64,000 bases of DNA. It comes from Leptolyngbya sp. BC1307 (lineage in GTDB: Bacteria > Cyanobacteriota > Cyanobacteriia > Phormidesmidales > Phormidesmidaceae). The notes beneath the pieces were generated by a model. It saw nothing but the letters and a program-made list of their open reading frames with translations, was not told the DNA's origin and did not search any database. Below are positions 1 to 64,000 of this stretch, one piece after another. Made by a program: the position numbers and the translations under genes. Positions within the stretch are counted from its first letter, which is position 1; each line of letters begins with the position of its first letter. The stretch covers positions 1-64,000 of the forward strand of contig NZ_NRTA01000006.1 of the NCBI RefSeq assembly GCF_002286735.1, written 5' to 3'.

Positions 1-56
1 AACGCTGCGGCATGTTTGCTCACCACTGGCGCTGGCGCAACAATCGGTAACTGCAT
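1..56 (-). CDS. possible 5' end of a gene leaving the window
   Basis: An ATG on the minus strand at 56-54 is preceded by a very good ribosome-binding site (GGAGG, six bases before the ATG). It opens a frame that runs off the left edge after about 18 residues (MQLPIVAPAPVVSKH...). Too little is visible to name a product. The plus strand is also open from base 1 to a TAG at 94-96 with a hydrophobic tail, so the alternative is the C-terminus of a plus-strand membrane protein. The Shine-Dalgarno match makes the minus-strand reading slightly preferable. Confidence 0.35.
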   Translation of the reverse strand, partial: MQLPIVAPAPVVSKHAAA

Positions 57-202
57 CCTTCACCTCCTGCTCAAAACCTTTGAACCTAACGCCTAGTCTA
101 CCTCAGACGCGATATGATGATTTTTCTCTCATGAGAGCACAACACTCAAGTAATGATCATGTTGGGAAATACCATTTAGCGTCACTAGAAGACATTGAGC
201 TT

Positions 203-3200
203 TCAATTTGTCTCGACGCCTTCTAGCGCTTGGTCAGCTACATCGTAGAGTGTTTCTAGTTTTTCTAGCGTCTCAGCTGGGGCCTGCCACAGGTTACGGT
301 TACTGGCTTCTATCATCCGCCCGACGATGTTGCGAAAGGCTTCTGGATTGGCTTCTCTTAGCCGCTTAGCCATATCTGCGTCTAGGGCGTAAGTCTGAGC
401 GGCCTGGTCGTAAACCCAATCATCTTTGAAGCCTGTGGTGCCGCCCCAGCCGACTAGCGCTGTCAGCCGTTGAGAGATCTCATAAGCTCCGCCCGAGCCC
501 TGCTGTGCCATCGCTTCAGCCCATTTGGGGTTGAGTAGCTTGGTGCGATACTCCATCCGCAGTACCTCTTCTAGCTGCCGTGGGGTGGTATCGGCTGAAA
601 AGCTCTCTACAAAGCTGGCGGTGACTCGTTTACCCTGGCGCTTTTCGGCGGCTTGTTTGAGTGCGCCTGTATTGGCGTAGTATTCTTGAATGTCGGTAAG
701 GCCGTATTCTACAGAGTCAATTTGCTGCACGATGCGGCTGGTGCTTTGCAGTAGCGTATTCAATACTTCTGGGCGAGACTGGCCTTTGTCGCTGCGGCCA
801 TAGCTGAAGGTATTGCGATCGCACCACGTCTCTCCCAATTCCTCACCTGACTCCCAATTAGAATCTATTACCCGATCATTGACCAGCGAACCGTAGTCAC
901 CTGACGGGTTAGAAAACAGCCGCGCCGACACATTTTCGACGCCTTGGGCTTTTAGCGCTAGCGCGTGCTGACGAATAAAATTCTGCTCGGGCGGCTCATC
1001 CGCTTCAGCCGCTCTTTGAAACAAATCGTCCAACAGCTCAATAATATTCACGAAACTATCGCGGAAAATCCCTGAAAGGTTTGCCAACACGTCAATTCGA
1101 GGGTGGTCAAGCTCATTTAGGGGAATCAGCTCGTACCGAACAATCCGCCCGGTGCCTTCTTTTACAGGTGCTGCGCCGACTAGCTCCAACAAAATGCCAA
1201 GAGATTCTCCTTTGGTCTTAATCGCATCCAATCCCCACAGCATCACAGCGATAGTTTCTGGATATTCGCCGGTCTCCGCCTGACTTTGTGCGATCAGTTG
1301 GTGGGCAATGGCGCGGCCCCTTTCATAAGCTGCTGGTGAGGGCATCCGGTAAGGGTCTAGGGCGTGAATGTTTCGGCCTGTGGGCAAGACCCCGGGTCCA
1401 TCTCGGAGTAGATCGCCGCCGGGCGCTGGTGGAATGTATTCACCATTTAGGCCGCGCAGCAGGTTAGTGAGTTCGTCTGTGGTTTGGGCAAGGCCGTGAC
1501 GAATATCAATTGCCTCTGTCAACAGTTCCACCGTCACCGGCTCCGAGGCAGGATAGCGACGCGCTAAAGATTCAATGTCAGGGTTGGCGGGTAGCGTGTT
1601 CTCTGAAATTTGTTCAATCAGGTCAGGAGAGAGGCGATCGCCAAAATACGCATTCAGATAGCTGCTCAGTTCCTCTGGCTCAGGCGCTTGCCCAAGCACA
1701 TGCAAGCCACTAGAGAACAGGCGATTTTCCAATACCTGTAAATACTCATAAACCGTGACAAAGTATCGCTCTATAGCTGCGCTGCTGAACAGCCGAACGT
1801 TTTCTAGCGTAAAGTCTAGTCCCTGCGCCTTTAGCTCTGCCATCGGGCAATCGGCTGCCAGGCCCGTGTCGACGATTTTCTGAAGAATAGGATCACGCAA
1901 CACCGCATTGACCTGGGGATCGGCGCGAAACTCTGCTATCAGCTCTCTCAGCAGCATCAGCTCTTTGTATAGCCCCGCTCTACCATAGGGCGGCACATTG
2001 TGAGAGATAATCAGCCCATAGCCGCGTCGCTTGGCGAGAATAGATTCTGAAGGATTGTTGGCCGCGTAGATATAGAGATTTGGCAGGTTGCCTAGCAGAA
2101 TGTCAGACCAGGAATAGCCGGTATTGCCCAAGGGCGAACCCGGCAACCATTCCACCGTGCCGTGCATACCAAAGTGAATGACCGCGTCAGCCTGAAAGTC
2201 TTTTTCTAACCAGGTATAAAAGGCCGCGTACTGCGGATGAGGGGTTAGATCTCGCTCAAACATTAGCCGCATTGGGTCGCCGGCAATGCCTAGCGGTGGC
2301 TGCACTCCAATCCATACGTTGCCAAGACGAATGCCGCCGATTAAGAAATCTTCACCCAGTGTTTTGATTCCCGTTTGGGTGAGAGACTGCCACTGCTTTT
2401 TGATTTTGGAGGTTTGGAGATATCCCAACCATGTTTCTAAAGTCTGGGCGCTGACCGCCGCTGGAATATCAGCGCCTGAGTCTTCTGCTTTTCGCTTTCG
2501 GGCAGACCATAGCCCTTCGTCATCAGCGTCTTTGACCCAATCGATCAAGGTCTCACCGTTTTCAGGGAGCTCTCCAACCTGATAGCCCTGATCTTTGAGA
2601 GCTTGCAACAGAGCCAAGAGGGATCTCGGTACGTTGAGCAGAGCGGCGGTTCCGGTAGCTCCGTAGCCAGGCGGAAAGCCGTAGACAATGATGGCGAGTT
2701 TGCGATCGCGCTTCTCCTTCCGCCTCAACGCAATCCATCGCTTCACCCTGCCCGTCAGCCGCCGCATCCGCTCCGGCACCAGATAGATCTGATCGCCCAC
2801 CAATCCGCCCAAAGGCACTGGGTCAATTGCCCCGTCTAGCTCAGGCAGCGAATAGAGCACCACACTCTGCAATCCCCCAATGCCCTGCCGCGTCCAAGAC
2901 GCAATATCTTGAATCAGCAGTGGCGCAGAGACAAAGTAGGGTACATTTTTCGCGCCCAGAATCTTTTTGGCAACGGCTACCTGCCGCCCGGCTTCCATAG
3001 AGCCCGCTGGCCCGCCTACGAGCGGAAACCCGATGGTAGAAACAATCGCGTCTACCTGTACCGCCTCTTTTGAGAGAGACGGGTACTCTGTATTTCCTAA
3101 AGCCCGCTGGGTCTGTTCGTAGGCGCTAGTCATCAGATCTCGAACGGCAACGTGACCTTCAACCCCGTTGATGAAAATTGGCAGCGGCCTCAGCCCGGCC

Positions 3201-3976
3201 TGCTCAAAGTAACGAATAAGCTGGAGAACATAGGGCTGTTTTGTAATCACATGCTTGCGGTACAGCAGAATTCCAACTGTTGGCAGCCCCTTGTCTTCAT
3301 GAGTTTCGGCATACCATTTCGTATACGCTTTTGGTGATTCAAAATAGCCATCATACTCAGGATGCAACAGACCAATGTTGGGCGTTTCTATAGCTGGCGG
3401 AATCTCTCCTACCGGCAGATCTAAGTAGTTCTCTGCTAGCACCCAGAGCATAGCCGCTACATTCTCTGCGCCGCCTGCATTCCAGTAGCCGTAAATAATG
3501 AGCCAGTTGCGCAAGTCCTGCACTTTGCGCGCAGGAATGTACTTCAACAGTTTGGGGCCAACTTTCAGAAAGCTGATGTAGCCTGCTAGCTTGTCTTCCT
3601 CTTTGCCGCTGCCGAATTTGCTCAGAATGAACTGCACCGGCTTGGGCATCCCTTTGGGCTTTTCGCCAATGGCAAATTTGCCTAGCTGAGTTAGCGCCAT
3701 TAGCTCCAGCGCTGACTCAAATACCAGACGAATGGGGATTTGCTGAACGCGATCGCGCAGCCACAGCACCTGATCATAGTCAAAAATCAGGCTGGCAAAG
3801 AAACCATCTGCATTCTCCAGCGCAGCAGCAATGGCGTCGGGTTGGGCGATGAGATCGCGATCGCAAAACACCCGAATATCCAAATCTGGGCAACGCGCCT
3901 GAGCTAGATCTGCCGCCTGCTGATACAGCCGCGTATTAAAGGCTTCAAACCCTGCAATTAGGACAATCCGTGGCAT
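203..3976 (-). CDS. chlH: magnesium chelatase subunit H (ChlH/BchH type)
   Basis: The 1257-residue protein belongs to the large CobN/ChlH chelatase family. In this family the subunit binds protoporphyrin IX and, with ChlI and ChlD, inserts Mg2+ as the first committed step to chlorophyll. The N-terminal segment (MPRIVLIAGFEAFN) and the conserved core FGMHGTVEWLPGSPLGNTG near residue 600 are typical. So are NNPSESILAKRRGYG after it and the C-terminal VGWGGTTGFKDDW block. The usual cyanobacterial ChlH is about 1330 residues, so this shorter form could be the BchH-like paralogue that some cyanobacteria carry beside the main one. CobN (cobalt) is less likely given the ChlH-like ends. No other chelatase or chlorophyll gene is adjacent. 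The ATG start has no strong Shine-Dalgarno sequence. Confidence 0.9.
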   Translation of the reverse strand: MPRIVLIAGFEAFNTRLYQQAADLAQARCPDLDIRVFCDRDLIAQPDAIAAALENADGFFASLIFDYDQVLWLRDRVQQIPIRLVFESALELMALTQLGKFAIGEKPKGMPKPVQFILSKFGSGKEEDKLAGYISFLKVGPKLLKYIPARKVQDLRNWLIIYGYWNAGGAENVAAMLWVLAENYLDLPVGEIPPAIETPNIGLLHPEYDGYFESPKAYTKWYAETHEDKGLPTVGILLYRKHVITKQPYVLQLIRYFEQAGLRPLPIFINGVEGHVAVRDLMTSAYEQTQRALGNTEYPSLSKEAVQVDAIVSTIGFPLVGGPAGSMEAGRQVAVAKKILGAKNVPYFVSAPLLIQDIASWTRQGIGGLQSVVLYSLPELDGAIDPVPLGGLVGDQIYLVPERMRRLTGRVKRWIALRRKEKRDRKLAIIVYGFPPGYGATGTAALLNVPRSLLALLQALKDQGYQVGELPENGETLIDWVKDADDEGLWSARKRKAEDSGADIPAAVSAQTLETWLGYLQTSKIKKQWQSLTQTGIKTLGEDFLIGGIRLGNVWIGVQPPLGIAGDPMRLMFERDLTPHPQYAAFYTWLEKDFQADAVIHFGMHGTVEWLPGSPLGNTGYSWSDILLGNLPNLYIYAANNPSESILAKRRGYGLIISHNVPPYGRAGLYKELMLLRELIAEFRADPQVNAVLRDPILQKIVDTGLAADCPMAELKAQGLDFTLENVRLFSSAAIERYFVTVYEYLQVLENRLFSSGLHVLGQAPEPEELSSYLNAYFGDRLSPDLIEQISENTLPANPDIESLARRYPASEPVTVELLTEAIDIRHGLAQTTDELTNLLRGLNGEYIPPAPGGDLLRDGPGVLPTGRNIHALDPYRMPSPAAYERGRAIAHQLIAQSQAETGEYPETIAVMLWGLDAIKTKGESLGILLELVGAAPVKEGTGRIVRYELIPLNELDHPRIDVLANLSGIFRDSFVNIIELLDDLFQRAAEADEPPEQNFIRQHALALKAQGVENVSARLFSNPSGDYGSLVNDRVIDSNWESGEELGETWCDRNTFSYGRSDKGQSRPEVLNTLLQSTSRIVQQIDSVEYGLTDIQEYYANTGALKQAAEKRQGKRVTASFVESFSADTTPRQLEEVLRMEYRTKLLNPKWAEAMAQQGSGGAYEISQRLTALVGWGGTTGFKDDWVYDQAAQTYALDADMAKRLREANPEAFRNIVGRMIEASNRNLWQAPAETLEKLETLYDVADQALEGVETN

Positions 3977-4044
3977 AGTGAGGGCTCGCGTAGCTAACTA
4001 CTAAATTGTAGCGAGAGTGAAGAGTCACAATATGAATGGTTCGG

Positions 4045-4476
4045 CTACACCCAAGATGCCAGTGGAAACTTCATCACGGCTTGTATACGCAAAAAGTCTC
4101 TATCTGTAGAAACGATAGATAGTTCGTAATGAATGGCGGTGCAGGCAATCCAAAGATCATGATCGCTGATACCGATATCTTCAATTTTAGTTTTACGTCG
4201 CTTAGGGCCATAGTAGTGAATTAACTCTGCCTTGAGCTGTCCGTACAGCTTGGCAATCTGGCTATTAAGGCGATAGACATATAGAGCGTTTAGATAGCGT
4301 TGAGCGATACGCAGATTTTGTTCCTGCTGCTCGGAGTTGTAGGCCATGTAAAATATTTCGCCCTGGGTGATGACGCTAATAGCTACGTTCTCCTCGCCAA
4401 TGTCGGCAATGTGCTGTCGTATAGTCGCGTCATCTAAAAGCAGACGGCTCAAGTGGTTAGTATCAATTAGGTACAA
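4045..4476 (-). CDS. PIN-domain toxin (VapC-like ribonuclease)
   Basis: The 143-residue protein has the PIN nuclease layout: YLIDTN at the N-terminus (Asp5), TQGEIFYM (Glu near 41), SDHDLWIACTA (Asp near 104) and STDRDF (Asp near 124). These are the acidic residues that hold Mg2+ in VapC-type RNases. It follows the antitoxin-like gene directly. The only plausible start is TTG at 4476. That codon lies in the same frame as the upstream gene, separated from its TAG stop by one codon (CGT). Tight coupling is normal for type II toxin-antitoxin operons, where the complex usually represses its own promoter. The RNA target cannot be told from sequence. Confidence 0.82.
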   Translation of the reverse strand: MYLIDTNHLSRLLLDDATIRQHIADIGEENVAISVITQGEIFYMAYNSEQQEQNLRIAQRYLNALYVYRLNSQIAKLYGQLKAELIHYYGPKRRKTKIEDIGISDHDLWIACTAIHYELSIVSTDRDFLRIQAVMKFPLASWV

Positions 4477-4479
4477 ACG

Positions 4480-4800
4480 CTACGCCTCAATTTGAGAACG
4501 GGTGTCGTAGACTGTTTGAAGGCACTCTTCAAAATCGCTACCTTCCCAGGTCTCAGTGATATCTAGCAAGGGGTGATCATCAATAGGTGGCCGAATGTCA
4601 GCATCTTTAGATTGAATAGCTAACGAACCGCTGCTTAAGTCGGACAAGTTTGTATTAGGACTGTCTTTGAGGGGAGGCGATAACGGCTTCTCGTAGCGAC
4701 GCAGCAGAAAATCGACAAACTCAATGACTACTGCCAAGATTTCTGGTGGAAGTTGGTCAAGCTTCTGGCTAAGCTGTGCTCGCCGGTTAGTCGCTGTCAT
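4480..4800 (-). CDS. antitoxin partner of the PIN toxin (DUF2281-like)
   Basis: The 106-residue protein starts at an ATG and lies immediately upstream of the PIN-domain gene on the same strand. The N-terminal helix region (QKLDQLPPEILAVVIEFVDF) resembles the DUF2281 and related antitoxins found beside cyanobacterial PIN toxins. The middle is polar and low in predicted structure. The C-terminal part (DITETWEGSDFEECLQ) would be the toxin-wrapping segment by analogy. The antitoxin role rests mainly on gene order and on this N-terminal pattern. No obvious DNA-binding domain can be named with certainty. Confidence 0.68.
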   Translation of the reverse strand: MTATNRRAQLSQKLDQLPPEILAVVIEFVDFLLRRYEKPLSPPLKDSPNTNLSDLSSGSLAIQSKDADIRPPIDDHPLLDITETWEGSDFEECLQTVYDTRSQIEA

Positions 4801-4901
4801 AGTTGACTACCTAGAAAATCAAGGCTGCTCAAATTATACAAGTTTGCCCTAGACTTTACAGATTTCTCTAGGGCAAGTCGTTTAATAAGTCCCTGCTCGC
4901 T

Positions 4902-5831
4902 TTATAGTTCAGCTTCAGTAAAGAAGTCTGCGTCGATGCGCTTGATATGAAAAGTTTCTTGAACACTCACGCCTACGCCGTGTTCGATCATTAACTGAGC
5001 CAATTTCTGTCCGTCAATTAATACAATTTTGCTATCCCTTAGTCTCTCGACGTATCTGATAGCGTTGTGGGTAAAAGTAGACGTTGTGATAAAGACACCT
5101 TTACGCGCACCAATGCCAGCGAGCGCGCCCTGAAAGGCTTGAATTTTCTCTCGTCCGACGGTGTTACTATTCCAGCATTTTGCCTGAATGTATATGGTGT
5201 CTAAGCCGAGCTGATCCTCTTTAATTAGCCCATCTATGCCACCGTCCGGACCGCGAGGTACACCTTCCACGTCTTGAATGCTACCGCCGTAGCCCATCGC
5301 ATGGAGTAGCTGTAGAACTAACCATTCAAAGGCGCTGGGATCAACCTGCTGCATTTTATCGAGAAGGTTATCCCTTAAATTTGCCTCGATAGTGGCATGA
5401 GCTTCTCGAATCTTTTCATCGGGGGTACTTTCGTTCGGGTTACTGCTAGTATCAGAAACCTGTTTCTCTACGTTGTTAGGTGCTGCACGATCACTAAATT
5501 CTTGGTATTCTTCAAAACGCAGCAGGTAGGCATTATCAAGAGCAGGCGGGTCGTCTGCAATGACTGCTTTGCCTCGTTCGGTAATTCTGACGTAGCCTCT
5601 GCGAGTGCTTTCTAAAAGGTTGGCTTTCCGGAGATAGGTCGTCGCCCAACCTGTGCGGTTGTCGTAGGTTGCTTGGCGTCCGCTCGGGAGTCTGATGGCT
5701 CTCTGTTCTGGGGTAAGCTGGAGCTTTTGGGCAACGCGGTCACGTAATTCTCCCACAGCGTGCTCGTTGCCGTCTTCTGCGGCTATTTTAAGCAGGGGCA
5801 GCATCAGTTCATCGTAGGTGGGTATAGACAT
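4902..5831 (-). CDS. mrr: Mrr-family restriction endonuclease
   Basis: The N-terminal ~95 residues (MSIPTYDELMLPLLKIAAE...) match the Mrr winged-helix domain. The C-terminal half carries the PD-(D/E)xK restriction fold: FEWLVLQLLHAMGYGG, then GPDGGIDGLI, then the catalytic IQAKCW, then FITTSTFTHNA. Mrr enzymes are type IV nucleases that cut modified (often methylated) DNA and act against incoming DNA. An in-frame TTG at 5858 would add nine residues, but the ATG at 5831 gives the canonical start (MSIPTYDELMLPLL), so it is preferred. There is no companion methyltransferase, as expected for type IV. The toxin-antitoxin pair lies just downstream. Confidence 0.88.
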   Translation of the reverse strand: MSIPTYDELMLPLLKIAAEDGNEHAVGELRDRVAQKLQLTPEQRAIRLPSGRQATYDNRTGWATTYLRKANLLESTRRGYVRITERGKAVIADDPPALDNAYLLRFEEYQEFSDRAAPNNVEKQVSDTSSNPNESTPDEKIREAHATIEANLRDNLLDKMQQVDPSAFEWLVLQLLHAMGYGGSIQDVEGVPRGPDGGIDGLIKEDQLGLDTIYIQAKCWNSNTVGREKIQAFQGALAGIGARKGVFITTSTFTHNAIRYVERLRDSKIVLIDGQKLAQLMIEHGVGVSVQETFHIKRIDADFFTEAEL

Positions 5832-5913
5832 AGAGAAATGAAGAATCCGAAGGGACAAGTAGATTAGATTTGGCTACCCTTTGTAATACCCTTTGTATTT
5901 TTATATCCTAAAC

Positions 5914-6118
5914 AGGGCTTGCTGAAAAAGTCAGATTAGGCCATTTATCGGCTGAAACCCTTGTAATCTCGTTGCCGCTTTCAGGTTTTACGCTTAGGCA
6001 AGTACAAGGTAAAATCGGCTGAAACCGCCAAAACTCGTTGATTACCCTTGCACTTGTTTGTGAATATTTCGGCTGAAGCTTATGTATACGAAGGGTTTAG
6101 ACTTTTTCAGCAAGCCCT
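5914..6118. mobile_element. MITE-like element with 19-bp inverted repeats
   Basis: The segment is 205 bp long. It begins with AGGGCTTGCTGAAAAAGTC (5914-5932) and ends with the exact reverse complement (6100-6118). It is flanked on both sides by AAAC (5910-5913 and 6119-6122), which fits a 4-bp target duplication. It holds no ORF. The core repeats TCGGCTGAAACC at 5948 and 6015, and a variant at 6069. This is the structure of a non-autonomous miniature inverted-repeat element. The transposase that would move it is not in the window. The same terminal 18 bp occur once more, alone, at 16859-16876. Confidence 0.8.
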
Positions 6119-6170
6119 AAACATATTGGTACTTAATCTTATACCGGACACAGATCATAGTGCCGTTAGA

Positions 6171-6213
6171 AAGCCTTCACCGATTAGAAGCTGCTCTAAC
6201 CCTGTGAAGGCTT
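6171..6213 (-). terminator. stem-loop downstream of the FKBP gene
   Basis: A perfect 10-bp stem (AAGCCTTCAC / GTGAAGGCTT) encloses a 23-base loop that can form an inner TTAGA/TCTAA stem. It lies 30 bases after the FKBP stop codon, in the right place to end that transcript. On the minus strand the stem is followed only by a short pyrimidine stretch, so rho-independent strength is uncertain. Confidence 0.5.
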
Positions 6214-6242
6214 GTCTGCTATAGGTTGTTTTGGCTGGCTAG

Positions 6243-6797
6243 CTAGCTACCGATGCGCAGTAGCTCTACATCAAAGATCAGCGTAGCGTTAGGAGGGATG
6301 ACACCGCCTGCGCCGCGTGCGCCGTAGCCCAGGTCGGGAGGGATAATCAGTTTGCGGCGATCGCCTACCTGCATCATCCCGACACCTTCATCCCAGCCTT
6401 TAATCACCTGACCTTGGCCAATAGTGAAATCAAACGGACGACCGCGATCGCGCGAGCTATCAAACTTGGTGCCATCTTCCAGGGTACCAACGTAGTGGAC
6501 AAACACCCGCTGACCTGGCTGTGGCGTTGCGCCATCGCCTTCAGTGATAACTTCGTACTGTAAGCCCGAGTCAGTCGTTACTACATTGCTATCCGCCGCT
6601 GCTTCACCTGACATATCATCTCCCATCAAATCATTTGCATTTTGGGCAACTAAAGTGCCCGCTTCCGAAGCCATTGCCGGAATGTCGGAGACGCCAGAAG
6701 CGATCGCCTCTGCACTGCTGCCGCCTGTGAACTGAGCCACCAGTAGCACAGTACAGCACACCACCAGTACGCCAAAGCTAATTAATATTTCTCTCAT
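6243..6797 (-). CDS. FKBP-type peptidyl-prolyl cis-trans isomerase
   Basis: The 184-residue protein has an N-terminal hydrophobic segment ([20 protein letters not shown]), then an acidic linker to about residue 75, then a complete FKBP domain. The domain begins [20 protein letters not shown] and includes [40 protein letters not shown] and [11 protein letters not shown]. These enzymes speed folding at X-Pro bonds. The leader suggests export to the periplasm or thylakoid lumen, or membrane anchoring. It is a single-gene unit with a stem-loop after its stop. The full active-site set (Tyr, Asp, Trp in the expected blocks) is present. Confidence 0.92.
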
Positions 6798-6901
6798 TGT
6801 CTTAAGGAATGTATTTTTCCAGACCGTTCCAAATTCACGGCCCCAGTGTACGACGCTTTAGGGTCAAATTTAGCGCCTACTCACTTAAAGCTAGCCGTTT
6901 T

Positions 6902-7225
6902 CTAGCGCCACTGCTTATTTTCCATATCGCGTAGCTGCCGCTCTAGCCGATCTAGCCGCCCGCGCAGCTCATCCATTTCTGCCTGGCGGGGCACGCCCAA
7001 ATCTTGCATAATATTGCGCACCTGCCGCCGCATTTGCTGCTCTAGCGTGCTTTGGTCAATATTAAACTGAGCCATAAAATCATCGACAAATCCTTTGGCC
7101 TGCTCAGGATCTAACTTACCTTCGCGAACAAGATCTTCACTCATTTGCTTGACCCGTTCAGCGACCAGGGAGGTCGTGCCGATACCAAGCATCAATAGCT
7201 GTCTGAGTAGATTAGAAGTGTCCAT
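6902..7225 (-). CDS. phasin-like coiled-coil protein
   Basis: The 107-residue protein is mostly helical: MDTSNLLRQLLMLGIGTTSLVAERVKQMSEDLV, then a C-terminal coiled coil (MDELRGRLDRLERQLRDMEN). This fits the phasin / polyhydroxyalkanoate-granule regulator-like small proteins common in cyanobacteria. In those the first helix often binds a surface and the coiled coil oligomerises. No PHA synthase gene is nearby, so the granule role is only a family inference. Confidence 0.65.
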   Translation of the reverse strand: MDTSNLLRQLLMLGIGTTSLVAERVKQMSEDLVREGKLDPEQAKGFVDDFMAQFNIDQSTLEQQMRRQVRNIMQDLGVPRQAEMDELRGRLDRLERQLRDMENKQWR

Positions 7226-7473
7226 AGTAGTTTCCGTTCAAGCGCAGAGGTCGCAGTTACTATCTCATTTTGACAAACTATTTTCTGCTCAGCGGACGGT
7301 TTACCGTATGAGATAGCAGACTCTACTCTGATCGTCAGTCAGGGCAGTGCTCATGCCTATCTAAGCAATGCCTATCTAAGCTCTTACGCTTTGGCTATGC
7401 TTTTAACAGCAGAAAATGTATCTGCTGATTTAAGCGCCCCCTTGTCTGATTCGAACAGAGGCCACCCACCCAC

Positions 7474-7812
7474 ATGCCTGTTTGCCCGAGATGCGATCGC
7501 TCCATTCCCGAAACTGCTCTGAGTTGCCCCTACTGCAAGCTCAAGCTCAAAGCCCACGGCCACCCCGGCATGACGCTATACCGGGCCGAGAGCAATACGC
7601 CCCTGTGCGCTACCTGCCTTTACGATGCAGACGATAGCTGCAATTTTTCTAAGCGACCTGACGCGATGACTTGCACACTCTATCAGCCTCTCAGCGCAGT
7701 GTCAGAGCCCGATCCCAAGGCGGTGTACCGCATTCCCTGGTGGCGTAAGTACCGCCTGTGGATAGCCCTAGCTGGACTGATTGCCGTCAGTCTATTGGTT
7801 GCCGTCCTCTGA
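7474..7812 (+). CDS. zinc-ribbon protein with C-terminal membrane anchor
   Basis: The 112-residue protein opens with a CxxC-x11-CxxC zinc ribbon (MPVCPRCDRS...LSCPYCKLK). A further set of cysteines follows (PLCATCLYDADDSC...MTC) that could bind a second metal. It ends in a single membrane helix (LWIALAGLIAVSLLVAVL) preceded by basic WWRKYR. The ribbon would therefore face the cytoplasm. Related proteins are found across cyanobacteria without a known role. The helix and cysteines are directly visible; the function is not known. Confidence 0.75.
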   Translation: MPVCPRCDRSIPETALSCPYCKLKLKAHGHPGMTLYRAESNTPLCATCLYDADDSCNFSKRPDAMTCTLYQPLSAVSEPDPKAVYRIPWWRKYRLWIALAGLIAVSLLVAVL

Positions 7813-7934
7813 GCTAGGAGCTGAGTAGATGATCAAGCAGTCTCTTACGCCGCAAATCTCCCTATAGGTAGCGCAAAACTATAGTAGAGCGTGCTATCAC
7901 CTCCATAAGCGATTCCCCCTACCCAAAAAACTTG

Positions 7935-8099
7935 ATGTTGGCATATACCACCCTCTCTGACTATATCCATCTGGCCACAGCCTCTGAATTTGCGGTCTAT
8001 GCACTTGGCCTACTGGCCGTCATTGCTGTGCCAAGCTTACTGTTTAGTCTGATGGACAAGCTAAACAGCAAATCTGGGCAGAACTCTGAAAAGTCGTAG
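7935..8099 (+). CDS. small single-span membrane protein (54 aa)
   Basis: An ATG at 7935 opens a 54-residue frame, starting MLAYTTLSDYIHLATASEF. It has one clear membrane helix (VYALGLLAVIAVPSLLF) followed by a polar, positively charged tail (MDKLNSKSGQNSEKS). It fills an otherwise empty 400-bp gap between the zinc-ribbon gene and prfC, both on the same strand. The size and shape resemble the many small subunits of thylakoid complexes. I do not recognise it as any named Psb, Psa, Pet or Ndh subunit. Coding is inferred from composition and context only. Confidence 0.5.
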   Translation: MLAYTTLSDYIHLATASEFAVYALGLLAVIAVPSLLFSLMDKLNSKSGQNSEKS

Positions 8100-8221
8100 C
8101 GGTTCACCGCTTTTGTGGCCCGCCTCGTTTGTAGCGTATGGGTGAAGCCACTCCCTTTCACCGTTAAGCGATGACCTCGCACAAAGCACTACAATTGGTT
8201 AAGCAAAGCCACTAATCGCCG

Positions 8222-9856
8222 ATGACCTCCACTCTTGTGCCCAGTAGCGAAATTGCCGAAGCGGTCGAGCATCGCCGCAATTTCGCCATTATTTCTCACC
8301 CTGATGCCGGTAAAACGACGCTGACCGAAAAGCTGCTGCTCTATGGCGGCGCTATTCATGAGGCGGGTTCGGTCAAGGCCCGGCGGGCACAGCGTCACGC
8401 AGTTTCTGACTGGATGGACTTGGAGCAGCAGCGGGGCATCTCAATTACGTCAACGGTGCTGCAGTTTAGCTATAGCGACTACTGGATCAATCTGCTGGAT
8501 ACGCCCGGTCACCAGGACTTTAGTGAAGATACCTACCGGACGCTGGCCGCTGCTGACAATGCGGTGATGCTAGAAGACGCGGCTAAAGGCTTAGAACCGC
8601 AGACCCGCAAGCTGTTTGAGGTGTGCCGGATGCGCGACATGCCGATCTTTACTTTTTTTAATAAGTTAGACCGGCCCGGACGTGACCCGATTGAGCTGCT
8701 CGATGAAATTGAGCAGGAGCTAGGGCTGAGTACCTACGCGGTGAATTGGCCGATTGGGACGGGCGATCGCTTCAAAGGCGTTTTTGACCGTCGCCAGCAG
8801 CAGTTTCACCTGTTTGAGCGGACAGCACACGGCAGCAAAGAAGCGAAAGACACGGTGATTGAGCTGGGTGACCCCCGAATTGAAGAATTGATTGGGCAGG
8901 AGCTGTACTACCAGTTTAAAGAAGAGCTGGAAATGCTCGATGAGATTGGCCCCGAACTAGACTTAGAGATGGTACATGCCGGTCAGATGACGCCTGTCTT
9001 TTTCGGCAGCGCCATGACTAACTTTGGCGTGGAACTGTTTTTAGATGCTTTTTTAGACTACGCGCTGAAGCCAGGGCCGCATGAAAGTACGCTTGGCCTG
9101 GTACAGCCGACGCAGGAAGATTTCTCTGGCTTTATCTTTAAGCTGCAGGCAAATATGGACCCTCGGCACCGCGATCGCGTTGCTTTCATCCGCGTCTGCT
9201 CTGGCAAATTTGAAAAAGACATGGTCGTCAGCCACGCCCGCACCGGTAAAAGCGTGCGCCTCTCCCACCCCCAAAAGCTCTTTGGCCAGGGCCGCGAATC
9301 GCTAGAAGTGGCCTATCCGGGCGATGTCATTGGCTTGAATAATCCGGGCGTGTTTGCTATTGGTGACACCATTTATCAGGGCGAAAAACTGGAGTACGAA
9401 GGCATTCCCTTTTTCTCGCCGGAGATGTTTGCCTACCTGAAAAACCCTAATCCCTCTAAGTTTAAGCAGTTTCGCAAAGGCGTTTCTGAGCTGCGAGAAG
9501 AAGGCGCAGTGCAGATTATGTATTCTGCTGATGAATCTCGCCGCGATCCGATCCTGGCTGCTGTCGGTCAGCTCCAGTTTGAAGTTGTGCAGTATCGCCT
9601 GAAAAATGAATATGGCGTAGATACCTTGCTAGAGCCTATCGGCTATAGCGTGGCTCGCTGGGTAACGGGCGGCTGGCCCGCTCTGAAAAAAGCAGGACGT
9701 ATCTTCAACACGGCGACGGTAAAAGACAGCTATGGTCGCCCGGTTTTACTTTTCAAAAATGAGTGGAACTGCCGCCAAACTGAAGGCGATCACCCTGAGC
9801 TGAAGCTTAGCAATACCGCTCCGGTAGTATCGGGTATGGAACCTGAAGATATTTAG
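8222..9856 (+). CDS. prfC: peptide chain release factor 3
   Basis: The 544-residue translational GTPase has G1 [14 protein letters not shown] near residue 25, G2 [10 protein letters not shown]3 [14 protein letters not shown] near residue 93 and G4 [11 protein letters not shown] near 147. The C-terminal RF3-specific region contains [10 protein letters not shown] and [23 protein letters not shown]3 recycles RF1 and RF2 from the ribosome after peptide release. The G2/G3 sequence and the length separate it from EF-G (about 700 aa). The ATG is close after the preceding gap. Confidence 0.97.
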
Positions 9857-10039
9857 TAGATAGTAGATAGGGCAATTGTTACAGTCTCGCCGCAGACATT
9901 AAGCGTTGCTAAGGTTTAGCCGGTTTGGGTCTGGGTAAAGGGGGCCATCGCTACCATTGAGATATGGGAAAAGGTGACGATATCGTCAAGCGTCAGCACC
10001 TACGTAAAACCCATACAGTCATTCCTGGCGGAACGATCC

Positions 10040-10228
10040 ATGAACAAGAGCATTCTCTCTCTCATCATTCTGGGTATTGCCCTGGCATTTCTCCATGTGC
10101 CGCATGCCATGATTACGGTGGGGATTATTGCTGGCTTAGTGGCTGCCGCTGTTAGGCTATCCTGGGCGCTACTGCAGTCATTTTCTCAGTCTTCAGGATC
10201 GCAGCCGGCTACCGTACGCATCTTATAA
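10040..10228 (+). CDS. small hydrophobic protein (62 aa)
   Basis: From the ATG at 10040 the frame gives MNKSILSLIILGIALAFLHV followed by a second hydrophobic stretch (MITVGIIAGLVAAAVRLSWALL) and a short polar tail. Two membrane helices are likely. A longer in-frame reading from 9974 would add a non-hydrophobic leader with no better start, so the internal ATG is chosen. It lies between prfC and purB on the same strand. I do not recognise the family. Confidence 0.5.
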   Translation: MNKSILSLIILGIALAFLHVPHAMITVGIIAGLVAAAVRLSWALLQSFSQSSGSQPATVRIL

Positions 10229-10336
10229 GAGCGCTGCTCAACTTGCTCTGGTGTTTAAAGTTAGGCACTCAGATTCAAGATAGGGTGAGAGGCCGGTGCG
10301 ATAACCCGATAGAATGAGCCGGTTGCTTTAGGCCCA

Positions 10337-11641
10337 GTGCACTCCTTGATAGAACGCTACACGCTGCCCGAGATGGGCGAACTATGGACAGACCAATATA
10401 AGTTTGAAACTTGGTTACAGGTAGAAATAGCCGTCTGCGAAGCGCAGGCCCAACTAGGGCGCATCCCGGCCGAAGCGGTAGAGACTATCAAAGAAAAGGC
10501 CGATTTCGAGGTGGCGCGTATTCTCGAAATCGAAGCCGAAGTGCGGCATGATGTGATCGCCTTTCTCACTAATGTAAATGAGTATGTCGGCGATGCGGGC
10601 CGCTATATTCATCTGGGGATGACCAGCTCTGATGTGCTCGATACGGCGCTGTCGCTACAGATCGTCGCTAGCCACCGGCTCATTCTTACCCATGTCGAAA
10701 ATCTGATTCAAGCGATTCGCTATAAGGCGCAGGAGCATCGGGATACGGTGATGATTGGGCGATCGCACGGCATTCACGCCGAGCCCATCACCTTTGGCTT
10801 TAAGCTAGCGGGCTGGCTAGCCGAAATGCAGCGCCACCGCGAGCGCCTCAGACGCATTGAAGATGAGATTGCCGTTGGCCAAATCTCCGGCGCAGTGGGT
10901 ACCTACGCTAATATCGACCCGGAAGTTGAAGAAATTACCTGTCAGCTACTTGGGCTGAAGCCTGATACCGCTTCTACTCAAGTCATTTCTCGCGATGTCC
11001 ATGCCGAATTTATCATGACGCTAGCAGGCGTCGGCGCATCGCTTGAGCGCTTCGCCGTCGAAATTCGTAATTTGCAGCGTACTGACGTGCTCGAAGTTGA
11101 AGAATTTTTTGCTAAGGGGCAAAAGGGATCTTCAGCAATGCCCCACAAGCGCAATCCGATTAAGTCGGAGCGGCTGACTGGCATGGCGCGAATTTTGCGG
11201 GGAAATGCGATCGCTGCTCTAGAAAACGTTGCCCTATGGCACGAGCGCGACATCTCTCACAGCTCCGTTGAGCGAGTGATCTTCCCCGATAGCTGCATCC
11301 TCACCCACTTCATGCTGGTAGAAGCCACTAAGCTCATCAAAAATCTGCTGGTCTACCCCGAAAACATGCAGCGCAACATGAACCGCTACGGCGGCGTGGT
11401 CTTCAGCCAGCGCGTGCTGCTCACCCTGGTTGACAAAGGCGTCAGCCGCGAAGACGCCTACCAAATTGTGCAGTCCAACGCGCATCAAGCCTGGAACACA
11501 CCTAGCGGTAATTTTCAAAAGCTAATAGAAGCCGATCCTGAGGTCACCGCCCAACTCTCTGCTGAAGAGATTGCCGAGTGCTTTAACCCTGACTATCAGT
11601 TGCGCAATCTGCCCAAGGTCTATCAGCGGCTAGATATTTGA
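10337..11641 (+). CDS. purB: adenylosuccinate lyase
   Basis: The 434-residue fumarase/aspartase-superfamily enzyme cleaves SAICAR and adenylosuccinate in purine synthesis. Visible blocks are IERYTLPEMGELWTDQYKFETWL at the N-terminus, HDVIAFL, GMTSSDVLDTALSLQ, GRSHGIHAEPITFG (catalytic His region) and the superfamily signature KGSSAMPHKRNPIKSE. Length and order are standard. The start is GTG at 10337, which puts the conserved ERYTLPEM a few residues in. Confidence 0.97.
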   Translation: MHSLIERYTLPEMGELWTDQYKFETWLQVEIAVCEAQAQLGRIPAEAVETIKEKADFEVARILEIEAEVRHDVIAFLTNVNEYVGDAGRYIHLGMTSSDVLDTALSLQIVASHRLILTHVENLIQAIRYKAQEHRDTVMIGRSHGIHAEPITFGFKLAGWLAEMQRHRERLRRIEDEIAVGQISGAVGTYANIDPEVEEITCQLLGLKPDTASTQVISRDVHAEFIMTLAGVGASLERFAVEIRNLQRTDVLEVEEFFAKGQKGSSAMPHKRNPIKSERLTGMARILRGNAIAALENVALWHERDISHSSVERVIFPDSCILTHFMLVEATKLIKNLLVYPENMQRNMNRYGGVVFSQRVLLTLVDKGVSREDAYQIVQSNAHQAWNTPSGNFQKLIEADPEVTAQLSAEEIAECFNPDYQLRNLPKVYQRLDI

Positions 11642-11690
11642 GGAGCGTTCCAGGATTGAGCAGTACTATCTTCAAGGACAAGTTCTTCGT

Positions 11691-13091
11691 ATGAATAGAA
11701 GACTGAGTTTTTGGTCGAATTCCCTGATTCGCTTTTTGGGCGCTATTCTAATTCTCGGCTTATTGGGCTCAGTTATCTGGTTTGTGCCAAAAGTACAGGT
11801 AAGTTCGATGTCTTCTCCGACAGACCGAATGCAGGCGGAGACAGCTGCGCGTGACGTTATAGTCAAAGCGATAGGCGGACTTTTAGTTTTTGTTACTGCC
11901 TTTGTTAGCGTGGAGAACCTGCGAGCCACTGAAGAGAAGCAAATTGCAGAACGCTTTTCAAAAGCAGTAGAGATGCTAGGCCACGAAGAAAACGTTCATA
12001 TTCGTCTTGGCGGAATATATGCTTTAGAGCGTATTGCTATGGATTCCAGAAAAGACCACTACCCTGTTATGCAGGTGTTAGCTGCATTCATTAGGACAAA
12101 AACATCTGTAGTGCGCGAACAAGTCTCTGATACAAAGCAACAAGACCTGCATCAATATGAGGAATTTTCATCTGCTAGAGATCATCATGAACAAGAGGAA
12201 GAGGAACGCTTCGGTGGGCATTACGGAAATTACGAAGATATGTGTGCTGGCGAATATGAGTACTTCATAGGAGCCCTAAATGAGGGTTACGTTCCCAATC
12301 ACTCAGTTGATGTGCAAGTAGCAGTATCCGCAATAGGCAGACGAAATCTTAGCGATAGTAGCTCGTATTTTCTCGACCTAAGTAAGACGCTTTTAGAAGG
12401 AATTGCTTTTGAAGGCAACTACGAAAACGTAAACTTTTACAAGGCTCATTTCAAAGATTGTATATTCGGAACTCAATCAGGAGAAAAGTACACGAGCTTT
12501 CGAGACGATGATTTTAGGGAAGCTATTTTTGAGAAGGTAGAGTTTAAGCACTCTACTTTTAGAAAAACCCGCTTTAATAACTCCGTATTTGTAAGCACTA
12601 CCTTTAAAGACACCGATCTTACAGGGGCAGATCTAACAAAGACGCAATTTTCTGGAGGGACGAAAATTTGTGGATGTAAGTTTATTAAAACCAACTGGAC
12701 TGAGAGTAGTATAGGGGGCGAGATAAGAGCACCAAAGTTTGCATACTTTACGGGAAAGAGCGAAGTAAGGGACACAGATTTTAAGGATGCAAAGTTTACG
12801 AAAGCGAATCTTGTCAACGCCTTATTCAAGAAAGGTAGCTATCAGGGGACAAGCTTTGAGAAAGCAGCTCTCAGCGGTGTCACTTTCGAAGACGTTAACT
12901 TGAGAAACTCTAGCTTCATCGGAGCGCAGATTGGGCATGAATCAAAGTTATATATGGGCTACGAACAGTACGGGAGTCGAAAAAGATATCAGGAAAACTA
13001 CTCTGATGAAGTTAGCTTTGTAGACGCGGGTATAAAAAGAGCAGATTTAGAAAAAGGGAAAGCAATTATCATTGAAGCTAATTTCAATTAA
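11691..13091 (+). CDS. membrane-anchored pentapeptide-repeat protein
   Basis: The 466-residue protein has two hydrophobic helices (about residues 10-33 and 55-76). A helical block follows: EEKQIAERFSKAVEMLGHEENVHIRLGGIYALERIAMDS. The latter half is made of A(D/N)LxX-type pentapeptide repeats (FREAIFEKVEFKHSTF, TDLTGADLTKTQF, FTKANLVNALF), which fold as a right-handed beta-helix. The same 'membrane pair + RLGGIYALERI + pentapeptides' plan occurs in many bacteria and is of unknown function. Codon use looks more AT-rich than in the neighbours. Its TAA stop (13089-13091) lies directly against the IS end at 13092. Confidence 0.8.
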   Translation: MNRRLSFWSNSLIRFLGAILILGLLGSVIWFVPKVQVSSMSSPTDRMQAETAARDVIVKAIGGLLVFVTAFVSVENLRATEEKQIAERFSKAVEMLGHEENVHIRLGGIYALERIAMDSRKDHYPVMQVLAAFIRTKTSVVREQVSDTKQQDLHQYEEFSSARDHHEQEEEERFGGHYGNYEDMCAGEYEYFIGALNEGYVPNHSVDVQVAVSAIGRRNLSDSSSYFLDLSKTLLEGIAFEGNYENVNFYKAHFKDCIFGTQSGEKYTSFRDDDFREAIFEKVEFKHSTFRKTRFNNSVFVSTTFKDTDLTGADLTKTQFSGGTKICGCKFIKTNWTESSIGGEIRAPKFAYFTGKSEVRDTDFKDAKFTKANLVNALFKKGSYQGTSFEKAALSGVTFEDVNLRNSSFIGAQIGHESKLYMGYEQYGSRKRYQENYSDEVSFVDAGIKRADLEKGKAIIIEANFN

Positions 13092-14325
13092 CTCATATCT
13101 TGCACCAATCTCGATAAGCCCTGTCAGGCAAAGATTTGATGATAATTTCGAAGCCATAATGGGCGGCAATATCAGCATTGCGCCTGATTTGCCTGAGCAT
13201 CTGAGACCAGAGCACAGAGGGTAACAGTTTCTCCAGAGGTCAACCCAATGTGCGAGCAGATAAGCATAAGCCTGCGGCAGGCTTCGCCAACAGCGACAGT
13301 ACGAGCCAACGATACACACCGATTTTAGTGCTTTGGCCAAAGCAATGTAGGCCAAACTGATGCTTAGCGGTTTTGAAAAAGCCCTCAATCGCCCAGCATC
13401 TGCGGCCTAAGCGGACAAGATAAACGCCAGAATAAGGATGAGTCGAAGCGACAAAGCGCAACTCTCGTTTATTGTCCGCCCGTTTGAGCCAAAACCAAGA
13501 GACGGTGAGGGGATAGTCGATATCTTTGAGGTAGACCTGTAGGCCGCGCTTTGCCTTGCCTGGAAGGTCTTTTAGCTTCCGCCCATCCTGTAATAGCCGA
13601 CTGTTTTTGACGCCGACGACGGCTCTCCATTTTCGCTGACGGACGGCATTGAGAAATTCGATGGTGCCAAATTCGGTGTCTGCCCAGGCAATCACCGTTC
13701 TGCCTTTGACCAGAGATTTGGGGATGCTGTCCAACAACTCGCGGCTAACTGATTCGGGCTCGGTTGCCCTTTCCCTCGCCAGACGCGGAAGCTCCACGGT
13801 ATGCGCCGTTGGCCAATCACGATGTAGAGGACGACCAGATGCAGTCCACGCTTGCCATTGAGCATTCGCACCCAGGGTTCAGGCGCATCCATGTCCTCGG
13901 TAGGCGTGCTCAAATGCCAGAATTTGCCGGTCTTCTTCAGCGTGCTTAAATCTATCAATAACCGCACTGGAATACCCGCTGGCACTGGATGTGTCGCCAG
14001 TTGTGCCAAGATAGCGGCGCGGGTGGTGCGGATCACTTGCCGAGTTGACCAACGGTAGTGATTTAGAAAGCGGCTCAGTGAGCTGGCTGACTTGATTTGC
14101 GTATGTTCCGGTAGCGCATGACCTTGCGCGTCTAGAAACAAGCCTAAAATGGCTTTGAGACTCGCTTTTTGATAGACGCTGGGCATCAGGCTAATCAGGC
14201 TATAAACTAGTCCTTGGGCGTGCTGAAGCATGGTTACTATGACCGTCTTCTAAGTTTTACTACGCCCTTTTTTTCAGATTTTGGCTCTTTGCGCAACCCT
14301 TATTGAGAATGGTGCAAGGTCTGAG
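13092..14325 (-). mobile_element. IS4-type insertion sequence, about 1.23 kb
   Basis: The ends are imperfect inverted repeats. The left end reads CTCATATCTTGCACCAATCT... from 13092, and the complement of the right end reads CTCAGACCTTGCACCATTCT... down from 14325. At least 22 of about 27 positions match, including a shared CTTGCACC. It encloses a frameshifted DDE transposase. I see no clear direct target repeat, so one flank has probably been lost or rearranged. On the right the element interrupts a DUF3800-like gene; on the left it begins the base after the pentapeptide gene's stop. Confidence 0.75.
13240..14231 (-). pseudogene. IS4-family transposase, frameshifted
   Basis: Two overlapping frames make one transposase. 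The upstream frame (14231 to 13692) carries the first catalytic region, VRLLIDLSTLKKTGKFWHLS. The downstream frame (13797 to 13240) carries AWADTEFGTIEFL and the YREK-like box CWAIEGFFKTAKHQFGL (Glu-x6-Lys). The switch needs a -1 step within the roughly 100-bp overlap, near a GGGAAAGGG run at about 13765-13775. It could be a disabling indel. Programmed frameshifting is possible, but the run is not in the classic X XXY YYZ register for the frame being read. DDE transposases cut and paste DNA at the inverted repeats. Confidence 0.75.
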
Positions 14326-14489
14326 ATATCCTTAAGGAGTCTATCTTTCACTATTTCATTTCTGAGTTGATTTAGCTTGTCTCTTAAATGCCTTGCTTCT
14401 TTCGTTATGACACAAGCAATAGCGAGTATCTTAGATTCTCTATCAACACCTGTTTCATCAATAAACATAAAAGTATTTTCTGCTGTCAT
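14326..14489 (-). pseudogene. DUF3800-like gene, 3' part lost at the IS
   Basis: An ATG at 14489 opens MTAENTFMFIDETGVDRESK followed by ILAIACVITKEARHLRDKL. The FIDETG pattern is the N-terminal signature of DUF3800 (an RNase H-like family often found near mobile elements and defence genes). After about 55 residues the frame enters the IS right end, so the remainder is missing. Its other half is not found on the far side of the IS, implying a deletion. Confidence 0.6.
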
Positions 14490-14532
14490 TTGATATCTAG
14501 AAATCCTCGCAATAGCCTAAAACAATTCAACT

Positions 14533-14886
14533 TTATGCTAACCTCGCCCGATGCTCAGGCTTGCGATTACTCAGCACCCAAATGTAAGTCGCAATCCCCG
14601 TGTTGTAAAACATATTCAGCGGCAGCGCCACAATCGCCTCTAGCCAGTCATTCTCAATAATCCATCGTCGAATATTGCTCTCCTCTTGCCCCGCATCCCT
14701 GGTAAATAGCGAAGACCCGTTATGCACCTCCGCAATCCGACTGCCCAGCGGCGTGCTCTGCTTCATTTTCGAGAGCATATTCGCCAAAAACATCAGTTGC
14801 CCATCGCTAGAGCGCGTCACGAGCGAATATTCACTGTCCTCCGCGTGCTCAGTTACAAAGCAAAGCTGTAATTGCGCCAAGGTCAC
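14533..14886 (-). pseudogene. fragment of a type I restriction methyltransferase (HsdM)
   Basis: The fragment reads SSDGQLMFLANMLSKMKQ, STPLGSRIAEVHNGSSLF, then ESNIRRWIIENDWLEAIVAL and LNMFYNTGIATYIWVLSNRK. This is the C-terminal half of the N6-adenine methyltransferase domain of HsdM-type proteins. The N-terminal NPPF motif region and everything after SNRKPEHR are missing, and there is no hsdS or hsdR. It is a relic of a type I restriction-modification system, lying between the IS-cut DUF3800 gene and a membrane protein. It cannot act as a methyltransferase. Confidence 0.8.
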
Positions 14887-14896
14887 TTTATAAAGG

Positions 14897-15547
14897 TCAC
14901 TTCACATTCGTCTGCCTCATCCACCGCTGCACCAGCTCAGCAATCAGCGCCAGACCGAATGCGCCCAGCAGGGCAAAGACCAGCAGCAGCTTTCCTTGAG
15001 CAAACAGCCCAGCCCCCAACGCCACAATCGGTGGGTTAGAGAGCGCAATACTGAGGACGAGCGCGGGCAGAAATTTCTGCCAGGGAGACCGAGCTAGCCC
15101 AATCCCATAAGCGACAAAGTCAAAAAAACCAGTCATTAGGCAAGCCGTCATCAAGAAAAAGTTGCGCTCCAGATGCCGCTGGCTAAAGCGGTCAACCCGG
15201 CCAATAAAGCGCTCCCCCACCAGCTTTTTAACCAGTTGCCGCCCAAACTGCCGCGATAGCCAAAAGCTCAGCGTACAAGACAAAAAATCTGACAGGCAGA
15301 CCACTACCAGCCCTTCGCCAAAACCCAGCAGGCTTCCCGCCAAAATTGAGTAGGCAGTGCCGGGCAGCGCCGGAATCACCACGCTGGTAAAACGCAGTAC
15401 AAACAGCCCAAGCGGTGCCCACAGCCCCATTTGCTCCACGCTGGCCCGCAGTTGCGCAATGCCATAGTGATTGATCAGCCCAACGGCGACAGCGACTAGC
15501 GCTACCGCCCCCAAAAAGCTGATCGTCTTGTGAATCCGTCTGTCCAT
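14897..15547 (-). CDS. TVP38/TMEM64 (DedA-like) membrane protein
   Basis: The 216-residue integral membrane protein has an N-terminal helix (ISFLGAVALVAVAVGLI). It has the family core FTSVVIPALPGTAYSILAGSLLGFGEGLVVV, SRQFGRQLVKKLVG and the loop DRFSQRHLERNFFLMTACLMTGFFDFVAYGIGL. This SNARE-associated/VTT-domain family is thought to handle lipid or ion movement across the inner membrane; the substrate is unknown. The ATG follows a clear gap. The gene starts upstream of, and is separate from, the HsdM fragment. Confidence 0.85.
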   Translation of the reverse strand: MDRRIHKTISFLGAVALVAVAVGLINHYGIAQLRASVEQMGLWAPLGLFVLRFTSVVIPALPGTAYSILAGSLLGFGEGLVVVCLSDFLSCTLSFWLSRQFGRQLVKKLVGERFIGRVDRFSQRHLERNFFLMTACLMTGFFDFVAYGIGLARSPWQKFLPALVLSIALSNPPIVALGAGLFAQGKLLLVFALLGAFGLALIAELVQRWMRQTNVK

Positions 15548-15825
15548 GACTACGCACCCTATTTAGCGCCGCTGACTTTGCCGCGAAATACTACATACTG
15601 CCACATACCGATAGAGGTTGTAAGCCAGCATGCCAGTGACCCAAAAGCTGACCGCAGTCAGCATAGACACTAGCGAGTTCGGGGTGTTAGCTCCCTAGCA
15701 TTTTGCCAGGGAGCATCGTAACTTCTAAAATAAAAGCTCAAGCCAGTTCGTTCATTGTCTGAGACTGGCTCTGTAAGCGCAAAATGTGTCATACAATTGC
15801 GTCTGAATTTGGCCGCAGAACCCCC

Positions 15826-16425
15826 ATGAAATATCTGTCTGTTCTATTTAGCCTGTCTTTCCTCCTGGGCTGTTACGGGGCCAAAGTGCCCACCCTTTCA
15901 TCAAAGGATCAATCAGACACTCAGTCCGACGTTGCCGAGGCCAAAGCCGCTAGCGCTGCCGATACGGAGGCAGCCACTGATAACAGCGGCGCTACTGATG
16001 GCGATGCAGAGGAAGCTACTGGCCCAGATGAGGCGGCCAGGAAAGAAATTGAAGGCGCTGAGCAAAAGAATGTCAAGCTCGTTGTAGAAGATCAAGCGAC
16101 TGCCGGTCAAATTATTGTCAAAACGGTTGCTACTTCGCGAGATGGCTGGGTCTCGGTACATAAGAGTCAGGCGGATGGCAGTATGCAAACGCCTGAGAGC
16201 ATTGGCCAGGCCCGCGTAGATTCGGGCGATAGCGAAGATATTGTCGTTGACCTGTGGGAAGCGCCTGCTGTGGGCGACAAGCTGTGGGTATTGCTGCACG
16301 TTGATGCGGGCGATCGCGGCCTATACGAATTTCCTGACAAAGACGTCGCTGTGTATAAAAATGGGGAGATTATGGCTAGATCTTTTGAGATCGAAAGCAG
16401 TGACCAAGCAGCCGACGAGGAATAA
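15826..16425 (+). CDS. lipoprotein with DUF7282-like domain
   Basis: The preferred ATG at 15826 gives MKYLSVLFSLSFLLGCYGAK, a lipoprotein signal with lipobox LLGC. An upstream in-frame ATG (15784) would put 14 non-signal residues ahead of it. An acidic, Ala-rich low-complexity linker follows (to about residue 75). The folded part then reads VKLVVEDQATAGQIIVKTVA, DGWVSVHKSQADG, KLWVLLHVDAGDRG and VYKNGEIMARSFEI. That pattern matches the DUF7282 beta-domain seen in secreted archaeal and bacterial proteins. It is probably a membrane-tethered extracytoplasmic protein of unknown role. Confidence 0.75.
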   Translation: MKYLSVLFSLSFLLGCYGAKVPTLSSKDQSDTQSDVAEAKAASAADTEAATDNSGATDGDAEEATGPDEAARKEIEGAEQKNVKLVVEDQATAGQIIVKTVATSRDGWVSVHKSQADGSMQTPESIGQARVDSGDSEDIVVDLWEAPAVGDKLWVLLHVDAGDRGLYEFPDKDVAVYKNGEIMARSFEIESSDQAADEE

Positions 16426-16508
16426 GCTGACTGGCCTGATCAACTCAGGTGAATGTTTACGCTGTACCTATAGACAATCTCGAAGCAGGCAGGCATAATT
16501 AAAGCCCT

Positions 16509-16580
16509 GCGGGTATAGCTCAGTGGTAGAGCGTTTGCTTCCCAAGCAAAATGTCGCGCGTTCGAATCGCGTTACCCGCT
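16509..16580 (+). tRNA. tRNA-Gly (anticodon CCC)
   Basis: A full cloverleaf of 72 bases is visible. The acceptor strands are GCGGGTA and TACCCGC with discriminator T. The D arm is GCTC..GAGC. The anticodon stem TTTGC/GCAAA holds the loop TTCCCAA, giving anticodon CCC. The T arm is CGCG with GTTCGAATC. No CCA is encoded. No intron or second tRNA lies nearby. Confidence 0.95.
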
Positions 16581-16858
16581 TCCTTCCGAAAGCCCTTTCG
16601 AGGCAAGGTCTCTAAGTGCTACCATATTCTGACTTATGAGCATGGGTCGGACGTTTTAAGGTGGTTTTAACCAGTTTATTGCCAGCAATTCTCATTATGA
16701 AAGTCATTCTTGTTCAAGCAGAAATATGAATGCTTGAAGGCCCCATTCTGCCGTTTTTGGATTTGGCCTAAACCGCATTTCAGAGCCGGATTTTAGTACA
16801 AAGGATTCGTTGTAGTGGTGAATGAAGTACCAAATGGACTGAAATCACTACGGTCTAT

Positions 16859-16876
16859 ACTTTTTCAGCAAGCCCT
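16859..16876. mobile_element. solo terminal repeat of the MITE-like family
   Basis: The 18 bases ACTTTTTCAGCAAGCCCT are identical to the right end of the element at 5914-6118 and are also followed by AAA. No matching left end is present in the preceding 280 bp, so this is one surviving end of an element that decayed or was deleted. It sits 20 bp before the araC-type gene's ATG and so forms part of its leader. Confidence 0.65.
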
Positions 16877-16895
16877 AAATAGTTTTGCCAGACCC

Positions 16896-17762
16896 ATGAA
16901 CCGCCTGCCCGCCCCTCAAGAGCACACCCACTTTTGGCGCGACCCGGTGCTGCGTAATTTGGAAATGCTGCACGCCACCTACATCACCTATGCTTTTTCG
17001 CGCCATGCGCATGAGGGATTTGGCATTGCCATTGTAGAAGCCGGAGCAATGGAATTTGAATACCGAGGAGCGACCTACATCGCGCCAGCCGGGAGTGTAG
17101 TAGTTATGCATCCGGGTGAGGTGCATACTGGGCAAGCCGTGCTAGAAACCGGATGGACCTATCGCACGCTGCTGCCCGCTGTCGATTGGCTGCAGCAGGC
17201 GGCGGTAGAACTGGCCGAGCGTCCGAGCGATATTCCCTACTTCTCATCGCCTGTGATTCACGATGCGCGGCTCAATCGACAGTTTGTCAACCTTCACCGC
17301 ACGTTAGAAATCTCTCCTTCGCCCTTAGAGAGAGAGTCTTACTTTCTCTGGGGGATGACTCATTTGGTGAGCAACTATGCGAGCGATCGCCCCGCAGTCA
17401 GATCTGTTGGCAAAGAGCCCCGCGCCGTTCAGCAAGTACGCGAATATCTGATCGCCCACCATACTGATAATCCCTCACTCAACGAGTTAGCAGCGCTGGT
17501 GAATTTAAGTCCGCTACGGCTGCTGAGAGCCTTTCGCAAGCAGGTTGGGCTGCCGCCTCACGCCTATCTCAATCAGGTGAGAGTAAATCAGGCCAAACAG
17601 CTTTTGGTAGCCGGATGGTCAATCACCCACACAGCCCTAGAAACAGGCTTCACCGATCAGAGTCATCTGCATCGCCATTTCAAAAAAATGGTAGGCGTCA
17701 CGCCCGGTCAATATGCGCGGGGCTGCAAAAACGTACAAGATCTAGCGCTACCCTTTGGCTAA
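16896..17762 (+). CDS. AraC-family transcriptional regulator
   Basis: From the ATG at 16896 ([16 protein letters not shown]) the protein has an N-terminal cupin-like AraC ligand domain ([34 protein letters not shown]). It ends with a two-helix-turn-helix DNA-binding domain ([55 protein letters not shown]). A longer in-frame reading from 16815 would translate the solo MITE end, so it is rejected. The gene runs straight into azlC and azlD, an arrangement common in bacteria, so it probably controls branched-chain amino acid export. Confidence 0.9.
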
Positions 17763-17802
17763 GCTAGCGGTGTTCGTAGAGAAGCCTCCTGTGAGAAGAC
17801 CC

Positions 17803-18543
17803 ATGCCCAAAGCTCAGCCGCTGTCTCATCTATCACAATCTCGCCCGGCCTCTCCTCGCACTGAGTTCTGGGCAGGCGCACGGGATATTTTTCCGCTAGT
17901 GGTCGGAGCGATTCCGTTTGGCATTATCTTTGGCACCCTCGCTGTCAGCAGCGGTCTCTCAGTAGGCGGCACGCTGGCAATGTCGGCGCTGGTTTTTGCC
18001 GGGTCTGCTCAGTTTATTGCGGTGGGGATGATCGCAGCTAAGACCGGATGGCTGCTGATCGTGCTGACGACAGTTGTTGTTAATTTGCGGCATTTGCTCT
18101 ATGCCGTCAGCCTGGTGCCGCATGTCAAACGGTTGTCGCAGCGCTGGAAAGTGCCGATGGCGTTTTGGCTGACTGATGAGGTGTTTGCTGTTGCCATTCG
18201 CCGCTATGAGGCTGACGACTTCTCGCCGCTGAAGCACTGGTACTATCTGGGGACGGCGCTAGCGATGTATAGCAATTGGCTGCTCTGTACGCTGCTGGGC
18301 GCTACCGCTGGGCGGCTAATTCCGGATGCGACCAGCTGGGGGCTCGATTTTGCCATGTCGGTCACGTTTATTGGCATGGTGATTCCCTATCTCAGAAGTA
18401 GGCCAATGTGGGTGGCTGTAGTCATAGCAGGCGTGGTCGCGGTCGTAGCCTATCCTTTGCCGAATAAGTTGGGGCTGATGGCGGCAGCGATCGCTGGTAT
18501 CACCGCCGGTGTTCTCAGTGAACGCACCTTCAGCCGTGTTTAG
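17803..18543 (+). CDS. azlC: AzlC-family branched-chain amino acid exporter, large subunit
   Basis: The membrane protein has the AzlC signature [22 protein letters not shown], then [18 protein letters not shown] and [13 protein letters not shown] near the middle, and [14 protein letters not shown]. AzlC with AzlD exports branched-chain amino acids (and analogues) from the cytoplasm. The start at 17803 is chosen because GAGAAG lies four bases before it. A TTG at 17755 overlaps the end of the regulator and adds a non-conserved leader. azlD follows after 27 bases, so regulator, azlC and azlD form one operon. Confidence 0.92.
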
Positions 18544-18570
18544 ATCCTCCTCTACCGTGGACTTATCCTA

Positions 18571-18897
18571 ATGAACGAATTTCTACTTATTTCTGGTATG
18601 GCGTTAGTTACGTTTGCCATCCGCTACAGCATGTTTGGCGCTAGCAACCGGATCAAGCTGCCCCCGGCCTTGCTGAATGCGCTGCGCTATGTGCCGCCTG
18701 TCGTGCTCACTGCGATTGTGGTGCCTGAGGTGCTGCTCAGTGAGGGTACGCTACAGGTGAGCTATATGAATGCGCGATTGGTGGGGGCGATCGCCGCTGG
18801 CATTATCGGGGGGCTGACGCAAAATCTGCTGCTGACGATTGTGCTAGGAATGGCCGCTTTCTTCGGCTGGCAGGGAATGCTGGCCTTTTTGGGCTAG
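18571..18897 (+). CDS. azlD: AzlD-family exporter subunit
   Basis: The 108-residue, four-helix membrane protein has the typical AzlD pattern MALVTFAIRYSMFG near the start, LPPALLNALRYVPPVVLTAIVVPEVLL in the middle and a glycine-rich third helix. It pairs with the adjacent azlC product. The length is normal for AzlD. No further gene of the operon follows; the next coding material is a decayed GST. Confidence 0.9.
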   Translation: MNEFLLISGMALVTFAIRYSMFGASNRIKLPPALLNALRYVPPVVLTAIVVPEVLLSEGTLQVSYMNARLVGAIAAGIIGGLTQNLLLTIVLGMAAFFGWQGMLAFLG

Positions 18898-18947
18898 CTC
18901 ATCCATAGTCGGCAGGGTTTCCTTACCGGCCCGACTACTTACGTATC

Positions 18948-19424
<477 letters not shown>

Positions 19425-19742
19425 ACAAACCAATTCGGCGCAGCTATGCGGGAGACGACATCCCCTCTGAGCTGGACTGATTTTGTCTTTATAACGACCA
19501 GGAGAAGGCAGGTATGGACTAGATTTCGAAGCTAGCTAGCAAGGCAACCCGACTGGTAACATAGCGGTGTCGGTGGGGCGCAGATGTTTTGAGACGCGCG
19601 AGCCGCAAGCGGTTTTTACTTCATCTTCTCAATTACCTACGTATGCATCCAAACGATCGCTCTGTTGACCCGCCCCATCATCGAAATGATTCTGTGATGC
19701 CGCAGGTCAGGCAGCGCCGCTGGTCGCTATTGACTATAATGA

Positions 19743-22700
19743 TCTATAGGGACGGCGATCGCCCTGCTAACCTCAGCCGTTGCGCCCGCTCACAGCAGCC
19801 AGTTTAGCCATAGCGCCGTCCATTCAGCCGATAGCGGCGAGCTAGTTCAGTTCAGTTAGGGAGAAGCGCGATCGCAGACAGTATCCGAGCAGGTCTACCA
19901 AGCAGCCCTCTTAATCGGTCTCTCCGTCCTGCTGCTGCTCAGTATTCTAATCTTTCTAATGTGGCGGCACCTGTCAGCCCATAGTAAAGACAGCGCCGCG
20001 ATCGCTGAGCAAGCCGAACGACTGCGGATCACCCTTGACAGCATCGGAGACGCGGTCATTACGACTGATGCCGAAGGCAGAGTTACCGATATGAACGCTG
20101 TCGCTGAGTCACTAACTGGGTGGCCTCTCAACGAAGCAACCGGTCAACCGCTACCTACTGTCTTCCACATCATCGGTGAAGACACCCGTCAAACCGTGAA
20201 TAGTCCTGCAATTAGAGCATTGACAGAAGGCACTATTATCGGCCTGGCAAACCATACTCTCTTAGTTGCTAAAGACGGCACAGAACGCCGGATTGACGAC
20301 AGCGCTGCGCCAATTCGCTCGGGCAAAGGCGAGATTGTAGGCTGCGTGCTGGTATTTAGAGATGTGAGCGATCGCCGCCAGCAGGAAAACCAATTGCGAA
20401 ACGAGCAAGAATGCTTAGAGCTAGCCCTCTCTGCTGCTGACTCAGGTCAGTGGGACTTAAATCTCATTGACGGGTCAGCCTATCGTAACCTACGGCACGA
20501 CCAAATTTTTGGCTACGACTCACTGCTGCCTGAATGGACCTACGACATGTTTTTAGAACATGTTCTACCGGCGGATCGCCCTTTGGTAGATCAGACATTC
20601 CAGCAAGCGATAGCGAAAGGCACCTCCTGGGACTGCGAATGTCAGATTCTTACAGTAAAAGGCATAGAGCGATGGGTGTGGATAAAGGGAAAAGTCCAAC
20701 AGAATGCGAATGGCCAAAACGAGCGGATGCTCGGGCTTGTGAACGACATCACCCGTCGCAAGCAAGTAGAGGCAGAAATTCAACAGGCCCGCTCGCGGTT
20801 AGCCTCAACATTAGCAGCTAGTGAGATTGGCACCTGGGAGCTAGACCTTGCCACTGGGACTATTCAAAGCGATCTCAATGGCGAAGATGTTCGGCCTACC
20901 GCCCGCCGCTGCTGCTGCTGCTCCCAGAGACGTCTACAGAAATGCTATCCATCCAGATGACCGAGAGCGGTTGATAGCAGTAGTTGAGCGATCGCTGACA
21001 ACGGGTGAAAACTACGAAACCAAGTACCGCATTACTAGACCTGAGGGCGCAGTTCGCTGGGTTATCGCTCGCGGACGGATTGAGCACGACAAGGCCGGTC
21101 AGGCGGTTCGGTTATTGGGAGCCGTTGTTGACATCACCGCTCAGAGAGAAGCCGAAGATCAGCTACGAGAGAGCGAAGCTCGATTTCGGCGGCTAGCCGA
21201 TGTGATGCCGCAAATCGTTTGGGTCACCGGGCCAGACGGTTTGAATGAGTATTACAATCGCCGCTGGTACGAATACACTGGCTGCACCTCAGAAGAAGGC
21301 ATGGGCGAGCAGTGGAGCATTTTCATTCACCCGGAAGACCAGCAGCGTGCCATTGATCGGTGGAATGACTGCGTACGGACGGGTAACCCCTACGAAATTG
21401 AGTATCGCTGTCGGTCAAAGACAGAAGAATATCGCTGGTTTTTAGTGCGGGCCTTACCTATGCGCAACGAGGCTGGGCGAATTGTGCAGTGGTTTGGTAC
21501 CTCTACCGATATTGAAGACTTCAAGCGCGCCGAAGAAGATCGGCAGAACTTTGTGCGACTAGCTGACAACAGCACCGAATTTATCGCCATGTGTGACTTG
21601 TCGGGCGTGCCGTTTTACATTAATCCAGCCGGGCTCGAAAAGCTTGGCATCGGCAGTATGGCGGCAGCGCGCCAGATCAACTTGGGCGAAGATCTCTTTT
21701 TTCCCGAAGATCGAGATCGGATTGCCAACGAATTTTTACCGGCTGTATTAGAAAACGGCACGGGGACAACCGACTTGCGTTTTTGTCATTTCGAGACTGG
21801 AGAAACCTTGTGGATGGTGTCCAACGTCACCGTTCTGGTCGATGACAAAGATCGGCCCATAGGCTTTGCGATGATCAGCCAGGACATCACTGAACGGCGG
21901 CACCTAGAAGAGAACCTGCGACACTTAGCGGCTGACTTGTCCGATGCGGGTCGGCGAAAAGACGAATTTTTAGCCACGCTAGCTCACGAACTGCGCAACC
22001 CACTGGCCCCCATGCGCAACGGTCTACAGATTATGCGGCTAGCCGGTAACGATACCGAAGCAGCCGAGCGAGTCCGCACCATGATGGAGCGGCAGCTCAA
22101 CCAAATGGTCAGACTAGTAGACGATTTGCTAGATGTCAGCCGGATCAGTCACGGTAAGGTGGCGCTTCGCCGTGAGCGCATTGAGCTAGCACCCATCATC
22201 GAGCAAGCCGTCGAGACCAGTCGGCCCGGCATTGAGTTAGCCCGGCATCAGCTGACGGTAGGTATACCGCCGCAGCCGGTATATCTGCATGCTGACCCGG
22301 TGCGGTTAGTTCAGATATTTAGCAATCTGTTGAACAATGCCAGCAAGTATAGCGAGCCTGCCGGGCAGATTGTTGTGAGCGCCGAGCAGCAGCAGCAGCA
22401 GGTAGCCATATCAGTTAAAGACACCGGCATCGGCATCTCGGCGGAGATGCTCCCTCAAGTGTTTGGCCTGTTTACTCAAGTGCATGGGGCACTGGAGCGA
22501 GCCTCTGGAGGCGAAGCGGCCTCAGAGACAGGTGGCCTGGGCATTGGTCTCACCTTAGTTAAGCAACTGGTCGAAATGCACGGCGGTACGGTTAGCGCTT
22601 TTAGCGAAGGACTAGGTCAGGGCAGTGAGTTTGTCATCCGGCTACCTGTCGCGGCTGCCCCCGCTGGTCAACTAGAGTCTACCGCCAGCAAGCCTACTAA

Positions 22701-23070
22701 GACGAGTGCCCGGCGCATTTTAATTGTCGATGACAATGAAGATTCGGCGCTATCGCTAGCAATGCTATTTGAAATTACTGGGGACGAGACGCAGACTGCG
22801 CATGATGGGTTGGCAGCGATAGAAGCTGCCGCCGATTCTCGACCCGATGTAGTGTTACTCGATATTGGCCTGCCAGGTCTGAACGGCTACGAGGCGGCGC
22901 GGGCCATTCGAGAGCAGCCTTGGGGTCAGAATATGATTTTGATCGCTTTGACCGGCTGGGGGCAGCCAGAAGATCGGCGCAAATCCACTGAGGCTGGGTT
23001 TGATGCGCATATGGTCAAACCAATAGATCACGACGATCTTTTGCAGTTGTTGGACGAACTAATCGAGTAA
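19743..23070 (+). pseudogene. hybrid sensor histidine kinase, broken by a stop and a frameshift
   Basis: Read through its lesions, the gene encodes a signal-like N-terminus (AIALLTSAVAPAHS), a TAG at 19857, and a membrane helix (AALLIGLSVLLLLSILIFLM). Several PAS domains follow (for example RITLDSIGDAVITTDAEGRV and GLNEYYNRRWYEYTGCT). It ends with HisKA (DEFLATLAHELRNPLAPMRN), HATPase (IFSNLLNNASKYSE) and a receiver domain (VVLLDIGLPGLNGYEA). At about 20878 the frame changes inside a PAS domain, consistent with loss of two bases (one AT) before ATGGCGAAGATG. The two open parts are 19959-20960 and 20878-23070. The second still holds a complete kinase and receiver and could be expressed alone. 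Confidence 0.8.
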
Positions 23071-23113
23071 ATTCCAATGCCCGCCGCAGACCTAACAACA
23101 TGCCCCTAGCAAC

Positions 23114-23340
23114 ATGCCAACATCTAGTGATTCGCTCATCGTTAACATAGGTTTATTTGCCATTGCGGTTTTTGTCATTGGCGTCGTCGGCGTCAAAATG
23201 ACAAAAGTGGCGGATCGCCTGGCCGATAAAACTGGGCTGGGTGAGGCGGTGATGGGAGCCCTGTTTTTAGGCGGCACAACTTCCTTACCGGGCGTGGTCA
23301 CCTCAGTCACTGCGGCAGCGACTGGGCATCCAGAACTGTC
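23114..23340 (+). pseudogene. sodium/calcium exchanger family, N-terminal fragment
   Basis: The frame from ATG 23114 gives one membrane helix and the first alpha-repeat of a CaCA-type antiporter: SLIVNIGLFAIAVFVIGVVG, KMTKVADRLADKTGLGEAVM and LFLGGTTSLPGVVTSVTAA. After ELSIS the homology stops at about 23340, and the remaining translation is antisense to a transposase fragment. A working exchanger needs about ten helices and two alpha-repeats, so this is a truncated relic. Confidence 0.75.
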
Positions 23341-23637
23341 TATCAGTAAAAGTGCCTTATCCAGACCGGGTATCGTCTCGAAAGCGCTCTTCCGTCCAGC
23401 TCCTGGCGCTCGTTGCCCCGGTTCGCTCAGGGCCTCAGGATCTGATATCTCTGCTATCCCCAAGCGAATGCTCGGACGACCACAGCCTAGCAGTCGATGA
23501 ATATAGCTGATGCCGCCATGACCTAGCTTGACCGCTTTGATCGCGGCATAGCGGCGGCGATCCTTCTTGCTCAGTGACCCATAGTACTGCTACATTTGCT
23601 GTTCTATCGCTGATGAGTAGGGGCGAATCTGACGCAT
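23341..23637 (-). pseudogene. ISAzo13-type transposase, N-terminal fragment
   Basis: The minus strand from ATG 23637 reads MRQIRPYSSAIEQQM, then a TAG stop at 23592, then QYYGSLSKKDRRRYAAIKAV, KLGHGGISYIHRLLGC, SIRLGIAEISDPEAL and PGAGRKSAFETIPGLD. This is the N-terminal helix-turn-helix region of ISAzo13-family transposases. It breaks off where the exchanger fragment begins (about 23340), so it has both a nonsense mutation and a 3' deletion. The IS ends are not recognisable. From 23638 to 23856 I see nothing. Confidence 0.7.
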
Positions 23638-23856
23638 CTTAAAGGACACTATGATAACGGCAGATCCAGCTCACAATGGATAACTACTCTGGCTCTTTAA
23701 TTTAATCCTCGATCCTTAGCGTAGAAGATGAGAGTGGTGATTCATAGAAGAAACTGCGGCGTGAAACAACTCATCACCCCGCAGAAAAACAATCGTCTTT
23801 AGACAAATTCACAGCGAAATCATCGTATTCCCGAAAAAATCTGCCAATCTCAAAAG

Positions 23857-25512
23857 CTATCCCCGTTTAGAAATTTTGCCATAGGCTAAGTCGTCAGCTT
23901 TAGAGAATACCTGAAACTCATACTGACGGCTGAGCAGCTCAATATCTTCTTCTGCTAAAACGGCCTCTCCTTCTGTAACCGTCTCCAGGTCATTGACCGA
24001 TCTCACCCAGCGAATAGGCCGATTGCTGTAAAACAGGGCTGTCGGCATGTAGAGATCTTCAGACAGGCTGACGACGATCAGCTCCTCATTGTTAGGATTA
24101 GCCGACTGACTCGCACTTTCGGCCAGCGCCGCAACCGGGCTAGGCACCTCAAGATACAGCCCTCTAATCTCTCTCACCCCGGCCAGCACTAGCACGCCGC
24201 AGAGCACCAAAGAGACTGCCTGATAGCCTTTCGCAAATCGCAGAAAGTAACCGGATATGGCGGTCAGCCCAACTAATCCAAAGCCTGCTACTGCCATCTG
24301 CGCTGGCGGTGAGAGAAAAGTTACCCGCTGCGGAGCCAGCACACAGACAGCCGCCGCGACTACCAGCAGGCTGACAAAAGAGGCCGAATAGCGATACCTG
24401 ATCGCCTGCGTAATCAAATGCCCTATCCAGATCGCAAACACCGGATAGCAGGGGACGACATACCACTCTAGCTTTGTCCCTACCAGGGTAAAGCCGCCTA
24501 GCACTACCAAAACCAGAACCAGAAGAATACGGCTACTCTGACCTGGAGTCTGATTTTGCCCCAGCGATGAGGCGCTCGAACTTTTCTTGATCTGTTCTTG
24601 AATTTGCTCTTTTATCTGGAGGGCAAACGCCATCGGCAGCAGCCAAACCCAGGGAAAAAACTTTTTCCCTAATTTTAAAAAGTAGAAAGCAGGCCCGCCC
24701 TCATTGCCTTCGATACCGTTGGTTGAGCGCTCTACGACATGGTACAAAAAGTACTGATCTACAAATGCCTGACCGTGCTGGTAAAGGGCAATACCGTGCC
24801 ACGGCAACACAATCAGCGCGGCCACAAGACTGCCTCGCCAGAAGGTCTTCAAGCGCAAAGTGGGCCAGAGCTGACGGTCTACAAGTAGCGCCGTCAAGAT
24901 CGCAATCGGGACAATCAGCCCGGCCACGCCCTTAGTCATCAGCGCGCTGGCCATCGCAAACCAGGCCAGATACCACCAACGATGCGCCCCCGCGACAGCT
25001 CGCAAATAAGCGTAGATGCTGATGAAGATAAACAGCGCCAGGGTGACATCTGTCGTACCAAAGCGAGCGTAATGCACAAAGGAAAAGTTAGTCAGCAGCA
25101 CCCCCACTGAGAAAACAGCCGTGAGCCTGCCATACAGCCGCTGGCTAATTAAATACGCAACGCCGACAACGCCTAAGCCAGACAGTGCCGACGCAGCTCG
25201 CGCCCAAAACTCATTGACTTCAAATAGCCGGTAAAGCAGCGCCGTCATCCACATAAACAGCGGCGGCTTGTGATACCAGGGCGCATAGCCCCAGTGCAAA
25301 GTTAGCCAGTCCCCGCTATTTACAATTTCTTTAGAAACCTGAGCGTAGATAGCTTCGTCCCAGTTGTTTAGCGTTCTGGCACCTAGTTCGTAAAACAAGA
25401 CGAATGTAGCGATCAGCATAATGAGCCCAAAGACCCAGTATTGACTCTTCGCTGTGCTGCGCTGTTTTTCTTGTGAGCCTGAGCTAGTCTGTACGCTGTT
25501 TGACAAATGCAT
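23857..25512 (-). CDS. ArnT/PMT-like glycosyltransferase
   Basis: The ~551-residue multispan membrane protein has the GT-C type luminal Asp-Glu motif NNWDEAIYAQVSKEIV after the first helix. It also has the ArnT/PMT landmarks YHKPPLFMWMTAL and FGTTDVTLALFIF. These enzymes move a sugar from a polyprenyl-phosphate donor to lipid or protein on the outer face of the membrane. The acceptor is unknown. The preferred ATG is at 25512; an in-frame TTG at 25533 would add seven residues. It is a single gene. Confidence 0.87.
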   Translation of the reverse strand: MHLSNSVQTSSGSQEKQRSTAKSQYWVFGLIMLIATFVLFYELGARTLNNWDEAIYAQVSKEIVNSGDWLTLHWGYAPWYHKPPLFMWMTALLYRLFEVNEFWARAASALSGLGVVGVAYLISQRLYGRLTAVFSVGVLLTNFSFVHYARFGTTDVTLALFIFISIYAYLRAVAGAHRWWYLAWFAMASALMTKGVAGLIVPIAILTALLVDRQLWPTLRLKTFWRGSLVAALIVLPWHGIALYQHGQAFVDQYFLYHVVERSTNGIEGNEGGPAFYFLKLGKKFFPWVWLLPMAFALQIKEQIQEQIKKSSSASSLGQNQTPGQSSRILLVLVLVVLGGFTLVGTKLEWYVVPCYPVFAIWIGHLITQAIRYRYSASFVSLLVVAAAVCVLAPQRVTFLSPPAQMAVAGFGLVGLTAISGYFLRFAKGYQAVSLVLCGVLVLAGVREIRGLYLEVPSPVAALAESASQSANPNNEELIVVSLSEDLYMPTALFYSNRPIRWVRSVNDLETVTEGEAVLAEEDIELLSRQYEFQVFSKADDLAYGKISKRG

Positions 25513-25732
25513 AAAGCTGAGTGGCCCGTACAAGTTTGAACAGGGCGTTACTTTACCGGCCAGGCTGCGAACAACCCAAAGAAAGTAACGCTCGTATTAT
25601 CGCTTATCTATCTTTTGCAGAGAGGTATCATGAGCTACAGATAAGCAGGGGGGAGCTTATCGCCTTTGACAAGCATGTAAGACACCGGGTAGTGACTATT
25701 TAATGACGCGATCGCCCCTCTTCAAGTTCCGC

Positions 25733-27472
25733 TTAACGCAAAGCTAACCGACTATCTTTTTGTTCTTGCGGATACATATGAAACAGTCGGTTAAGCGCAC
25801 TAATTACAGCCAATAGAGAAGCCGTGACAATATTTTCGTGAAGGCCAATGCCGTAGCCGCTCTCCTGCTGCTTGCCTTTTTGGGTGACTATCTCAACTAG
25901 GGCGATCGCCTGCCCAGCACTGCCACCGCCGAGCGATCGCTCCTCATAGTGACGAATCTGAATCTGGCCTAACCTTTCTGCTAAAAGCGTGGCCGCCTGC
26001 GAGCTACCCCCAGCATTCAATGCATTAACAAAACCATCAATCGGCCCATTCCCCTCACCTGACATGCCAATCTTAAAACTGTCATAAGTCAGGTCAGCAG
26101 AAACTTTGGTGCGCTTGTCTAGCTGAGTAGATCGATGCGACAGATAGCGCAGTGGTGCTGTCTCCGGAGAATACTCCGCCTTAAATATCTCCCAAATTGC
26201 CTGAGCAGAAATCTCCTTGCCGCTGGCATCAACAGCCCGCTGCACCACCTGACTAAACTCTATCTGTAGCCGTCGGGGCAACACAATGCTATAGTCTCGC
26301 TCTAGCAAAAAGGCAATACCCCCTTTGCCAGATTGACTATTCACCCGAACGACAGATTCGTAAGAGCGCCCCACATCAGCCGGGTCCATTGGCAAGTAAG
26401 GCACGGCCCAACTGTCTTGCGGCTGCCGGGCGGCAAATCCTTTCTTGATAGCGTCTTGATGAGAGCCAGAGAAAGCAGTAAAAACTAGCTCACCTGCGTA
26501 AGGATGACGCGGATGAACCGGCAGCTGCGTGCAGTCTTCCGCTACGCGCACAATATCGTCTATACCCGAAAAATCAAGCCCAGGAGAGATCCCCTGCGTG
26601 TATAGATTCATCGCCAGCGTGACCAGATCGACATTGCCCGTCCGCTCACCGTTGCCAAACAAACACCCCTCTACCCGCTCAGCTCCGGCCATTTGCCCCA
26701 GCTCGGCGGCAGCAATGCTACAGCCCCGATCATTATGCGGATGCACACACAGCACTACCGCAGCGCGATAGTCCAGATGGCGGCTCATCCACTCTACTTG
26801 GTCAGCAAATATATTCGGCGTAGAGACTTCGACGCTCGCAGGCAAATTAATAATTGCCTTAGCCGCTGGCGTCGGCTGCCAGACCGCCAGCACCGCGTTG
26901 CAAATCTCTTTAGCAAACGACAGCTCTGTAGACGTAAACACTTCAGGCGAATACTGAAATCTCCAGGCGGTCTCAGGTTGAGCAGCGGCCAGTTCTTTCA
27001 TCAGGGCAGCAGCTTGAGTTGCTAAGCGAACCGTGCCCGGCTTGTCTAGCCCAAAGACAACCTGACGAAAGGCCGGCGCGGTCGCATTGTACATATGCAC
27101 GATGGCCCGTTTAGAACCACGCAATGCCTCAAAGCTGCGACGAATCAGCGCGTCTCTAGCGGGGGTAAGCACCTGAATGGTGACATCATCAGGAATGAGA
27201 TTTTGCGCTATGAGATGACGAACAAAGTCAAATTCTGTTTGCGAAGCGGCCGGGAAACCGACCTCAATTTCTTTAAAGCCGATGTCTACGAGCGTTCGAA
27301 ACAGGCGCAGCTTGCGAGCGATATCCATCGGCTCAATCAATGCCTGATTGCCATCGCGCAGATCGGTACTGAGCCAGATGGGGGGCTGGGTGATTGTTTT
27401 GTTTGGCCAGGTACGATCTGGTAAGTCAACTGGCATAAAGGCGGTGTATTTGGTCGCAGGTTGAGTCAACAT
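25733..27472 (-). CDS. leuA: 2-isopropylmalate synthase, LeuA type 2
   Basis: The ~579-residue enzyme condenses acetyl-CoA with 2-oxoisovalerate, the first step of leucine synthesis. Conserved blocks are WLSTDLRDGNQALIEPM (metal/substrate), EIEVGFPAASQTEFDFVR, HPHNDRGCSIAAAELG and LFGNGERTGNVDLVTLA. A C-terminal regulatory domain (FVNALNAGGSSQAATLLAE; GIGLHENIVTASLLAVISAL) fits leucine feedback. The N-terminal PVDLPDRTWPNKTI style and length are those of the type-2 family found in actinobacteria and proteobacteria. The start is the ATG at 27472; a TTG at 27484 is the alternative. A leucine-rich leader peptide lies upstream. Confidence 0.93.
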   Translation of the reverse strand: MLTQPATKYTAFMPVDLPDRTWPNKTITQPPIWLSTDLRDGNQALIEPMDIARKLRLFRTLVDIGFKEIEVGFPAASQTEFDFVRHLIAQNLIPDDVTIQVLTPARDALIRRSFEALRGSKRAIVHMYNATAPAFRQVVFGLDKPGTVRLATQAAALMKELAAAQPETAWRFQYSPEVFTSTELSFAKEICNAVLAVWQPTPAAKAIINLPASVEVSTPNIFADQVEWMSRHLDYRAAVVLCVHPHNDRGCSIAAAELGQMAGAERVEGCLFGNGERTGNVDLVTLAMNLYTQGISPGLDFSGIDDIVRVAEDCTQLPVHPRHPYAGELVFTAFSGSHQDAIKKGFAARQPQDSWAVPYLPMDPADVGRSYESVVRVNSQSGKGGIAFLLERDYSIVLPRRLQIEFSQVVQRAVDASGKEISAQAIWEIFKAEYSPETAPLRYLSHRSTQLDKRTKVSADLTYDSFKIGMSGEGNGPIDGFVNALNAGGSSQAATLLAERLGQIQIRHYEERSLGGGSAGQAIALVEIVTQKGKQQESGYGIGLHENIVTASLLAVISALNRLFHMYPQEQKDSRLALR

Positions 27473-27685
27473 AATAGAGTGCAAAAAGGGTAGAAGTTGT
27501 CAAAAAAATGAGGACGAAGCAGGCTGCTCTAAGCAGAAGGACAGAAGCAAACAGGCCACAAAAGTGGAGCCACTCAAATCAAAAATGCCGAGATGGGCGT
27601 AGCGATTTTATGCAGCGTTGCCGCTAGCCGTAGGACAGAGCTACAGCAGGCATCTCAGGGAAATATAGGGGTGTAAAAATGAGTA

Positions 27686-27763
27686 TTATGCGCGCCCGCG
27701 CAGCAGCAGCAGCCCGTTAAGGCCAAAGCTGGAGATGAAGAGAACTGCGGGCTGAGCGTTCAT
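27686..27763 (-). CDS. putative leuA leader peptide (25 aa)
   Basis: An ATG at 27763 opens a 25-residue frame that ends ...GLNGLLLLRGRA-stop at 27686. It has four consecutive leucine codons (all CTG) near its end. It lies on the same strand as leuA, and its stop is 213 bases before the leuA start. That is the position and composition expected of a ribosome-stalling leader: when charged Leu-tRNA is scarce, stalling at the leucines would favour leuA expression. A run of seven U lies between it and leuA (27508-27502), but I cannot identify a convincing terminator stem in front of it. No strong Shine-Dalgarno sequence precedes the ATG. Confidence 0.6.
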   Translation of the reverse strand: MNAQPAVLFISSFGLNGLLLLRGRA

Positions 27764-27920
27764 AAGCGAGAGATAGACCTGTTGCTGACAGAAAGGTCTC
27801 CAAAGATACCGAAAATATTAACTCAGGAAAAGTGATGAGTCAAGCCTGATCTAGAGCCAGGCTATTCGGATTTCTGTTGTTAGAACGTGAATGGCATAGG
27901 CAAAACCTCACAAAGGGCCG

Positions 27921-28340
27921 CTACTCAACCGCTAATGACACCCGGCGACCGCCGATTTTTCTCAGCTCGCTCAGAAGCGCTGCGATGTCGTCATAAGGCA
28001 GAGCGCGGTCGGCCTTGAGCATGAGGCTGCCGTCGGGGTTTTCTTGAAAATAGGCGCGGATGCGAGGAGAAAGAGCTCCCAATTCAGTTTTTTCGCCGTC
28101 GAGAATCAGTTCTCGCTGGTCGTTAAGGCCAATAACCAGCGGCTCAGCCTCTTCACTCTCATCCATAATTTTTTGATCTGCGCCATCTACCGATTGAGGC
28201 AAGATAACACCGTTGATCTGCACGCCAGTCAGCCCCATCGAAATGACGACAAAGAAAATCAGTACCGTCATCAAAACGTCCATCATCGGCACCAAATTGA
28301 CTTCGGGAATTCGACTCGGGCGGCGGTGGCGGGTACGCAT
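27921..28340 (-). CDS. exbD: ExbD/TolR-family protein (second copy)
   Basis: From ATG 28340 the protein starts MRTRHRRPSRIPEVNLVPMM and continues DVLMTVLIFFVVISMGLTG. This is the basic N-terminus and single membrane helix of ExbD/TolR, with the essential helix Asp in MMDVL. The periplasmic domain follows (LMLKADRALPYDDIAALLSELRKIGG). ExbD with ExbB uses the proton gradient to energise TonB-type uptake or envelope stability. An upstream start at 28463 would overlap the previous exbD by about 40 bases and add an unusual leader, so it is not preferred. It is the last gene of the exbB-exbD-exbD operon. Confidence 0.88.
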   Translation of the reverse strand: MRTRHRRPSRIPEVNLVPMMDVLMTVLIFFVVISMGLTGVQINGVILPQSVDGADQKIMDESEEAEPLVIGLNDQRELILDGEKTELGALSPRIRAYFQENPDGSLMLKADRALPYDDIAALLSELRKIGGRRVSLAVE

Positions 28341-28422
28341 GAAGGCTTTGTGAAAGGTTTTGCAAGCGAGGACTTTTAATTGGAGACTTTTGATCGGAGC
28401 GATTGAGCCGAGCGATGCGGGG

Positions 28423-28866
28423 TTAGTTAGCCGGTGCGGGCGTCTCTTCTGAGGTGTCTTCATCTAAGGCCAAAGAGACGCGCTCTCCCCCTACCGACCG
28501 CATTTCTCCTAAAAACTGCATCACCTGCTCATAGGGCAGTTCACGGCTAGGCAACAGATACACAGTGCTGTCGGTGCGGGCCAGATAGTTTTCTATCTCG
28601 GCGGTGAGCTGGTCAGGTGCAATCGGCGCACCATTTAACAGCTGCTGGCCAGACGCATCTATTTCTACGATGAAGGGATCTTGCACGGTGTCGGCAACTG
28701 GGGTTTCTTCGGTTTCTTCCGCTGGCAGATCTACCTGAATCAACTCTTCGCTGCCCAGCGACACCGAAACCACAACAAAAAACGCTAGTACGCCCATCAT
28801 CACCGTCAGCATCGGGATGAGATCAATCGGGGGGATGCCATTGTCTTCTGTTTGGCGAAAGCGCAT
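28423..28866 (-). CDS. exbD: ExbD/TolR-family protein (first copy)
   Basis: The 147-residue protein has the same plan as the next gene. It has a short basic N-terminus with IDLIPMLTVMMGVLAFFVVV as the membrane helix, and a periplasmic domain with VYLLPSRELPYEQVMQFLGE and SVGGERVSLAL. Here the position usually occupied by the helix Asp (L-P-M-x-D) is Thr (PMLTV), unlike the second copy, which keeps MMDV. Two ExbD subunits with one ExbB suggests a heteromeric stator in which only one partner carries the proton-coupling acid. This is inference from the sequences. Confidence 0.88.
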   Translation of the reverse strand: MRFRQTEDNGIPPIDLIPMLTVMMGVLAFFVVVSVSLGSEELIQVDLPAEETEETPVADTVQDPFIVEIDASGQQLLNGAPIAPDQLTAEIENYLARTDSTVYLLPSRELPYEQVMQFLGEMRSVGGERVSLALDEDTSEETPAPAN

Positions 28867-28929
28867 AGAAGGTCGGAAAAAGTAGGTTTAGGGAGAGTGC
28901 TAGATGGCGAAATGTTGGAACAAAGATAT

Positions 28930-29670
28930 TTAGCGGGTAGGTAGCGGGCGATCAGGCTCTCTAGCAAGCCCTGAAGTCGTCTCTAGTGGGCGGTCAGCAG
29001 TCTGTCTGCGAGTGGCGGGTTCTCTTCCCTGCCCCCAGTCAGCTTCGTACCAATATTCGCGGTAGATCAGCTCTAGCTCATTGCCTGCTTCAGAGAAGTA
29101 GTCCATCTGCTGTGACTGTAGGGTCACCATGATCCGCAAGACGAGTAGGGCTAAAATAGCGACGACCATGCCCGCTGCGGTGGTGATGAGGGCTTCTCCA
29201 ATGCCGCCGGCTGCTTCGGTAGCACCAACCGCGCCGCCACCGCCGCCGATATTGAGATTTTCAAAGGTGTTGATCAGGCCGGTTACCGTCCCGAGCAGAC
29301 CGAGCAGCGGTGAGACGGCGACCACGGTTTCTAGCAGTTTGTCGCCTTTACGCATTTTGACAAATTCCTTATCGCCAGCGTTTTCTAAGGCGAGCCGAAA
29401 GGTATCGGGCGAGGGATTTTTCAGGTTTAGCGGGGCCAGCAAAAAGCGACCGATGGGCAAATCGCGGGCTCGGGCGGCGATCGCTGCTGCCCCAACCAGA
29501 TCGCGGCGGGCTGTATCCAGCACTTCATTGACGATCTGGCCCTCTCGCTTCAGCAAATTTGTCCAAAAAGTAGCCCGCTCTAAGGCGCAGGCCACCGTGA
29601 AGACAGATGCCCCAATAATGGGCACCATAACTGGTCCCCCTTTCGCTAAAAAATCAAATACCGTTGCCAT
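28930..29670 (-). CDS. exbB: MotA/TolQ/ExbB proton-channel protein
   Basis: The 246-residue protein has three membrane helices, at about residues 12-30, 115-140 and 160-182. The conserved stretch LLETVVAVSPLLGLLGTVTG then LINTFENL and GIGEALITTAAGMVVAILAL is the ExbB/TolQ core that forms the proton path with ExbD. The C-terminal 50 residues are polar and cytoplasmic. It is the first gene of the exbB-exbD-exbD operon; 63 bases separate it from the first exbD. No tonB is visible in the window. Confidence 0.92.
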   Translation of the reverse strand: MATVFDFLAKGGPVMVPIIGASVFTVACALERATFWTNLLKREGQIVNEVLDTARRDLVGAAAIAARARDLPIGRFLLAPLNLKNPSPDTFRLALENAGDKEFVKMRKGDKLLETVVAVSPLLGLLGTVTGLINTFENLNIGGGGGAVGATEAAGGIGEALITTAAGMVVAILALLVLRIMVTLQSQQMDYFSEAGNELELIYREYWYEADWGQGREPATRRQTADRPLETTSGLAREPDRPLPTR

Positions 29671-29818
29671 ATTGAACGCTGCTGTATGAGACGGGGTTGA
29701 GGGCAGAGAGTGCTGAAAAGACCTGTGATTGAAAAATAGCTGCTGGAAAGACTATAGCCGGGCGGCTTCTGCTCTGGGTAAACAGAAGATTAAGGAGGCG
29801 ATCGCGCTATCTCACTGA

Positions 29819-29870
29819 ATTTACCTCTCTAGACTTTTTACCTCTCTATTTACCTCTCTATTTACCTTTC
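29819..29870. repeat. short tandem repeat, TTTACCTCTCTA x4
   Basis: Four imperfect copies of a 12-base unit (TTTACCTCTCTA, the last TTTACCTTTCTG) lie between exbB and the DUF1823 gene, ending six bases before the latter's stop codon. No protein frame is attached. It looks like a slippage repeat. Confidence 0.7.
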
Positions 29871-29876
29871 TGAACG

Positions 29877-30251
29877 TTACAGAGCTGCCCGCCTCTGCAT
29901 TTCGCTCAAGAGCCAGTTAGCCATCGTTGCCCGCCGGGTGAGCCGAGGGACTAGCTGATCTACAGAGTATCCCTTAAATCCTAACTGGGTTTTGAGTAGC
30001 TGTTTGTTTTCTTTAGGAATAGAGCGGGTGAGCTGTACGGTCGCGGGTCTGCTCTCTATAAAGTTTGGCGGTTCGGGATACTTTTCGGCCCAGGCGGTGT
30101 CTACGTTTTCTGTTTGCCAGGTTTGCGTCTGGCTGTCGTAGCGGTAGCCTAGAATGTGCCACACCATTTGGTTAACTGTGTCGTCAGGCAGCTCATTATT
30201 GAGAATGGCCCACAGCGTTTCGGTCGTTAGGGGAGGGAGGTCAGTCATCAT
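29877..30251 (-). CDS. DUF1823 family protein
   Basis: The 124-residue protein matches the cyanobacterial/plastid family DUF1823 by LPPLTTETLWAILNNELPDD, VWHILGYRYDSQTQTW, YPEPPNFIESRPATVQLTRS, ENKQLLKTQLGFKGY and RRATMANWLL. The family has no known function but is conserved in photosynthetic organisms. The protein is soluble. The start is one of two adjacent ATG codons (30251 or 30248). The gene is divergent from birA. Confidence 0.85.
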   Translation of the reverse strand: MMTDLPPLTTETLWAILNNELPDDTVNQMVWHILGYRYDSQTQTWQTENVDTAWAEKYPEPPNFIESRPATVQLTRSIPKENKQLLKTQLGFKGYSVDQLVPRLTRRATMANWLLSEMQRRAAL

Positions 30252-30336
30252 CGCGTCGATTATAGCAACTCATTTTACTGAGAATACAGACAGTGTATCT
30301 GAGATAAATCCCCAAAAAATTCGGGCTGCCCTGGCG

Positions 30337-31299
30337 ATGAATGGAGATCACTTAGGCATTTGCGCCGAGTTTAGGCATATCCAGCCAAAATTTGACCTGC
30401 ATGTGTTTGAGTGCGTAGATTCCACCAGCGTGCAGCTCTGGAAGATGGTAAATCAGGGAGCTGAAGCGGGGACAGTGGCGATCGCCCAGCGGCAGTCAGC
30501 CGGGCGGGGGCAGCGAGGCCGCAGCTGGCTGTCAGGGCCGGGCGGGCTGTATCTTTCTGTGGCGCTCTCTCCCGATTGGCCGGTTGACTATAGCGCCCAG
30601 CTTACCTGCATGAGCGCTTGGGGTATCGCCACTGCTCTGAACAATCTGGGGGTGCCGGTACAGATCAAGTGGCCTAACGATCTATTCTTTGAAGGCAAAA
30701 AGCTAGGCGGCATTTTAACCGAAACCAGGCTAGCCCAGGCGTCTGCAGAGTCTGCAGAGTCTCAGCGCCAGCCCAGCCGTCAACCTGTAGCCCGAATTAA
30801 ACAGGCCGTGATTGGTGTAGGCATTAACTGGCACAACCAGGTACCCGAGACCGGCACGACCCTGACAAAAATACTGAAGGCACTACCTGAGGGCGCTGCT
30901 CGGAACAAAATAAGTTGTTTGGAGGTGCTCGCGGCCCTGGTGCTTAGGGGAATTCTACAGGGAACTTTCTTTCAGCAGCAGGTGGGCAATCAAGCTTTCA
31001 TGAAGGCTTACCAGAAGCTACTGACACAGACCGGCAAAACTGTTTCACTGAGTAATGACCTGCGATCGCTCGCTGTTTCTGATGACCCGGTGACCCGGCG
31101 ATGGGATACATTGCAATTGGCAAACCGTTCCGGAGAGGTCGTTGGCATATCAGAAGAGGGTTATCTAAAGGTTGCTTTGTGTAACTCTAGCTGCTTTGCT
31201 GACGGGTCTGCCCCTTCCCCAGACAGCCTCACAGCCGATGGAAACACTCACAGCAGCGAGCTGCTGTTACTCAAACCCAGCGAGATTCACATAAGTTAA
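30337..31299 (+). CDS. birA: biotin-[acetyl-CoA carboxylase] ligase
   Basis: The catalytic domain is clear: FECVDSTSVQL, the biotinyl-AMP loop AIAQRQSAGRGQRGRSWLSG near residue 55, KWPNDLFFEGKKLGGILTE near 110 and VIGVGINWHNQ. The enzyme attaches biotin to the carboxyl carrier of acetyl-CoA carboxylase. There is no N-terminal repressor helix-turn-helix domain, so it is a mono-functional ligase. The C-terminal SH3-like domain is present (SGEVVGISEEGYLKV). The ATG at 30337 is the best start. In-frame sequence just upstream (NPQKIRAALA) resembles family N-termini, but no good start codon precedes it, so a non-AUG start is possible. Confidence 0.9.
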   Translation: MNGDHLGICAEFRHIQPKFDLHVFECVDSTSVQLWKMVNQGAEAGTVAIAQRQSAGRGQRGRSWLSGPGGLYLSVALSPDWPVDYSAQLTCMSAWGIATALNNLGVPVQIKWPNDLFFEGKKLGGILTETRLAQASAESAESQRQPSRQPVARIKQAVIGVGINWHNQVPETGTTLTKILKALPEGAARNKISCLEVLAALVLRGILQGTFFQQQVGNQAFMKAYQKLLTQTGKTVSLSNDLRSLAVSDDPVTRRWDTLQLANRSGEVVGISEEGYLKVALCNSSCFADGSAPSPDSLTADGNTHSSELLLLKPSEIHIS

Positions 31300-31330
31300 G
31301 ATTGATCGGGATTATTTTAGGTTATTGACT

Positions 31331-32977
31331 ATGACTGCGCCCCAGCATACTGCCAAGCCCAAAGCAGACCAGCCCAGAGCAGACAAACCCAGAGCAGACC
31401 AGAGTGATAGTAGCTGCCCCCCCCGCTATAGATTGCAGAGATGCTGGTTCGTCACCCTCGGATTGTTAGGCAGCTTTAGCTTTATTGCGAGCCAGGTCAG
31501 TCTGGCTCGGGCTGAGAGTAGCGACTACTCGGTCAATGATTTTTCGGTGAGCGAATCAGTCAGCGAATACGAGGCCGCTAACAGCGCGGCGTCTTCTGCA
31601 GCTGCAGCTGCTGCCGCAGTTCCTTTGACGATGCCGGGTGCAGAGAGCTTTTCAAACCCGTTAGCGACGGCACTGCCCGCTGCTAGCCTGGATAGTGCTG
31701 CCGCGATCGCGCCTCAGGTCACCCCTATTGCCCCTCCCAGCTTTACCGCAGCTAAAAAGCCGGTTGCGGCTAAGCCCGCTCAGCGCCGCAATCCGTTTGC
31801 TGGGCTGATTGAAGCAAGCGCTATGGCCGCTACTATGGCTACGAACGATACGGCCACCGAAGCCGCGCCGCAGACCACACCCACCGCTCCGCCTGCCGGG
31901 GTTCCAGACATTGCCCCCGCTCCTGCACCTGCAGCTCCGCCCACAGCAGCCCCGGTTCAGCCCACTGATTTGGTACCGCCTAACCTACCAGGCGGCAACC
32001 TGCCTGAAGAGTACAACAGCGTTTTTGTAGATCCGACAGACTACAGCGTGGGCGCAACTGAAGCTCCCAACGTGGTGATTTCTGAGCAATCGACCGGCTG
32101 TGAATTTACGGTGGGTCAAGGGCAGGCAGTCCCGAATGGAGCCTGTGCGAGTCAGGCAGGGGCTCCAGCGGCTTCTGGTCGGGCAGCAGCAGCGCCCAGT
32201 GCAGCGCCAGCAGCCTCTGCAGCGCGGTCGACGGCTACTGCTAGCGGATCAGCGGTGAATGTAGGGCCGGTGAGCTTTAGCGCCTCAGGCATTCGCTTTT
32301 CGGGTTCGACGACTGCGGCAGGTCGCGACTTTGTCAATCGCTCGGTGCGCCCGCTAGTCAATCTTCAGGCTGCTCGGCAATTTATCTTTCCGCTATCGAT
32401 TCCAGCGCCGATTACTTCGCTGTTTGGCTTCCGCATTCACCCTATTAGCGGTGACCAGCGCTTTCACGCAGGAACTGATATTGGCGCACCTCAAGGGACG
32501 CCAGTGTTGGCAGCTCAAGACGGGGTAGTCACATCTGCAGATTACGCCGGTGGCTATGGTCTGATGGTCGTGTTGCGCCATCAAACTGACGGGACGCAGC
32601 TAGAGACCCGCTATGCTCACCTCTCTGAAATCTTTGTAGAATCCGGCAAGTCTGTGAAAAAGGGAGACGTGGTTGGCTTAGTAGGCAGCACAGGTAACTC
32701 TACTGGCCCTCACCTGCACTTTGAGATGCACCAGCTCACTGCCGATGGCTGGGTGGTGGTTAATCCCGATGGTTTGATTCAGCAGTCTTTAGCTAGTTTG
32801 GTAAGAGTGCTTAACGATCCGACGCAGGCTCTGAGCTTTAGCCTGGCCGATTTTAATCTGGGCAATGCCAGAGCGTCGGGCGTAGCCACTCAAACTAATC
32901 CCGTTAACATCCTGCCCTCGCTGCTACCGGGTCAAAATGGCATCTCCTTCCGGCCTGCCCAGCCTAACGCCAGCTAA
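31331..32977 (+). CDS. M23-family peptidoglycan endopeptidase
   Basis: The ~548-residue exported protein has an N-terminal hydrophobic segment (FVTLGLLGSFSFIASQVSLARAES), which could be a signal or anchor. A long Ala/Pro-rich low-complexity region follows (to about 330). The C-terminal domain is LytM/M23: FGFRIHPISGDQRFHAGTDI (zinc His and Asp), DGVVTSADYAGGYG, TRYAHLS and the HLHFEMH zinc motif. These enzymes cut peptidoglycan cross-links during growth or division. All zinc ligands are present, so the domain should be active. The start is the ATG at 31331, with an in-frame TTG two codons earlier. Confidence 0.9.
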   Translation: MTAPQHTAKPKADQPRADKPRADQSDSSCPPRYRLQRCWFVTLGLLGSFSFIASQVSLARAESSDYSVNDFSVSESVSEYEAANSAASSAAAAAAAVPLTMPGAESFSNPLATALPAASLDSAAAIAPQVTPIAPPSFTAAKKPVAAKPAQRRNPFAGLIEASAMAATMATNDTATEAAPQTTPTAPPAGVPDIAPAPAPAAPPTAAPVQPTDLVPPNLPGGNLPEEYNSVFVDPTDYSVGATEAPNVVISEQSTGCEFTVGQGQAVPNGACASQAGAPAASGRAAAAPSAAPAASAARSTATASGSAVNVGPVSFSASGIRFSGSTTAAGRDFVNRSVRPLVNLQAARQFIFPLSIPAPITSLFGFRIHPISGDQRFHAGTDIGAPQGTPVLAAQDGVVTSADYAGGYGLMVVLRHQTDGTQLETRYAHLSEIFVESGKSVKKGDVVGLVGSTGNSTGPHLHFEMHQLTADGWVVVNPDGLIQQSLASLVRVLNDPTQALSFSLADFNLGNARASGVATQTNPVNILPSLLPGQNGISFRPAQPNAS

Positions 32978-32981
32978 CTAA

Positions 32982-33000
32982 CCTGAGTTTCGAACTCAGG
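32982..33000 (+). promoter_or_regulatory. short hairpin just before menI
   Basis: CCTGAGTT-TCG-AACTCAGG is a perfect 8-bp stem with a 3-base loop. It lies five bases after the peptidase stop and eight before the thioesterase ATG. No U-run follows, so it is not a standard terminator. It may affect mRNA processing or the ribosome site of the downstream gene. Confidence 0.35.
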
Positions 33001-33007
33001 CGGTACG

Positions 33008-33454
33008 ATGTCCTTTTGCTATCTTCGGGTTATTCGGTTTCACGAGACTGATGCGGCGGGCGTGGTGTATTTTGCTAACTTGCTGACACTTTGCCACGAA
33101 GCTTACGAAGCGGCGCTAGCTGCCGCGACCATTGATCTCAAAGAGTTCTTCTCAGACGCGGGGGAGACGGCAGTACCGATTGTCCATGCTGAAGCGGACT
33201 TCTATCAGCCTTTGTTTTGCGGAGATGCCATCGCCATTACCCTTATACCCCACCAGCTAGATCCGTATCGTTTTGAAATTGCTTACCGTGTTAGCCGTCA
33301 GTCTCAGACAGACACAGCTACAAAAAAGCCGCTGGCTCAGGCCCTCACCCGGCATGTCTGTATCAGTACGGGCGATCGCCGCCGTCATCCGCTAGGGCCC
33401 GATCTGCTTGGCTGGATAAAGGCGCTATCTGAGCCAGCAGCGCCTGCCGATTGA
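33008..33454 (+). CDS. menI: 1,4-dihydroxy-2-naphthoyl-CoA thioesterase (hotdog fold)
   Basis: The 148-residue hotdog-fold protein has VIRFHETDAAGVVYFANLLTLC then HEAYEAAL, with the Asp of the 4-hydroxybenzoyl-CoA thioesterase class (HETDAAGVVYF). In cyanobacteria this family releases DHNA from its CoA ester in phylloquinone synthesis. Its neighbours are menE, menC and menA, which support that role. It is transcribed toward menE; the two coding regions overlap by 92 bases at their 3' ends. Confidence 0.85.
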   Translation: MSFCYLRVIRFHETDAAGVVYFANLLTLCHEAYEAALAAATIDLKEFFSDAGETAVPIVHAEADFYQPLFCGDAIAITLIPHQLDPYRFEIAYRVSRQSQTDTATKKPLAQALTRHVCISTGDRRRHPLGPDLLGWIKALSEPAAPAD

Positions 33455-34832
33455 CCTTGCCCTGAAGGTTGCGCGGCAAGGCCGTTAGCGGTATCCACCG
33501 CTTGGGCTGTTTGTAAGGGCTGAGCTGCCTAGCGATCGCCTGCCGCAGACTGCCTTCAGAAACTTCGGAGTCGATGGGCACATAGGCTGCTGTCACCGCC
33601 TCTCCCCACTGCAAATGGGGCAAGCCGACTACGCACACATCCTTCACCTGACCGGTGCCGCGCAGGACAGATTCTACCTCGGCGGGAAAAACATTTTCAC
33701 CGCCGCTGATAATTTTGCCGCTGACTCGACCGGTGATGTGCAGGTGCCCGTCAGGGCTCAGGTAGCCTAAGTCATCGGTGGTGAAAGTCTCTGGAGCCAT
33801 GCCGCCTGAAGAAAGCGCGGCCAATGCCCTAGAACTCACGGTAATTTGGCCGATTCCTCCGGGAGGCAGCGGCTGACCGGTTTGCATAATCTGCACAGTG
33901 GCGTGAGGCAACGCAGGACCACAGCTGCGATCGCCCTGTAGAAAAGCCTGGGGGCGAAGTGCCGTCACCATTGCCGCTGTCTCCGTCATGCCATAAGAAA
34001 GGCATAGCGGAATCTGCTGGGCAGCGGCGCGATCTAGCAAGCTAGTCCAGGCGGGCGCACCACCTAAGAGCACCGCCTGAAATTTGCTGAGCCAGGCGCT
34101 TTTACCGGACTGCATAAGTCTTTCTAGCTGGGTGGGCACCAAAGAAATAAACCAGTCCTGAGGATGGTGAACCTGAGGCTGTGAGGCTTCTAGCTGTTTG
34201 AAAGGGGCGATCGCCACCTGTCCGCCACTGACCCAGGCTCGCAGCATCTGCATTAGCCCGCTAACGTGATATACCGGCAGCACACAGTACACATTGACCG
34301 GGCCATCATCGGGCCTAAAATAGCGGCAAAACCCTTCTGCTGAAGCCATCAGGCTAGACCAGCGATGACGGGCAAACTTTATCTGTCCGCCGCTGCCGCC
34401 AGTGGGAATCAAGATGGCGGGCTCAGTGCTGTTTGGATGGTCGCTGTCTGAATTTTCCCAGATGCTTGATTCGATAGATAGCGCCGCAGCTTTTCCCCAA
34501 ATCATTTGCGGACGGATGAGCTGGCGGGCTGACGTCCACTCGTGAGCGCCCCACTGCGGATTGGCCAGGGCCACCTGCCAGCCTGCCAGCAGCGCGGCCC
34601 AGAAACCTGCTAAGAATTCTAGAGGGTCAGCGTCCGCCAGGAGAACCAGCGGGCGATCTGAAATCGGAGTCTGCTGAGCAAATTGTTCTAACTGATGGCG
34701 GCGATCGCGAACTCGCTCTTCCCAAACCGCCTGCCGACCGTCAGCGCCAGGGTCAACTAGCCAGTGCGGCTGGAGCTGATCCCACAGCGCAGTTGGGGTG
34801 AGCGCTAAGCGATCCGATCTAATCGCTGCCAC
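33363..34832 (-). CDS. menE: 2-succinylbenzoate-CoA ligase
   Basis: The 489-residue AMP-forming acyl-CoA synthetase has P-loop-like ILIPTGGSGGQIKFARHRW, then PVYHVSGLMQMLRAWVSGG, LSYGMTETAAMVTAL, DDLGYLSPDGHLHITGRVSG and the C-terminal lysine in RNLQGKVNRQALL. MenE activates o-succinylbenzoate in the menaquinone/phylloquinone pathway. The GTG start overlaps the end of menC by 28 bases, so the two are translationally coupled. The last ~20 residues (PLSSQADRALADDGG...) lie antisense to menI and are probably non-conserved. Confidence 0.9.
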   Translation of the reverse strand: MAAIRSDRLALTPTALWDQLQPHWLVDPGADGRQAVWEERVRDRRHQLEQFAQQTPISDRPLVLLADADPLEFLAGFWAALLAGWQVALANPQWGAHEWTSARQLIRPQMIWGKAAALSIESSIWENSDSDHPNSTEPAILIPTGGSGGQIKFARHRWSSLMASAEGFCRYFRPDDGPVNVYCVLPVYHVSGLMQMLRAWVSGGQVAIAPFKQLEASQPQVHHPQDWFISLVPTQLERLMQSGKSAWLSKFQAVLLGGAPAWTSLLDRAAAQQIPLCLSYGMTETAAMVTALRPQAFLQGDRSCGPALPHATVQIMQTGQPLPPGGIGQITVSSRALAALSSGGMAPETFTTDDLGYLSPDGHLHITGRVSGKIISGGENVFPAEVESVLRGTGQVKDVCVVGLPHLQWGEAVTAAYVPIDSEVSEGSLRQAIARQLSPYKQPKRWIPLTALPRNLQGKVNRQALLAQIAPLSSQADRALADDGGDRPY

Positions 34833-35797
34833 AGCGCCTCCCAGTCTGGGTCATCTAGACCATCATTTGGCAGCCACTGCTGAGTGCCCATTCCCATCAC
34901 CCGCTGAGGCTCGTAAGGCATCAATACTGACAGCTCTACCGCCAGATCAATCAGCGCCTGACGGCCAATATCCGTCTCAAAAACTGACGAAATTACAATA
35001 TCAATCGGGTAATCGGCGCAAAACTGCTTGAGCCGGCCCGGAGAGCCCGAGATGGCCGCCTTGACCACATATATCCCCCGCCAACCGCGAAAGTAGTGCG
35101 TCTTCAGCTGATCTAACGTGGTGACCGATTCATCTAGCGCAATCGGAGTCTGGTAGCGATGGGCAAGTTTGAGCAGGTCGATAAAGCGATCTGGCGGCAA
35201 CGGCTGCTCAATAAACTCAATGCGGTGACCGAGGCGATCGCACTGATCCAGCCAGTGGTGAGCGCTCAGCTCATCTAGCCCGCCATTCGCATCTAGCCTG
35301 AGCTGAGCCCCCAGTGGCAGTTGCTTCATCAGCTGATGCAGCCAGGCCAGTTCAACCGACACCGGGGCCACGCCAATTTTCCACTTAAAGGTGCGATGGC
35401 CCATGGCCCACAGCGCTGCCCAACCCGATAGCGCCCCCTTCCCAGCAGGCAGCAGCGCGCTACAGCGATGGGGCTCTAGCTCGCCGCAGTGAATATCACG
35501 TGAAAGATTACTCAGCGCTATTTCAAAGCCAAACTTACAGGCTGGCATCGTCGGCAATATCGCAAACCCGTTGCTCGCTGATAGCTGGTGCGGTACCTGC
35601 GCGCAAAAGGCTACCGCCTGCGCCTGCGTCTCAGTCCCAAACCAGGGCAGCGGTGCAACCTCGCCAAACCCGGAGCGGCCCTGCTCATCAGTAAATTTTA
35701 AAATTATTCCTTCGCGATACTTCCATACCCCATAACTGGTTTTGATAGTCTGGCGAAAGGGTCGCCGATAGGGGCGAAATTCAAATCGATAGGTCAT
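34805..35797 (-). CDS. menC: o-succinylbenzoate synthase
   Basis: The 330-residue enolase-superfamily enzyme has FRQTIKTSYGVWKYREGIIL, GFGEVAPLPWFGTET, FKWKIGV (catalytic Lys), RLDANGG (metal Asp), IEFIEQPLPPDRF, ALDESV and YVVKAAISGSP (second Lys). It dehydrates SHCHC to o-succinylbenzoate, directly before the MenE step. It lies 46 bases after menA and overlaps menE, forming a menA-menC-menE operon. Confidence 0.93.
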   Translation of the reverse strand: MTYRFEFRPYRRPFRQTIKTSYGVWKYREGIILKFTDEQGRSGFGEVAPLPWFGTETQAQAVAFCAQVPHQLSASNGFAILPTMPACKFGFEIALSNLSRDIHCGELEPHRCSALLPAGKGALSGWAALWAMGHRTFKWKIGVAPVSVELAWLHQLMKQLPLGAQLRLDANGGLDELSAHHWLDQCDRLGHRIEFIEQPLPPDRFIDLLKLAHRYQTPIALDESVTTLDQLKTHYFRGWRGIYVVKAAISGSPGRLKQFCADYPIDIVISSVFETDIGRQALIDLAVELSVLMPYEPQRVMGMGTQQWLPNDGLDDPDWEALWQRLDRIA

Positions 35798-35843
35798 GCG
35801 CCCTCACCTAACAGTCTCACCCAATACCTCAGAGCCCAACAAC

Positions 35844-36887
35844 TCAGAGCCCAACACCCCCAGCGCCTAGAGAAAGGCTAGCAGACAGCCACAGTCCTGG
35901 CAGCAGCAGCCCCAGCACTAGCAGCAGCCCACTCCAAAAGTGAAAGTAAATCGCCAGAAACTTAGAGTTACTCACTCGCTCAGGCTGAGCGTGAAACCAT
36001 AGCACATGGCGACAGAGCCGCACCGCTACCGGAATGCTGCCGCAGATCAGCAGCACGCTTAAAGGCAGTCCGCCGCGAACGATGCCCCCTACCAAAATGA
36101 CAAATACGCTGCCGCAAGCCCAGGGCAGCAGCAGGGCCCCTCCCCGAGTACCGAGGCGGACAATGGGAGATTTCTTTCCGGCTTTGAAATCATCTTCTAC
36201 CTGGTGAAAGTGAGAGCAAAAGAGCACTAGCGTAGTCGCAATCCCGACAATCAGGGCAGCTGGCAGCAGCGGCTGGCTCCAGCTCCAGCTCTGTGCCTGC
36301 CAGCTCTGCGCTTGAGCGTAATAGGCCGCGCCGACCGCCAGCGGCCCAAAGCTAAAAAAGCACAAAATTTCGCCCAGGCCCTGATAGCCCAGCCGAAAGG
36401 GCGGTCCCTGATAGAGATAGCCCAAAACGCAGCAAGCCAGCACCAACTGAAGCACGGTCGGGTCTTGCTGCCAGAGCGCAATGGCGACAATCCCAGCAAT
36501 GCCCAGCAGCAGGCAAAGATTGCTCAGCCAGAAAATCAGCGCTGGCCTGTGAGTGAGATTAACCAGCGAATGGTGCTTGTTTTCATCGATACCGGTGGCA
36601 GCGTCGAAGACATCATTGCTCAAGTTTTCCCAAACCAGCAGCAGCACTGCCGAGAGCACAAAGACGGCAAATATGCCTGGATAGAAGGTGCCAGTTTGCG
36701 CATAGGCCACAGCGCTGCCGGCGCAAATTGGCATGATTGCCACGCAATACATCGGGGGTTTGAGCGCCGCCATCCAAAGCCGCAGTCGGTCTGGTCGCTC
36801 TTCTGGCCGTTTTTCTGGCTGCTCTTCTGGCTTTCCTTCTGGCCGGTCAACAAGCGGGTGGGTGGGCTTAACCGTTTGGGTGGTCAT
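35844..36887 (-). CDS. menA: 1,4-dihydroxy-2-naphthoate phytyltransferase
   Basis: The 347-residue UbiA-family membrane prenyltransferase has the polyprenyl-PP motif NLSNDVFDAATGIDENKHHS (first Asp-rich motif) and HFHQVEDDFKAGKKSPIVRLG (second motif). About eight membrane helices follow the polar Lys/Arg/Glu/Pro-rich leader (MTTQTVKPTHPLVDRPEGKP). It attaches the phytyl chain to DHNA, the membrane step of phylloquinone synthesis. The leader of about 30 residues contains repeated RPE(E)KP units. It is the first gene of the men operon. Confidence 0.92.
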   Translation of the reverse strand: MTTQTVKPTHPLVDRPEGKPEEQPEKRPEERPDRLRLWMAALKPPMYCVAIMPICAGSAVAYAQTGTFYPGIFAVFVLSAVLLLVWENLSNDVFDAATGIDENKHHSLVNLTHRPALIFWLSNLCLLLGIAGIVAIALWQQDPTVLQLVLACCVLGYLYQGPPFRLGYQGLGEILCFFSFGPLAVGAAYYAQAQSWQAQSWSWSQPLLPAALIVGIATTLVLFCSHFHQVEDDFKAGKKSPIVRLGTRGGALLLPWACGSVFVILVGGIVRGGLPLSVLLICGSIPVAVRLCRHVLWFHAQPERVSNSKFLAIYFHFWSGLLLVLGLLLPGLWLSASLSLGAGGVGL

Positions 36888-37273
36888 AGATAGAGTATCT
36901 AGTTATTGATAAAAAATGTTGCGATAATCGCTGAGATCAAAAGCCTTACAGCGCCTAGCATAGCTGTTTGTTTAGAGACACTAAGCTGACAGCAAAAAAA
37001 CTCAAAGTTGCCCGCCGATTGCGATGAAGACTAAGACGACAGCAAAACGAGGTGTGGCTGGGGACAATCTAAGCGGTTTGTCTGTACAGCCAGGCGCTAC
37101 CTATTCGCTGGCGCGCGTTCATGCGCTGATCTGGGTTAACTCTTCTGCCAGTCATCTTTGTCAAGATTTCTGCTAAAGTTCATTGCGACTCTTTAGGCTA
37201 GCCGGTAACCCTGACTAAATTGCTAGCTGGCTATTGATTATCAGCGCGACCAAATTCGGTAGAGAGAGAACCT
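36888..37273. other. 386-bp divergent intergenic region
   Basis: The gap separates the divergent menA and DUF3352 genes and must hold both promoters. A 50-codon plus-strand frame from 37024 has no recognisable features and no ribosome site. I see no repeat, RNA gene or strong hairpin. Confidence 0.6.
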
Positions 37274-39061
37274 GTGACTTCCAAATTTGCGATGCGGCTA
37301 CCTGAAAAGCGTGCCAGACTGCTAGCCCTGGGAGCGGTCTTTGTAATCGGCGGCGGGGCGATCGCCTATTTAAACCTTGTGCAGCGATCGCCCAGAAGCC
37401 TCTCCCCCGCAGGTGCTCGCTTGGTGCCGCAGACCGCCCTGGCGACAATGACCTTCACCACTGACGAGCTGGCTTGGACCAAGCTACGGCAGTTTGGCAC
37501 AGCCGATACCCAGCAGCAGCTTGACGCGGTGCTCACGCAGTGGAAAGACCGGCTGACGATCAATGGCTACAGCTTTAAGCGCGATATTAAACCCTGGGTG
37601 GGCGATCGCGTCACCCTCGCTCTACTGCCCGCCCAAACAGCGGCAAATCCGACCGATCTGCCCGCCGATAGCGGCGTGACTCAAAATTGGGTGGCCGTTG
37701 TCCCTATCGCCGACCCGCTCAAAGCCAGATCGCTGCTAGACGAGGAACCCGAAGAGGCTGCGCCTGACTGGGAAGAGCGCACTTACAAAGGGGTCAAGGT
37801 ACGGACGCTCCAGGCGGCGGGTAGCGACCCGATTGAATCAGCGGTGATCGGTACTAACTGGCTGCTGTTGAGCAACGGTGCCGCCGGGATTGAGCAGGCT
37901 ATTGACACTCATAAAGGCGGGCGATCGCTATTCGACATAGCGGGCTATCGTAAGGCTGCCACTCGGGTAGAGACACCGCAGCCGCCCGGCAAAAACTTTG
38001 CGCAGATCTATCTGAACATTCCGGCGGCGACTCAGATGCTGGAGCCGTCTGCCAGCGCCAACCCCGGATCTGCCGGGCAGGGCAGCATTTTGCCGCTACA
38101 GGGCTCGCAGGGACTGGTCGCCACTGCCCTGATCGAGTCAGACGGGCTCCGCTTTCAGGGCACGAGCTGGCTTGCACCTGAAAACGACCTGGCCTACAGC
38201 GAGCTGCGCAACGAGGCCGGTGATATGCCTCGCCGCCTGCCCGATGACACGCTGGTAATGATGTCAGGCAGCAACCTACAGCAGTTTTGGCAGGGCTTTA
38301 GCAGCGGCAATACCTCGCCGCCTTTCTTTCCTAATCCGCAAAATCTGAAGGCCGGGCTGCTGACCCAAACTGGCCTCGACCTGGATGAAGATGTCATGCC
38401 CTGGGCGGCAGGCGAATTTGCTCTGGGCATACTGCCCCCGGTTCAGCCTGACAGCACCGCGCCGCCTGATGCCGACTCACCCAACGCCGCAGGATCTACA
38501 CCAGATAATCTGCCCGACGGCCAGCCCGATGGCCTGACGACTGAACCCGCTATTGGGAGTGCGCCGCTGCTGCTGCTAGTAAAAACCAACGACCGTCAGG
38601 CCGCCGAATCTGTGTGGGCGCAGCTAGACGATGTGATGAGCAGCCGCTATCGCTATCAGGTCGAGACTGAGGAGTTTGAAGGGGGGACGATAACCCAATG
38701 GATTTCGCCCTTTCAAGGGGTGCAGTTCAGCCACGGTTGGCTACCGGGTAACGTGGCCTTTTTCTCGGTAGGTAGCGGTGCGGCTGAGGCGATCGCGCCA
38801 AAACCCAACCAGTCTCTGGCCAACAACCGGCTATTTCAAACGCTCACGGGCGAAGCGCCTAGCCCGAATAACGGTCACTTTTATATCAATCTGGCGCAAA
38901 TTAACAGGCTTGAGGGCATTTTTCCCTTGCCGCAGCTCTCACCAGACGGAGCGACTGCCGCCATCGAGTCGATTGGCCTAACAACGACGCTCAATGGCCG
39001 GACGATGAACTACGACCTCTATGTAGAGCTAGCTAAAGGCGCTTCCCCCGATCCACTGTAA
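37274..39061 (+). CDS. DUF3352 family protein
   Basis: The 595-residue protein begins with a basic segment and one membrane helix (LLALGAVFVIGGGAIAYLNL), then a long extracytoplasmic part. Typical DUF3352 features are ARLVPQTALATMTFTTDELAW near the start, the internal PWVGDRVTLALLP and LLVKTNDRQAAESVWAQLDD. A variable Pro/Asp-rich insert (GILPPVQPDSTAPPDADSPN) lies at about residues 395-430. The family is common in cyanobacteria and of unknown function. The start is GTG with GAGAGAGAA ahead of it. Confidence 0.85.
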   Translation: MTSKFAMRLPEKRARLLALGAVFVIGGGAIAYLNLVQRSPRSLSPAGARLVPQTALATMTFTTDELAWTKLRQFGTADTQQQLDAVLTQWKDRLTINGYSFKRDIKPWVGDRVTLALLPAQTAANPTDLPADSGVTQNWVAVVPIADPLKARSLLDEEPEEAAPDWEERTYKGVKVRTLQAAGSDPIESAVIGTNWLLLSNGAAGIEQAIDTHKGGRSLFDIAGYRKAATRVETPQPPGKNFAQIYLNIPAATQMLEPSASANPGSAGQGSILPLQGSQGLVATALIESDGLRFQGTSWLAPENDLAYSELRNEAGDMPRRLPDDTLVMMSGSNLQQFWQGFSSGNTSPPFFPNPQNLKAGLLTQTGLDLDEDVMPWAAGEFALGILPPVQPDSTAPPDADSPNAAGSTPDNLPDGQPDGLTTEPAIGSAPLLLLVKTNDRQAAESVWAQLDDVMSSRYRYQVETEEFEGGTITQWISPFQGVQFSHGWLPGNVAFFSVGSGAAEAIAPKPNQSLANNRLFQTLTGEAPSPNNGHFYINLAQINRLEGIFPLPQLSPDGATAAIESIGLTTTLNGRTMNYDLYVELAKGASPDPL

Positions 39062-39200
39062 CGGCTCTGATAGCTGGCCTCCCCAGTTTGTTTAGGCAGT
39101 CCGGGGGAAATAGTCTGATAAACTCAAAGACGGACTTATAGAGATTTAAAGACTCTTTTAAGATCGGCTATATTCGGCAGTTTGGAGGAATAAACACCCC

Positions 39201-40238
39201 GTGGAAACCACCCTCGGTTTAGAGATTATTGAAGTCGTTGAGCAGGCCGCCATTGCATCTGCTCGCTGGATGGGTAAAGGCGAAAAGGATATCGCTGACG
39301 AAGTCGCCGTAGAGGCGATGCGTGAGCGGATGAACAAAATTCACATGCGCGGCAAGATTGTCATCGGCGAAGGTGAACGCGACGACGCACCCATGCTCTA
39401 CATCGGCGAAGAAGTCGGCATCTGTACACAGCCCGATGCTGATAAGGTTTGCACACCAGACGAACTGATGGAGATTGATATTGCCGTTGACCCTTGCGAA
39501 GGCACTAACCTTTGCGCTTATGGTCAGCCCGGTGCGATGGCGGTGCTGGCAATTTCTGAAAAAGGCGGTCTGTTTGCCGCGCCTGACTTTTACATGCGCA
39601 AGCTAGCCGCGCCCCCCGCTGCTAAAGGCAAAGTAGATATCAACAAGACCCCGGCAGAAAACCTGAAGATTTTGGCTGAGTGCCTGGAGCGCGGGGTCGA
39701 TGAGCTAGTCGTGATCGTGATGAAGCGCGAGCGTCACAACGAGCTGATTCAAGAAATTCGCGATGCCGGTGCGCGGGTGCGCCTGATTAGCGACGGCGAT
39801 GTGTCAGCAGCTATCTCCTGTGGCTTTGAAGGCACCAACGTCCATGCGCTGATGGGCATTGGCGCAGCGCCAGAAGGCGTGATTTCAGCGGCGGCTATGC
39901 GCTGCTTGGGCGGTCACTTCCAGGGTCAGCTGATCTACGACCCGGCTGTTGTCAAAACCGGTTTGATCGGCGAGAGCAAGGAAGCTAACTTAGAGCGCCT
40001 GGCCTCAATGGGCATTACCGATCCCGACAAGATTTACACAGCTGAAGAGCTGGCCAACGGTAAGAACGTTCTATTCGCTGGCTGTGGCATTACGCCCGGC
40101 ACGCTGATGAACGGCGTCCGCTTCTTTAACGGCGGCTACCGGACTCAGAGCCTGGTGATCTCTAGCCAGAGCAAGACGGCACGGTTTGTCGATACGGTTC
40201 ACATGAGCGGAAATCCTAAGCGGGTAAGCCTGGTCTAG
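39201..40238 (+). CDS. glpX: class II fructose-1,6-/sedoheptulose-1,7-bisphosphatase
   Basis: The 345-residue GlpX-type phosphatase has [59 protein letters not shown] (metal/phosphate site) and [20 protein letters not shown]. In cyanobacteria this dual enzyme serves the Calvin cycle, where it is redox- and AMP-controlled. The start is GTG with GGAGGA 12 bases before it. A strong hairpin terminator follows 22 bases after the stop. Confidence 0.96.
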
Positions 40239-40260
40239 CTCTGATTTCAAATCTTCGCAG

Positions 40261-40293
40261 GAGGCGCAAGGCACGATGCTTGCGCCTCTTTTG
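40261..40293 (+). terminator. rho-independent terminator of glpX
   Basis: GAGGCGCAAG and CTTGCGCCTC form a perfect 10-bp stem around the 8-base loop GCACGATG, followed directly by TTTTGTT. It begins 22 bases after the glpX stop. This is a classical intrinsic terminator. Confidence 0.9.
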
Positions 40294-40589
40294 TTGTGCC
40301 AATGCCTCTAGAAAATGTATCCTTGCTCTGCGGCTATAGCGTTGGTCACTTTGCTGAGGTGCATTACACCGGCTGAGAGCCTTATGCTGAGACGGGCAAA
40401 AAGTGACTCGCGGTTGCCGAATGCATCCGGGAACCGCTCTATCTGCCGAATCCTTTAAAATAGAGTTTTGTTGAGTTTTCTTGAGATGGTCTTCAATTAT
40501 TTAATACCTTAAAGAGAGGGCCCAGCGCTCACGCCATTTCATTACCCGTTAGGCGAAAATTCTTCATTACAGATTCTTAGGAAGCATAG
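40294..40589 (+). other. hemA upstream region (structured leader)
   Basis: This gap holds the hemA promoter and leader. Two structured pieces stand out: GGTG-CATTA-CACC followed by GGCTGAGAGCC (40358-40382), and a longer-loop stem GCGGTT...AACCGC (about 40411-40438). The CTGAGA resembles part of a TPP aptamer, but the second TPP half is not found. The function is unknown. AGGAAG lies seven bases before the hemA ATG. Confidence 0.4.
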
Positions 40590-41888
40590 ATGAACATTGC
40601 TGTTGTCGGGCTCAGTCATCAGACTGCGCCAGTTGAAGTCCGAGAAAAACTGAGCATTCCTTCGGCTCAGGTCGCGGATGCGATCGCTCATCTTGGCGGC
40701 TCGCCCTACATCGAAGAAGTCTCTATTCTCAGCACCTGCAACCGCCTGGAAATTCATATCGTCGCCACCGAAATTGAGACCGGCGTCCGCGATGTGATTC
40801 GGTTTCTCTCAGAGCACAGCGGCCTGGCGCTCGGCGACCTGCGCCCCCATCTATTTGTGCTGCTCCAGCAAGATGCGGTGATGCACCTGATGCGAGTCTC
40901 TAGCGGCCTTGATAGCCTGGTGCTCGGCGAAGGTCAAATTCTCTCCCAGGTCAAGCACGCCCACAGCCTCGGCCAGCAGCATAAAGGAGTCGGTCGCATT
41001 CTCAACCGCCTGCTCAAAGACGCTATTAAGGCCGGTAAGCGGGTGCGTACAGAAACCAGCATCGGCACGGGCGCAGTCTCGATTAGCTCTGCCGCTGCCG
41101 AATTGGCCCTGATGAAGGTCGAAAACTTTACGGACTGCCACATTGCTATTTTGGGCGCGGGTAAGATGGCCCGCCTGCTGGTACAGCATCTGATTTCTAA
41201 GCGGGCTAACCAGATCACCATTCTCAACCGGACGATTAACCGGGCGAATGATCTGGCCGCTCAGTTTGGCGATGTCGATATTCAAACCGGCACGCTCGAC
41301 GCCATGCTAGATACCGTCATCGCAGCAGATGTGGTCTTTACCTGCACGTCTTCGACGGAGCCAATTTTGCACCGCGAAAATTTGGAGCCTGTTTGCTCGG
41401 GCAGGCAGCTAATGGTGTTTGATATTGCCGTGCCGCGAAACGTGCATAGCAATATCAATGAAATTGAGACTGTCTTTGCTTTCAATGTGGATGATTTGGA
41501 AGCGGTAGTGGCGCAAAATCAGGAGAGTCGCCGGCAGATGGCGCTAGAAGCTGAGGCGCTGCTTGATGAAGAAGTTGAGGCGTTTATGGATTGGCTGCGA
41601 TCGCTCGACACCGTCCCTACCATTAGCAGCTTGCGGACCAAAGTAGAAACTATCCGCACCCAAGAGCTAGAAAAAGCCATGTCGCGTTTGGGCTCAGAAT
41701 TTTCTGAAAAGCATCGCGGCGTTGTCGAAGCGCTCACGCGCGGCATCGTTAACAAAATTTTGCACGACCCGATGACCCAGCTGCGGGCGCAGAGAGATTT
41801 GGGCGCACGCGATCAGGCGATGGAGACTTTACAGATATTGTTTAACTTAGAAACTGCCGCTAGAAATGAGATTGGCAGCCACCGCTAG
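40590..41888 (+). CDS. hemA: glutamyl-tRNA reductase
   Basis: The 432-residue enzyme has [18 protein letters not shown], the active-site [16 protein letters not shown] (Cys near residue 50), [32 protein letters not shown] and the NADPH site [13 protein letters not shown] near residue 190. It reduces glutamyl-tRNA to glutamate-1-semialdehyde, the rate-limiting entry to haem and chlorophyll. Length and motifs are standard. It is a single gene after the glpX terminator. Confidence 0.97.
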
Positions 41889-41993
41889 TTAAAACTTAAC
41901 GAGTGCAAGACCAGTCGCCTAACTGGGTACTGTACGGCATCATGATTGGCCCCGCTGATTAGAATCGGGGCCACAGCTATTGGCGGAGTTCCT

Positions 41994-43223
41994 ATGTTTT
42001 TACGCTTGCGTCGGTTTGTTCGTCGCTTTTTTAACCGGTCTCGCCGGGTTAATCATGAGCCGATCAACAAAGTCAGCCTGATTGTCATCATTCTGGTTGA
42101 CCTGTTCATTTTGTTCAATGTGTTCATGGGGCTAGACGACATTAGCCGCTGGCCGATTAGTCCGGCGCAGGCGTATCCCTGTCACAGTGAATGGCAGAGC
42201 TACCGCGAGAACACTTCAGAAAGCAAGGCTTACGACGCTGTTAGCCGCACTTTCAATGATCAGGGAATGCCGCTACAGGCTTTTTATGCGTCTGCGGGCG
42301 ATCAGCACCTGGGTCAGGTCTCTGAAGTTTGCTTGCAGTATGGAGCGGCAAGCGATGCGATCGCTTCTCAGCCTGACCAGGCGATCGCCCAGCGCATCAA
42401 CGACACCCAGGCAGAGATTAACTCTTTTGCCGCCAAGAACAGCTCCATTCGCCAGCAGTACGACTCGACGCTGCTAGAAGAGATTGCCGGACAGCCGCGC
42501 GACCAGTCTATCAACACTGTAGAGGCGGCTCAGGCCCGGCGAGAGATTGAGCAGAATAATGCGGCGATCGCTCAACGTCAGCAGACGCTTACAACGCTAA
42601 AGGCAGAGCTAGTGAATGCGCCAGCCAGCCAAACCTTTTTAACGCTGCTGGCTGACGACGGTCAGTTTGAACAGGTGGATCGGGGCCAGCGGCGAGCGGC
42701 GTTTTGGTACCCCAGCATTCAGCTATTGTTTCAGGGGCTGTTTTTACTGCCGCTAATCTTTATCGCTTCGGCGGTACATCGCTTTGCTCAGCGGCGTGAC
42801 TATGGCTATGTAGCGCTGATTAGCTGGCATCTGCTGGTAATCTTTTGCATTCCTCTGATCTGGAAGATATTCGAGTTTCTTCAAGTTGGGTTTCTCTTTG
42901 AACTACTTGCTCAACTCGTAGAAGTGCTGTTTGGCAGTCTGCGTTTTCTGTTGAACTATCTGCAAATCTTGTTGATTCCGCTGATTGGGTTTGGCCTGAT
43001 TAAGTTCTTGCAAAGGTTTGTCTTTAACACTCGGTTGCAAGCTGCCAATCGTATCCAAAACATGCAGTGTGTGCGCTGCGCCAAAAAGCTGCGGACTGGT
43101 GATCTGCACTGCCCTCATTGCAGCTATCCGCAGTATCACGACTGCACCAACTGTCACAATCTCACCTATCAGCACTTACCCTATTGCCACCACTGCGGCA
43201 CCAACCAAGCCTTAGATTTATGA
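41994..43223 (+). CDS. multispan membrane protein with C-terminal zinc ribbon
   Basis: The ~409-residue protein has an N-terminal basic stretch (MFLRLRRFVRRFFNRSRR) and a first helix (VSLIVIILVDLFILFNVFMG). A polar middle rich in helical repeats follows (about 60-220), then three or four more helices (for example IQLLFQGLFLLPLIFIASAV). A cysteine-rich tail ends it: CVRCAKKLRTGDLHCPHCSY, CTNCHNL, YCHHCG. The tail is a double zinc ribbon. I know the pattern from cyanobacterial genomes but not a function. The ATG at 41994 has GGAG five bases ahead; a TTG at 41946 is less likely. It overlaps the end of the Roco gene by 6 bases. Confidence 0.75.
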   Translation: MFLRLRRFVRRFFNRSRRVNHEPINKVSLIVIILVDLFILFNVFMGLDDISRWPISPAQAYPCHSEWQSYRENTSESKAYDAVSRTFNDQGMPLQAFYASAGDQHLGQVSEVCLQYGAASDAIASQPDQAIAQRINDTQAEINSFAAKNSSIRQQYDSTLLEEIAGQPRDQSINTVEAAQARREIEQNNAAIAQRQQTLTTLKAELVNAPASQTFLTLLADDGQFEQVDRGQRRAAFWYPSIQLLFQGLFLLPLIFIASAVHRFAQRRDYGYVALISWHLLVIFCIPLIWKIFEFLQVGFLFELLAQLVEVLFGSLRFLLNYLQILLIPLIGFGLIKFLQRFVFNTRLQAANRIQNMQCVRCAKKLRTGDLHCPHCSYPQYHDCTNCHNLTYQHLPYCHHCGTNQALDL

Positions 43224-46175
43224 AGAGGTGGGATAGATCTCTTTGATGTGATCTTTGCAGAGCCACATGACATCGCCTTCGGGGGTGGTGGTGCGGGTGA
43301 GGTTGCCCCAGGTTTGGGCGCGGTCATTCTTTATCAGTTCGCTGTAGTCAGGCGCTGAGACGCCGAGCCAGGGGCCAGCGACGGGAGTGACGTATTTTAA
43401 GATGCCGAAGAGTCGATTGAGATGAGGCGTCATCTCCTGTAGCCACTGCTTGGGGTTGTCGATGGGGTAGAGACCGCCTTCCTGAACGGGATGGAAGCAG
43501 CCGGGATGCTCGCAGTAAAGCTGGAGGTTGATGCGCTGTGAGCCGATGTCTTTTTGCCAAATAGCGCGGTCATCGGGGCGCAAGACAAATACGCTGGGGC
43601 AGGGAGATTCGATTTGCTTTTGCACGGTGCGGATTTCTCGAAGGACTTCGCGCTGCACTAACTCTCTTAGCTCGGTGAAGCCTTGTTCCACTGAGTCTTG
43701 TAGAGCATCGAAGTTACCTTGGTTTGATGCTTGGAGTCTATCAATTTTAGCGATGACGGCATCTTGGGTCGTGTAATGAAGGCCAAATAATAGCTGTGTT
43801 ACTGAAATAATTTCCAGGCAGTTAGGGCACTCAATGGTTTCTCGGGGTGGGATGCGCTCAAGGCGCATGGTGAGATTGGCGTAGTCAAACTCGTGGATGC
43901 AGTTGGTGTTTTCTGGGTCGGGGCAGGGCAGTAGACGGGTAACTTTGAGGCCGGGGTAGCGGCGGAGGGTTAGCTCTAGTCCTTCGCGTAGCACGTCAAA
44001 GAAGTTGTGGGGGACGGGGCCGCGAACGGTGAGGTGTAGATAGTCGGCGTTGGTGCTTTCGTCGCGCAGTGTGCGGACGAGGCCGAGGTGTTTGGCATCT
44101 CGGTCTTGAAACAATACGCCTGTGCGCCAGTGAAGGCCGCGCCGCTCGCCCTGGTCGATAGTGAAGCGATGCTGACGAGCGATAAACCAGGTAGGAATGC
44201 CGGGAAGAATCTCGCTGACTTGAAACTTCATGGAAATCTCTTTGCAGTTGGCTTCCTGCTGCTTTTGTTGCCAGAGAGGTTGGAAGGCGGGCGGCTCGAA
44301 GGGCAAGCACTCTACGACCAGGCTGATGTCGGGACTTTCGCGGGTGCGATAGGAGAGATCGAATCGCTCCATAAGTCGTAGAAAGAAGTCAGGAAGGCCG
44401 GGTGGGAGGTCTGCCCAGACCCGGTCCATACACTGGCGAGTGAAGATGCCGTTGCTTTTGATCACTTCCTCAGCGGTGAGTACTTTGCTGATGTGCTGGG
44501 TGACCCACTGGGGCTTGAGAATGATCAAATCGTTAACTTCATCGTCGTCTTGAAAAAATAAGATGTCGCCCAGTTCATGGAGCCACTTTGTCAGAACGGG
44601 CTGGCTATCTTCAGAAACTTTTGCTTTTGTCATGGCGGCCCAGAATTGCTGAGGCGTTGCTTGCTTACCCTCGTTTTGGCGGATGGCTTTAGCAAATTTC
44701 AGCCAAGTGGTAGGCCAGATTTCACCCATGAGCGGTAGCTCGGCGGCAGTGTTGATGATGGCCTGCTGTAATTCTTTAATACCTTCCCCTGTTTTGTTAC
44801 TTGCTTCGCAAAGACCGGTGATTTGTGGGAACTGTTGCTTTAGGTCTGATAGGGGCAAATCGGCATGGCGCTCGTCTATCCAGGTAGCGACCAGAATGAC
44901 GGGGGCGTCCGGGGCGTTAGCGTGAATGGTTTTGAGCCAATAGATTAGCTTACCTTGCTCGAAGCCGACGCCAGCGTTGAAGACGAGAAGAAAGAGGGAG
45001 CGGTTGGTGAGGAAAAACTTGTGGGTGGCATGGTAGATTTCTTGACCGCCGAAGTCCCAGGTGTTGAGATTCATGGTGATATCAGGCTCTACGGAATGAG
45101 GCAGATTTAGTGTCTCGATCTCAATGCCGTGGGTGGAAGACTGCTGTGCCTCAAATAATTCGCCTCGTAGGGCGCGGAGTAGGGAGGTTTTGCCGGCCCG
45201 GCCTTCTCCAACAACTAGAAGTTTTGAAATCCATTGACGTTCGCCGTCCTTCCATTGCTCCCGCAGATAGGTAAGGATTGCTTTATTTCCTTGTTCGATG
45301 ATTTCAGGTGATGGATAGGCAAGGTCAAGGTTTTGGTGTAGATAAAGCTCTGTGAGATTGGCGAGGTTGCCCAACTCCCTTGGCACCGCCGTCAGTCGAT
45401 TTTGGTCGAGGTGAAGCTCTGTGAGATTGGCGAGGTTGCCTAACTCCTTTGGCACCGCCGTCAGTCGATTTTGGTCGAGGTGAAGCACTGAGAGATTGGC
45501 GAGGTTGCCTAACTCCTTTGGCACCGCCGTCAGTTGGTTTTGGTCGAGGTGAAGCACTGAGAGATTGGCGAGGTTGCCTAGCTCCTTTGGCACCGCCGTC
45601 AGTTGATTTCGGTCGAGGTGAAGCCGCACAAGATTGGCGAGGTTGCCTAACTCCCCCGGCACTGCTGTCAGTTGATTTCCGTCAAGGTAAAGCTGTATGA
45701 GATTAGCGAGGTTGCCCAGCTCCTTCGGCAACGCCATCAGTTGATTTTGGGAGAGGTAAAGCCATATAAGATTAGCGAGGTTACCCAACTCCCTCGGCAC
45801 CGCCGTCAGTTGATTTTCCCAGAGGGAGAGCACTGTAAGATTAGCGAGGTTACCCAACTCCCTTGGCACCACCGTCAGTTGATTTTCCCAGAGGGAGAGC
45901 ACTGTAAGATTAGCGAGGTTACCCAACTCCCTCGGCACTGCCGTCAGTTGATTTTGGCAGAGATAAAGCACTGAGAGATTGGCAAGGTTACCCAGCTCCC
46001 TCGGCACTGCCGTCAGTTGATTCTGGGAGAGATAAAGGTTTGTAAGATTGGCCAGATTGCCCAACTCCTTCGGGACTGTGTGTAGCTCTAGCCCTGACAG
46101 GTTTAGAGAAGTTCCGTTTGTTTTGAACGCTTGCTGAATTCGTCGTTCTGCTTCGGCAGTTTTGGATGATGACAT
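43218..46175 (-). CDS. Roco protein (LRR-Roc-COR GTPase)
   Basis: The ~985-residue protein starts MSSSKTAEAERRIQQAF. About eleven 23-residue leucine-rich repeats (xAVPRELGNLANLxxLxLxxNQL) fill residues ~25-285. The Roc GTPase has P-loop LLVVGEGRAGKTSLLRALRG near 320, switch NTWDFGGQEIYHATH near 373 and the base-recognition stretch ILVATWIDER near 430. A COR region (to about 720) and a C-terminal unknown part with CxxC follow (IECPNCLEI; CEHPGC...). Roco proteins are dimeric GTPase scaffolds; bacterial partners are rarely known. An in-frame start at 46256 would add 27 unconserved residues. The LRR coding DNA is nearly uniform and probably recombines. Confidence 0.9.
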   Translation of the reverse strand: MSSSKTAEAERRIQQAFKTNGTSLNLSGLELHTVPKELGNLANLTNLYLSQNQLTAVPRELGNLANLSVLYLCQNQLTAVPRELGNLANLTVLSLWENQLTVVPRELGNLANLTVLSLWENQLTAVPRELGNLANLIWLYLSQNQLMALPKELGNLANLIQLYLDGNQLTAVPGELGNLANLVRLHLDRNQLTAVPKELGNLANLSVLHLDQNQLTAVPKELGNLANLSVLHLDQNRLTAVPKELGNLANLTELHLDQNRLTAVPRELGNLANLTELYLHQNLDLAYPSPEIIEQGNKAILTYLREQWKDGERQWISKLLVVGEGRAGKTSLLRALRGELFEAQQSSTHGIEIETLNLPHSVEPDITMNLNTWDFGGQEIYHATHKFFLTNRSLFLLVFNAGVGFEQGKLIYWLKTIHANAPDAPVILVATWIDERHADLPLSDLKQQFPQITGLCEASNKTGEGIKELQQAIINTAAELPLMGEIWPTTWLKFAKAIRQNEGKQATPQQFWAAMTKAKVSEDSQPVLTKWLHELGDILFFQDDDEVNDLIILKPQWVTQHISKVLTAEEVIKSNGIFTRQCMDRVWADLPPGLPDFFLRLMERFDLSYRTRESPDISLVVECLPFEPPAFQPLWQQKQQEANCKEISMKFQVSEILPGIPTWFIARQHRFTIDQGERRGLHWRTGVLFQDRDAKHLGLVRTLRDESTNADYLHLTVRGPVPHNFFDVLREGLELTLRRYPGLKVTRLLPCPDPENTNCIHEFDYANLTMRLERIPPRETIECPNCLEIISVTQLLFGLHYTTQDAVIAKIDRLQASNQGNFDALQDSVEQGFTELRELVQREVLREIRTVQKQIESPCPSVFVLRPDDRAIWQKDIGSQRINLQLYCEHPGCFHPVQEGGLYPIDNPKQWLQEMTPHLNRLFGILKYVTPVAGPWLGVSAPDYSELIKNDRAQTWGNLTRTTTPEGDVMWLCKDHIKEIYPTSS
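45330..46100 (-). repeat. 69-bp LRR-coding tandem repeats (about 11 units)
   Basis: Within the Roco gene a 69-base unit (23 codons) is repeated about eleven times with few changes; the segment TAGCGAGGTTACCCAACTCC and close variants recurs once per unit. Adjacent units at 45780-45940 are almost identical over their whole length. Such low divergence points to recent duplication or gene conversion and predicts copy-number variation between strains. Confidence 0.9.
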
Positions 46176-46422
46176 GGGCGTGCAATCACAAAGGCGCAGG
46201 AAACTGGACTGTATCTGGGAAACTAACTGTGGCTGCGGGCTACTTAATGAGAGCAAAGCGGCCCTAATTATCTACCACTTTTACGCTTCTTATGGCTTGG
46301 AGGCAAGGGGCAATGCAGCCGCTTAATGACATCTTCAGTTTAGCTGCATTGGCCTGCCTGCACTAGGAAAGTCGTAAAAGCATGGGAACCCCGGTTATTG
46401 CATTGACAAAAGTTGCTGCAAG

Positions 46423-46640
46423 CGGGCTTGTCGAGGATACGGGCGGGACGTTTGTTTGTAACGACGGGCTTGTCGAGGGTAAGGGCGCGACGTTCGTTTG
46501 TAACGGCGGGCTTGTTGAGGGTGCGGGCGCGATGTTTGTTAGTAACGGCAGGCTTGTCAAGGGTGTGGGCGGGGCGTTTGTTAGTAACGGCAGGCTTGTC
46601 GAGGGTAAGGGCGCGATATTTGTTAGTAACGGCGGGCTGA
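46423..46640. repeat. 42-bp tandem repeat array, five copies
   Basis: Five head-to-tail copies of a 42-base unit begin at 46423, 46465, 46507, 46549 and 46591, and a partial sixth ends near 46640. The core reads CGGGCTTGTCGAGGGT then AAGGGCGCGACGTTTGT and AACGG. Because 42 is a multiple of three, several frames on both strands remain open (14-residue units such as KPAVTNKRPA on the minus strand, or GLVEGKGATFV on the plus). No frame has a convincing ribosome site. The array fills most of the gap between the Roco gene and the next gene; the rest of 46176-46823 shows nothing. Confidence 0.85.
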
Positions 46641-46823
46641 GCTAGCAAAATTACGGAAGAGGCTTGGGCGAGTTCTTCAAAAATCGCTGATCATACGGAG
46701 CGCGTTGCGTTCCAAAAGCGGACATTCTAAAGATGTTCTCACAGATGAGAAGGCGATCGCTCGTTGGGGTAAGCCCAACTGGTGACGCCAAAAGTTGTTT
46801 ATCTTTTGCAGTAGGGATCTATC

Positions 46824-47216
46824 ATGGCCAGACAAAAACGGAGTTCTCGCGTTTTGGATAGGGCACAGCGACGCTCAGCCGGTATGCAGTCAATTGATGA
46901 CAAGCTAGACCTGGGGACTGGCATGACCATGCAGCTCTACATCCAAAACATCGACAATCTACGCACCCAGCTTAACGCTTACAACAAAACGCTTTCTTAT
47001 GTCGATGAGCTGCAAAACGAAGTCGATAAGGCTGAGCGGGTGCTGGCCCTTCACTCTGAGCAAATGCTGCTCGGCGTCGCGGCTCGGTATGGCAAAGACA
47101 GCAACGAATATGAGATGGCAGGCGGGGTACGGAAGAGCGATCGCAAGCGCCCCACTCGTCGGACTGCGGCTGTCACCACTAGCCCACAGACAAACCCAAT
47201 AGGCACAGCTCCTTAG
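46824..47216 (+). CDS. conserved hypothetical, coiled-coil-like (130 aa)
   Basis: ATG 46824 opens MARQKRSSRVLDRAQRRSAG, then a helical stretch (TMQLYIQNIDNLRTQLNAYN...LSYVDELQNEVDKAERVLAL) and a basic, Thr/Pro-rich tail. The middle is predicted to be coiled coil. I have seen the general pattern in cyanobacterial genomes but know no function. The basic start and tail may bind nucleic acid, which is a guess. Confidence 0.65.
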   Translation: MARQKRSSRVLDRAQRRSAGMQSIDDKLDLGTGMTMQLYIQNIDNLRTQLNAYNKTLSYVDELQNEVDKAERVLALHSEQMLLGVAARYGKDSNEYEMAGGVRKSDRKRPTRRTAAVTTSPQTNPIGTAP

Positions 47217-47271
47217 CGACCCATCCAGCGAGACATTTACGCATACATGCTTGGAAGCAGTCCTGCGTCTT

Positions 47272-47367
47272 GGTCCCCCTTGCCAAGGGGAACCGCAAGG
47301 GAGGGGTCCCCGATAAATCCGCTACACACCGAGACCCCTCCGTTGGTTTCCCTTGCCAGGGGGAACC
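47272..47367. repeat. palindromic repeat element, copy 1
   Basis: The left arm is a near-perfect palindrome (GGTCCCCCTT-GCC-AAGGGGAACC) followed by GCAAGGGAGGGGTCC. The right arm carries the complement GACCCCTCC and a second palindrome (GGTTTCCCTT-GCC-AGGGGGAACC). The whole can fold on itself. It resembles the REP/ERIC-like extragenic elements of cyanobacteria. A related copy lies at 47966-48071. From 47368 to 47664 I see only a small hairpin (AGGTG/CACCT near 47495). Confidence 0.75.
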
Positions 47368-47664
47368 AGTCCCAACGCCCCAGCACAATTTACCGCTTGC
47401 CTCCACAGGAAAATGCGCTTATTATCAGTTCTAAGGTTGTGATGCCACATCGCTGCCTTACTCAGAACTCAACATGACTTAGCGCCATCGGCAGGTGTTA
47501 GAGCACCTGACCGACGGCTAACCCCCAAGATTACCAGTCAATCTCGGACGCTAAGAGTAAATGTACTCTTTAGCCACCCCGATTTGCACGTCATCTCTGC
47601 GGGCGGCTGAGGATTCGCGAGTTCTGGGTTTCCTTAACCCACACTTACGGAACCCAGAACCCTT

Positions 47665-47901
47665 ATGTTTACTCCTTCCTCTCAGGGCGCTCCAGCGTCC
47701 ACAGTTTCTTCTACCAAAACGTCTGGCCAAGCCGAACCCGTGCGCCACCTGTTGTTTGGCAGTCTTAGCGCCGTGCAAGCCACCATCAAGCAACTGCACA
47801 AACACCGCTACGCCGAGCCCAACGACTGGAGCCAACCGATGTCTACCGGTCGCCCCAATGAAGTGATGGCCATTTTGACCAAGCGCGTCAGCGCAGACTA
47901 A
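47665..47901 (+). CDS. small conserved protein (78 aa)
   Basis: The 78-residue protein has a low-complexity N-terminus (MFTPSSQGAPASTVSSTKTS), then a compact conserved-looking core (VRHLLFGSLSAVQATIKQLH then KHRYAEPNDWSQPMSTGRPN and EVMAILTKRV). Similar small proteins recur in cyanobacterial genomes, with no known role that I can name. It stands between two copies of the same palindromic repeat element and is separated from both by over 60 bases. The start is the ATG at 47665. Confidence 0.65.
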   Translation: MFTPSSQGAPASTVSSTKTSGQAEPVRHLLFGSLSAVQATIKQLHKHRYAEPNDWSQPMSTGRPNEVMAILTKRVSAD

Positions 47902-47965
47902 CCTGAGTTCGCGATCAGCCGTCTCACAGTCAACTGCTCAACCCCTTCATACCAAACCCGATCCA

Positions 47966-48071
47966 GGTTCCCCTTGCCAAGGGGAACCGTAAGGGAGGGG
48001 TTCTGCCGACGTGCTCTACGCTCAGCCGAAACCCCTCTCCCTGCGGCATCTCCCCTCGCCAAAGGGAGAGC
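47966..48071. repeat. palindromic repeat element, copy 2
   Basis: The left arm is a perfect palindrome (GGTTCCCCTT-GCC-AAGGGGAACC, 47966-47988), then GTAAGGGAGGGGTTC. After a 20-base spacer the right arm gives ACCCCTCTCCCTGCGG and TCTCCCCTCGCCAAAGGGAG. The left 38 bases match copy 1 (47272) at all but a few positions. It lies 70 bases before the SAM-methyltransferase ATG. Confidence 0.75.
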
Positions 48072-48138
48072 GGGTGATCGCCACCCAGAAATAACGCACA
48101 ATAAGAAAGCCAACCTGCAAAGACTGCGCTCTTTATCT

Positions 48139-48891
48139 ATGACTCTTATCTCCCGCTGGCGATCGCACCTGCCTCAACTGCTCAGCGTTTGCCTGTTACT
48201 ACTGCTCACCCTCGGCTGCACCGCCAACGCCACAGTCAATGCCACTACGGACGGCACCTACACCTACAAATCGCCCAGCTCAGACGGCATCGGCAAAGTG
48301 TACTATGGCCGCGAAATTGCTAACGTCATGGGCTACCAGGGGGCAAACTGGCTAGCTCGCCCCAGTCGCACCACCGAAGAACGATCCGATCTGGCAGTAG
48401 ATGCCCTCCAACTCCAGCGCGATGATGTCGTCGCAGATATCGGCGCAGGCATGGGATACATCAGCTTTCAGCTCGCAAAATGGGTAGACAACGGTAAGGT
48501 CGTCGCAGTCGATGTGCAGCCAGAAATGCTGGCGCTGCTAGAGGCTGAGCGCGATAAGTATGGTGTAGACAATGTAGAAACGGTATTAGGGACTGAGTCA
48601 GACCCGAAACTAGCGCCCGAAAGCATCAACCTGGCAGTGATGTTTGATGCGTACCACGAATTTGCCTACCCCAAAGAAATGATGGCAGGCATCGTCAGCG
48701 CCCTGAAGCCGGGCGGACAGGTCGTGCTCGCCGAATACCGCGCCGAGAATCCGCTCGTGCTGATTAAAAAGCATCACAAAATGTCTCAAAGACAGGTCAA
48801 AAAAGAACTCACCGCTGCGGGGCTAACCTGGGTGAAAACAGATGACCGCCTGCCGCAGCAGCACCTGATGTTCTTTGAGAAACCTGCCTGA
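48139..48891 (+). CDS. SAM-dependent methyltransferase with lipoprotein signal
   Basis: From ATG 48139 the protein starts MTLISRWRSHLPQLLSVCLL and continues LLLTLGCTANATV, a lipoprotein signal with Cys at the cleavage site. The domain is a class I methyltransferase: DDVVADIGAGMGYISFQLAK (SAM motif I), KVVAVDVQPEMLALLEAERD, NLAVMFDAYHEFAYPKEM and VLAEYRAENP. An in-frame reading from 47974 would translate the palindromic repeat, so it is rejected. A methyltransferase on the outer side of a membrane is odd, since SAM is cytoplasmic. Either the signal is an anchor or the true substrate lies elsewhere. Confidence 0.8.
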   Translation: MTLISRWRSHLPQLLSVCLLLLLTLGCTANATVNATTDGTYTYKSPSSDGIGKVYYGREIANVMGYQGANWLARPSRTTEERSDLAVDALQLQRDDVVADIGAGMGYISFQLAKWVDNGKVVAVDVQPEMLALLEAERDKYGVDNVETVLGTESDPKLAPESINLAVMFDAYHEFAYPKEMMAGIVSALKPGGQVVLAEYRAENPLVLIKKHHKMSQRQVKKELTAAGLTWVKTDDRLPQQHLMFFEKPA

Positions 48892-48911
48892 GCTGCCTTT
48901 TGCTCGCGCTG

Positions 48912-49835
48912 CTATCCCAACTTACAGTGAGCTTCACCACCGGCTTCTATCCAGCCGTGAATCAGCCCAGAAGTAGACTGAGCCGCCGCGCAGCGACCGC
49001 TTTTGTCAATGACAATGACGCCGCCATCACCGTTTACTTTAGCAACCAAATACTCAATGCCCGCCTCAGCCGCCGCTGCCGCATCCATGCCCTTAAAGTA
49101 GACAAAATCAGAGATGGTCTTTGATAAAACGGTGCGCAAAAACTGTTCCCCATAGCCAGTGGCCGACACTGCGCAGGTTTCGTTATCGGCAAATACGCCC
49201 GCCCCAATCACGGGGGTATCACCGACCCGGCCCCATCGCTTATTGACCAAACCGCCCGTTGAAGTAGCGGCAGCCAAATTGCCGTGACTGTCACGGGCTA
49301 CCGCACCGACCGTGCCTAGCTTTTGAGCGGGCTTAATTTTCTCATGGTCAAGCATCATCACGCCTGCGGCCTGAGCTTCTTTGAGCTGCTTAATCCGCGA
49401 TTCGGTAATGAAGTAGTCGTCTGGGTAAGGCTCTACGTTGCAGAACTTGGCAAACTCCATTGCGCCTTCGGCCACCAGCATGACGTGGCTGCTCTGTTCT
49501 AAAACCAGACGCGCTAACGAGATGGGGTTTTTGATGTTTTTGATGCAGGCGATCGCCCCCGCTTTCAGCTCTTTCCCCTCCATCAGCGCCGCATCCATTT
49601 CAACCTGGCCGTTTTCGTTCAAGACAGCGCCTTTGCCCGCGTTGTAGAGCGGATTGTCTTCTAAAAGATTGACGCAGTACTCAACCACATCTAGCGCGGC
49701 GGCTCCGGCTTCTAGACGCTGACGGCCCTGCTCCAAAATAGCGGTAACGCTAGCTTTAAATTCGGCTTCGCTGGCTTCGTATTTCAGGTCTTCGAGGGCA
49801 CCGGCCCCCCCATGAATCATCAGAGAATAGGACAT
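48912..49835 (-). CDS. isoaspartyl peptidase / L-asparaginase (Ntn hydrolase)
   Basis: The 307-residue Ntn-hydrolase precursor has IHGGAGALEDLKYEASE at the N-terminus, NPLYNAGKGAVLNENGQVEM and the autocleavage site GTVGAVARDSHGNLAAATST, with the nucleophile Thr near residue 176. GRVGDTPVIGAGVFADN and TGYGEQFLRTVL follow. It cleaves beta-aspartyl dipeptides and asparagine. In cyanobacteria this includes dipeptides released from cyanophycin by cyanophycinase. The transglutaminase-like gene ends 4 bases before this ATG, so the two are co-transcribed. Confidence 0.92.
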   Translation of the reverse strand: MSYSLMIHGGAGALEDLKYEASEAEFKASVTAILEQGRQRLEAGAAALDVVEYCVNLLEDNPLYNAGKGAVLNENGQVEMDAALMEGKELKAGAIACIKNIKNPISLARLVLEQSSHVMLVAEGAMEFAKFCNVEPYPDDYFITESRIKQLKEAQAAGVMMLDHEKIKPAQKLGTVGAVARDSHGNLAAATSTGGLVNKRWGRVGDTPVIGAGVFADNETCAVSATGYGEQFLRTVLSKTISDFVYFKGMDAAAAAEAGIEYLVAKVNGDGGVIVIDKSGRCAAAQSTSGLIHGWIEAGGEAHCKLG

Positions 49836-49838
49836 AGA

Positions 49839-51527
49839 TTAGAGCTGCTCGTCAGCACCTGGGCGAAGTTCATCCAATATGGTAAAGCGAATGTGATTAA
49901 TGGCCAGATCGCCGAGCGACATCTTCTCAGGCTTATCGTCGGCTTTGAGCTTGGCAAACGGAATGCCCTTGCCCAGTTCGGTATGGTACCAGGCCAGGCC
50001 CATAAAAAATCGGGTGGGGTAGGGGCCGCGATCTATCACATCGTCTACATTCGACTCCATCGGCAGCCAACCAATGCCGGGCACGTAAAACTCCAGCCAA
50101 ACATGGTTAAAGTCTGGCTCTAGGGGCAAATTGCGCTGTTCAGGGTAGGGCGGGCACTTATAGCGGCCAATCGTCCGGCAGGCAATGCCATTCAGCCGGG
50201 TCAGCGCCAGCAGCACCCCGACATACTCACCGCAGGAGCCCACGCCGCGTTTGAGCGCGACATCTGGCGTGTCAATTTTGGGCTGAATGCCGTAAGACAG
50301 CCGGTCGTAGACATAGTTGCGAATTTTGAGCATCTTTCGCAAAATATTGGTCTCGGTGCCGCTAGCTGCTTTTGCCGCCTCGCGAATCGTCTCGGTGTCC
50401 ATGGCCAGATCGTCATCATCTACCAGGTATCGCTGCTGAAACTCTTCTGAGAGCGGCGGCACTTCTTCGACATCGGCGGGGGAGAGCATGTATTTAATGC
50501 TGTACATTTCGATCACCGCTTTCCAGCCAACCAAACCGCCCTGATGCGGCTTTAGCTCGTCAAATTTGAAGACAGCTACTCGCTGACCGTCTTGCACTTC
50601 TTCGGTAAACGGATGACCAATCGCTTCGACATGACGGACGCGCTGGCGCAGCGTATCGGCAGGCAGCGCAATTCGCCACTCAACGTTGTGAAGCGGCGGC
50701 ACGTCTTCTAGCGGCAGCAGTTCTTCAACATAAGACAGCTCAACTAAGTAGCCGTTCGAGAGCGTGTAGTGCTGCTTGGGATCGTAGTAGATGTGTAGCG
50801 GGTGAATGAAGGTGCGATCGCGAAAGGTCAGATGATAGGGCGATTCGGCATTGGGATCGTCGCGAATATAGGGTTCTTCGTTCGCGTAGGCGATGTAGCA
50901 GATATGGGTATCGGCATCATAGGGGTAAAAGGCAATCCCCACTGGTGAACTAAACGGAGTGAGCGCGCTAAACAGCACGCTGCCAGTGGCCCGATCTAAG
51001 CAGTAGACGCTTTGCTCATCGCGATCGCACACCCACAGCGAGTCTTTAGTCGCTGTAATATTCTCAATGCCAATACCGGGCTGGCGAAACTGGCCCGTGC
51101 GGTCGCCGCTGTTGCGGTCAAAAATATAGATATAGCCCGACTTCTGGCAGGTCACATAGACCTGATCTTCCCAGACGGTCAGGCCGTTTGCCGGGTAGGA
51201 AAGACGGGTAAAGGCGGTCGCTGACGGCTCAGCTAGACCTATGCTGGCGCGATCGCACCAAAAGATCTCATTCCCCTTCGCCAGCCAGAGCTGATCTTGC
51301 CAGACGGCTAGCCCCGTTACGCCAATCCAGTCAGCGACACTGTGAGGATTGAGAATGATCGTGTTGTTCGTGCGCGGGTCAATTTCGACCAGATATCCTC
51401 GGATCGTATCGGCTGCTAGCAAGCGCTGCTGATCGACCGCTAGCCCAGATAAAACATAGACCCCAATCGGGCGGACAGTAGAATGCAATAGCGCTGGCTC
51501 AGACGACACCCGGTCAGAATAGGACAT
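49839..51527 (-). CDS. transglutaminase-like protein with N-terminal beta-propeller
   Basis: The 562-residue protein has an N-terminal repeat region of WD/SMP-30 type blades (for example GVTGLAVWQDQLWLAKGNEI, TVWEDQVYVTCQKSGYIYIF and DSLWVCDRDEQSVYCLDRAT) up to about 230. The C-terminal transglutaminase-like domain has catalytic Cys in GVGSCGEYVGVLLAL (near 430), His in DFNHVWLEFYVPG (near 472) and Asp in ESNVDD (near 490). Such domains act as proteases or cross-linking enzymes. Its pairing with the isoaspartyl peptidase suggests a shared peptide substrate, which is inference. The start is the ATG at 51527. Confidence 0.87.
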   Translation of the reverse strand: MSYSDRVSSEPALLHSTVRPIGVYVLSGLAVDQQRLLAADTIRGYLVEIDPRTNNTIILNPHSVADWIGVTGLAVWQDQLWLAKGNEIFWCDRASIGLAEPSATAFTRLSYPANGLTVWEDQVYVTCQKSGYIYIFDRNSGDRTGQFRQPGIGIENITATKDSLWVCDRDEQSVYCLDRATGSVLFSALTPFSSPVGIAFYPYDADTHICYIAYANEEPYIRDDPNAESPYHLTFRDRTFIHPLHIYYDPKQHYTLSNGYLVELSYVEELLPLEDVPPLHNVEWRIALPADTLRQRVRHVEAIGHPFTEEVQDGQRVAVFKFDELKPHQGGLVGWKAVIEMYSIKYMLSPADVEEVPPLSEEFQQRYLVDDDDLAMDTETIREAAKAASGTETNILRKMLKIRNYVYDRLSYGIQPKIDTPDVALKRGVGSCGEYVGVLLALTRLNGIACRTIGRYKCPPYPEQRNLPLEPDFNHVWLEFYVPGIGWLPMESNVDDVIDRGPYPTRFFMGLAWYHTELGKGIPFAKLKADDKPEKMSLGDLAINHIRFTILDELRPGADEQL

Positions 51528-51776
51528 AAGGTTAAATATTAATCAAGTGCAGTGGCGTATTGCCTGTACTCAACAATACAGCACAGTTTTATCTACGATT
51601 CTCAAATTGTGAGAAAGCCTAGAGTACTCAGATTAATTCAAAGGGAAGCCCTGTTCTGCAGCAGACACTACTGACAAAAGTCTATAGAATGTCTAGAAGA
51701 TTAAATACACATGAGCAAGGACGAACGGGTGATAAGCTCGCTCATGTCGATCTGACCCACATCCTGGCGAACCCGG

Positions 51777-51817
51777 TGAAAAGTGACCTATGAAAAGTGA
51801 CCTATGAAAGTGACCTA
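51777..51817 (+). repeat. 14-bp tandem repeat over a gene start
   Basis: TGAAAAGTGACCTA occurs at 51777-51790 and 51791-51804, and a 13-base copy lacking one A runs 51805-51817. The array creates an extra ATG (51790) whose five-codon frame ends in TGA overlapping the next ATG (ATGA at 51804). Confidence 0.85.
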
Positions 51818-52037
51818 CGATCCAGACAAAGATGTTTTACAGGTGTCCTTTAACGAGGTTTTAGTTGAGGAAACAACTCAAATCGCGCCTGGATTGATCT
51901 TGGACTATGACGAAGACGGTAATGTAATTGGCTTAGAGCTCAGGCGCGCGTCTAAAAAAGTAGACAACCCTTACGCCCTCACCTATTTGGTCGGCGAGGT
52001 CGATAGCGACAAGCCCCCCGTGACCACTCACGGTTAA
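51804..52037 (+). CDS. DUF2283 family protein
   Basis: The 77-residue protein matches DUF2283: MKVTYDPDKDVLQVSFNEVL, PGLILDYDEDGNVIGLELRR and ASKKVDNP. These small beta-proteins are common in cyanobacteria and mobile regions; the function is unknown. Its start codon lies inside the 14-base tandem repeat and overlaps the stop of a five-codon mini-ORF, so translation could be coupled. The upstream gap shows no other gene. Confidence 0.87.
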   Translation: MKVTYDPDKDVLQVSFNEVLVEETTQIAPGLILDYDEDGNVIGLELRRASKKVDNPYALTYLVGEVDSDKPPVTTHG

Positions 52038-52095
52038 GCACCCGCGAAGCAACCAGCCCGGTTAGGGACTCATTGCCTCTAATGGCAGCCGCCGC

Positions 52096-52317
52096 TTAGT
52101 CATTGAGCCAGGCTTCTTTACCAATCAAATCGCCGATGTGATCTCTTAAAAGATACTCGTTAGTTTCTAAGACTTCTCCGACTTTTTTCCATTCGCGATC
52201 GCTAAAATATCGCGATAGTGAGTAGATTTGCTGCTGTCTGCCAATCGAGCCTCGGGTAACCAGCGCCCGGACTTCGTCTTGAATAAAGCAAATGGAATAC
52301 TGACGTTCTGCAAGCAT
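52096..52317 (-). CDS. DUF4327 family protein
   Basis: From ATG 52317 the ~73-residue protein reads MLAERQYSICFIQDEVRALV, TRGSIGRQQQIYSLSRYFSD, REWKKVGEVLETNEYLLRDH and IGDLIGKEAWLND. The pattern YSI..I.DEVR.LV..G...R.Q.IY.L and FLLRD.IGDLI is that of the cyanobacterial DUF4327 family. The function is unknown. A TTG five codons upstream is less likely, since GAGG sits in place for the ATG. Confidence 0.85.
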   Translation of the reverse strand: MLAERQYSICFIQDEVRALVTRGSIGRQQQIYSLSRYFSDREWKKVGEVLETNEYLLRDHIGDLIGKEAWLND

Positions 52318-53043
52318 GGGTATTGTCCTCAAGAAATGAATTTAGAACGTAAATAAAGGGGTAAGCGCCCCCACTTAAACGCTCTGTAGAAACGCTCTAT
52401 AGATAAAAAAGCATTGCCGTCCTGAAGGAACTTCAGCGGTCTAAGCATTCACATTAAATTCTTAAGGGGCTTCTATATCGCGGCCTTGGCATAGAAGGGG
52501 AGTGCCGTTACGAATGGCTTAAGGGTCTTGTCGGATTAGTTAAGTGATTATATAGAGCGAGATGTCTAGAAAAAGATGTTTGGAAACCAACTTGTCAGCG
52601 TTCAGAATATCGGAAAACTAGATACGCTTTCAGGATCATTGCAGATTTCTTAAACAAATAGATCCCCGAGCGAACTCTACCAAGGGGTAGCAGTTAGGCT
52701 ATGGTCAAAAACTTTCGATGCTTTTGCAGGTAACAATGGTATTGTACAGCACAGTTTTTGATTCATTCTCAACCATTAGTTATGGTTTCCTAACATTGTC
52801 ACGGAGACTACATTGGGTCGCGGGTCGTGTCAGCCTCTGATCTAGATTGGCTATGCCGCTGTTAGCGCGGCTAGCGTCGCAAAATAGGGGGATGAATCTC
52901 AAAAATATTGCTATGTTTGTTGCACAGCGATGTCCGTTCTGTTGTGAGATGATTTGTTTGCAGATATCGCAATATTTTATCTTCAGCGCTGAGTATCTTA
53001 AAGAATAGAAGCACTACTCAGAATTTCAATTTTAAGGATCACC
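52318..53043. other. 726-bp gene-free region upstream of agrE
   Basis: No frame over about 40 codons with a ribosome site is visible. The agrE promoter should lie here; AAGGATC sits just before its ATG. I do not find a clean NtcA site (GTAN8TAC). One 30-base stretch (TACAGCACAGTTTT...ATTCTCAA, 52745-52773) resembles a sequence at 51588-51614 before the transglutaminase gene. Confidence 0.6.
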
Positions 53044-55143
53044 ATGACTGACGCAGTACGAATTTTGATGTGCCCTCCCCACCACTACGATGTGGACTAT
53101 GTGATTAATCCATGGATGGAGGGCAATATCCATCGCTCATCGCGGGAGCGCGCTGAAACCCAGTGGAATCAGCTCTATCAGGTGCTGACGGGCTACGCCA
53201 CGGTAGATCTGGTAAAGCCACAGCCGGGCTGGCCCGATATGGTGTTCGCAGCTAACGCCGGACTGGTACTCGGTGATCATGTTGTCCTCAGCCGGTTTTT
53301 GCATCCTGAGCGGCAGGGAGAAGAGCCCTACTTTGAGCAGTGGTTTGAAGAAAACGGATTTACCGTACACAAGCTGCCTAAGAGCCTGCCTTTTGAAGGC
53401 GCGGGTGACGCCCTGCTAGATCGGGCCGGGAGATGGCTTTGGGCAGGCTATGGGTTTCGATCAGAGTTAGATTCTCACCCTTACCTGGCAAAGTGGCTAG
53501 ACGTAGAAGTGCTGTCGCTACGGCTGGTAGACCAGCGGTTTTATCACTTAGACACCTGCTTTTGCCCGCTCACCGATGGCTACCTGCTGTATTATCCGCC
53601 CGCCTTTGATGCCTATTCCAACCGCCTGATTGAAATGCGGGTGCCCGCCGAGAAGCGAATTGCCATTAGTGAAGTCGATGCGATTAACTTTGCCTGCAAC
53701 ACGGTGAATGTAGATCGGGTTGTGGTGATGAATCAGGCTAGCGATGAGCTGAAGCAGCAGCTGGGCGATCGCGGCTTTACCGTCGAAGAAACGCCGCTGA
53801 CTGAGTTTCTTAAAGCGGGCGGCGCGGCCAAATGCCTGACGCTGCGAGTGACCGAACCCCGGCAGGATTCTCCCCAAGCCTCCACCGTGCAGAGCCGAGT
53901 AATTCACTTAGAGGGCCATCTGCTCGATTCGGGTTTGGTGAACCGGGCGCTGGATACGATTGTCACCGGGGGCGGCAGCTTTCAGGTGCTGAATTTTAAC
54001 CTGGGCGAACAGCGGCAGGATCATTCATCGGCTGAAGTCAAGGTCTCTGCGCCAGGCCAAATGGTGATGGATGACATCATGGGCCAGCTGATTGACCTCG
54101 GGGCGGTGAGTTTGCCGCAGGAGGCAACGCCTGCCGCTTTAGAGGCGGTGGTGCAAGACGGGGTCGCACCCGATGACTTCTATGTGACGACGATCTATCC
54201 GACTGAAGTGCTGATCGGCGATCGCTGGTTTAAGATAGAAGGTCAGCGGATGGATGGGGCGATCGCCATCACCCGCAGTGCCAATGGGCTAGTGGCCCGC
54301 TGCAAGCTGCTGCGAGATTTGCAGGTAGGCGAAGAAGTCGTCGTCGGGAGTAAAGGCATCCACACGCTGCGGAATGAGCCTTCTCTGAAGCAAAAAACGG
54401 ACGACTTTAGCTTTATGGGGGCGGGCGTATCGAGCGAGCGCCGGGTAGAGCTAGTGGTCGAGCAAATTGCCTGGGATCTGCGGCGAATTCGCGATCGCGG
54501 CGGCAAAGTCGTGGTCACCGCTGGCCCGGTTGTCATCCATACCGGCGGCAGTGAGCATTTGAAAAAGCTGATCCAGGGGGGCTATGTGCATGCGCTGCTT
54601 GGCGGCAATGCGATCGCCGTTCACGACATTGAGCAGTCGATGATGGGCACCTCGCTAGGCATGGATATGAAGCGCGGCGTCTCGGTTCACGGCGGGCATC
54701 GCCACCATCTGAAGGCGATTAACACTATTCGTCGCTATGGCAGTATTGCCGCAGCGGTAGAGCAGGGCGCACTCACCAGCGGCGTCATGTATGAATGCGT
54801 TAAAAACAACGTGCCCTTTTCCTTAGCGGGCTCCATTCGCGATGACGGCCCCCTGCCCGACACCAAAATGAACTTACTAGAAGCGCAGTCAGATTACGCC
54901 CGCTTAATTGAAGGGGCCGACCTGATCTTAATGCTCTCGACCATGCTGCACTCAATTGGGGTGGGCAATATGACGCCTGCCGGGGTGAAGATGGTGTGCG
55001 TCGATATTAATCCGGCGGTGGTGACAAAATTGAGCGATCGCGGCTCAGTCGAATCGACGGGCGTCGTCACCGACGTGGGTCTGTTTTTAAGTCTGCTAGT
55101 TCAGCAACTCAGCAAGCTCACAGGGCAATACGCTCAGATCTAA
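53044..55143 (+). CDS. agrE: arginine-guanidine-removing enzyme (AgrE/ArgZ type)
   Basis: The 699-residue protein is the two-part cyanobacterial enzyme. The N-terminal guanidine-modifying domain has MCPPHHYDVDYVINPWMEGN, PDMVFAANAGLVLGDHVVLS, PFEGAGDALLDRAGRWLWAG and the probable nucleophile region INFACNTVNVDRVVV near residue 217. It converts arginine to ornithine, CO2 and ammonia in the characterised homologues. The C-terminal LOR/SDH-type domain resembles ornithine cyclodeaminase (VVVTAGPVVIHTGGSEHLKK, GGNAIAVHDIEQSMMGTSLG), which makes proline from ornithine. It acts in arginine and cyanophycin breakdown, the same broad pathway as the isoaspartyl peptidase 4 kb upstream. Confidence 0.93.
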   Translation: MTDAVRILMCPPHHYDVDYVINPWMEGNIHRSSRERAETQWNQLYQVLTGYATVDLVKPQPGWPDMVFAANAGLVLGDHVVLSRFLHPERQGEEPYFEQWFEENGFTVHKLPKSLPFEGAGDALLDRAGRWLWAGYGFRSELDSHPYLAKWLDVEVLSLRLVDQRFYHLDTCFCPLTDGYLLYYPPAFDAYSNRLIEMRVPAEKRIAISEVDAINFACNTVNVDRVVVMNQASDELKQQLGDRGFTVEETPLTEFLKAGGAAKCLTLRVTEPRQDSPQASTVQSRVIHLEGHLLDSGLVNRALDTIVTGGGSFQVLNFNLGEQRQDHSSAEVKVSAPGQMVMDDIMGQLIDLGAVSLPQEATPAALEAVVQDGVAPDDFYVTTIYPTEVLIGDRWFKIEGQRMDGAIAITRSANGLVARCKLLRDLQVGEEVVVGSKGIHTLRNEPSLKQKTDDFSFMGAGVSSERRVELVVEQIAWDLRRIRDRGGKVVVTAGPVVIHTGGSEHLKKLIQGGYVHALLGGNAIAVHDIEQSMMGTSLGMDMKRGVSVHGGHRHHLKAINTIRRYGSIAAAVEQGALTSGVMYECVKNNVPFSLAGSIRDDGPLPDTKMNLLEAQSDYARLIEGADLILMLSTMLHSIGVGNMTPAGVKMVCVDINPAVVTKLSDRGSVESTGVVTDVGLFLSLLVQQLSKLTGQYAQI

Positions 55144-55156
55144 CCTGCCCTCAGAA

Positions 55157-55702
55157 TCACTTCGGAAAAATATGGGTAGGTGCGCCGTCAATGCTCACCT
55201 GATTTTTCTCTTTCCAGTAGGCTTCGACACCGTCGGGGCCTTTTTTGCATGCCCACTGGTTGAGGGCTTCGCGATCGCCCTCATAGTCATACAGCGGTAC
55301 CGCCATTCCACAAGAGGTTTGCACCCTATCTACCTGCAAATCAAACAGTTGGCGAGTGCCGGGCAAAGAGGGAAACTCACCTATCAGCCCATCCCAATCT
55401 GGATCGCGAGGATAGACGACGCCCGCTTTACCATACAGCCGTAAAATCATCGGCGCGCCCTCAAACGAGCAGAACATCACCGTCATTCGGCCATTTTCAG
55501 CGACGTGAGCGGCGCTCTCATTGCCGCTGCCAGTCACGCTCAGCCACACCACCCGGTTGGGGCCTAGCACCCGCAAGCTATCCATACCCTTAGGCGACAC
55601 GTTAACTCGCCCTGATCGCCCGGCGGTGCCCACAAAGAAGATCCGCTGCTGCTCAATAAAAGCCTGATGAGCGTCCGTGATTTGGGGGTACTGTTTAGCC
55701 AT
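55157..55702 (-). CDS. pyridoxamine 5'-phosphate oxidase family protein
   Basis: The 181-residue protein has the split-barrel flavin-binding pattern: FIEQQRIFFVGTAGRSGRVN, VSPKGMDSLRVLGPNRVVWL, SGNESAAHVAENGRMTVMFC and SFEGAPMILRLYGKAGVVYP. This is the cyanobacterial and plant branch of PNPOx-like proteins, not the PdxH enzyme itself (it lacks the PdxH C-terminal motif). It probably binds FMN; the substrate is unknown. It is convergent with agrE, 13 bases apart. Confidence 0.85.
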   Translation of the reverse strand: MAKQYPQITDAHQAFIEQQRIFFVGTAGRSGRVNVSPKGMDSLRVLGPNRVVWLSVTGSGNESAAHVAENGRMTVMFCSFEGAPMILRLYGKAGVVYPRDPDWDGLIGEFPSLPGTRQLFDLQVDRVQTSCGMAVPLYDYEGDREALNQWACKKGPDGVEAYWKEKNQVSIDGAPTHIFPK

Positions 55703-55925
55703 TTCCTGTATTTTTTAGAAGGGCTCGTAGGCAAGCATTCTAACTGTGTATCTTGCCCTTCTCAAGCATAGGCGATGGCTACGTACGCTTGCCCGCTACA
55801 TGCAATGGTTTCAGCGGTTGCTTTTGTAGCGAGCAAAGTGGTCAACGCTACATCACCTCTAGACGCTTCAGTCGTCACATATTCAATCTGATAAAGTGAA
55901 GATATTGATTGGGCTGGAGCTAACT

Positions 55926-56552
55926 GTGACCCTCGCAACTGACCGACTCATACAGCAAAAGCCGCTCAGCTTTGGCGAATTTCTTGCTCATTATGAGGGA
56001 GACAACCGCTATGAGCTGATTGATGGAGAGGTGTTTGATTTGGAACCGACTGGTCTTCATGAAGAAGTTGCTGCCTTCATCACCGCGAAGGTCTGTGTCC
56101 AGATCGACACCATAGGGTTGTCCTGGTTTGTCCTTCAGCGCGGGCTGTTGCGCCCCTCTAACGCTAGCATGACAGCTTTCCGACCTGATGTTGCAGTGGT
56201 TGACCGAGACCAGCTTGTCAAAGAACCGTTCTGGTCTGAACAATCAATCTTGACACTGGGAAATTCTATTAAATTTGTGGCGGAAGTTGTCAGTAGCAAT
56301 TGGCAAAATGACTATGCCCGTAAGGTTGAAGACTACGCAGCTTTAGGTATTCCCGAATATTGGATTGCAGACTATGCAGCATTAGGGGGCACCCGGCACA
56401 TTGGGAAGCCCAAACAGCCCACACTCTCTGTCTGTACGTTAGTAGATGGAGACTATGAAATTCAGCAGCTTCGAGGCAGTCAAACGATTGCTTCTCCTAC
56501 TTTCCCAGAATTGAGAGTGACGGCTGAACAAGTTCTTAAAGCAGGTGGATAG
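55926..56552 (+). CDS. Uma2 family endonuclease-like protein (DUF820)
   Basis: The ~208-residue protein has a PD-(D/E)xK core: DNRYELIDGEVFDLEPTGLH, FRPDVAVVDRD, IKFVAEVVSSNWQNDYARKV and YAALGIPEYWIADY. Uma2 proteins are abundant in cyanobacteria, mostly of unknown role. The start is chosen at the GTG at 55926, with GGAG seven bases before it; another in-frame GTG at 55896 lacks a ribosome site. Confidence 0.88.
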   Translation: MTLATDRLIQQKPLSFGEFLAHYEGDNRYELIDGEVFDLEPTGLHEEVAAFITAKVCVQIDTIGLSWFVLQRGLLRPSNASMTAFRPDVAVVDRDQLVKEPFWSEQSILTLGNSIKFVAEVVSSNWQNDYARKVEDYAALGIPEYWIADYAALGGTRHIGKPKQPTLSVCTLVDGDYEIQQLRGSQTIASPTFPELRVTAEQVLKAGG

Positions 56553-56625
56553 AATATGTCAATCAGCGATCACCGACAAGAACAGCGATTAGCCCAGTGC
56601 GGAGCCGTCTTGAAACGCTAACAAC

Positions 56626-57612
56626 CTAAAACTTTTCGGGTACGAAGTTTTGAGTGGACATGGGCGGCCTTTCGTAGTCGATATTTTCTTGCCGGGGCGG
56701 TAGCTTCATCGGTGGTGGGGTCAGATCTCCGTAGTCGATTTGGGTGAGCAGGTGATTGATACAGTTGAGACGGGCGCGCTTTTTGTCGTCTGCTTCGACG
56801 ACGTGCCAGGGCGACCGGGTGGTGTCAGTCGCCGCAAACATATCGTCTTTGGCTTTGGAGTACTCGACCCATTTAGCCCGCGCCTCTAAGTCCATGGGGC
56901 TGAGCTTCCAGCGCTTGGTCGGGTCGTTTAAGCGGTCTTGAAACCGATCTTCCTGCACGGCATCGCTGACTGAAAACCAATACTTCACCAGGATGATGCC
57001 AGAGCGCTGGAGCATATGTTCAAATTCCGGGCAGGAGCGCATAAACTCCACGTATTCCTGATGGGTACAAAAGCCCATTACTCGCTCTACCCCGGCCCGG
57101 TTGTACCAACTCCGGTCAAATAGCGCAATTTCTCCACCAGCGGGTAGCTGCGATACATAGCGCTGAAAATACCACTGGCTCTTTTCTTTTTCGGTCGGGG
57201 TACCGAGGGCCACAATCCGGCAAATACGAGGGTTCAGGCAGTCAGAAATGCGTTGAATCGTGCCGCCTTTGCCCGCTGCATCTCGCCCTTCAAACAAGAC
57301 AACAACTTTCAGTCCTTTTTCTTTGACCCAGTATTGCAGCTTAACCAGCTCTCTCTGCAGACGTTCTAGCTCTGCCTTGTAAACTTTTTTGCTAAGCTTT
57401 TTGGGTTTGTCCTGCTTGGTCTTAGTTTTTTTGGGTTGAGCCTTTTTATTCTCAGGCTGAGTGGCTTTTGGCTTGGCTTTCTTGCGCTTGCCCTGCTTTG
57501 CCTTAGCAGTTTTGGATTTGGTCTCTGACGGTGCTAGCTGGTCGGCTGTAGGAACTGCCTCGCCGTTCTGATCTGTGGCGGATGGAGCGGTACTGGGTTT
57601 CTTTTTCGCCAT
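56626..57612 (-). CDS. ppk2: polyphosphate kinase 2
   Basis: The 328-residue protein opens with a long Lys/Pro/Ala-rich disordered tail (about 75 residues of KKAKPKATQPENKKAQ type), then a full PPK2 domain. The domain has Walker A VVLFEGRDAAGKGGTIQRIS near 104, LGTPTEKEKSQWYFQRY, Walker B LFDRSWYNRAGVERVMGF and the lid helices LNDPTKRWKLSPMDLEARAK. PPK2 moves phosphate between polyphosphate and nucleotides (usually making GTP or ATP from polyP). The tail is unusual in length and may bind polyphosphate, which is inference. Confidence 0.93.
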   Translation of the reverse strand: MAKKKPSTAPSATDQNGEAVPTADQLAPSETKSKTAKAKQGKRKKAKPKATQPENKKAQPKKTKTKQDKPKKLSKKVYKAELERLQRELVKLQYWVKEKGLKVVVLFEGRDAAGKGGTIQRISDCLNPRICRIVALGTPTEKEKSQWYFQRYVSQLPAGGEIALFDRSWYNRAGVERVMGFCTHQEYVEFMRSCPEFEHMLQRSGIILVKYWFSVSDAVQEDRFQDRLNDPTKRWKLSPMDLEARAKWVEYSKAKDDMFAATDTTRSPWHVVEADDKKRARLNCINHLLTQIDYGDLTPPPMKLPPRQENIDYERPPMSTQNFVPEKF

Positions 57613-57786
57613 GAGTGTAGATTCCTTAATGCGACTAAGTTCACAACCTTTGCTTTACCCTCTCTTAACGTTAGCAGGCGACTGGCGACCTTTCGGCAAC
57701 TTCGCATACCGTTTTATTCAAGAGAGCCTGTCAGTAGTCGGGGGCAGTAGATTTTATGATGGGTGAGTTGATGATAGGCAAAACTC

Positions 57787-58662
57787 ATGCAGGTTGGAAT
57801 ATTAGGGACAGGGCTGATGGGTGCGCCGATGGCTTTACAGCTGCACCAGGCGGGCTTTGAAGTGACGGCCTGGAACCGGACGCCTGAGAAGCTCGCGCCC
57901 TTACAGCAGGCAGGCATGACGACGGTCGGGTCGGCGGCAGAGGCGATTGCGTCCTCCCCAGTTACCATCACCATGCTAAGCGATGCCGCCGCTATTGAAT
58001 CGGCTGTACTCGCTGAACCCGCCGCGCTAGAAGGCCGTACTATCCTGCAAATGGGCACGATTGCCCCGGCAGAAAGCCGTGAGCTAGATCAAAAAATTCG
58101 AGCAGCGGGCGGGGAATATCTGGAAGCACCGGTACTCGGCAGCATTCCTCAGGTGAAAGCGGGTTCGCTGATCGTGATGGTAGGGTCAACGACTGAGCAG
58201 TACGACCAGTGGCTACCCGTACTGAAGTGCTTCGGGCCAGCGCCTCAATGGATGGGCGCAGTGGGGACGGCAGCCGCCACTAAGCTGGCGATGAATCAGC
58301 TGATCGGCACGCTAACGGCAGCATTTTCGATGAGTCTGAGCCTGGTTCAGCAGGAGGGGCTAGACATTGATAAGTTTATGGACATCGTGCGGGAGAGTGC
58401 GCTGTACGCGCCGACCTTTGACAAAAAGCTAGCGCGGATGTGCGATCGCAATTTCACCAATCCTAACTTTCCCACCAAGCATTTGCTCAAAGACATGAAC
58501 CTGTTTGTCAAAGCGGCCCAAGATCAGGGGATTGACGCGACAGTAGCAGCAGGGGTGAGTCAGATGGCAGAAAGCGCGATCGCTCAGGGCTTAGCCGACC
58601 AGGACTATTCGGCTATCTATAGCGCGGTCAATCCTCCATCGGATCAACCTGAATCGACCTGA
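57787..58662 (+). CDS. 3-hydroxyisobutyrate dehydrogenase-family oxidoreductase
   Basis: The 291-residue protein has the Rossmann start VGILGTGLMGAPMALQLHQA, WNRTPEKL, EYLEAPVLGSIPQVKAGSLI and the catalytic lysine block AATKLAMNQLIGTLTAAFSM. The family reduces or oxidises short beta-hydroxyacids and semialdehydes (for example glyoxylate or succinic semialdehyde reductases). The substrate cannot be decided from sequence. The gene end overlaps the caspase-EAL gene by 35 bases (convergent). Confidence 0.92.
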   Translation: MQVGILGTGLMGAPMALQLHQAGFEVTAWNRTPEKLAPLQQAGMTTVGSAAEAIASSPVTITMLSDAAAIESAVLAEPAALEGRTILQMGTIAPAESRELDQKIRAAGGEYLEAPVLGSIPQVKAGSLIVMVGSTTEQYDQWLPVLKCFGPAPQWMGAVGTAAATKLAMNQLIGTLTAAFSMSLSLVQQEGLDIDKFMDIVRESALYAPTFDKKLARMCDRNFTNPNFPTKHLLKDMNLFVKAAQDQGIDATVAAGVSQMAESAIAQGLADQDYSAIYSAVNPPSDQPEST

Positions 58663-60949
58663 TTAGAAATTTCCGCTTTTCTGAGGTCAGCCGGTATATT
58701 TTGGGTTCGGCTTTGCCGATGATATATCCCTGCGCATAGGCCACCCCTAGCTTATGCAGTTGGTGCAGTGTGATCGGTGACTGTTCATCTAGCCCTTCGA
58801 CAACGATTTTTGCCAGATGGAGTTCGCTAGATTTGGTCACTATTTCGCGCACAAAGCGAATGATGATTTCGGCTTGCTGCTGATGTAAAATTTCTCGGTC
58901 AATTTTGACATGGGGCGGCCTGAGCCCGGCTAGCCGTGAGACGGATGCATAGCCAACGCCGAAATCATCAATGCCAAACTGAATTCTCAGCTCCCGAACA
59001 TACTGTATGAGCTTTGCTTTAAAGGCTTCGAGCGGAAACTTTAAGCGAACACCATCCTGATAGGCTGGCAGGTCAGCTTTTTCGGAAATCTCTAAAACTA
59101 GACTGTCAGATGGCAGCAGCGTATAGCCGTCTCTATCGGGCGTGGTAATTTCACGAACGGCCTTAAAATAGGCCGGTCGCATCAGTGATTCTGGATAGAC
59201 ATTGACCGACAGCGGGATGATCTCATTGACTCTTCTATTCCGGCGGGCATTGAGACCGGCCTGACGATAGCTCGTAGCCGCTAGCTTGAGCAGTTGCATA
59301 TCTAGCTGAACGATAAACCGACTGCCCCACAGCTCTGCGGCTTCAAAGAGATCAACCGGGGCTCTCAGGCTGAGCGGATCTCTTGCCAAAGCTTCCCAGC
59401 CAGTAATGGCAACTTTTCTCAGGTCAAGAATAGGTTCAAAATAGATGACTATTTGGGAGAGGCGATCGCAAAAAAGCTCAAATCTGCGGTTATAAAACGA
59501 AAGCGGTAAAAATCCGTGATCACGCTTAAGGTCATCTAGAATGCTCGCTTCTACCCTTGAAGGCTGCCAGTGAGGATAGGCATGAAAGCACTGAGCGGCG
59601 CTATAGAAACTGGTGATAATTTTCGTACAGGCATCGTTCAAATAGTGGGAATCTTTTGACAAGCCGCAAACGCCTATGAATTCGGGATCATCCGACGAAT
59701 CTAGAGGAATTAGGATAAATGCTTTGGCCGCCTCTGTTGTTTCGTCATAGACTATACGGTATGTGCCGTGATGACCAGCCATAAAAACAGATTCGCTAGC
59801 AATACTCGCGAGCACTTCGGCTTTGAGCATTTCGGTATAGTCACCGCTGTCTATCTCCCTGCTTAATCTACTTTGCGCTTTGAGCTGCCAGCTATTTTGC
59901 CCCTCAGATTGGCTCATTAAAAAGACCCAATCTGCATTGGAAGCCAGCCGAATTAGCTCAAGCGTATCGCCTGTTGTCACAGCGCTAGAAACGTCGCCAG
60001 ATCGACTGTGAGAAAAACAATAATTCTTAAGCTGTTCTATCAATCTCTCGATCAGCGGCTTGAGCGGCAGCAACAAACTAGGGATGGCATTATAAGCTGT
60101 GTCTTCTTCCGATCTACTCTCTAACAGAACCTCTCCTAGATCTATCTCTTGTTTTTTGGTATCAGGTGATTGATCGCCTTTAGCCCTCGTTTTAGATAGG
60201 ATAATTTCCCAGCCTTCATCTTCCCAGCCTTTATCTTTGACAATAACAAGTTTAGGCGTCACATCAGAAATGTCTTCCTGAACCTTTTTAGTCGCATATT
60301 CATGTAGCTCTAAAATAGAAACTTGCCCGTCTTGATTCAAGTCTCCAGCGCCTGTTTCGATACCTTCAATTAAATGGCGGGTGTAGATAGAGAGACCTGC
60401 ACGCTTATGTTCACAGGAGTACTGAGTAGCGTTAGATGACGCTAAGACAACCCTGCCCTCGGCACCGAGCTGCCCTTGCAGATCAAATGAGCCATCATCT
60501 TTCGCCTGTAGCGCCGGATCAAAGGCACCGCTAAAGCAGCAGTCTAAAATGATGGCCTGTTGCCTGGCACGGCTATAGGCCATAATCTCATGAATAAACT
60601 GCGCGGGTACTGCAGTTGACCGGCTGAGACCTCCTTTAGCATTTTTGCGAGTGATGCGAGTGGCAAAATAAAGTTGGTTTTTTTCGTCTTTAAGCCCGTG
60701 TCCAGAAAAAAACAGCAGAACGAGATCATCCTGGCTACAGCCTGTGAACAGCGTCTCGATTTCATCTTTCATCGATTGACAATCGGGATCAGCTAAGACT
60801 TTTACCTGATCAAAGCCTCCTAAGTCGGGGGCTATCAACACTCTGTACATAGCTTCCACATCGTTTGTGGCAGCAGGCAGCGGACTGAGTGCTCGGTCGT
60901 GCGCTCGGTCGTATTTACTTACCCCAATCAACAACGCTTTCTTTGCCAT
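58628..60949 (-). CDS. caspase-like (C14) peptidase fused to EAL phosphodiesterase
   Basis: The ~773-residue protein starts MAKKALLIGVSKYDRAHDRA. The caspase-like domain (1-220) has His in LLFFSGHGLKDEKNQLYF near 81, Cys in AIILDCCFSGAFDPAL near 136, and an EF-hand-type loop DLNQDGQVSILE near 205. A GAF-like region (about 300-460) follows. The C-terminal EAL domain has GWEALAR near 516, LSVNVYPE, VLEISEKAD, IDDFGVGYASVSR near 659, KIDREI, VVEGLDE and AQGYIIG, so the residues needed for c-di-GMP cleavage are present. This is a rare pairing of a protease with c-di-GMP signalling. The ATG at 60949 is preferred over an in-frame start at 60970. Confidence 0.88.
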   Translation of the reverse strand: MAKKALLIGVSKYDRAHDRALSPLPAATNDVEAMYRVLIAPDLGGFDQVKVLADPDCQSMKDEIETLFTGCSQDDLVLLFFSGHGLKDEKNQLYFATRITRKNAKGGLSRSTAVPAQFIHEIMAYSRARQQAIILDCCFSGAFDPALQAKDDGSFDLQGQLGAEGRVVLASSNATQYSCEHKRAGLSIYTRHLIEGIETGAGDLNQDGQVSILELHEYATKKVQEDISDVTPKLVIVKDKGWEDEGWEIILSKTRAKGDQSPDTKKQEIDLGEVLLESRSEEDTAYNAIPSLLLPLKPLIERLIEQLKNYCFSHSRSGDVSSAVTTGDTLELIRLASNADWVFLMSQSEGQNSWQLKAQSRLSREIDSGDYTEMLKAEVLASIASESVFMAGHHGTYRIVYDETTEAAKAFILIPLDSSDDPEFIGVCGLSKDSHYLNDACTKIITSFYSAAQCFHAYPHWQPSRVEASILDDLKRDHGFLPLSFYNRRFELFCDRLSQIVIYFEPILDLRKVAITGWEALARDPLSLRAPVDLFEAAELWGSRFIVQLDMQLLKLAATSYRQAGLNARRNRRVNEIIPLSVNVYPESLMRPAYFKAVREITTPDRDGYTLLPSDSLVLEISEKADLPAYQDGVRLKFPLEAFKAKLIQYVRELRIQFGIDDFGVGYASVSRLAGLRPPHVKIDREILHQQQAEIIIRFVREIVTKSSELHLAKIVVEGLDEQSPITLHQLHKLGVAYAQGYIIGKAEPKIYRLTSEKRKFLIRSIQVDPMED

Positions 60950-61187
60950 CTCCGCTGACCCACCCCGCAATAAAACCCTGCGCCGCTGCGCTCTAAGGCT
61001 TTATCTTACTGGTATTCGCCTAGTCAGTGCCAGAGAGATGTGTTGCGAACATAAAGCTTTGCTAAAGAGGATCTGCTGCAAGGTGAGTTCGAACTGTGAG
61101 CCTCTGGTCACATGTTATTTTTAGCAATTTCCTATTTACCTAATTCTATTTTAGGGCCTATTTTTGGTCCATTTTTGGGGCCTATTT

Positions 61188-62261
61188 CTAGGGCTCTGGC
61201 AAAAAACGCTTCAGCAGGCTCTGCCAGTCTGACTCACTTTGCTCTTGCAAAACCTGAGCGCTAATGGTCTCTGACATAGGCGAGTCTTCGGTCATAGCAA
61301 ACACGTAGCGACGAGCCTGCAGGCCAGTAGACTGCACGGCGAGCCGGTTTTTGAAAGATTTTTTGTTGAGGTAGCGCAGCAGCGCCGCATCATAAACGAA
61401 CGCATTGAGCTGGCCTTGATCGACTGCGTTTAGCCCATCTGTTGGCGTTTTGACTGGCTGAAATGAAATCTGCTGCTGCTTTAATGCCTCAGCGGCACTA
61501 GAGCCTTCTATACTGCCGACCTTAATCACTTTGAGATCGGCAAACTGAGTGAGCTGACTGCTTTGGTCTTGCGTTAAGACCGAGGTAATAGTTGCCGTCA
61601 GGCTAGCGATAATGCCCATAGCCACGAGCATCCACAGTAGGGCGACGATTCGTCCGCCCACAGAGATCGGGGCTTTGTCTCCGTAGCCGATGGTCGTCAT
61701 GGTCACCCCAGCCCACCAAAAACTATCCCAAATGCCCGATCTTGGCTTGCTATCGAACATTTCTTCGTTAGGCCCGCGTTCAAACAGCCAAACAATGACG
61801 CCCACAATCAATAACAGTCCCGATAGCCACAGGCAAATCCAGAGAAAACGCGGCGATAGTACGGAGCCTACGGTATCCAGCAGGCTTTGCCGCCGGGTTT
61901 GGGCAATGCCTAGAGAGGAGATGTAGTAGCTCTGGGTAAAGTCAACCTGCTGCTCTGCTTCAGCCGGGTGAGGCGTCTGCCACTCATACTGAATGTCAAG
62001 TTCTTCGGCAACTTCTCGCCAGAGATGTACGCCAATGCCATCCCAATCGCTGCCGCTATCAGTGGAGGTCTCAATGGCAAAGGGCGGCGTATGGCTGACG
62101 CCCACTTTCATCCGAGTCGATGCGTCTGTCGTGGGTGCGTCTGTCGCGGGCTGGCCTACAGCAGGTAACGAGCAAGCAATCCAGCTGGCTAATAAGGTGA
62201 GGCTCCAGCAGAGGGGCTGAGCGATCGCCTTAGTAGTGGGCACTAAGCCACCAGCCGGCAC
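61188..62261 (-). CDS. GluR0-like ligand-gated ion channel
   Basis: The ~357-residue protein has a signal-like N-terminus (LCWSLTLLASWIACSLPAVG), then S1 (MKVGVSHTPPFAIETS, GIGVHLWREVAEELDIQYEW). Next come a helix, a pore loop with the K+-type filter VTMTTIGYGDKAPIS near 190, another helix, and S2 (LKVIKVGSIEGSSAAEALKQ, AFVYDAALLRYL). This is the plan of prokaryotic glutamate receptors such as GluR0. S1 seems to lack the usual stretch between the first beta-alpha unit and the xxVDFTQSYY block (about 35 residues), so ligand binding may be changed. The start is GTG (62261 or 62243), uncertain. Confidence 0.85.
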   Translation of the reverse strand: MPAGGLVPTTKAIAQPLCWSLTLLASWIACSLPAVGQPATDAPTTDASTRMKVGVSHTPPFAIETSTDSGSDWDGIGVHLWREVAEELDIQYEWQTPHPAEAEQQVDFTQSYYISSLGIAQTRRQSLLDTVGSVLSPRFLWICLWLSGLLLIVGVIVWLFERGPNEEMFDSKPRSGIWDSFWWAGVTMTTIGYGDKAPISVGGRIVALLWMLVAMGIIASLTATITSVLTQDQSSQLTQFADLKVIKVGSIEGSSAAEALKQQQISFQPVKTPTDGLNAVDQGQLNAFVYDAALLRYLNKKSFKNRLAVQSTGLQARRYVFAMTEDSPMSETISAQVLQEQSESDWQSLLKRFLPEP

Positions 62262-62532
62262 AAAGAGGGATAGTCACATAAAAGAAACACTCGAAAAGAT
62301 TTCGCTGCCTGCTGAAGCAGCCACAGGCCACAATTCATCAGACCCTATCGCCTTCTTAGCGTCAGTCGCGTCTGTAAAAAGGCCAATTGCCACAAGACCC
62401 TTTTACGACGCTTTAGGCCGCTAGCGTTGGGGCATGACTTTGGAGAGAACGGTGCTGGCAGACCAGTGCTATACACTTCTGTCTATAGGCTTAGTGGCTT
62501 ATCCTAACCTAAAGCACGTCAGAGACTCTGTA

Positions 62533-64000
62533 ATGACTACAGTTCAGCAGTGGCACGCCCTCGATATCGACCAAGCGGTAGAAGCGCTAAGCGCCAGCCC
62601 TGAGGAGGGTCTGTCGGCGCAAGCGGCAGAGCAAAGACTCGCTGAGTATGGCACCAACGAACTCAAAGAGACCGGTGGACGCAGTCGTTGGCAGATCTTG
62701 CTTGATCAGTTCGCCGATGTCATGCTGCTGATGCTGATTGGGGTGGCAGTGGTGGCAGCGGTGCTGGATATCAGAGCAGGTGATTTTCCGAAGGATGCGA
62801 TCGCCATTACCGCCATTGTCTTGCTGAATGCGGTGCTGGGCTACTTTCAAGAAAGCCGGGCTGAGCAGGCGCTGGCAGGGCTTAAAAACTTATCGGCTCC
62901 TAGCGTACAGGCCATTCGAGACGGTCAGCGGCAGCAGGTGCCTGCCAAAGACTTAGTCCCCGGCGACGTGGTGCTATTAGAAGCTGGCGACCAGGTCGCC
63001 GCAGATGGACGGCTGCTAGAAGCGGCAAGTCTGCAAGCGCGGGAGTCGGCGCTCACAGGTGAAGCGACGGCGGTAGAAAAGCAGGCTGATACAAAGCTGT
63101 CGCCAGAGATCGATCTGGCCGACCGCAAGAATTTAGTTTTTCAAGGTACAGAGATTGTCCACGGGCGTGGCAGAATGCTGGTCACCCGCACGGGCATGAA
63201 GACTGAGATAGGGCGAATTGCCGAAATGATTCAGTCAGTATCAGTGCTGGCGACGCCTCTGCAACAGCGGCTGGCGCATCTGGGCAACACGCTGGTGATC
63301 GGGTCGCTGACGCTGGTGGCGCTGGTGGTGGTTGGCGGTTGCCTGGCACTGGGCTGGCAAGCATTTGAAGATCTGCTGACGGTATCGCTAAGTATGGCCG
63401 TAGCCGTCGTGCCAGAAGGACTGCCCGCTGTGATCACTGTGACACTGGCGATTGGCACGCAGCGCATGGTCCGGCGACACGCACTAATCCGGCGGCTACC
63501 GGCAGTAGAGACGCTGGGATCGGTAACGACGATTTGCTCAGATAAAACCGGGACGCTGACGCAAAATAAAATGGTGGTGCAGTCGGTGCATGTGCCGGGG
63601 CTGCCGTTTGAGCGCGACTTTACGGTGAGCGGTGAGGGCTATACGCCGGAGGGATCGTTTCAGCTAGGCGAAAAGTCGGTTGAGCCTTTAGAGAAGCCGA
63701 CACTGGCTATGCTGCTACTAAACTGCGCGCTGTGTAACGACGCGGCTTTGCAAACTGAAGCGGGAGAGTGGGCGATTGTCGGCGACCCCACTGAAGGGGC
63801 GCTGGTGACGCTGGCGGCTAAGGCGGGGCTAGAGAAAAAGCAGTTGGAATATGAGTTCACCCGGCAAGATGAGTTTCCGTTCTCTTCTGAACGCAAGCGG
63901 ATGAGCGTGGTGGTGACGGTGCCCGAGAGCAACCGCCTCGGCATTGAGGCAGCGGCGGTCGTTTTTGCTAAGGGATCGGCGGAGCTGCTGCTGGAGCGGT
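62533..64000 (+). CDS. Ca2+-type P-type ATPase, 5' part
   Basis: The ATG at 62533 begins [20 protein letters not shown]. Visible parts are the cation ATPase N-terminal domain, two helices ([34 protein letters not shown]) and the actuator motif [11 protein letters not shown]. Helices with [19 protein letters not shown] and the phosphorylation loop [14 protein letters not shown] near residue 337 follow, then the beginning of the nucleotide domain. PEGLP plus this N-terminus places it in the P2A (SERCA/PMR1-like) group that exports Ca2+. The frame is open to the window edge, so the C-terminal half is outside. It is divergent from the GluR0-like gene. Confidence 0.93.

Follow-up and report, generated by a model that had tools for sequence, protein, structure and literature searches.

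The window analyzed here, a 64,000-nt stretch of DNA from Leptolyngbya sp. BC1307, carries on its reverse strand a single, unbroken open reading frame (58628..60949, ATG at 60949) whose 773-aa product joins a caspase, a middle domain and an EAL domain; all features of the gene described below lie on this strand. The ATG aligns with the start codons of two close full-length relatives, and an in-frame TTG is found seven codons 5' of it, at 60970. The gene shows low GC3. A domain search of the product agreed with the sequence-only reading on both enzymatic halves, placing the caspase (Pfam Peptidase_C14, aa 3-225, 60275..60943; 69.4 bits versus a cut-off of 21.4, far beyond chance) and the EAL domain (aa 498-746, 58712..59458; 91.8 bits versus 31.3) above the Pfam cut-offs. 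The genome holds six PF00656 places, the query included, and seven EAL-region matches besides the query.

In the following, module denotes the middle domain plus EAL, type-A the query's own caspase type and type-B a distant caspase. The His and Cys of the caspase proved intact, as had been claimed: His84 (SGHG, 60698..60700) is present in 24/24 type-A and 3/3 type-B fusions, and Cys138 (60536..60538), the second Cys of DCCFSG, which we take to be catalytic from the usual position of the caspase motif, in 23/24 and 3/3, respectively. The one deviating type-A fusion, L108, has a Ser at this position, yet retains all EAL residues. Of the 25 type-A fusions, all but L082 entered these counts and the trees; L125 and L126, which are broken or cut, were also left out. 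By its sequence, the query is a member of family C14 with a His/Cys dyad and predicted protease activity after Arg/Lys. Its caspase further matched the NCBIfam model NF047832 ('caspase, EACC1-associated type') at 163.1 bits, above the cut-off of 140, and the PADLOC 'caspase' model PDLC02987 (E=3e-14). It is, as judged from NF047832, of the EACC1-associated type, which ties it to the conflict systems described in PMC7159879.

The sequence-only reading had also reported an EF-hand-type loop and proposed Ca2+ as an input. The 12-residue pattern DLNQDGQVSILE is indeed there (aa 203-214, 60308..60343) and recurs in 24/24 type-A fusions, but it is not peculiar to the fusion. Among related caspases with a different C-terminus, 33 of 44 distinct sequences carry it as well (35 of 46 rows, which include two identical pairs), so we assign the loop to the caspase family. 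The pattern was absent from all three type-B fusions, and the query had no Pfam EF-hand match at E<=1. Ca2+ as a special input of the caspase-EAL fusion was discarded, since the proposal rests on a loop widespread in that family. Calcium-independent activation of orthocaspases is mentioned in the part of PMC5756287 available to us.

In the EAL half, the sequence-only reading of an intact catalytic set held, with nine of nine positions present (E519, N583, E620, E623, D661, D662, K682, E718 and Q740). We take these nine to be the positions of ordinary c-di-GMP EAL enzymes; all were retained in 44/44 modules having a complete EAL domain, which is presumably an active c-di-GMP phosphodiesterase. 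Both the caspase and the EAL half are under purifying selection in relatives, with dN/dS values of 0.05-0.19 and 0.03-0.20, respectively, over nine partly overlapping pairs. The variable linker between caspase and module (aa 236-290, 60080..60244) showed the highest dN/dS of four segments in eight of the nine pairs, and no K/R position within it was kept throughout the fusion alignment. A fixed self-cleavage site in the linker was dropped as a candidate for want of a fully conserved K/R, and we counted this as evidence neither way.

The middle domain (aa 290-497, 59459..60082), whose fold is unproven, is conserved among relatives. Its own profile matched module proteins exclusively among 478 ORFs, and a profile from which the type-B, EAD4, CHAT and TIR proteins had been withheld recovered all of these at E 7e-8 or better in the same set. 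The GAF-like character that had been ascribed to this region found no support in sequence. None of the sequences in a 36-member middle-domain alignment matched Pfam GAF at E<=1; the profile gave nothing significant against solved structures (best E 0.28, a dUTPase); profile comparison with 14 GAF_2 domains encoded in this genome yielded 15% probability over 26 columns; and two structure predictions were of low confidence (mean pLDDT 43 and 36). On these four grounds GAF identity was set aside as unproven. The only GAF-like trait was the order of predicted elements, H-H-E-E-H-H-E-E-E-H, in a low-confidence model.

Searching other genomes for the same architecture, as had been suggested, revealed that the caspase-EAL fusion is a family and not a one-off, and one little noticed before. 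The module stands behind a type-A caspase in 25 genomes and behind type-B in 3, giving 28 genomes (L010 and L042, as well as L011 and L060, were taken as the same genome and counted once). Diverged modules were found on other heads, namely CHAT (2), Thoeris-type TIR (1; 186 bits to ThsB1 of Thoeris) and EAD4 (1), and further modules stand alone. Those on CHAT and TIR have diverged far (29-34% identity) and sit on long branches. The spread is patchy, with 4/63 genomes of the order examined and 24/217 of cyanobacterial family f7, and a scan of the phylum returned matches at E<=1e-20 in at least 46 of 386 genomes, its counts being lower bounds as two candidates per genome were scored. The module tree requires six changes for the type-A caspase label, at least four of them forced by starred branches. 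Since the type-A fusions L101, L102 and L104 share the neighbor cluster c1 with eight stand-alone modules, the caspase was gained or lost in place. A same-strand caspase gene adjoins 3 of 15 stand-alone modules (G505 and G507, from one genus, and G605). EACC1 aside, no neighbor cluster was common to most fused loci. Among phages and plasmids, seven and nine records, respectively, had matches (weak EAL-region or caspase matches in the phages), none covering >80% of the query; a Tolypothrix PCC 7712 plasmid carries a module truncated where the record begins, and bases 1-3000 contain no annotated caspase. Of 12 related caspases scanned with Pfam, five had a recognized C-terminal domain (FGE-sulfatase 1, TPR 1, TPR+GUN4 1, GUN4 2) and seven had none.

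An EACC1-like gene lies directly 5' of 8 of the 24 fusions tested; at L064, L067, L078 and L086, the upstream DNA in which adjacency was assessed spanned 540-654 nt. The query and, in the DNA covered, the 15 other fusions of the 24 have no such partner. In the window, the 238-nt upstream gap (60950..61187) contains neither an open frame running across it nor a tblastn match to EACC1-like proteins, and the whole genome gave no EACC1-like match; a decayed EACC1 gene in the gap was rejected on the former two results. The window copy is accordingly an EACC1-type caspase, not a complete EACC1 system. A partial match 5' of L103 (46% over 65 aa) may be an EACC1 remnant. In the order examined, an EACC1-like gene sits directly upstream at 41/54 caspase places, and 19/61 EACC1-like matches sit away from a listed caspase. 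Profile comparison of the cyanobacterial EACC1-like proteins with four actinobacterial EACC1-position proteins put homology at 97% over 104 columns; the actinobacterial locus L198, being without a full EACC1 frame, was left out. Pfam PF19953 matched 6/24 small upstream proteins at E<=0.01 (best 1.3e-4), and its cut-off of 23.6 bits was exceeded in 0/292 cyanobacterial genomes; three of the four actinobacterial proteins also fell below it.

A coupling of the caspase-EAL protein to c-di-GMP, as the sequence-only reading had put forward, can sensibly be inferred. Our tentative reading, to which we give a chance somewhat short of even, is that an active 'trigger' module for c-di-GMP gates the caspase of a conflict system. 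The protein would be the protease of a predicted conflict or programmed-death system, with the recurrent module filling the C-terminal position as the regulatory half: a trigger phosphodiesterase that would bind and hydrolyze c-di-GMP and, with a further signal at the middle domain, hold or release the N-terminal protease. A change in c-di-GMP, or in another cyclic dinucleotide, would then lead to proteolysis and to cell arrest or death. Where present, the EACC1-like upstream protein could provide a second input; the window copy would act alone. In this proposal we infer catalytic activity, the direction of coupling, the substrate and the part played in death or defense. Several observations speak for such a gate. 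Apart from the adaptor EAD4, the module is joined to effectors (type-A and type-B caspase, CHAT, TIR), as expected for a shared regulator. The C-termini recognized in related caspases are recognition or binding folds, and WD40 heads the domain list of PMC8283722. The caspase scores above the curated cut-off for the EACC1 type, and its relatives pair with EACC1 genes. The tree, the shared c1 cluster and the caspase genes beside stand-alone modules point the same way, as do the strictly kept EAL residues with low dN/dS in both halves. Active, c-di-GMP-sensing trigger phosphodiesterases are also on record in the available part of PMC5052742. On the other side, most of the scanned caspases have no recognized C-terminus, the modules on CHAT and TIR have diverged far, no protease is attached to the EAD4 module or to those that stand alone, the window copy and 15 other fusions lack an EACC1 partner, and some EACC1-like matches lie away from caspases.

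The strict conservation of the EAL catalytic residues suits an output enzyme equally well, also in L108, which has lost the catalytic Cys. According to this alternative, which we consider rather unlikely, activation of the caspase (or of the CHAT, TIR or EAD4 input) would free or switch on the phosphodiesterase, so that c-di-GMP is drained and the cell stopped or killed. In PMC7159879 the domains that follow an EACC1 caspase are read as effectors, and section 33 proposes that a constant caspase deploys them by auto-proteolysis; the fast-evolving linker and the occurrence of the module with EAD4 and alone fit this picture. Moreover, Anabaena cells die via CdgR once c-di-GMP drops to less than about 50% of the wild-type level, according to the part of PMC13075795 available to us, which makes a released phosphodiesterase a plausible death effector in cyanobacteria. 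However, the recognized C-termini of related caspases are binding folds and not enzymes, the linker has no fully conserved K/R of the kind a fixed self-cleavage site might have, and caspase, CHAT and TIR are already effectors, so that it would be unusual for each of them to carry another.

Two further explanations move away from a c-di-GMP-controlled death protease. An ordinary regulatory multidomain protease/phosphodiesterase in housekeeping stress signaling, with no death or defense role and born of a fusion of two domains abundant in cyanobacteria, is improbable in our view, though this genome has several caspase and EAL domains, c1 is a conserved chromosomal place with eight stand-alone and three fused modules, and PMC5756287, as far as available, favors a homeostatic function of orthocaspases rather than one in cell death, which also counts against the gated caspase. 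The repeated pairing with EACC1, EAD4, TIR, CHAT and two caspase types is hard to call chance, and the patchy spread and low GC3 suit conflict genes. Highly doubtful is that the module degrades a defense-type cyclic nucleotide in place of c-di-GMP and would serve as a timer or off-switch for the signal activating caspase, CHAT or TIR. Ring nucleases act as such an off-switch in type III CRISPR, and a single module on several effector heads, one of them matching ThsB1, resembles the SAVED sensors of CBASS. Against it, all nine catalytic positions are presumably those of ordinary c-di-GMP EAL enzymes, and the neighbors of the fusions are mostly unshared.

For cyanobacterial caspase homologues, physical fusion to what looks like an active c-di-GMP phosphodiesterase supplies a concrete candidate for a trigger or an output. 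The caspase-EAL fusion is a possible death switch, and could tie the Anabaena-type c-di-GMP threshold between life and death (PMC13075795, in the part available) to programmed death. Because the module occurs on caspase, CHAT, TIR and EAD4, and EACC1-caspase pairs are common in cyanobacteria, c-di-GMP signaling becomes a candidate part of bacterial conflict systems. A bolder idea, fairly unlikely in our estimate, is that a mobile EAL module, in versions attached to caspase, CHAT, Thoeris-type TIR and EAD4, serves cyanobacterial immunity as a common sensor and timer for cyclic dinucleotides. If so, c-di-GMP or an infection-made cyclic dinucleotide would time cell suicide, and the module would be a regulator akin to SAVED, but one that breaks down the signal it reads.

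Compared with known systems, the orthocaspases of PMC8283722 share with the query the C14 His/Cys dyad and a C-terminal accessory domain. In Table 1 of that paper, where WD40 (26%) is the leading accessory domain, EAL accompanies 2 of 473 cyanobacterial orthocaspases and GGDEF a single one. The sequence-only reading did not know of a description of the EAL fusion; it had been tallied, but the part of the paper available to us does not discuss it, nor does that part describe the module, the other heads that carry it or a connection to EACC1. The EACC1 two-gene system (Kaur et al. 2020, PMC7159879) likewise combines an N-terminal EACC1-associated caspase with a variable C-terminal domain. It has, however, an EACC1 gene, with a predicted membrane helix, 5' of the caspase, which the window copy lacks, and 'EAL' has 0 whole-word occurrences in the main text. 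That study describes the system as prevalent in actinobacteria and sporadic in proteobacteria; here, in contrast, EACC1-like matches were found in 159/217 genomes of one cyanobacterial family. An analogy comes from E. coli, where PdeR and PdeL, active EAL enzymes of the trigger type, are proposed to sense c-di-GMP and control a partner according to the available part of PMC5052742. The EAL residues of the query are compatible with such an enzyme; in the fusion, the partner would be a protease on the same chain. As with stand-alone EAL phosphodiesterases carrying an input domain, the module also occurs without a fused head; the fusion adds a caspase, and its input domain belongs to no recognized family. 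Finally, SAVED of CBASS is likewise one nucleotide-recognizing module that is combined with different effector heads, TIR and proteases among them; the EAL module has a different fold and, unlike SAVED, would hydrolyze its own ligand.

The ORF at 58628-60949 (-) is single and intact, encoding 773 aa. A Pfam search of its product returned both Peptidase_C14 (aa 3-225) and EAL (aa 498-746), each far above cut-off, bearing out the sequence-only reading of a C14 caspase with its His and Cys (His84, Cys138) joined to an EAL domain with its catalytic set (all nine positions). These catalytic positions were assigned from the usual caspase and EAL motifs. With 163.1 bits against a cut-off of 140, the caspase fell into the NCBIfam family 'caspase, EACC1-associated type'. 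The last 35 nt of the gene overlap a convergent dehydrogenase gene (57787-58662), and its upstream neighbor (61188-62261, (-)) encodes a ligand-gated-channel-type protein with Lig_chan and Ion_trans_2 above the Pfam cut-off and a weak SBP_bac_3 match.

The sequence-only reading knew of no description of the fusion. Of the 473 cyanobacterial orthocaspases tallied in PMC8283722, two carry EAL and one GGDEF, a pairing that the section consulted leaves undiscussed. The part of PMC5756287 available to us mentions GGDEF and not EAL, neither term occurs in PMC7475262 or PMC6426788, and EAL as a whole word is absent from the main text of PMC7159879 and PMC8195603. Among the matches listed from titles and abstract openings of the open-licence literature, no paper besides PMC8283722 concerned a caspase-EAL fusion.

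We searched whole genomes across the phylum (386 genomes, where counts are lower bounds), the order of the window (63) and a second cyanobacterial family (217, with the middle domain plus EAL, hereafter the module, as query; 53 genomes matched at E<=1e-25). The architecture sought in other cyanobacteria was indeed found there: fetched loci from 25 genomes, 4/63 of the order and 21/217 of the second family, joined the same caspase kind (type A) to the module. A genome contig scan gave full-length relatives in Cyanocohniella sp. LLY (66%) and Leptothoe kymatousa TAU-MAC 1615 (53%). A distant caspase kind (type B; ~29-30% identity to the query's caspase) carried the module in 3/217 genomes of the second family, and further heads were EAD4 (L122), CHAT (L123, L124) and TIR (L127; 186 bits against ThsB1 of Thoeris), with these four modules diverged to 29-36% identity. 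When the type-B, EAD4, CHAT and TIR proteins were withheld from a middle-domain profile, its search of 478 ORFs recovered the EAD4 module (E 2e-43), both CHAT modules (4e-15 and 1e-10) and the TIR module (7e-8), and matched no non-module protein among them. Modules also stand alone, as proteins of 408-528 aa (13 loci entered in the module tree). One EAL module, on Tolypothrix sp. PCC 7712 plasmid unnamed12 (NZ_CP063797.1, 35256-36467), has no annotated feature beneath it; restriction endonuclease and recombinase genes lie across the start of that record.

Both enzymes appear to be maintained, judging from residues and substitution patterns. The nine EAL residues were complete in 44/44 modules with a complete EAL, and the caspase Cys was retained in 23/24 type-A and 3/3 type-B fusions. 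Across nine partly overlapping pairs of relatives, with synonymous change near saturation in some, dN/dS spanned 0.05-0.19 (caspase), 0.03-0.20 (EAL), 0.07-0.27 (middle domain) and 0.16-0.78 (linker). One pseudo-caspase member (L108:6220-8505, G555) has Ser in place of the catalytic Cys (NCSFSA) and a complete EAL.

The type-A caspase label required 6 changes on the tree of 44 modules, at least 4 of them being forced by well-supported branches, and the fused type-A label required 8 on the tree of 73 caspase domains (at least 2 forced); the window protein fell within a group of 13 fused proteins in the module tree (support 99/99). One neighbor cluster was common to three type-A fusions (L101, L102, L104) and eight stand-alone modules, and the caspase was therefore gained or lost in place there. 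A related caspase gene on the same strand adjoins 3 of the 15 stand-alone modules with fetched surroundings (G505, G507, G605), the first two belonging to one genus; this adjoining caspase carries GUN4 in both cases scanned by Pfam. At L204:4957-6057 (G492), an EACC1-like stretch directly joins a shortened EAL module with no caspase between, which looks like internal loss.

The window copy was probably acquired recently, or its locus rearranged. Its GC3 of 0.469 is the second lowest of 28 window ORFs, the other 27 averaging 0.587 (s.d. 0.057). The dehydrogenase gene is present in 6/6 other genomes of the genus; in none of the six did the surrounding 8-15 kb yield a caspase-EAL, channel or ATPase gene, nor was the module seen in these genomes at E<=1e-25. 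Elsewhere in the window, GC3 is lowest among these 28 ORFs for a pentapeptide-repeat protein (11691-13091 (+), 0.392) and low for an Mrr-type restriction endonuclease (4902-5858 (-), 0.476); an LRR-Roc-COR (Roco-type) protein of 1012 aa (43218-46256 (-)) and an ArgZ-type arginine dihydrolase (53044-55143 (+); near the dehydrogenase in 3/6 genus relatives, L164, L165 and L168) were also observed.

In 12 related caspases that end differently, Pfam recognized FGE-sulfatase, TPR or GUN4 domains C-terminally in 5 and nothing in 7. Heads in front of the module are caspase, CHAT, TIR or EAD4, and the simplest reading of these sequences would be an effector head with a shared regulator, the module governing the head and the EAL enzyme acting as sensor. 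Active 'trigger' phosphodiesterases, as described in the abstract of PMC5052742, set a precedent for an EAL enzyme in the role of sensor. The main rival takes EAL as the output of the fusion: according to the available part of PMC13075795, Anabaena is killed when c-di-GMP falls below about half of the wild-type level, and PMC7159879, as far as accessible, takes C-terminal domains as effectors. Present evidence does not decide between a regulatory module and EAL as output. The view in the PMC5756287 abstract that orthocaspases serve homeostasis counts against any death role; our reading of which way the coupling runs, of the substrate and of any part in death or phage defence is inference.

Finally, we compared the fusions with the two-gene EACC1 conflict system of PMC7159879, in which an EACC1 gene lies 5' of the caspase gene. 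Of the 24 type-A fusions, 8 are preceded at 10-65 nt by a small same-strand gene (122-134 aa where measured); no small EACC1-like gene was found upstream of the three type-B fusions or of the window gene, and the EACC1-like profile had no match in the window's genome. Across the order, this profile matched in 39/63 genomes, and an EACC1-like gene lay 16-1285 nt upstream at 41 of the 54 listed caspase places, with 19/61 matches located away from such places; in the second family, 159/217 genomes had a match. Weak matches (E 5e-8 to 5e-4) within open frames of ~490-545 aa (G215:C62, G392:C18, G428:C7, G444:C550, G393:C654, G413:C215, G405:C95, G426:C95, G390:C128) may represent a further architecture that includes an EACC1-like segment. 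Pfam EACC1 was the sole family matched at E<=0.01 by 24 aligned small proteins (6/24 matching); the two EACC1-like proteins with scores shown fell under its cut-off, which was passed in 0/292 genomes of the phylum. The EACC1 position in actinobacterial records gave four proteins, three of them products of 5' genes and the fourth the N-terminal segment of an EACC1-caspase ORF; one of the four was above this cut-off and three were not. In Nonomuraea gerenzanensis (L197:2578-4947), the EACC1-like part and caspase form one ORF of 789 aa. PMC7159879 calls the EACC1 system prevalent in actinobacteria, with sporadic occurrence in proteobacteria, and profiles of the four actinobacterial proteins and the cyanobacterial EACC1-like proteins aligned with 97% probability over 104 columns.
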